DNA of 19,793 nucleotides from Thermoleophilia bacterium (GTDB taxonomy: Bacteria; Actinomycetota; Thermoleophilia; Gaiellales; JAICJC01): NCBI GenBank assembly GCA_025928435.1, contig JAICJM010000057.1:1-19793 (forward strand), given 5' to 3'. How positions within the stretch are numbered: position 1 is the first letter of the stretch; every line of letters begins with the position of its first letter. The position numbers and the translations under genes are program-made. Positions 1 through 19,793 of the stretch are shown one piece after another. The notes beneath the pieces were generated by a model. It did no database searches and was not told the DNA's origin. It saw nothing but the letters and a program-made list of their open reading frames with translations.

Positions 1-1
1 C

Positions 2-1858
2 AAGGACGAGGGCGACCTGGCCGGCGACCCGTCCGAGCTGCGCCCGATGCTGGCGGTGGCCGCGACCGAGCTGCCCGCCGGCGGCGACTGGGTGTACGAG
101 GTGAAGTGGGACGGCTACCGCGTCATCGCCGCGGTCGAGGGTGGCGAGGTGACGCTGCGCAGCCGCAACGGCAACGACCTCACCTCCCGGTTCGCCCAGG
201 TGGCCCGCGAGCTGCCGGGGGCGCTGCGCAGCGCCGACTGCGTGATCGACGGCGAGGTGTGCGCGCTCGACGAGGCGGGACGGCCGCGCTTCTCGCTGCT
301 CCAGCACGGCGGCGGGGCGCTCACGATGTACGCCTTCGACATCCTCATGCTCGACGGCCGCGACGTGACCACGCTCCCGCTCACCGAGCGCCAGGAGCTG
401 CTGGGCGAGACGCTGATCCCGGGCGAGAAGGTACGGCTCTCGGTGGCGTTCGAGGACGGGCCCGCGCTCCTGGAGCAGGCGCGCGCACACGAGCTCGAGG
501 GCGTCATCGCCAAGCGCCCCGCCAGCCGCTACCTTGCGGGACGACGGAGCGATGCCTGGGTGAAGGTGAAGACGCAGCAGCGCCAGGAGCTGGTGATCGC
601 GGGGTACACGCGCGGCCAGGGCCGGCGCGACAACGCGTTCGGGTCGCTCGTCCTCGCGGTGGAGCGTGACGGCGAGCTGGTCTGGGCCGGCAACTGCGGC
701 ACCGGCTTCGACGACGCCGAGCTCGACATGCTGATGGAGAGGCTCGCCCCGCTGCGGCGCGAGACGACGCCGCTCGGGGTCGCGCCGAAGATGCCGCGCG
801 TGCGCGCGGGCGACGTCACCTGGGTGGAGCCGGAGCTGGTGTGCGAGGTCGAGTTCCTCGAGTGGACGCGCGAGGGCCGGCTGCGCGCGCCGTCCTACAA
901 GGGCCTGCGCGACGACAAGCCGGCCGCCGAGGTGCACCGGGAGGAGGCGCGCCGCGAGCGGACGGCGGCGGCCGTGCGGCCGCTCGAGCTCTCCAACCTG
1001 GACAAGGTCTTCTGGCCCGGCGAGGGAATCACGAAGGGCGACCTGATCGAGTACTACCGGGCGGTCGCCGAGGTGACCGTGCCGCACCTCGAGAACCGGC
1101 CATTCACGATGAAGCGCTACCCGGACGGGATCGCCGCGAAGCCGTTCTTCCAGAAGAACGCGCCGTCGCACATGCCCGACTGGATCCCGACCGCGGAGTT
1201 CCCGGCCACGTCGCGCGACACGCGCGAGAAGCGGATGATCCGCTACCCGCTCGTGAACGAGGAGGCCGCCCTCCTGTGGATGGCCAACATGGGCTGCATC
1301 GACCTGAACGCGTGGTGCTCGCGGATCGACAGGCCCGACCGGCCGGACTTCGCGCTCTTCGATCTCGACCCGACGCCGGAGGCCGGTTTCGCCGCCGCCG
1401 CCGAGGTGGCGCTGCTCGTGCGCGACGCCCTCGCCGCCGTCGACCTGCGCGGCTACCCCAAGACGAGCGGCTCCGACGGCGTGCACGTGCTCGTGCCGCT
1501 GGCCCGGCGCTACGGCTACGACCAGACCCGCGGAGTCGTCCTTGCCATCTCGCGCGCGCTGGCCTCGATGCGGCCCGACCTGGTCACGACCGAGTGGTCG
1601 AAGGCGAAGCGCCGCGGCGTCCTGATCGACGCGAACCAGAACGGGCCCGGCCGCACGATCGCGTTCGCCTACTCGGTGCGCCCGAAGCCCGGCGCGCCGG
1701 TCTCGACGCCGGTCACCTGGGACGAGCTGCGCGCCGGCGTCGACCCGGACGCCTTCACGATGCCGGTCGTGCTGAACCGCGTGGCCCGCATGGGCGACTT
1801 GCAGGCCCCGGTGCTGGAGGACCGCCAGGCCCTCGGCGCCGCGTTGCGGTCTCTGTAG
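2..1858 (+). CDS. ligD: ATP-dependent DNA ligase LigD, ligase + polymerase domains (5' partial)
   Basis: LigD seals double-strand breaks in bacterial non-homologous end joining, working with Ku at broken ends. The frame is already open at base 2, so the start lies upstream; the visible part is about 618 codons. The ligase domain comes first. LRPMLA is followed by EVKWDGYR, whose Lys is the AMP-accepting residue of the KxDGxR motif. WVKVK (motif V) and SYKGLRDDK (end of the OB fold) follow. The primase-polymerase domain fills roughly the last 290 residues: LSNLDKVFWP, KPFFQKNAPSH, the metal-binding FDLDPTP, SGSDGVHVLVPL, and the third Asp in LIDANQN. The order is LIG then POL, the reverse of the mycobacterial POL-PE-LIG order. 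An N-terminal phosphoesterase domain could lie outside the window. No Ku gene is in view. A palindromic hairpin begins 12 nt after the stop. Confidence 0.95.
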   Translation, partial: KDEGDLAGDPSELRPMLAVAATELPAGGDWVYEVKWDGYRVIAAVEGGEVTLRSRNGNDLTSRFAQVARELPGALRSADCVIDGEVCALDEAGRPRFSLLQHGGGALTMYAFDILMLDGRDVTTLPLTERQELLGETLIPGEKVRLSVAFEDGPALLEQARAHELEGVIAKRPASRYLAGRRSDAWVKVKTQQRQELVIAGYTRGQGRRDNAFGSLVLAVERDGELVWAGNCGTGFDDAELDMLMERLAPLRRETTPLGVAPKMPRVRAGDVTWVEPELVCEVEFLEWTREGRLRAPSYKGLRDDKPAAEVHREEARRERTAAAVRPLELSNLDKVFWPGEGITKGDLIEYYRAVAEVTVPHLENRPFTMKRYPDGIAAKPFFQKNAPSHMPDWIPTAEFPATSRDTREKRMIRYPLVNEEAALLWMANMGCIDLNAWCSRIDRPDRPDFALFDLDPTPEAGFAAAAEVALLVRDALAAVDLRGYPKTSGSDGVHVLVPLARRYGYDQTRGVVLAISRALASMRPDLVTTEWSKAKRRGVLIDANQNGPGRTIAFAYSVRPKPGAPVSTPVTWDELRAGVDPDAFTMPVVLNRVARMGDLQAPVLEDRQALGAALRSL

Positions 1859-1869
1859 CGCGAAAAATC

Positions 1870-1902
1870 GGGGACTGTCCCCGCCCCGCGGGGACAGTCC
1901 CC
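1870..1902 (+). repeat. Stop-proximal palindromic hairpin, copy 1
   Basis: GGGGACTGTCCCC (1870-1882), a 7-nt spacer GCCCCGC, then the exact reverse complement GGGGACAGTCCCC (1890-1902). Two spacer bases on each side also pair, giving a 15-bp stem with a CCC triloop. Each arm is itself a 5+1+5 interrupted palindrome. It starts 12 nt after the ligD stop and may act as a terminator or mRNA 3'-end stabiliser, although no T-tract follows. A second copy with the same plan is at 13162-13192. Confidence 0.85.
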
Positions 1903-1909
1903 CTCCCGG

Positions 1910-1945
1910 TTGCGGCTCCACCCGCAACGTGCGAACATACGTTCG
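1910..1945 (+). promoter_or_regulatory. Predicted promoter with LexA-like (SOS) operator
   Basis: CGAACATACGTTCG at 1932-1945 fits the Gram-positive/actinobacterial LexA box (CGAAC-N4-GTTCG, also written CGAACRNRYGTTYG) at every defined position. A possible -35 TTGCGG (1910-1915) lies 17 nt before GAACAT (1933-1938), so the box would cover a -10 element and repressor binding would block transcription of the cyclase fusion gene. The box is visible directly. The promoter assignment is weak because the -10 is poor. Confidence 0.6.
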
Positions 1946-2000
1946 TCGAGCGATGGGAGAAAGAGTGGGCCGGGAAGCGTCCGTGTGCCAGACTGCATCC

Positions 2001-5000
2001 ATGGTGGTGACGGAGGGAGAGCGCCGCGTCGTTGCGGTGCTGATGGCGGATGTGGCCGGCTCGACGGCGATCGGCGAGCAGCTCGGTCCCGAGCGGTCCA
2101 AGTTCCTCTTCGACGAGGTCGTCCGGCTGATGGCGGAGCAGGTCGAGCGCTACGACGGGACCGTCGCACAGCTGCTCGGCGACGGCCTGCTCGCGGTCTT
2201 CGGCGCGCCCGTCGCGCACGAGGACGACAGCGAGCGGGCGGTGCGCGCCGGCCTCGCCCTGCAGCGCGCCCTGGCCGCCTACTCCCGTGACGTCGACGAG
2301 GCCTACGGCATCGAGCTGCGGGCCCGCGTCGCGGTAAACACGGGCCCGGTGCTGATCACGCCCGACTCCGACGGCGCGGAGCACTTCAATGCCCTCGGCG
2401 ACACCGTGAACGTGACCGCCCGTCTGCAGGCGCTGGCCGGCGAGGCCGACGTCATGCTGGGGCCGGACACCGCCGTCCAGGTGCGTGGCTGCTTCGAGCT
2501 CGAGGATCTCGGGCCGACGGAGCTTCGGGGGCGGTCGCGCCCCGTCGACCGCTACCGGGTCGTGGGCGAGCGCGACCGCGGCGCCCGGCCGGCGGACGGC
2601 CCGCTCGTCGGGCGCGCGAACGAGCTGGGTGAGGTGCGCGGCGCCTTCGAGCGGCTCGGCGACGGGATCGGCGTCATCGTCTCGGTCACCGGCGAGCCGG
2701 GGATCGGGAAGTCGCGCCTGGCGGCCGAGTCCGTCGACCCGTTCCGCGACCGGCTGAAGGTGCTCGTCGGCCGCGGCCTCTCCTACACCCAGGGCTTCTC
2801 GTACTGGCCGATCCGCGACCTGCTGCGCGACTGGCTCGGCGCCTCGGCGACCACGAGCGAGGCCCGCATCCGCTTCGACCTCAAGGCAGCGCTGCACGAG
2901 CTCTATGGGCCTGGCGACGACCGCTACCCCTTTCTCGCCAACCTGCTCGGGCTGCAGGAGGCCGACCGGCGCGCGGCCGCCTACCTGCGCGAGTTCTCAC
3001 ACGACGTCCTGCACCGGCGCAGCCTCGAGGTGGTGGCCGACCTGCTCACGCGCCTGGCCGCCGAGCGCCCGCTGCTGGTCGTGTTCGAGGACCTGCACTG
3101 GGCGGACGAGCTCACGCTGCAGGCGGTGGAGAGCCTGCTCGACCTGACCGAGACCGAGCCGCTCGGCATCGCGCTCCTCTACCGCAGCGAGCGCGAGCTC
3201 CCGTCGTGGGGCGTCGGGGAGCGCGCCCGCCAGCACTACCCTCACCGTTATGTAGAGGTTGAGCTTCGTGCCCTCGGCGGCGATGCGACCCTCGAGCTCG
3301 CCCAGGCGCTCGCGGACGCGCCGCTGCCCGAGGCCGTCGCCGAGCTGATCGCCCAGCGCGCCGGCGGAAACCCGCTGTTCGTGAGCGAGGCGCTGCGCGA
3401 CCTCGTCGAGCGGGGCGCGCTGCGGCGCGTGAACGGCGGTTGGGAGCTGGCGGTCGATCCCGGCCGGCTCGAGGTGCCCGCGCTCGTCCAGGGCGTGCTC
3501 CAGGCCCGCCTCGACCGGCTGGACGCCGCCGGCCGCGAGACGGTCGCGGTCGCCGCCGTGATCGGCCGCCGGTTCGGGATGCCGCTGCTCGAGCGCGTCC
3601 TGCGCCCCGACATGCTGCCGGCCGCCCTGCTCGAGCTGCAGCGGCTCGACCTCATCGTCGAGGAGCGCCGCCGCCCCTACCCCGAGTACCGCTTCCGCCA
3701 CGGCCTCGTCCAGGAGGCCGCCTACGCCAGCCTGACCGAGTCCGACCGCCAGGAGCTGCACCGGCGTGTCGGCGTGGCGCTCGAGGAGCTGGCCGGCGAC
3801 GAGAAGAGCGGCACGACGCTGGCGCTGCTCGCCCGTCACTTCAGCGCCGCCGACGATCCCGCCCGGGCGGCCGAGTACCTGATCCGGGCCGGCGACGACG
3901 CCCGCGCGATGTACGCCAACCAGGAGGCGATCCGGCACTACCGCCAGGCGCGCGAGTTCCTGGCCCGGATGGGCGACGACCGCCGCTCGCGCGAGACGCT
4001 CTTCAAGATCGCCCTCGTCCACCACCTGGCGTTCAACTTCGCCGAGGCGGAGCGGGCCTACGACGAGGCGTTCGCGTGCAAGGTCGTGCCGCTCGACCAG
4101 CCCGAGCCGACGGAGCGGCTCGCCACCGCGCTGCTGCGGCCCGACGCGCTCGCCCCCGGGCTCGACTACGTCTCCGAGACGAGCGCCCTCACCGCCCACC
4201 TGTTCCGCGGGCTGCTCCTGATCGACCGCGACCTGAACGTGATGCCGTCCCTGGCCGAGAACTTCCGCGTCTCCGGCGACGGGCTCACCTACCTGTTCCA
4301 GCTGCGGGAGAGCGCGTGCTGGAGCGACGGCGAGCCGGTCACGGCGCACGACTTCGTCTACACGTGGGAGCGGGCGCGCCAGCGCTCGACCGTGACGGCC
4401 TTCCTGCTCCAGGACGTCGAGGGGGCGACGGCCCTCGACGACCACACGCTCGAGGTGGTGCTGCGCGAGCCGCGCAACTACTTCCCCTACGTGCTCGCAT
4501 CGACCTACTCCTACCCGTGGCCGCGCCACCTGTGCGAGTCGCAGGGCGACGAGTGGCACCGCGGCCAGCCGCTGGTCTCGAACGGGCCGTTCCTGCTCGA
4601 GAGCATCGACGACGATCGCCTGGTGATGGTCGCCAACCCGCGCTGGACGGGGCGCCGCGGCAACCTGCGCGAGATCGAGGTCGACTTCCGCATCCATGCC
4701 ACGACGACCGCGGTGAAGGACCTGTGGGCGTCGGGCCGGGTGGACGTGCTCTCCATGCCCTTCGTGCCGGAGGAGGACGACGAGGCCTGCGTCGACCTGG
4801 CGCCGACCCTCGGGACGGCCATGATCGGCTTCCGCAGCGACCGCGGCCCGCTGGCCGACGTGCGCGTGCGCCGGGCCGTCGCGGCCGCGCTCGCCCCGGT
4901 CGCCCGCGCGTTCCCCGAGAGCGGGCTCATCAGCCGCCCGGCGGAGAACGGCGGCCTCCTGCCGCCGGCGATGCCGGGACACGACCACCACGTCTCCGCC

Positions 5001-5552
5001 GCGCTCGATCTCGACGGCGCCCGGGCGCTCGTCGCCGAGGCGGGCTACCCCGGCGGCGAGGGCCTGCCGCGGCTCCGGCTGCTGATCGCGAAGGGCTTCT
5101 CGGTGCTGCTCGACACCATTGAGGCCGCTTTCGCCGAGATCGGAGTCGGCGTCGACTTCACCGTGAGCGAGCGGGCCATCCGCACCGCAGACGACGACTC
5201 CGACCTGTGGATGGGCGCCTGGCTGGCCGACTACCCCGATCCGGACGGCTTCTTCCGCGGGCTGCTCGAGGATCCGTGCGACCCGGTCGCCGAGCCGGAG
5301 ATGACCGGCGAGCTGCGCGACCTGCTGAGCCGCGCGCGCGCCTCGCGCGACCAGGACGAGCGGCTCGAGATGTACGGGCACGTCGACCGGCTGCTCGTGG
5401 CCGAGTGGTGCGTCCTCGTGCCCGTGGCCTACCTGCGCACGACGGTCCTGCGGCGGCCGTGGGTGCACGGCCTGTGGGCGAACGCGCTCACGCCGTTCCG
5501 GCTCGACGGCGTCATCGTCGACCGCGAAGAGCACCCGGACGCCGCCGGGTGA
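2001..5552 (+). CDS. Class III adenylate/guanylate cyclase - STAND ATPase - SBP family 5 fusion
   Basis: One uninterrupted protein of about 1183 residues. Residues ~8-165 are a class III cyclase: metal-binding Asp in MADVAGST and LLGDGLLAVFG, transition-state Asn and Arg in VNVTARL. Residues ~205-600 are an AAA/STAND ATPase with Walker A GEPGIGKS (~231) and Walker B LLVVFEDLHWAD (~360). A short helical, TPR-like stretch follows. From about 710 to the end is an oligopeptide-binding domain (SBP_bac_5, as in OppA/DppA): LTAHLFRGLLLIDRDLN, DGLTYLFQLRE, SDGEPVTAHDFVYTWERA, SNGPFLLES. There is no signal peptide or membrane segment, so the binding domain should be cytosolic. The adenine-selecting Lys (here Gln) and its partner Asp/Thr (here Asn) are replaced, so product and activity are uncertain. 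ATG 2001 starts just before the cyclase fold; GTG 1965, with GGAG 5 nt ahead, is an alternative. A LexA-like box lies upstream, and the stop overlaps the EamA start. Likely a ligand-sensing signal protein (inference). Confidence 0.92.
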   Translation: MVVTEGERRVVAVLMADVAGSTAIGEQLGPERSKFLFDEVVRLMAEQVERYDGTVAQLLGDGLLAVFGAPVAHEDDSERAVRAGLALQRALAAYSRDVDEAYGIELRARVAVNTGPVLITPDSDGAEHFNALGDTVNVTARLQALAGEADVMLGPDTAVQVRGCFELEDLGPTELRGRSRPVDRYRVVGERDRGARPADGPLVGRANELGEVRGAFERLGDGIGVIVSVTGEPGIGKSRLAAESVDPFRDRLKVLVGRGLSYTQGFSYWPIRDLLRDWLGASATTSEARIRFDLKAALHELYGPGDDRYPFLANLLGLQEADRRAAAYLREFSHDVLHRRSLEVVADLLTRLAAERPLLVVFEDLHWADELTLQAVESLLDLTETEPLGIALLYRSERELPSWGVGERARQHYPHRYVEVELRALGGDATLELAQALADAPLPEAVAELIAQRAGGNPLFVSEALRDLVERGALRRVNGGWELAVDPGRLEVPALVQGVLQARLDRLDAAGRETVAVAAVIGRRFGMPLLERVLRPDMLPAALLELQRLDLIVEERRRPYPEYRFRHGLVQEAAYASLTESDRQELHRRVGVALEELAGDEKSGTTLALLARHFSAADDPARAAEYLIRAGDDARAMYANQEAIRHYRQAREFLARMGDDRRSRETLFKIALVHHLAFNFAEAERAYDEAFACKVVPLDQPEPTERLATALLRPDALAPGLDYVSETSALTAHLFRGLLLIDRDLNVMPSLAENFRVSGDGLTYLFQLRESACWSDGEPVTAHDFVYTWERARQRSTVTAFLLQDVEGATALDDHTLEVVLREPRNYFPYVLASTYSYPWPRHLCESQGDEWHRGQPLVSNGPFLLESIDDDRLVMVANPRWTGRRGNLREIEVDFRIHATTTAVKDLWASGRVDVLSMPFVPEEDDEACVDLAPTLGTAMIGFRSDRGPLADVRVRRAVAAALAPVARAFPESGLISRPAENGGLLPPAMPGHDHHVSAALDLDGARALVAEAGYPGGEGLPRLRLLIAKGFSVLLDTIEAAFAEIGVGVDFTVSERAIRTADDDSDLWMGAWLADYPDPDGFFRGLLEDPCDPVAEPEMTGELRDLLSRARASRDQDERLEMYGHVDRLLVAEWCVLVPVAYLRTTVLRRPWVHGLWANALTPFRLDGVIVDREEHPDAAG

Positions 5553-6496
5553 GCTCACCGGCCGAGCCGGCGCCCGCGCCGGCGGCGTCCGCGGGGCAGC
5601 CTCCCGCGGCGGAGGTGATGGCCGCCTTCGCTGCGATCTACTTCGTCTGGGGATCGACGTTTCTCGCCATCCGCTACGCGGTGGAGACGATCCCGCCGTT
5701 CGCGATGATGGCCGGGCGGTGCCTCTTCGGCGGGGCGGTGCTGCTCGTGCTCGGGTTGATCCGGGAGCGCGACCCCGACTGGCCGACGCGGCGGGAGTGG
5801 GGCGGGGCGCTGGTGATCGGGACGCTCCTCTTCGTCGGCTGCCACGGCGTGCTCGCGTACGCCGAGGAGCGGGTGCCGTCCGGCATCGCCGCCCTGTGCC
5901 TGGCGACGATCCCGCTCTTCGTCCCCCTGCTCGCCTGGGCGCTGCCGGACGGGCGGCCGCCGTCGCGGCGGCGGGCCGGGGCGTTCGTGGTCGGGTTCGC
6001 CGGCGTCGCGCTGCTGGTCGCCTCCCAGGGGACGGGCGGCGGGCTGCATGCGACCGACGCGGCGCTCCTGGTCGGGAGCGCCCTCTCGTGGGCGGCCGGG
6101 ACGGTCGCCACGCGCGTGGTGCCCGTGCCGCGCTCACCCGTGCTCGGCGCGGCGATGCCACTGCTCGCGGGCGGCATCATCCTCGTCCTCGTCGCCGCCG
6201 GGTCGGGCGAGCTCTCGTCGCTCCACGTCAACGATGTCTCGGGCCGCTCGATCGCCGGCCTCGCGTACCTCGTTGTGTTCGGGACCGTCCTCACCTTCTC
6301 CGCCTACGTCTGGCTTCTGCGGGTCGTCGCGCCGGCGCGGGTCGCGACGTACGCGTTCGTGAACCCGGCGGTGGCGGTCGTGCTGGGGTGGGCGGTCGCG
6401 GGCGAGTCGCTCACCGCGGGCGCCGTCGTGGCGAGCGCCGTGATCGTGGCCGCCGTCGCGGTCGCGGTCTCCGAGCGCGAGCCGGCCCCGGTCTGA
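5549..6496 (+). CDS. EamA/DMT-superfamily transporter
   Basis: A 315-residue inner-membrane protein with about ten hydrophobic helices in two homologous halves, the EamA (RhaT/YedA) plan. The first helix, AAFAAIYFVWGSTFLAIRYA, has the WGS signature of this family. The second half has LVVFGTVLTFSAYVWLLRVV and ARVATYAFVNPAVAVVLGW, both typical of EamA exporters. Family members export metabolites such as amino acids or other small molecules; the substrate cannot be read from the sequence. The GTG start at 5549 overlaps the TGA of the cyclase fusion gene (GTGA), so translational coupling is expected and the two genes form one transcription unit. An Ala/Pro-rich cytosolic N-terminal tail of about 25 residues precedes the first helix. 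Confidence 0.9.
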   Translation: MSSPAEPAPAPAASAGQPPAAEVMAAFAAIYFVWGSTFLAIRYAVETIPPFAMMAGRCLFGGAVLLVLGLIRERDPDWPTRREWGGALVIGTLLFVGCHGVLAYAEERVPSGIAALCLATIPLFVPLLAWALPDGRPPSRRRAGAFVVGFAGVALLVASQGTGGGLHATDAALLVGSALSWAAGTVATRVVPVPRSPVLGAAMPLLAGGIILVLVAAGSGELSSLHVNDVSGRSIAGLAYLVVFGTVLTFSAYVWLLRVVAPARVATYAFVNPAVAVVLGWAVAGESLTAGAVVASAVIVAAVAVAVSEREPAPV

Positions 6497-6520
6497 GCCG
6501 CCTCACGCCCGAGCAGGAAT

Positions 6521-6549
6521 TTGACAGCGACACAGTTACGATATATCGT
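6521..6549 (+). promoter_or_regulatory. padR promoter with palindromic operator
   Basis: TTGACA (6521-6526), a 17-nt spacer, then TATCGT (6544-6549). The perfect 12-bp palindrome ACGATATATCGT (6538-6549) covers the -10. AT-rich palindromes containing GATATATC-type cores are usual PadR operators, so negative autoregulation is likely. The AT-rich sequence stands out against its GC-rich surroundings. Confidence 0.7.
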
Positions 6550-6596
6550 GATGTGACGCGATAGTCATGAAACCAGAGAATCAGGAGGATTCCCAG

Positions 6597-7238
6597 ATGA
6601 CGTACGCAGAGACGATTCCGATGGGCGGCCACGGCAGACGCCACCGCCATCGGATGCACAAGTTCGCCCGTCGCCGGCACGGCGGGGGCGACCCCTTCGC
6701 CCCGTTCGGGCGCGGCTGGGGCAAGGGCGAGAACGCCTTCTTCGGCGGCCGCGGCCGCAGGGCCGGGCGCGGCGACATCCGCGCTGCGATCCTCGCCCTC
6801 CTCGCCGAGGAGAGCATGCACGGCTACCAGATCATCCGCGAGCTCGGCGAGCGCACCGGCGGGGCCTGGAACCCCAGCCCCGGATCGGTCTACCCGACGC
6901 TCCAGCAGCTCGAGGACGAGGAGCTCGTGCGGCAGCAGGGCTCCGGCACCGGCCGCCGCGTCTACGAGCTGACCGACGCCGGCCGCGAGGCGGCCGCGGC
7001 GCTGCCCTCACCGGCCCCGTGGGAGCAGGTGGCAGCCGAGGCTCACGACGAGCACGGCGACCTGCGCAGCCTCGTGTTCCAGGTGCTCGGCGCGGTGCGG
7101 CAGGTCGCGATGGCCGGGACGCCGGACCAGCGCGAGAAGGCGCAGGAGGTGCTGCGCACCACCCGCCGCAGCCTGTACGGGATCCTGGCCGAGGAGGACG
7201 ACGCTCCCGGCGGGACGCCCGGGGGAACGACCGTCTAG
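6597..7238 (+). CDS. PadR-family transcriptional regulator
   Basis: A 213-residue repressor-type protein. The N-terminal ~60 residues are rich in Gly, His and Arg (HGRRHRHRMHKFARRRHGGG), a low-complexity extension common in actinobacterial PadR proteins; it might bind metal or contact DNA non-specifically. The winged helix follows: GDIRAAILALLAEESMHGYQ, IIRELGERTGGAWNPSPGSV, YPTLQQLEDEELV and YELTDAGRE. These are the diagnostic PadR motifs. The C-terminal part (LRSLVFQVLGAVRQVAM onward) is a helical dimerisation region. ATG 6597 is chosen because AGGAGG (6583-6588) sits 8 nt before it; an in-frame ATG at 6567 has no such site. PadR proteins often control efflux or detoxification genes. The nearest candidate target, besides itself, is the preceding EamA gene, but no direct link is visible. 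Confidence 0.93.
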   Translation: MTYAETIPMGGHGRRHRHRMHKFARRRHGGGDPFAPFGRGWGKGENAFFGGRGRRAGRGDIRAAILALLAEESMHGYQIIRELGERTGGAWNPSPGSVYPTLQQLEDEELVRQQGSGTGRRVYELTDAGREAAAALPSPAPWEQVAAEAHDEHGDLRSLVFQVLGAVRQVAMAGTPDQREKAQEVLRTTRRSLYGILAEEDDAPGGTPGGTTV

Positions 7239-7255
7239 AGCCGGCGGGCGGCGGG

Positions 7256-7270
7256 CGGCTCAGTGAGCCG
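7256..7270. terminator. Bidirectional hairpin between convergent genes
   Basis: CGGCTC-AGT-GAGCCG forms a 6-bp GC-rich stem with a triloop in the 63-bp gap between the stops of padR (+) and the PHP gene (-). No T-tract is present on either side. It is the only obvious terminator candidate for either gene. Confidence 0.5.
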
Positions 7271-7301
7271 GAGTCGCCCGCACCCGCCTCGGGCGCGCCG
7301 C

Positions 7302-8228
7302 CTAGAGTGCGACGGGGTTCGACCAGGCCGTGCCGCCGGCGGTGTCCGCCAGCTCGATGCGGGCGGCGGCGGCGCCGGGCGGCGGCGCGAACTCGACGGC
7401 GGTGATCAGCCCGGTCGACGGGTCGCGGTCGACGATCCTGGCCCGGTGGCGGAACGCGAGCCGGCCGACCATCGCCCGGCCGCCGTCCTCCGGCCCGGTG
7501 CACAGCGTGACCGAGCGGCAGGGGCTGCAGCGCACGAGCAGGCCGCCGGGAACCGGCTCGATCGTGTCGAAGCGCGGGCCGGTCGACGAGTAGCAGGCGC
7601 CGCTGCGCAGGGCGGCGACGACGCCCTCGGGCGTGGCCTCGGCGGCGTGGGCCATCGTCCAGGCATAGCCCGAGTCGAAGCCGGCGTAGTGGGTGTCGTC
7701 GCAGGCGACGGCGAAGCAGGGATGGCCGCCGTCGAGCAGCGTGTCCCAGTGCACGGTCGAGAGGCCCCGGCCGCACTCGATCTCGCAGCCGGCGTTGTAG
7801 ACCTCGATGCCGACGACCGCGGGCAGGCCGGGCACGAGGTCCATCGGCACGCCGGTCCAGTAGGGATGGGCGATGTAGGCGACCCCGCCGTGCTCGGCGA
7901 CGAACTCCATCGCGTCGGGCAGGTCGGGATAGCTGCCCTCGTCGTCGGGATCGATCTCGAGCTCACGGTCGAGGCCGTAGACGAGCACGTCCACCCACAC
8001 GCCCCCGGGCGTGCGGCAGGTGAGCTCGATCCCGGGCACGAGCACCATCCCGTCCCGTTCCGGCGGATGGGTGATCGTCCAGTGGTCGGTGACGGCGAGG
8101 GCGTCCCACTCGGCGCGCTCGTAGTGGTCGACGAGCGCCTCGGGCTGGAGCTCGCCGTCGGAGCGGGTGGTGTGGGCGTGGAGCGCACAGCGCAGCCACG
8201 TGCCCTCTGTCTGGAAGGGGTTCGTCAT
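7302..8228 (-). CDS. PHP-domain metal-dependent phosphoesterase (CehA/McbA-like)
   Basis: A cytosolic protein of about 308 residues with a PHP metallophosphoesterase domain. The metal-ligand motifs appear in order: LHAHTTRSDG (HxH plus Asp), VTDHWTI, PGIELTC, YIAHPYW and ACDDTHY. They line a trinuclear metal site in this family. The C-terminal ~90 residues (GGLLVRCSPCRSVTLCTG and onward) look like the beta-rich extension common in CehA/McbA-type proteins. Substrates vary from histidinol phosphate to nucleotides or phosphodiesters and cannot be assigned here. The start MTNPF at 8228 is chosen by distance to the HxH motif; ATG 8252 is in frame and would add 8 residues. No strong ribosome site is seen for either. 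It follows the racemase-family gene by 34 nt (10 nt with the longer start), so the two are probably an operon. Confidence 0.88.
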   Translation of the reverse strand: MTNPFQTEGTWLRCALHAHTTRSDGELQPEALVDHYERAEWDALAVTDHWTITHPPERDGMVLVPGIELTCRTPGGVWVDVLVYGLDRELEIDPDDEGSYPDLPDAMEFVAEHGGVAYIAHPYWTGVPMDLVPGLPAVVGIEVYNAGCEIECGRGLSTVHWDTLLDGGHPCFAVACDDTHYAGFDSGYAWTMAHAAEATPEGVVAALRSGACYSSTGPRFDTIEPVPGGLLVRCSPCRSVTLCTGPEDGGRAMVGRLAFRHRARIVDRDPSTGLITAVEFAPPPGAAAARIELADTAGGTAWSNPVAL

Positions 8229-8262
8229 CGCCGGGTCGGGCGAATCTACCATCGCGTGGGCC

Positions 8263-9309
8263 CTAGGACGGCTGGACGTCGATCCCGCTCACGCCCCACG
8301 TGTCGGAGAGCAGGTAGCCCTCCGGATAGGGGTCGCGGGGATCGACCAGGAGCTGCGACACGCCCGTGATCCAGGCGCTGCCGCGGATCGCGGGGACGAT
8401 GGCCGGCCGGTCGCCGACGCGGGTCTCCGAGACGATCCGCCCGTCGAACGTGGAGCCGATCGCCGAGGCGTGGGTCATCGCGTCGCCCGGGCGCATCAGC
8501 CCGCGGGCGTGCAGCGCCGCCATGCGCGCCGAGAGCCCGGTGCCCGTCGCCGAGCGGTCGAGCCGGCCGGGCGCGATGACGACGGCGTTTCGGCTCACGG
8601 CCCCGACCCCCTGCCAGGGTCCCGCGATCTGGACGATGCTGACGCCGGCGATGTCGGGGTTCTCCGGGTGGGTGCAGGGGAGCTGCTCGCGGGCGGCGGC
8701 GCGGATGCGCTCGCCGGCGAGCGACAGGTCGCGGGCCTCGTCGGGCTCGATCGCGAACCCGAGCGCGGCCGCGTCGGCGATCGCGTACCACATGCCGCCG
8801 TAGCTGACGTCGACCGTCAGCGTGCCCATCCCGTCGACCTCGAGCGGGGCGTCCAGCCGGTCGGCGAACGCCGGCACGTTCGTCACCTCGACGCTCTCGC
8901 AGCGGCCGTCGCGGCAGCGCGCCCGCACCTCGACGACACCGCCCGGAGCCTCGAGCCGCAGGATCGTCTCGGGCTCGGTCATCGCCACCATGCCCGTCTC
9001 GAGCAGCACCGTGGCCGTGCAGATCGTGTTCGAGCCCGACATCGGCGGATACTCGGTCGGCTCCATGATGATGAAGCCGGCGTCGCAGTCCGGCCGGGTC
9101 GCAGGCACGACCAGGTTCGCGTGGCAGGCGACGCTCCCGCGCGGCTCGCGCAGGAGGAGCTTGCGCAGGCCGTCGCCGTCGCGGCGCAGCGCTTGCATCT
9201 GCTCGAAGACCGTCCCGCCGGGCGGGGGCAGCACGCCGCCGGTGACGACGTTGCCGATCTCGCCGCCGGCGTGGCAGCCGACCACCGTGATCACCCGGCC
9301 TGCGCGCAT
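8263..9309 (-). CDS. Proline racemase / hydroxyproline epimerase superfamily protein with Ser/Thr active-site pair
   Basis: A 348-residue protein of full family length. The first active-site motif reads PMSGSNT where classical racemases and 4-hydroxyproline epimerases have MCGH(G/S); the second reads DRSATGTGLSARM where they have DRSPCGTG. Both catalytic cysteines are therefore replaced, by Ser and Thr. In this superfamily Cys/Cys pairs racemise or epimerise, and Cys/Thr pairs dehydrate trans-3-hydroxyproline. A Ser/Thr pair is compatible with a dehydratase or an unknown reaction rather than classical racemisation (inference). The rest of the fold is intact: VVGCHAGGEIGNVVTGG, VTNVPAFADRL, VDVSYGGMWYAIADA, GSAWITGVSQLLVDPRDP. 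ATG 9309 may be leaderless, because TACACT ends 8 nt before it. First gene of the minus-strand pair with the PHP protein. Confidence 0.9.
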   Translation of the reverse strand: MRAGRVITVVGCHAGGEIGNVVTGGVLPPPGGTVFEQMQALRRDGDGLRKLLLREPRGSVACHANLVVPATRPDCDAGFIIMEPTEYPPMSGSNTICTATVLLETGMVAMTEPETILRLEAPGGVVEVRARCRDGRCESVEVTNVPAFADRLDAPLEVDGMGTLTVDVSYGGMWYAIADAAALGFAIEPDEARDLSLAGERIRAAAREQLPCTHPENPDIAGVSIVQIAGPWQGVGAVSRNAVVIAPGRLDRSATGTGLSARMAALHARGLMRPGDAMTHASAIGSTFDGRIVSETRVGDRPAIVPAIRGSAWITGVSQLLVDPRDPYPEGYLLSDTWGVSGIDVQPS

Positions 9310-9355
9310 CGGCGGCGAGTGTACCGGCGCCGGCGCACCCGGTAGGGTGCCCGCC
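9310..9355. promoter_or_regulatory. Compact divergent promoter region, apparently leaderless on both sides
   Basis: The gap between two divergent genes is only 46 bp. On the plus strand TAGGGT (9343-9348) lies 7 nt before GTG 9356; on the minus strand TACACT (9323-9318) lies 8 nt before ATG 9309. Both spacings fit transcription starting at the start codon. Neither gene has a Shine-Dalgarno site. An inverted repeat GCACCC-GGTA-GGGTGC (9335-9350) covers the plus-strand -10 and could be an operator. The -35 elements are unclear. Confidence 0.5.
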
Positions 9356-9898
9356 GTGCGGATCCCGCCGCTTCGGACACCACGGCTGACGGTTCGCGAG
9401 CTCGAGGCGGGCGACCTGGCCGCCGTCGAGGAGGTGGACGGCGACGGCCGGGAGCGGTGGCTGCACTGGACCGCGCTGTCCTACGAGCAGCTGGCCGAGC
9501 TGCGCCAGCCGCCCTACGGCGAGCGCGGCATCGTGCTGAACGACTCCGGCCGCCTGGTCGGCCTCGTCGGGCTCGTGCCGTCGCTGGGGCCGTTCGGGCA
9601 GCTGCCGTCGTGGCCGGAGCCGGGGCGGCGGTTCGTGCCCGAGGTCGGCCTCTACTGGGCGGTCGCGCCGGACTTTCGCCGCCGCGGGATCGCCGCCGAG
9701 GCAGCCGCCGCTCTCGTCGACCACGCGTTCGCCGAGCTCGATCTGGCCCGGATCGTCGCGACGACCGAGCGCGAGAACCTCGCGTCGATCGGCGTGATGC
9801 GGCGGCTGGGCATGCGGGTCGAGGAGAATCCGGTGCCCGAGCCGGCCTGGTTCCAGGTGGTCGGCATCCTCAGCCACGACGACGAGCGACAGGGGTGA
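9356..9898 (+). CDS. GNAT N-acetyltransferase, RimJ/RimL-like
   Basis: A 180-residue GCN5-related acetyltransferase that transfers an acetyl group from acetyl-CoA to an amine. LRTPRLTVRELEAGDLAAVEE is the usual start of the RimL-like (Acetyltransf_3) type. VGLVGL and EVGLYWAVAPDFRRRGIAAE form the core strand and the acetyl-CoA pyrophosphate loop (RRRGIA). ATTERENLASIGVMRRLGM is the conserved C-terminal motif. The acceptor could be a ribosomal protein N-terminus, an aminoglycoside-like compound or another amine; the sequence does not decide. GTG 9356 is chosen because it gives the normal family N-terminus and fits a leaderless promoter. The next gene starts 2 nt after the stop. Confidence 0.9.
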   Translation: MRIPPLRTPRLTVRELEAGDLAAVEEVDGDGRERWLHWTALSYEQLAELRQPPYGERGIVLNDSGRLVGLVGLVPSLGPFGQLPSWPEPGRRFVPEVGLYWAVAPDFRRRGIAAEAAAALVDHAFAELDLARIVATTERENLASIGVMRRLGMRVEENPVPEPAWFQVVGILSHDDERQG

Positions 9899-9900
9899 GC

Positions 9901-10221
9901 ATGGCAGCAGAGGGAAGCATCCAGTTCGTCATCCGCTTCCGCGGCGGCGATTTCGACACCTGGAAGGCGGCCTTCGACGCGCACGAGCCGGCGCGGGTGA
10001 AGCACGGCGCCACCGGCCACTGGATCGCGCGGTCGATCGACGACCCGAACGAGTTCATCGGGGTCGTCGAGTTCGCGTCCCGCGGCGGCGCCCGGGCCTA
10101 TGCGGCCGACGTCGACCGGCTCGAGGTACAGCACGCGCTCATGGTCGAGGGCGGGCCGCACCACAAGACGTGGGACGAGGGCATCCACGAGACGGTCGCC
10201 TTCGTGCACTACGAACAATGA
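9901..10221 (+). CDS. Small conserved protein, possibly a dimeric alpha/beta-barrel (ABM-like) fold
   Basis: A 106-residue soluble protein without signal peptide or membrane segment. IQFVIRFRGGDFDTWKAAFD, then HEPARVKHGATGHWIARS, DDPNEFIGVVEFAS and GGARAYAAD resemble the strand-helix pattern of small ferredoxin-like dimeric barrels such as antibiotic-biosynthesis monooxygenases and their relatives. This is a fold impression, not a firm family match. ATG 9901 has a GGGG stretch about 7 nt ahead. It lies 2 nt after the acetyltransferase gene, and its TGA overlaps the ATG of the hydrolase gene (ATGA), so it sits in the middle of a translationally coupled three-gene unit. Function unknown. Confidence 0.8.
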   Translation: MAAEGSIQFVIRFRGGDFDTWKAAFDAHEPARVKHGATGHWIARSIDDPNEFIGVVEFASRGGARAYAADVDRLEVQHALMVEGGPHHKTWDEGIHETVAFVHYEQ

Positions 10222-11024
10222 CCGGGCCCTCCGGGATCCACGCCGAGACCGCCGGCGAGGGCCGGGCCATCGTGCTCGTCCACGCGGGCATCTGCGACAG
10301 CGGCATGTGGGACGCCCAGTGGCGCACCCTCCCGGCGGCCAATCGGGTCGTGCGCTTCGACATGCGCGGGTTCGGCCGCTCCCCGGGTGCCCTCGGTGGC
10401 GTATCCCATGCCCGCGACCTGATAGCGGTGATGGACGCCGCCGGCATCCCGGAGGCGGCGCTCGTGGGGACGTCGATGGGCGGCCGCGTCGCGCTCGAGG
10501 CCGCGCTGGCGGCGCCCGCGCGCGTCTCGGCGCTCGTGCTGGTCGGATCGGGTCTGCCCGGCCACGAGTGGCCGGCCGCCGTCCGCGAGTACTGGGCCGC
10601 GGAGGAGGAGGCCATCGAGCGGGGCGACCTCCCCGCCGCGGCCGAGGTCAACGTGCGCTTCTGGGTCGACGGGCCGCGCCGCCGGCCGGCGGACGTCGAT
10701 GCCGATGTGCGCCGCCGCGCCCACGCGATGCAGCTGCGGGCGCTCGAGCTGCAGGTGCCGGCCTACGAGGCGGACGGCGACCTGGAGGAGCTGCTCGTGC
10801 CCGACGCCGGCGACCGCCTGGGCGAGGTCACGCAGCCCGCCCTCGTCCTGACCGGCGAGGCCGACCAGCCGGACATCCACGCCATCGCGGAGCGGCTCGC
10901 GGCCGGCCTGCCCCATGCCCGCACCGGCTCGATCCCCGATGCCGCCCACCTCCCCAGCATGGAGCGGCCCGAGCTCTTCGACGAGCTCGTGACCGATTTT
11001 CTCGCGCTCAGCCGACCGGCTTGA
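10218..11024 (+). CDS. Alpha/beta-fold hydrolase
   Basis: A 268-residue alpha/beta hydrolase. IVLVHAGICDSGMWDAQW carries the HxG oxyanion region, with HAG instead of the common HG. RFDMRGFGRS is the conserved strand 4 turn. GTSMGG is the nucleophile elbow with catalytic Ser. LTGEADQPD provides the acid, and IPDAAHLPSMERPELF the catalytic His. It resembles 3-oxoadipate enol-lactonase-type or other carboxylic-ester/C-C hydrolases; the substrate is not assignable. ATG 10218 overlaps the preceding TGA (ATGA). Its 3' end overlaps the convergent LCP gene by 17 bp. It is the last gene of the acetyltransferase unit, and a hairpin covers its stop codon. Confidence 0.92.
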   Translation: MTGPSGIHAETAGEGRAIVLVHAGICDSGMWDAQWRTLPAANRVVRFDMRGFGRSPGALGGVSHARDLIAVMDAAGIPEAALVGTSMGGRVALEAALAAPARVSALVLVGSGLPGHEWPAAVREYWAAEEEAIERGDLPAAAEVNVRFWVDGPRRRPADVDADVRRRAHAMQLRALELQVPAYEADGDLEELLVPDAGDRLGEVTQPALVLTGEADQPDIHAIAERLAAGLPHARTGSIPDAAHLPSMERPELFDELVTDFLALSRPA

Positions 11025-11027
11025 GCG
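11005..11027. terminator. Inverted repeat spanning both stop codons of a convergent pair
   Basis: CGCTCAGCC (11005-11013) pairs with GGC-T-TGAGCG (11018-11027) with one bulged T and a 4-nt loop. The hydrolase TGA (11022-11024) is in the right arm and the LCP stop (TCA on the plus strand, 11008-11010) in the left arm. It is probably a bidirectional terminator built into the coding ends. Confidence 0.5.
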
Positions 11028-12942
11028 ACCGGGCGATCGCGAGCATCTCGGGGTTCGTGAGGTCGTCGAGCAGGCTGTTCTGCACCCAGTAGGCGACGCC
11101 GCCCTGGACGAACGCGATGGTCTGGATGTGGCTACCGTTGAAGAAGAACAGGTACTTGCGCCCACCGAGCGTGCGGGTGAGGTTCGGGTTCTGGAGCAGC
11201 GGCGCGTCGGTGTAGCGGGTCTCCTCGATGCCCCAGTAGGGCCCCATGGCGGTCGGGCCCTTGAACACCGCGTACATCGAGTTCCAGCCCTTCCCTGCGG
11301 CCCCGATCCCGTAGACGCGGATCGGCGACGTGGACGTCCCCTGGCAGCTGAGCACGCCCGAGCCCGCCGGCTTCGGCACCCACGGGCACAGGTCGTACCC
11401 GGCCACGCCGACCGTCGGGTACAGGATCGGGAAGTGCAGCACGTGCTGGACGTGCACGAAGTCGGCGCGATAGTCCGTGGTGGGCGTGATCGTCGACGGC
11501 GGGCCGGCCGGCTTCGTGGGCTTGTTCGTGGTGGGCGCCGCGGCCGCCAGCTTGCCGGTGAACCCCTTGCCGAGCACGACCGCCACCTGCGCGCGCGACC
11601 CGATCCCGCCCTCGATCGAGGCGGGCATCGCCGCCGCCGCCGCGCCGTTCCCGAGGATGTGGGCGAGGTCGCCCGCGATGGCCTGGGCGCCCGGCCGGTA
11701 GTAGGCCCACGTCCGGGGATAGCTCTGCCGGGGCGCGTTCCCGGGGTTCCCGCGGTAGCCCCAGGCGGCCAGGCCGTGCACGGCCTTCCCGGCCGCGCCC
11801 TTCACGCCGTTGCCGTTCAGCACCGCCACGTGGACGCCGGCCGGGTCGACCGCCGGCTTCCACGGCTGCGTCGCGTGCGTCTTGTGCCCCGCGGGGATGG
11901 AGGCGGCGGCGTTCCCGAGCCGCCACGGGTGCCGCCACTGCGAGAGGGCCTGGGACATGTTCGTCACCTCGAGCGCCGCCTCGCCGTCCGGCGCGTTGTA
12001 GGGCGTCCAGGAGAGGGGGACGGTGACGACGTGCGCGCGGGCCTTGTAGGCCGTCGCGGCGAAGGACAGCAGCGTGCGCGGGCTGGGCGCCTTCTTGTTC
12101 GGGCCGACGATCGTGACGCTGTCGGAGATCGCGCCGAGGAGGTCGTTGATGAACGGGATGTCGGTCACCGAGATACCGTGGAAGCGGTCGGCGGCGCGGG
12201 CCTGGAACGCGCGCAGGAACGTCTGCTGGCGGGCCTGGCGGTGGAAGTCGTCGTCCGTGTGGCGGTAGCGCGAGAACGCGAGCGCGTCGGCGCCCTTCAG
12301 GCGCTGGTAGCCGGGCTTGACGTCGATCGCCGAGAACCCCGTGTACTGCTCCAGGTCGGGCGGGTTGTAGTAGTACTGGTCGACGTTCACGTAGATGCCG
12401 CCCAGCGTGTCGACGAGCCGCTGGAACCCCGCGAAGTCGACGTTGATCAGATAGTTGGGCTTGAGCCCCGTCACGCCCTCGACTGCCAGCAGCGACGCGT
12501 TGTCGCCACCGTTCGAGTAGGCCGAATTGATCTTGGTGCCCAGGCTCGGCACCCACAGGTCGCGCGGGATCGAGAGCAGCGAGATGACCTGGTGCTTCGG
12601 GTCGAGCCGTGCCAGCATGAGCGTGTCGGAGAGGCCGTTCTTGCCCGTCGCCCCGTCGGTGCGATGGTCGGAGCCGATGATGAGCGCCGTGAGCGGCTGG
12701 GAGGAGGTGGGGATCTGGCGGGCGAGGTGCGTCGACGCGTTCCGGTCGCCCTTGTGGAGCTTGGTGACCTTGTTGTAGATGTTGTTCAGGTACCAGAGCT
12801 CGTAGCCGCCCGCGGCCAGGACGACGAGCACGAGCAGGCCGAGCACCGTGAGCGTCCAGCGCGCCCACCGGGGCAGGCGGTGGCGTCTGCGGCGTCCCCG
12901 CCGGGGCGGCTTCTGCGGCGGTCCACCTGCGTAGATCACCAT
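11008..12942 (-). CDS. LytR-CpsA-Psr (LCP) family cell-wall glycopolymer ligase
   Basis: A membrane-anchored extracytoplasmic enzyme of about 644 residues; LCP proteins attach teichoic acid or arabinogalactan-type polymers to peptidoglycan from lipid carriers. A basic cytosolic tail (KPPRRGRRRRHRLPRWARW) is followed by one transmembrane helix (TLTVLGLLVLVVLAAGG). The LCP domain follows: ALIIGSDHR, GLSDTLMLARLD, LLSIPRDLWV, KINSAYSNGG and SRYRHTDDDFHRQARQQ, with the conserved Asp and Arg residues in place. A LytR_C domain is next (VHVAVLNGNGVKGAAGKAV). A further ~150-residue C-terminal domain has two Cys (YDLCPW, LSCQGT). ATG 12942 is used. An upstream TTG (13002) has AGGAG 4 nt ahead and is possible; GTG 13077 precedes the likely promoter. 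It overlaps the hydrolase gene end by 17 bp. Confidence 0.9.
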   Translation of the reverse strand: MVIYAGGPPQKPPRRGRRRRHRLPRWARWTLTVLGLLVLVVLAAGGYELWYLNNIYNKVTKLHKGDRNASTHLARQIPTSSQPLTALIIGSDHRTDGATGKNGLSDTLMLARLDPKHQVISLLSIPRDLWVPSLGTKINSAYSNGGDNASLLAVEGVTGLKPNYLINVDFAGFQRLVDTLGGIYVNVDQYYYNPPDLEQYTGFSAIDVKPGYQRLKGADALAFSRYRHTDDDFHRQARQQTFLRAFQARAADRFHGISVTDIPFINDLLGAISDSVTIVGPNKKAPSPRTLLSFAATAYKARAHVVTVPLSWTPYNAPDGEAALEVTNMSQALSQWRHPWRLGNAAASIPAGHKTHATQPWKPAVDPAGVHVAVLNGNGVKGAAGKAVHGLAAWGYRGNPGNAPRQSYPRTWAYYRPGAQAIAGDLAHILGNGAAAAAMPASIEGGIGSRAQVAVVLGKGFTGKLAAAAPTTNKPTKPAGPPSTITPTTDYRADFVHVQHVLHFPILYPTVGVAGYDLCPWVPKPAGSGVLSCQGTSTSPIRVYGIGAAGKGWNSMYAVFKGPTAMGPYWGIEETRYTDAPLLQNPNLTRTLGGRKYLFFFNGSHIQTIAFVQGGVAYWVQNSLLDDLTNPEMLAIARSLKPVG

Positions 12943-13066
12943 CTTCGCGCGCCGGGGGGAATCTCCCTCGCCCGGACCTCTGGGCGGCTTCGTGGTTGCC
13001 AAGCAGCTCCTCGGTCGCAGCGGCCGGCGGCGCGCGGCGACGTTTGGCGGGGCACGGGTCGGCCGA

Positions 13067-13072
13067 GTATAC
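13067..13072 (-). promoter_or_regulatory. Probable -10 element of the LCP gene
   Basis: TATACT on the minus strand (13072 to 13067) is a close match to the TATAAT consensus in a GC-rich gap. No convincing -35 is visible at 16-19 nt upstream. It implies a leader of about 120 nt to ATG 12942 and argues against the GTG at 13077 as a start. Confidence 0.45.
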
Positions 13073-13161
13073 GGCACCGATCCCGAATCCTCGTTGGAGA
13101 GTGGTTTGAGGTGACTACCCGGAGCCGGGCCGCGGCCAATCGCCCGCCAGGGTGAACAGAT

Positions 13162-13192
13162 GGGCCTGGCCCCGATGGGCGGGGCCAGGCCC
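13162..13192 (-). repeat. Stop-proximal palindromic hairpin, copy 2
   Basis: GGGCCTGGCCCC (13162-13173), a 7-nt spacer, then GGGGCCAGGCCC (13181-13192), exact reverse complements. It begins 8 nt after the stop of the cyclic-nucleotide-binding gene. Read in the direction of that gene, the spacer is GCCCATC, against GCCCCGC in copy 1 at 1870-1902. The arms differ from copy 1 only by base-pair-preserving changes. Role as terminator or mobile REP-like unit is not settled. Confidence 0.85.
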
Positions 13193-13200
13193 CCTGGGGT

Positions 13201-13635
13201 TCAGTGGGCGGCGGAGCGCTCCGCCGCGCGCAGGCGCTGGGCCATCGTCTGGAGCAGGGCGACCGCGATCTTCGGCTCCTCCTGCACGGTCTTCATGAAC
13301 GCGTTGCGGCCGAGCAGCATGGCGAAGACGTCGGTCTGCGCCTCGACGGTCGCCGCCCGGGGAGCGGCGTCGATCAGCGCCATCTCCCCGAACCAGTCGC
13401 CGGCGCCGAGGCGCTTCGCGCGCTTGCCGGGCAGCTTCACGAGCGCGGTCCCGTCGAGGATGACGTAGAAGCTGTCGCCGCGGTCGCCCGCGCGGACGAT
13501 CGCCGTGTAGCGGGCGTAGCGGCGGGTCTTGCCCAGCCGCGCAATCTTGTTCAGGTGACGCTTGGAGAGGCCGGCGAAGAGCGGGATCTCTCCCAGCACG
13601 TCGTCCCAGCCACGGCCCATCGAATCGGTCGGCAT
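13201..13635 (-). CDS. Stand-alone cyclic-nucleotide-binding domain protein
   Basis: A 144-residue protein made of a single cNMP-binding domain of the CRP/PKA type. IPLFAGLSKRHLNKIARLG is the usual N-terminal helix. VRAGDRGDSFYVILDGTALV and GAGDWFGEMALIDAAPRAAT follow; the last is the phosphate-binding cassette with Glu and Arg. A C-terminal helical segment (LLQTMAQRLRAAER) may dimerise. There is no helix-turn-helix, kinase or channel domain, so it cannot act as a CRP-type activator alone. It may bind cAMP or cGMP and a protein partner (inference). ATG 13635 has GGGAGA 4 nt ahead on the minus strand, which supports this start; ATG 13620 is a weaker alternative. The cyclase fusion gene about 8 kb away is a possible second-messenger source, but no direct link is visible. 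Confidence 0.9.
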   Translation of the reverse strand: MPTDSMGRGWDDVLGEIPLFAGLSKRHLNKIARLGKTRRYARYTAIVRAGDRGDSFYVILDGTALVKLPGKRAKRLGAGDWFGEMALIDAAPRAATVEAQTDVFAMLLGRNAFMKTVQEEPKIAVALLQTMAQRLRAAERSAAH

Positions 13636-13699
13636 CGAGTCTCCCGGGGTCGGTCGCGGGCGAGTATTTCACGATCCCGAGGCCTCCGACGGGTCGAAT

Positions 13700-13757
13700 T
13701 TGACCACGGCGGGGCGGATGTGCATACTTAGGCCGCCCTAAGATTAGGGCGCCCTAA
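13700..13757 (+). promoter_or_regulatory. Iron-operon promoter with two tandem DtxR/IdeR-like boxes
   Basis: TTGACC (13700-13705), a 17-nt spacer, then CATACT (13723-13728), placing the start near 13735. Two boxes follow: TTAGGCCGCCCTAA (13728-13741) and the perfect palindrome TTAGGGCGCCCTAA (13744-13757), 16 nt apart. The TTAGG...CCTAA half-sites resemble DtxR/IdeR-family metalloregulator sites, here with a shorter spacer than the classical 19-bp iron box. They cover the predicted transcription start, as expected for metal-dependent repression of an iron importer. Confidence 0.7.
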
Positions 13758-13782
13758 GGACCCGAGAGAACGGAGCGGCGCG

Positions 13783-14640
13783 CTGCTACCGACGTTCGTG
13801 ATCGGCCTGCGTGAGGGAGTCGAGGCGTCGCTCGTCGTCGGCATCATCGCCGCGTTCCTGCGCCAGGGCGGGCACCGTGCCGCACTGCGCGCCATGTGGG
13901 CCGGCGTCGGGCTCGCGCTGGTCGTCTGCGCCGGCGTCGCCGTCGGCCTGCAGGTGCTCGACGCGTCGCTGCCGCAGCAGCAGCAGGAGGCGCTCGAGAC
14001 CGTCGTCGCCGCCGCGGCCGTCGGGATGGTGACCTTCATGATCGTCTGGATGCGGCGCCACGCGCCGACGCTGGCCGCGGAGCTGCGCGCGAGCGCCGCC
14101 GAGGCCGTCGCCCACCGATCGGCATGGGCGCTCGTCGCGATGGCCTTCCTCGCCGTCATGCGCGAGGGCATCGAGACCGCGGTGTTCCTGCTCGCGGCGT
14201 TCCAGGCCTCGGGCGACTCGACCTCCGCAGGGCTCGGCGCCGTCCTCGGGATCGTGGTCGCGGCCACCATCGGGTACGGGATCTACCGGGGCGGCGTCCG
14301 CCTCGACCTGCGCCGCTTCTTCCGCGTGACCGCCGCCGTGCTCGTGCTCGTCGCCGCCGGCCTGGTGGCGAGCGCGATCCACACCGCTCACGAGGCGACG
14401 TGGCTCAACAGCTTCCAGGGCACCGCCGTCGACCTGAACTGGCTCGTGCGGCCGGGCACCGTCACGAGCTCGCTCGTCACGGGCGTGCTCGGCGTCCAGC
14501 CCGAGCCGACGGTCGGCGAGGCGCTGGGATGGCTCCTGTATGCCATCCCGATGCTCGCCTACGTCCTGCTCCCGCGCCGTGTCCGGCGCCGGGGATCGCC
14601 GGCCCGGCCGGCGGTCGGCCTCTCGCGCGAGGCGGTGTAG
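13783..14640 (+). CDS. efeU: EfeU/FTR1-family iron permease, probable CTG start
   Basis: A membrane permease of about 285 residues for high-affinity iron uptake, with seven or so hydrophobic helices. The two REXXE iron-binding motifs are REGVE near the N-terminus and REGIE near the middle, both in helices. The family N-terminus is usually M-LPTFVIGLREG. Here the codons encode L-LPTFVIGLREG from CTG 13783. GGAG at 13772-13775 lies 7 nt before that CTG, whereas the first GTG (13798) would be 22 nt from it and would cut the first helix. CTG is therefore the best start (inference). In EfeUOB systems the permease works with the periplasmic EfeO and the DyP-type peroxidase EfeB; here both are reduced to a 90-residue remnant 2 nt downstream. 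The predicted promoter carries two metalloregulator-like boxes. Confidence 0.9.
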   Translation: MLPTFVIGLREGVEASLVVGIIAAFLRQGGHRAALRAMWAGVGLALVVCAGVAVGLQVLDASLPQQQQEALETVVAAAAVGMVTFMIVWMRRHAPTLAAELRASAAEAVAHRSAWALVAMAFLAVMREGIETAVFLLAAFQASGDSTSAGLGAVLGIVVAATIGYGIYRGGVRLDLRRFFRVTAAVLVLVAAGLVASAIHTAHEATWLNSFQGTAVDLNWLVRPGTVTSSLVTGVLGVQPEPTVGEALGWLLYAIPMLAYVLLPRRVRRRGSPARPAVGLSREAV

Positions 14641-14642
14641 CC

Positions 14643-14915
14643 GTGCGCCGCGGGGTGCTCGCGGTCGCGACGGCGTCCGTCGTCGCGACATCCGCGTGCG
14701 GCGGCCCGGGCCCCGGATCCTCTGCGCCGAAGGGGCGCAGCCTGTTCTTCATCGCGTTCCAGCGCGACCCGCACGCCCGGTTCGCGGTGCTGCAGCGGCG
14801 GCTGGGCACGGGCGACGCGCTGAACGAGTACATCAAGCACACCTCGAGCGCGGTCTTCGCGATCCCTGCAGGGATCGCGCCGGGCCGGTACGTTGCGCAG
14901 GGACTGTTCACGTGA
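14643..14915 (+). pseudogene. Collapsed efeO/efeB remnant: lipoprotein N-terminus joined to DyP-peroxidase C-terminus
   Basis: An open 90-codon frame, GTG 14643 to TGA 14915. Residues 1-20 form a lipoprotein-like signal with lipobox-like TSAC and Cys near residue 19. From about residue 31 the sequence SLFFIAFQRDPHARFAVLQR, then DALNEYIKHTSSAVFAIPAG and a final QGLF, matches the C-terminal tail of DyP-type haem peroxidases such as EfeB, from memory of family patterns. A normal EfeB has about 400 residues; the GxxDG region and proximal haem His are absent. The signal looks more like EfeO (a secreted or lipoprotein cupredoxin-type iron-binding protein) than a Tat-dependent EfeB. The simplest reading is an in-frame deletion from within efeO to late efeB. 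It starts 2 nt after efeU and overlaps the methyltransferase start by GTGA. A real small lipoprotein or an assembly error are alternatives. Confidence 0.7.
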
Positions 14916-15679
14916 CCTTCGACGTTTCCGCCCAGGCATACGACCGGTTCATGGGCCGGTACTCGGCGCCGCTCTCGCCGCAGCTGGCCGACCTCGCCGG
15001 GGTCGCCGCCGGGCAGCGGGCGCTGGACGTCGGCTGCGGCTCGGGCATGCTCACGGCCGAGCTGGTCGGGCGGCTGGGAGCCGGCTCGGTGGCGGCGATC
15101 GACCCGTCCGCACGCTTCGTCGAGGCGGTGCGCGAGCGGTTTCCGGGCATCGACGTGCGCCAGGGCGCGGCCGAGAGCCTGCCCTACGGCGACGGCGAGT
15201 TCGGCGCCGCGCTGTCACAGCTGGTCGTGCACTTCATGCGCGACCCGGCCACGGGCCTGCGCGAGATGGCCCGCGTCACGCGGCCGGGCGGGGCGGTCGC
15301 CGCGTCGGTGTGGGACCTGGCCGGCGGACGGGCGCCGATCAGCCCGTTCTGGCGGGCGGCGGTGGCCCTCGACCCGAACGCGCGGGGCGAGATGGCGGTC
15401 GCGGGCGGGCGTGCCGGCCATCTCGAGGCGCTGTTCGCGGAGGCCGGCCTCGAGGACGTGCACGGCGTCGAGCACCCCGCCGTTGTCCAGCACCCGACGT
15501 TCGACGACTGGTGGGAGCCGTTCACGCTCGGCGTCGGGCCGGCCGGCAGCTACCTCGTCGGGCTGGACGAGGAGCGGCAGACGGCGGTGCGGGAGCGCTC
15601 GCGCGCGGAGGTCGGGAACGGCCCCTTCTCGCTGCCCGCGTTCGTCTGGGCCGTGCGCGGCGTCAGCCCGTCCCGCTGA
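14912..15679 (+). CDS. Class I SAM-dependent methyltransferase (Methyltransf_11 type)
   Basis: A 255-residue soluble methyltransferase. AYDRFMGRYSAPLSPQLADL is the usual N-terminal segment of this family. ALDVGCGSGMLTAEL is the SAM-binding motif I; AAIDPS gives the acidic residue that binds the ribose; GAAESLPYGDGEFGAALSQL and MARVTRPGGAVAASVWD are the downstream motifs. The closest general type is UbiE/Methyltransf_11, acting on small molecules; the substrate is unknown. GTG 14912 overlaps the preceding TGA (GTGA) and gives a full-length N-terminus. It sits at the end of the iron operon, but that may result from the upstream deletion rather than a shared role. Its 3' end overlaps the convergent remnant by 17 bp, and an inverted repeat covers both stops. 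Confidence 0.9.
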   Translation: MTFDVSAQAYDRFMGRYSAPLSPQLADLAGVAAGQRALDVGCGSGMLTAELVGRLGAGSVAAIDPSARFVEAVRERFPGIDVRQGAAESLPYGDGEFGAALSQLVVHFMRDPATGLREMARVTRPGGAVAASVWDLAGGRAPISPFWRAAVALDPNARGEMAVAGGRAGHLEALFAEAGLEDVHGVEHPAVVQHPTFDDWWEPFTLGVGPAGSYLVGLDEERQTAVRERSRAEVGNGPFSLPAFVWAVRGVSPSR

Positions 15680-15681
15680 CG
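15661..15681. terminator. Inverted repeat spanning both stop codons of a convergent pair
   Basis: CGTCAGC (15661-15667), a 7-nt loop, GCTGACG (15675-15681): a perfect 7-bp stem. The methyltransferase TGA (15677-15679) is in the right arm; the opposing stop (TCA on the plus strand, 15663-15665) is in the left arm. No T-tract. Probable shared terminator. Confidence 0.5.
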
Positions 15682-16067
15682 AGCCGGATGCTCCCGACGA
15701 GTTCGCGGTCGAGCGCCAGCGTGGCCGCGATGCCGCGCACGTCATGGAACCCGGCGCCGTAGGTGTGCCGCCCGACCGTCCAGACGAGGACGACGTGGTG
15801 GGCGAAGGCGCTGCCCTCATTGCCGGCCTGGGGGACGAACACGGCCCGTATGCGCCGGCCGTTGATCGTCAGCCGGCCGAGCGGCCGGACACGCGCGCCC
15901 GGGTACCACGGCGGGCCGTTCACCACGTTCGCCGCGTCGTGAAGCGGCGTCGGCGAGGCCGTGATCACGAGGTGCTGGTCCGGCGTCGTGCTCGACCCGA
16001 CCACCCAGCCCCGCCAGTTCGCGCGCACCCGGGGGCGGCGCCGGCGCCGATGATGCGCAGCGCGCAC
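15663..16067 (-). pseudogene. Truncated C-terminal domain of a secreted/unknown protein
   Basis: A 134-codon frame. The first ~17 residues (Arg-rich) look like out-of-frame sequence from the adjacent dimethylase remnant. From GWVVGSSTTPDQHLVITASP onward it reads like a well-folded beta-rich domain: AANVVNGPPWYPGARVRPLG, RAVFVPQAGNEGSAFAHHVV, VWTVGRHTYGAGFHDVRGIA, DRELVGSIRLV. I do not recognise the family. Its last part loosely resembles in layout the extra C-terminal domain of the LCP protein in this window. No signal peptide or convincing start is present, so the original N-terminus seems lost. A short real gene from GTG 16067 is possible but less likely. Confidence 0.55.
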
Positions 16068-16233
16068 CCGCCCGGGCTGCGGCGTCGACCCGCGGCGGCG
16101 GGTCGAAGCACGCCGCCGGCAGGTGGCGCTCGGCGTCCAGCCGCCACCACGGCTGCCACCGCAGCGCGAGCAGCGTCGAGGGCCGCGTCGCCGCCCGCTT
16201 GCGCACGAGTCCGTCCCCGACGATCAGGTCTTC
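16058..16233 (-). pseudogene. Erm/KsgA-like rRNA adenine dimethyltransferase remnant (C-terminal fragment)
   Basis: The minus strand encodes DLIVGDGLVRKRAATRPSTL, LALRWQPWWRLDAERHLPAA and CFDPPPRVDAAA, a pattern typical of the C-terminal half of Erm-type 23S rRNA (adenine-N6)-dimethyltransferases (PST...WQPWW...PPPxVD). A frame change is needed just after VDAA to continue into ALRII, the expected next strand. The N-terminal SAM-binding half is absent; just upstream lies the nested inverted-repeat element. The fragment is about 58 codons against a normal ~260. Family recognition is from memory of motifs. It cannot be an active methylase. Confidence 0.6.
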
Positions 16234-16275
16234 GGCTCTTCCTCGCGAACGCCGGCCGAGGCGACGATCTCTGCG

Positions 16276-16475
16276 GATGGGTGATCGGTAGGACTGGTGA
16301 TGTCCTGGGCGGTTGTGAACCGAGCAGCGCAAGGACGCAGGGAGCGACGCGTGCTTCGCACGCAAGCGAGCGAGGACGCGGCGATGCGACGGTTCACAGC
16401 CGCAGCCCCACCGGCGTGACGCCGACCTGACACCGTCGTGCGTCCAGGCGCACGAGGACTCACCGATCACCCATC
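16276..16475. repeat. Nested inverted-repeat element (~200 bp), MITE-like or structured RNA
   Basis: The outer perfect 14-bp inverted repeats are GATGGGTGATCGGT (16276-16289) and ACCGATCACCCATC (16462-16475). Inside is a second pair, GCGGTTGTGAACCG (16309-16322) with CGGTTCACAGCCGC (16390-16403), complementary except for one G-T wobble. At the centre is GCGTGC-TTC-GCACGC (16349-16363). A further small hairpin, GGCG-TGA-CGCC, lies near 16413-16423. No convincing reading frame is inside, and no target-site duplication is evident beside the outer repeats. Confidence 0.65.
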
Positions 16476-16520
16476 GAGACTCGCGCTACGCAGGAAGTGC
16501 CGGCCGTGGCCGGTCTGCGG

Positions 16521-16549
16521 CCGTGGGCCGCGCGGTCGCGCGGCCACGG
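16521..16549 (-). terminator. Strong GC hairpin downstream of the MFS gene
   Basis: CCGTGGGCCGCGCG (16521-16534), GT, CGCGCGGCCACGG (16537-16549): a 13-bp stem with one bulged G and a 2-nt centre, 34 nt past the MFS stop. No U-tract follows on the minus strand. Apart from this hairpin, 16476-16582 holds nothing recognisable. Confidence 0.55.
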
Positions 16550-16582
16550 AACGTCACCGTGAAGATGCCCATCGCGGAGACT

Positions 16583-18037
16583 CTACTCGGCGTCGGTCGC
16601 CAGGTCGCCAACGGGCTCGTGACCGCCGGCCGGCGCCCCCATGCCGGCGCGCAGCACCGACGCGCCGATTGCCGCGGCCGAGAACGCGAACACCGCGCCG
16701 ATCAGGAAGGCCACGTGGTAGCCGCCGTTCAGCGCCACCAGGTGGCTGTCGCCGGAGGCGCGCAGGTCGCTCGTGTGCGACGCCGCCACGCTGGTCAGCA
16801 CGGCCAGGCCGAGCGCGCCGCCCATCATGAACGCGGTGTTCACGACGCCGGAGGCCAGGCCCGACTCGGCCGGGTCGACGTCCGTCATCGCGGCCAGCAG
16901 GAGCGGGTTGAACGCCATGCCGCCGCCGAAGCCGAGCAGGATCATGCTGGGCATCACGTCGGTGAGGTAGCTCCCGTCGACGGGCGCGCGGGCGAACAGC
17001 ACCAGCCCCGCGCCGGCGATCGAGAGGCCGATGCCGAGCGGGATCCGGATGCCGAAGCGCATCACGAGCTTCGCCGAGAGGCCGAGCGAGAACGCGGCCA
17101 TGATCAGGTTGGCCGGCAGGAACGCGAGGCCGACCCGCAGCGGGCTGTAGCCCAGGATCAGCTGCAGGTAGAGCGCCGAGAGGAAGAACCAGGCGAACAT
17201 GCCGGCCGCCCACAGGATGCCGACGACGTTCGAGGTGGCGACGTTCCGCAGGCGGAACAGGCGCAGCGGCATCAGCGGCGAGGAGACGCGCGCCTCGATG
17301 GCGAGGAACACGGCCAGGAGCACGACCGACCCGCCCAGCAGACCGAGCGTCTGCCCGGCCGTCCACCCGGTCTGGTTGCCGTTCACGATCGCGTACACCG
17401 CCAGCATGAGCGCCGCGGTGACGGTGACCGCGCCGGCGACGTCGAGCTGCGTCCCCGCCAGGCCGCGGCCGGACGGCAGCAGGCCGAGGCAGAAGCCGAA
17501 GACGGCCACGCCCACCGGCAGGTTGACGATGAAGATCCAGTGCCAGTCGAGGAGGTCGGTGAGGACGCCACCCAGCAGCACGCCGACGGTGCCACCGCCG
17601 GCGGCGACGAAGCCGAACACGCCCATCGCCTTCGCCCGCTCGCCCGCCTCGGTGAACATGGTCATGATCAGCGAGAGCGAGACGGCCGAGACGATCGCGC
17701 CGCCGAGGCCCTGCACCGCCCGCGCGCCGATCAGGACGTGCTGGGAGGTGGCGAGGCCGCACGCGAGCGACGCGAGGGTGAACAGGCCGATCCCGAACAG
17801 GAACAGCCGCCGGTGGCCGAACAGGTCGCCGAGGCGGCCGCCCAGCAGGAGGAACCCGCCGAACGTCAGCAGGTACGCGTTCACGACCCACGCGAGCGAC
17901 GTCTCCGAGAAGCCCAGATCCTCGCGGATCGACGGCAGGGCGACGTTCACGATGGTCGTGTCGAGCACGATCATGAGGCTGCCGCAGCAGAGCACGATGA
18001 GCGCCAGCCAGCGCCTGTTGCCCTCGATGCCGCTCAT
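16583..18037 (-). CDS. DHA2-family (EmrB/QacA-type) MFS efflux transporter
   Basis: A 484-residue, roughly 14-helix drug:H+ antiporter. Near the N-terminus LMIVLDTTIVNVALPSIRED is the DHA2 signature in helix 1. GGRLGDLFGHRRLFLFGI is the MFS motif A loop; IGARAVQGLGGAI is motif B; GPGxG-type motif C appears as AAGGGTVGVLLGGVLTD. DWHWIFIVNLPVG is the conserved stretch after helix 6. It should export lipophilic drugs or antibiotics across the inner membrane. ATG 18037 has GGAG 7 nt ahead on the minus strand. A 13-codon open frame ends across this start (ATGA overlap), and a hairpin lies in the leader. It follows the MMPL gene by 150 bp on the same strand, so the two may be co-transcribed. Confidence 0.93.
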   Translation of the reverse strand: MSGIEGNRRWLALIVLCCGSLMIVLDTTIVNVALPSIREDLGFSETSLAWVVNAYLLTFGGFLLLGGRLGDLFGHRRLFLFGIGLFTLASLACGLATSQHVLIGARAVQGLGGAIVSAVSLSLIMTMFTEAGERAKAMGVFGFVAAGGGTVGVLLGGVLTDLLDWHWIFIVNLPVGVAVFGFCLGLLPSGRGLAGTQLDVAGAVTVTAALMLAVYAIVNGNQTGWTAGQTLGLLGGSVVLLAVFLAIEARVSSPLMPLRLFRLRNVATSNVVGILWAAGMFAWFFLSALYLQLILGYSPLRVGLAFLPANLIMAAFSLGLSAKLVMRFGIRIPLGIGLSIAGAGLVLFARAPVDGSYLTDVMPSMILLGFGGGMAFNPLLLAAMTDVDPAESGLASGVVNTAFMMGGALGLAVLTSVAASHTSDLRASGDSHLVALNGGYHVAFLIGAVFAFSAAAIGASVLRAGMGAPAGGHEPVGDLATDAE

Positions 18038-18075
18038 GATCCAGCTCCGGTGTTCGTGTCGATGTGGTGCTGCAT
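18034..18075 (-). CDS. Possible 13-residue leader peptide upstream of the MFS gene
   Basis: ATG 18075 opens MQHHIDTNTGAGS, whose TGA overlaps the MFS ATG as ATGA. The MFS ribosome site lies inside it. An AGGGAG-like site is about 12 nt before the ATG, which is a poor distance. In longer form the frame can begin further upstream. It could couple translation to the efflux gene, but may be chance. Confidence 0.25.
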   Translation of the reverse strand: MQHHIDTNTGAGS

Positions 18076-18097
18076 GATTGGTGAAAGCTCCCTTGAA

Positions 18098-18123
18098 GGT
18101 CTTCGAGTCTGCCCATGAAGACC
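18098..18123 (-). promoter_or_regulatory. Leader hairpin of the MFS efflux gene
   Basis: GGTCTTC (18098-18104) and GAAGACC (18117-18123) form a 7-bp perfect inverted repeat with a 12-nt loop, about 60 nt before the MFS start. The first arm is also part of GAAG-GT-CTTC (18095-18104), so two exclusive structures are possible. It could be an operator or an attenuator. The rest of 18038-18187 shows no clear promoter; TACGGT (18159-18154, minus strand) is a weak -10 candidate. Confidence 0.4.
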
Positions 18124-18187
18124 GCGGGCAGGCGCGAAACTCATCGCACTCGCACCGTAGCGACCCGCCTGCGACCGCCCGCCGGAG

Positions 18188-19793
18188 TCAGGACATGATG
18201 GCCGGGGTGGGCGCCTCGACCTCTTCGTCGAAGACGCCAGTGCCCTCGACGTTCACGTGCGGGATGACGCGGTCGAGGAAGCCGGGCAGCCACCAGCTGC
18301 GGCGGCCCAGAACCTCCATCACCGACGGGACGAGCATGCAGCGCACGACCGTGGCGTCGAGCGCAATCGCGACCGCAAGGCCGATGCCGAACTGCTTCAC
18401 CACCGGATCGCCGTTCAGGACGAAGCTGGAGAACACGAACACCATCACGAGCGCGGCCGACGTGATCACCCGGCCGGTCGATGCGAGGCCCTCGACGACC
18501 GCCTCACCGGCGTCGCCGGTGGCGTGGAAGCGCTCCTGGATCTGGCTGACGAGGAAGACCTCGTAGTCCATCGAGAGGCCGAACAGGATGGCGAACATGA
18601 GCAGCGGCGCGTAGCTCACGATCGGGATCGAGTGGGGGAGGCCGGCGATTCCGATCCCGTGCCCCTCCTGGAAGATGAAGGTGACGACGCCATAGGCGGC
18701 GCCCACCGAGAGCAGGTTCATCACCGCGGCTTTGATCGGGATCACCACCGAGTGGAACGCGAGCGTGAGAACGATGAAGCTCAGGAGCACGACGATCGCG
18801 ATCATGAGCGGGAGCTTCGCGCCGATCTTCTCCGCCAGGTCGATGTAGCCGGCGGTCTGGCCGCCGACGTACACGGTCAGGCCGGAGCCGGCCACGGCCT
18901 TGGGGATGACCGTGTCGCGCAGGCCGTTCACCAGGTTCTCGGTGTCGTCGGATGACGGCGCTGTCTTTGCAACCACGCTGAAGACAGCGGCGGTACCGGA
19001 CGGATCGACCGTGGCGGGCGCGACCGACTGCACGTTGGCGGTCTTCGCGATGGTGTTCTGGAGGCTCGTCAGGCGTGGGTCGGAGGTCGGGTCGCCGCCC
19101 GGCTGGGCCGGCTGGGCCGGCGTCGGGAACTTCACGGCGATCAGGAGCGGCCCGTTCGAGCCGGCCCCGAACCCGCCCGCCATCGCGTCGTACGCCTGCC
19201 GCTGGGTCGTCGACTTCGGCATCACGCTGTTGTCCTGCTGGCCCAGTCGCAGGTGGATGAGCGGAAACGCCAGCACGAGCAGGAGGACGGTGCTCCCGAT
19301 CATGTACGGCCAGGGGCTGCGACCGACAGCGCGGGCCATCCGCGCCCAGCCGTGCGGCTGGTGGTCGTCGGGGTGCGTGCGGCCGACGTGCACCCGCAGC
19401 GAGTTGATGTGCTCGCCGAGCGCCCCGAGCAGCGCCGGCAGGAGCGTGATGGCCGCGAGCACCGAGACGGCGACCGCGATGGCCGCCGTGTAGCCGAGCG
19501 TCGAGACGAGCGGGATCCCGGCCACGACCAGCGAGCAGAGCGCGATGACGACCGTCACGCCGGCGAACAGGACCGCACCGCCGGAGGTCGCGGTGGCGCG
19601 CGCGATCGATTCGTCCATCTCGATCCCGTGCCCGAGCTGGAGCTTGTGTTTCGTGACGATGAAGAGGGAGTAGTCGATGCCGACGCCGAGGCCGATCATG
19701 GTCGCCAGCGTCGGCGACACCGTCGGCACGGCGGTGAGGTGGCTGATGGCGGTGATCAGGGCGAGCGTCGTGAGCAGGCCGAGGATGGCGGTG
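18188..19793 (-). CDS. MMPL/RND-superfamily transporter (N-terminus outside window)
   Basis: The frame is open to the window edge, so about 535 C-terminal codons of a probable 700-750-residue membrane protein are visible. The first membrane bundle has IGLGVGIDYSLFIVTKHKLQ, then GGAVLFAGVTVVIALCSLVV and LPALLGALG. A loop domain of about 190 residues follows (RQAYDAMAGGFGAGSNGPLL). The second bundle begins at KLPLMIAIVVLLSFIVLTLA and has LFGLSMDYEVFLVSQIQERF and GRVITSAALVMVFVFSSF. The paired Asp-Tyr motifs (GIDYS, SMDYE) are the proton-relay hallmark of MMPL proteins. MMPL proteins in Actinobacteria export lipids, siderophores or drugs; the substrate is not evident. About 190 N-terminal residues should lie beyond 19793. 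It is the upstream partner of the MFS efflux gene. Confidence 0.93.
   Translation of the reverse strand, partial: TAILGLLTTLALITAISHLTAVPTVSPTLATMIGLGVGIDYSLFIVTKHKLQLGHGIEMDESIARATATSGGAVLFAGVTVVIALCSLVVAGIPLVSTLGYTAAIAVAVSVLAAITLLPALLGALGEHINSLRVHVGRTHPDDHQPHGWARMARAVGRSPWPYMIGSTVLLLVLAFPLIHLRLGQQDNSVMPKSTTQRQAYDAMAGGFGAGSNGPLLIAVKFPTPAQPAQPGGDPTSDPRLTSLQNTIAKTANVQSVAPATVDPSGTAAVFSVVAKTAPSSDDTENLVNGLRDTVIPKAVAGSGLTVYVGGQTAGYIDLAEKIGAKLPLMIAIVVLLSFIVLTLAFHSVVIPIKAAVMNLLSVGAAYGVVTFIFQEGHGIGIAGLPHSIPIVSYAPLLMFAILFGLSMDYEVFLVSQIQERFHATGDAGEAVVEGLASTGRVITSAALVMVFVFSSFVLNGDPVVKQFGIGLAVAIALDATVVRCMLVPSVMEVLGRRSWWLPGFLDRVIPHVNVEGTGVFDEEVEAPTPAIMS

Follow-up and report, generated by a model that had tools for sequence, protein, structure and literature searches.

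A gene from a soil bacterium of the Thermoleophilia encodes a single protein in which a class III nucleotide cyclase and a STAND ATPase are joined through a short TPR-like stretch to a complete solute-binding protein (SBP) domain of the OppA/DppA type, and this fusion is probably a soluble, cytosolic one-component receptor, in which closure of the SBP domain, an OppA-like cassette, on its ligand would trip the STAND switch and lead to pairing of the cyclase domains. The gene is carried on a 19,793-nucleotide stretch of DNA (contig JAICJM010000057.1), referred to here as the window. The trigger of many STAND receptors is unknown, as their sensor ends (TPR, WD40) bind unpredictable partners. Since an SBP domain can be produced by itself and tested against candidate ligands, this family opens the trigger of STAND activation to direct experiment. 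Many proteins that databases name as transport components, an example being 'ABC-type transport system substrate-binding protein/class 3 adenylate cyclase', are more likely to be intracellular receptors.

The open frame occupies 1929-5552 of the plus strand, where a GTG start at 1929 gives a product of 1207 residues; the ATG at 2001 fits most of the homologue starts shown, and residue numbers are counted from it. Aligned members are the 42 rows of an alignment that combines the window protein with 41 proteins taken from the 120 listed when the SBP part was used as query. The features are as follows.

2001..5552, plus strand: whole gene of the cyclase-STAND-TPR-SBP fusion, 1183 residues from the ATG at 2001
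2025..2540, plus strand: class III nucleotide cyclase domain (Pfam PF00211)
2601..3164, plus strand: AAA_16 P-loop ATPase part of the STAND module (Pfam PF13191)
2691..2714, plus strand: Walker A, GEPGIGKS, with G231, G234, G236 and K237 in 42/42 aligned members
3072..3107, plus strand: Walker B, LLVVFEDLHWAD, with D364 in 42/42 and E363 in 41/42 aligned members
3165..3740, plus strand: helical remainder of the STAND module, in which a GGNP motif is invariant (alignment and model secondary structure; approximate border)
3741..4100, plus strand: short TPR-like helical linker (weak TPR_12 match and model helices; approximate border)
4101..5528, plus strand: full OppA/DppA-type solute-binding domain (SBP_bac_5), leaderless (Pfam, sequence and structure matches, model)
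5229..5231, plus strand: codon of D1077, aligned with OppA D419 (Asp in 42/42 aligned members and 121/121 members)
13201-13635, minus strand: stand-alone cyclic-nucleotide-binding protein, 8 kb from the fusion gene

The preliminary description, made from the DNA letters, had read a cyclase, a STAND ATPase and an SBP domain in one frame, and this was confirmed by Pfam, which recovers Guanylate_cyc, AAA_16 and SBP_bac_5 well above their cut-offs (TPR_12 lies below its own), and by matches that run end to end in 22 genomes. NCBIfam profiles gave only below-cut-off matches for the fusion protein. OppA is the top match in a PDB sequence search, in which adenylate cyclases match the N-terminal part, and a structure model and a structure search (the rows of which span the SBP part only, not the cyclase or the STAND module) recover the whole two-lobe SBP family 5 fold, bearing out the earlier assignment of the C-terminal part. 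The sequence features of a STAND ATPase are all present, namely AAA_16-type Walker A and Walker B motifs followed by a helical region. Because the maximum 19-residue Kyte-Doolittle mean of the fusion protein is 1.53, it has no membrane helix or leader, and the cytosolic location that had been proposed for it is supported both by this and by the cyclase domain at its start. OppA, DppA and DppE are exported and feed ABC transporters, whereas the fusion has neither a signal peptide nor a lipobox, and no oligopeptide ABC transporter was found among the ten window genes scanned; together with the position of the cyclase domain, this led to rejection of a transport role.

The STAND-SBP architecture is widespread. 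A protein search with the SBP part, covering proteins of 0.55-1.75 times the length at E ≤ 1e-10, gave 403 matches, and 113 of the 120 listed contain all three domains, the other seven being shorter and lacking the cyclase. The few names among the matches listed are Gaiellales, Gaiellaceae or Actinomycetota, and the close loci belong to Thermoleophilia. When genome contigs were searched, eight of the best 80 loci of 582 relatives matched through the SBP part: L001-L007 and L010 (Chloroflexi). In the class of L001, 23 of 299 genomes match at E ≤ 1e-125 with one copy each (seven of the 23 were seeds from the earlier locus search); 22 of these match end to end and one match stops near a contig end. 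The eight seed genomes have one fusion each, among 2-14 matches at E ≤ 1e-20, and that of the Chloroflexi genome G008 is split over two frames. In the phylum of G008, 62 of 301 genomes match the TPR-SBP part. At nine places in seven of these genomes, the match begins with the TPR region and lies in a frame of >900 residues, while the other Chloroflexi matches, taken as standalone, mostly begin in the SBP part and have frames near 535-660 residues. Pfam analysis of eight of the nine long frames found AAA_16 with SBP_bac_5 in seven, and an SBP domain with a weak TPR match only in the other (L134). Close relatives of the SBP part that were inspected are leaderless and mostly begin inside STAND or TPR sequence, and SBP relatives with leaders are first met at about 30% identity. 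The 2864 plasmid records that gave a match all fall short of 80% coverage of the fusion protein, and a seeming cyclase-SBP fusion on a Phyllobacterium plasmid was rejected as an SBP gene adjoining a cyclase gene.

Every domain of the fusion is under purifying selection, and the SBP domain, the putative sensor, is the fastest changing. The dN/dS values for the cyclase, STAND, TPR and SBP parts are 0.047, 0.095, 0.064 and 0.169 in comparison with L001 and 0.039, 0.10, 0.127 and 0.265 in comparison with L092. This codon-level constraint, the listed proteins with all three domains and the 22 end-to-end genomes rule out an assembly join or a frameshift as far as comparison goes. An artefact in the broader sense, which would include a decayed fusion of cyclase and transport genes, could explain the seven shorter proteins, the split copy in G008 and a stop inside the match in 4/22 end-to-end rows, but it is extremely improbable in view of the same three lines of evidence and of close SBP relatives that are leaderless and mostly start inside STAND or TPR sequence.

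The residues of a class III cyclase are all in place. D17, D61, N137 and R141 are invariant in 42/42 aligned members, the first two being presumably the metal-binding Asp pair and the last two the transition-state Asn and Arg. The positions that we take to be the substrate-recognition pair are occupied by Q57 and N130, also in 42/42, and not by the Lys/Asp or Lys/Thr of canonical adenylyl cyclases. A pattern search of 121 members found both Gln and Asn in 105, either Gln or Asn in eight, another letter in one and neither in seven. The same Gln/Asn pair is, we assume, carried by the mycobacterial adenylyl cyclase Rv0386. The Q57/N130 pair would lower the standing of the fusion as a canonical adenylyl cyclase and leave that of a class III cyclase intact, and because it differs from the usual Lys/Asp pair, the cyclic product and the activity of the fusion are uncertain.

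The cyclase is one of several output domains found at the front of such proteins, since others with BTAD, kinase, CHAT or HTH fronts have the same STAND-TPR-SBP tail. The Chloroflexota genome G322 encodes three proteins of this type, a cyclase-STAND-TPR-SBP, a STAND-TPR-SBP without a recognised front and a CHAT-cyclase-STAND-TPR-SBP. A search with the tail of the CHAT protein gave 1362 proteins at E ≤ 1e-10, and the few organism names among the matches listed are mostly Chloroflexota/Anaerolineae. Fronts were assigned by hand from the Pfam hits of the 120 listed of these 1362, giving 46 cyclase, 42 BTAD, two kinase, one BTAD plus kinase, one CHAT plus cyclase and one HTH, as well as 27 with none, a class that includes front-cut proteins and in which 14/27 begin at a Met that lies 34-36 residues ahead of Walker A. 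Six of the 120 have multiple SBP domains, with four in P0240 (BTAD-STAND-TPR-SBPx4), three in P0241 and two in each of four others, and these tandem copies are 42-80% identical to each other. Within the tandem set, P0244 and P0245 have no AAA_16 listed, that of P0241 is partial and the second SBP copy of P0246 is partial. The SBP sequences of P0242 and L130 are identical.

The histories of the SBP domains and of the STAND cores were compared in trees, all of which are quick searches on chosen rows, the standalone SBPs being the nearest to two queries and not a random sample; for the SBP trees, proteins truncated at the front were excluded and roughly half of the rows with a cyclase or BTAD front were used. 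In a tree of 106 SBP rows drawn from 275 extracted domains, one branch (SH-aLRT 99) separates 90 SBPs of the STAND-TPR-SBP group, including that of F_L134, in which no STAND domain is recognised, from 16 others, which are 14 standalone SBPs and two long non-STAND frames. The split persists when 26 further Chloroflexota rows are included (89-row tree; one of these standalone rows is the same frame as F_L138), with 49 fused SBPs on one side, 40 others on the other and a support of 98. The long SBP frames F_L136 (1049 residues) and F_L138 (917 residues) were rejected as STAND fusions, as no STAND domain is recognised in them and they group with DppA and standalone SBPs. The output label requires 23 changes on the 106-row tree with the cyclase types merged. 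On a tree of STAND cores (43 with and 72 without an SBP), the SBP label requires nine changes, five of them forced by starred branches, or 11 if 13 dropped SBP-less frames that run off the locus end are included, and loss of the SBP from some STAND cores would also count as a change. A single clade of SBP-bearing STAND cores is rejected (p-AU 8.7e-7). Because the fused SBPs group together while their STAND cores do not, they look like one exchangeable sensor cassette, and the simplest reading would be that a single cytosolic SBP lineage recombined with different STAND cores and outputs. There is about an even chance that an OppA-like branch made a single move into the cytosol and turned into an exchangeable STAND sensor, which was passed among cyclase, SARP/BTAD, HTH, kinase and CHAT receptors and expanded to arrays of up to four SBPs. 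If so, these proteins would be NLR-like bacterial receptors with a ligand domain that can be assayed directly.

In 64 of 72 SBP-less relatives, 400-599 residues follow the STAND core, in agreement with the earlier proposal that a long C-terminal array, usual in cyclase-STAND proteins, gives way here to the SBP domain. This length, the usual binding of proteins by TPR arrays and the rapid change of the SBP domain would suit a protein-protein docking scaffold that replaced the TPR array and lost small-molecule binding, for example one that binds a partner or an unfolded chain. Such a role is unlikely, however, as a scaffold would need neither the two-lobe fold nor D1077 nor the W-S-D-G motif of the SBP domain, all of which are retained. 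The sensing role put forward in the preliminary description has become likelier by comparison, as the SBP domain is constant behind changing outputs, occurs in two to four copies in some proteins and evolves fastest yet under constraint; that it binds a ligand and controls the cyclase is what we infer. The receptor mechanism proposed here draws on the general behavior of STAND proteins and SBPs, that is, closure on a ligand, release of a resting ATPase and formation of oligomers. In a first step, the lobes of the C-terminal SBP domain would close on a small solute, the likeliest being a short peptide or another amino-ended molecule. Closure, acting through the TPR stretch, would then free the resting STAND ATPase for nucleotide exchange and oligomerization, and the oligomers would pair the N-terminal cyclase domains such that a cyclic nucleotide is made.

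The nature of the solute can be considered from the cleft. By residue mapping, D1077 aligns with OppA D419, which presumably holds the amino end of the bound peptide. The D419-type Asp is found in 121/121 members of the cyclase-STAND-TPR-SBP family and also in 14/14 standalone SBPs, and among other fused SBPs it is found in 39/45 with BTAD, 37/46 with cyclase, 31/32 with no front and 6/11 locus rows. Since it is invariant here and variable in other fused SBPs, the cleft chemistry has been kept in this family and may have drifted elsewhere. The OppA residues for the far end of the peptide are not retained, R413 being replaced by Met and Y485 by Leu. Of the ligands named earlier, a peptide is suggested solely by the conserved Asp, which is inherited, given its equal conservation in standalone SBPs, and so is not proof; this, its partial absence from other fused SBPs and the Met at R413 mean that the ligand may be something other than a peptide.

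A sugar-like or other metabolite, sensed through the same switch, is the corresponding alternative. It has precedents in published accounts, in which SgrR responds to sugar-phosphate stress (PMC4021124) and its homologue DsvR has a predicted N-terminal HTH and C-terminal SBP_bac5, with an unknown signal (PMC13060122). SgrR and DsvR resemble the fusion as cytosolic regulators with a C-terminal SBP_bac_5 as presumed sensor, and they differ from it in having a DNA-binding output and neither STAND nor cyclase. No SgrR_N domain or HTH was found in the fusion by Pfam, which places it outside the SgrR family, and SgrR was also rejected as a close relative of the window SBP domain, the two giving no BLASTP match of any significance (E 0.23), and on visual inspection the D419-type motif of the fusion is absent from SgrR. 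A metabolite would agree with the loss of the far-end residues and with the variable D419 position in other fused SBPs, but the Asp that presumably receives a peptide amino end is invariant in the cyclase-STAND-TPR-SBP family and peptide binders come first among the matches by sequence and by structure, making a non-peptide metabolite rather unlikely.

In a survey of 49 strains, the SBP profile spans <60% of the protein in ~12% of those retrieved, which are likely sensor domains, and ~1% of the proteins are predicted to be cytosolic (PMC9602780). No description of a STAND-SBP fusion was found in the titles and abstract openings listed by searches of the open-licence literature. A cytosolic SBP sensor is already known in kind from SgrR and DsvR; the literature searched gave no instance of its use by STAND proteins, of its exchange or of its tandem arrays. 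Rv0386 is likewise a single soluble protein in which a cyclase precedes a signaling (AAA) ATPase; its substrate binding follows an unusual mechanism, and it ends in a DNA-binding HTH where the fusion ends in an SBP domain. The TOMM kinase/cyclase fusion (TIGR03903) matches the cyclase and ATPase parts at 262.7 bits, and it was rejected because this is far under the curated cut-off of 705.75 and no kinase domain was found. The match to PycC of Pycsar is weak (≤35 bits) and confined to the cyclase part, and no Pycsar effector was recognised among the ten window genes, apart from the cyclic-nucleotide-binding gene 8 kb away.

That gene is one of the neighbors of the fusion gene, which is preceded by LigD (47-1858) and followed, in a Pfam scan, by EamA, PadR, an unrecognised gene, proline racemase, LytR_CpsA_Psr, cyclic-nucleotide-binding, FTR1, MFS and MMPL. 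Flanking genes on both sides are common to the window and L001, as they are to L002 and L003 and to L005 and L007. No directly adjacent gene is common across clades at L001-L007 and L010, and hence the neighborhood points to no pathway. Two weaker cross-clade matches were seen, one between an L007 gene and an L010 gene (98-119 bits) and the other, at 77 bits, between the window cyclic-nucleotide-binding gene and a gene neighboring the fusion at L006. At L006, where the Pfam scan of neighbors at related loci covered two genes, the fusion gene and a divergent cyclase-STAND paralogue flank a gene for a small cyclic-nucleotide-binding protein, and this gene order hints at a cyclic-nucleotide effector at that locus only.

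Stand-alone cyclic-nucleotide-binding domain proteins (PF00027) are encoded near cyclase-STAND genes in the window and in L006, a related locus with its own copy of the fusion gene, where the PF00027 gene sits directly between a second cyclase-STAND gene and the fusion gene, and both proteins are candidate effectors.

Window 13201-13635, minus strand: PF00027 protein, 8 kb from the fusion gene
L006 6771-7172, minus strand: PF00027 protein

In L130, a Chloroflexota locus, a single frame encodes a possible ligand-triggered protease, the match to its cyclase domain being weak.

L130 2495-7516, minus strand: CHAT peptidase, cyclase domain, STAND, TPR and SBP, 1674 residues

Among proteins matching its tail, P0240 (2843 aa) carries four tandem SBP domains (pairwise identity 45-50%) after BTAD-STAND-TPR.

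Two further loci encode long SBP_bac_5 frames, whose N-terminal 450-590 residues ahead of this domain gave no Pfam match at the thresholds used.

L136 2671-5817, minus strand: 1049-aa frame with SBP_bac_5 domain
L138 1676-4426, plus strand: 917-aa frame with SBP_bac_5 domain

One window frame had no match in a Pfam scan at 1e-5; judged by eye, the product looks like a PHP-type phosphoesterase.

Window 7302-8252, minus strand: 316-aa frame, strong codon bias
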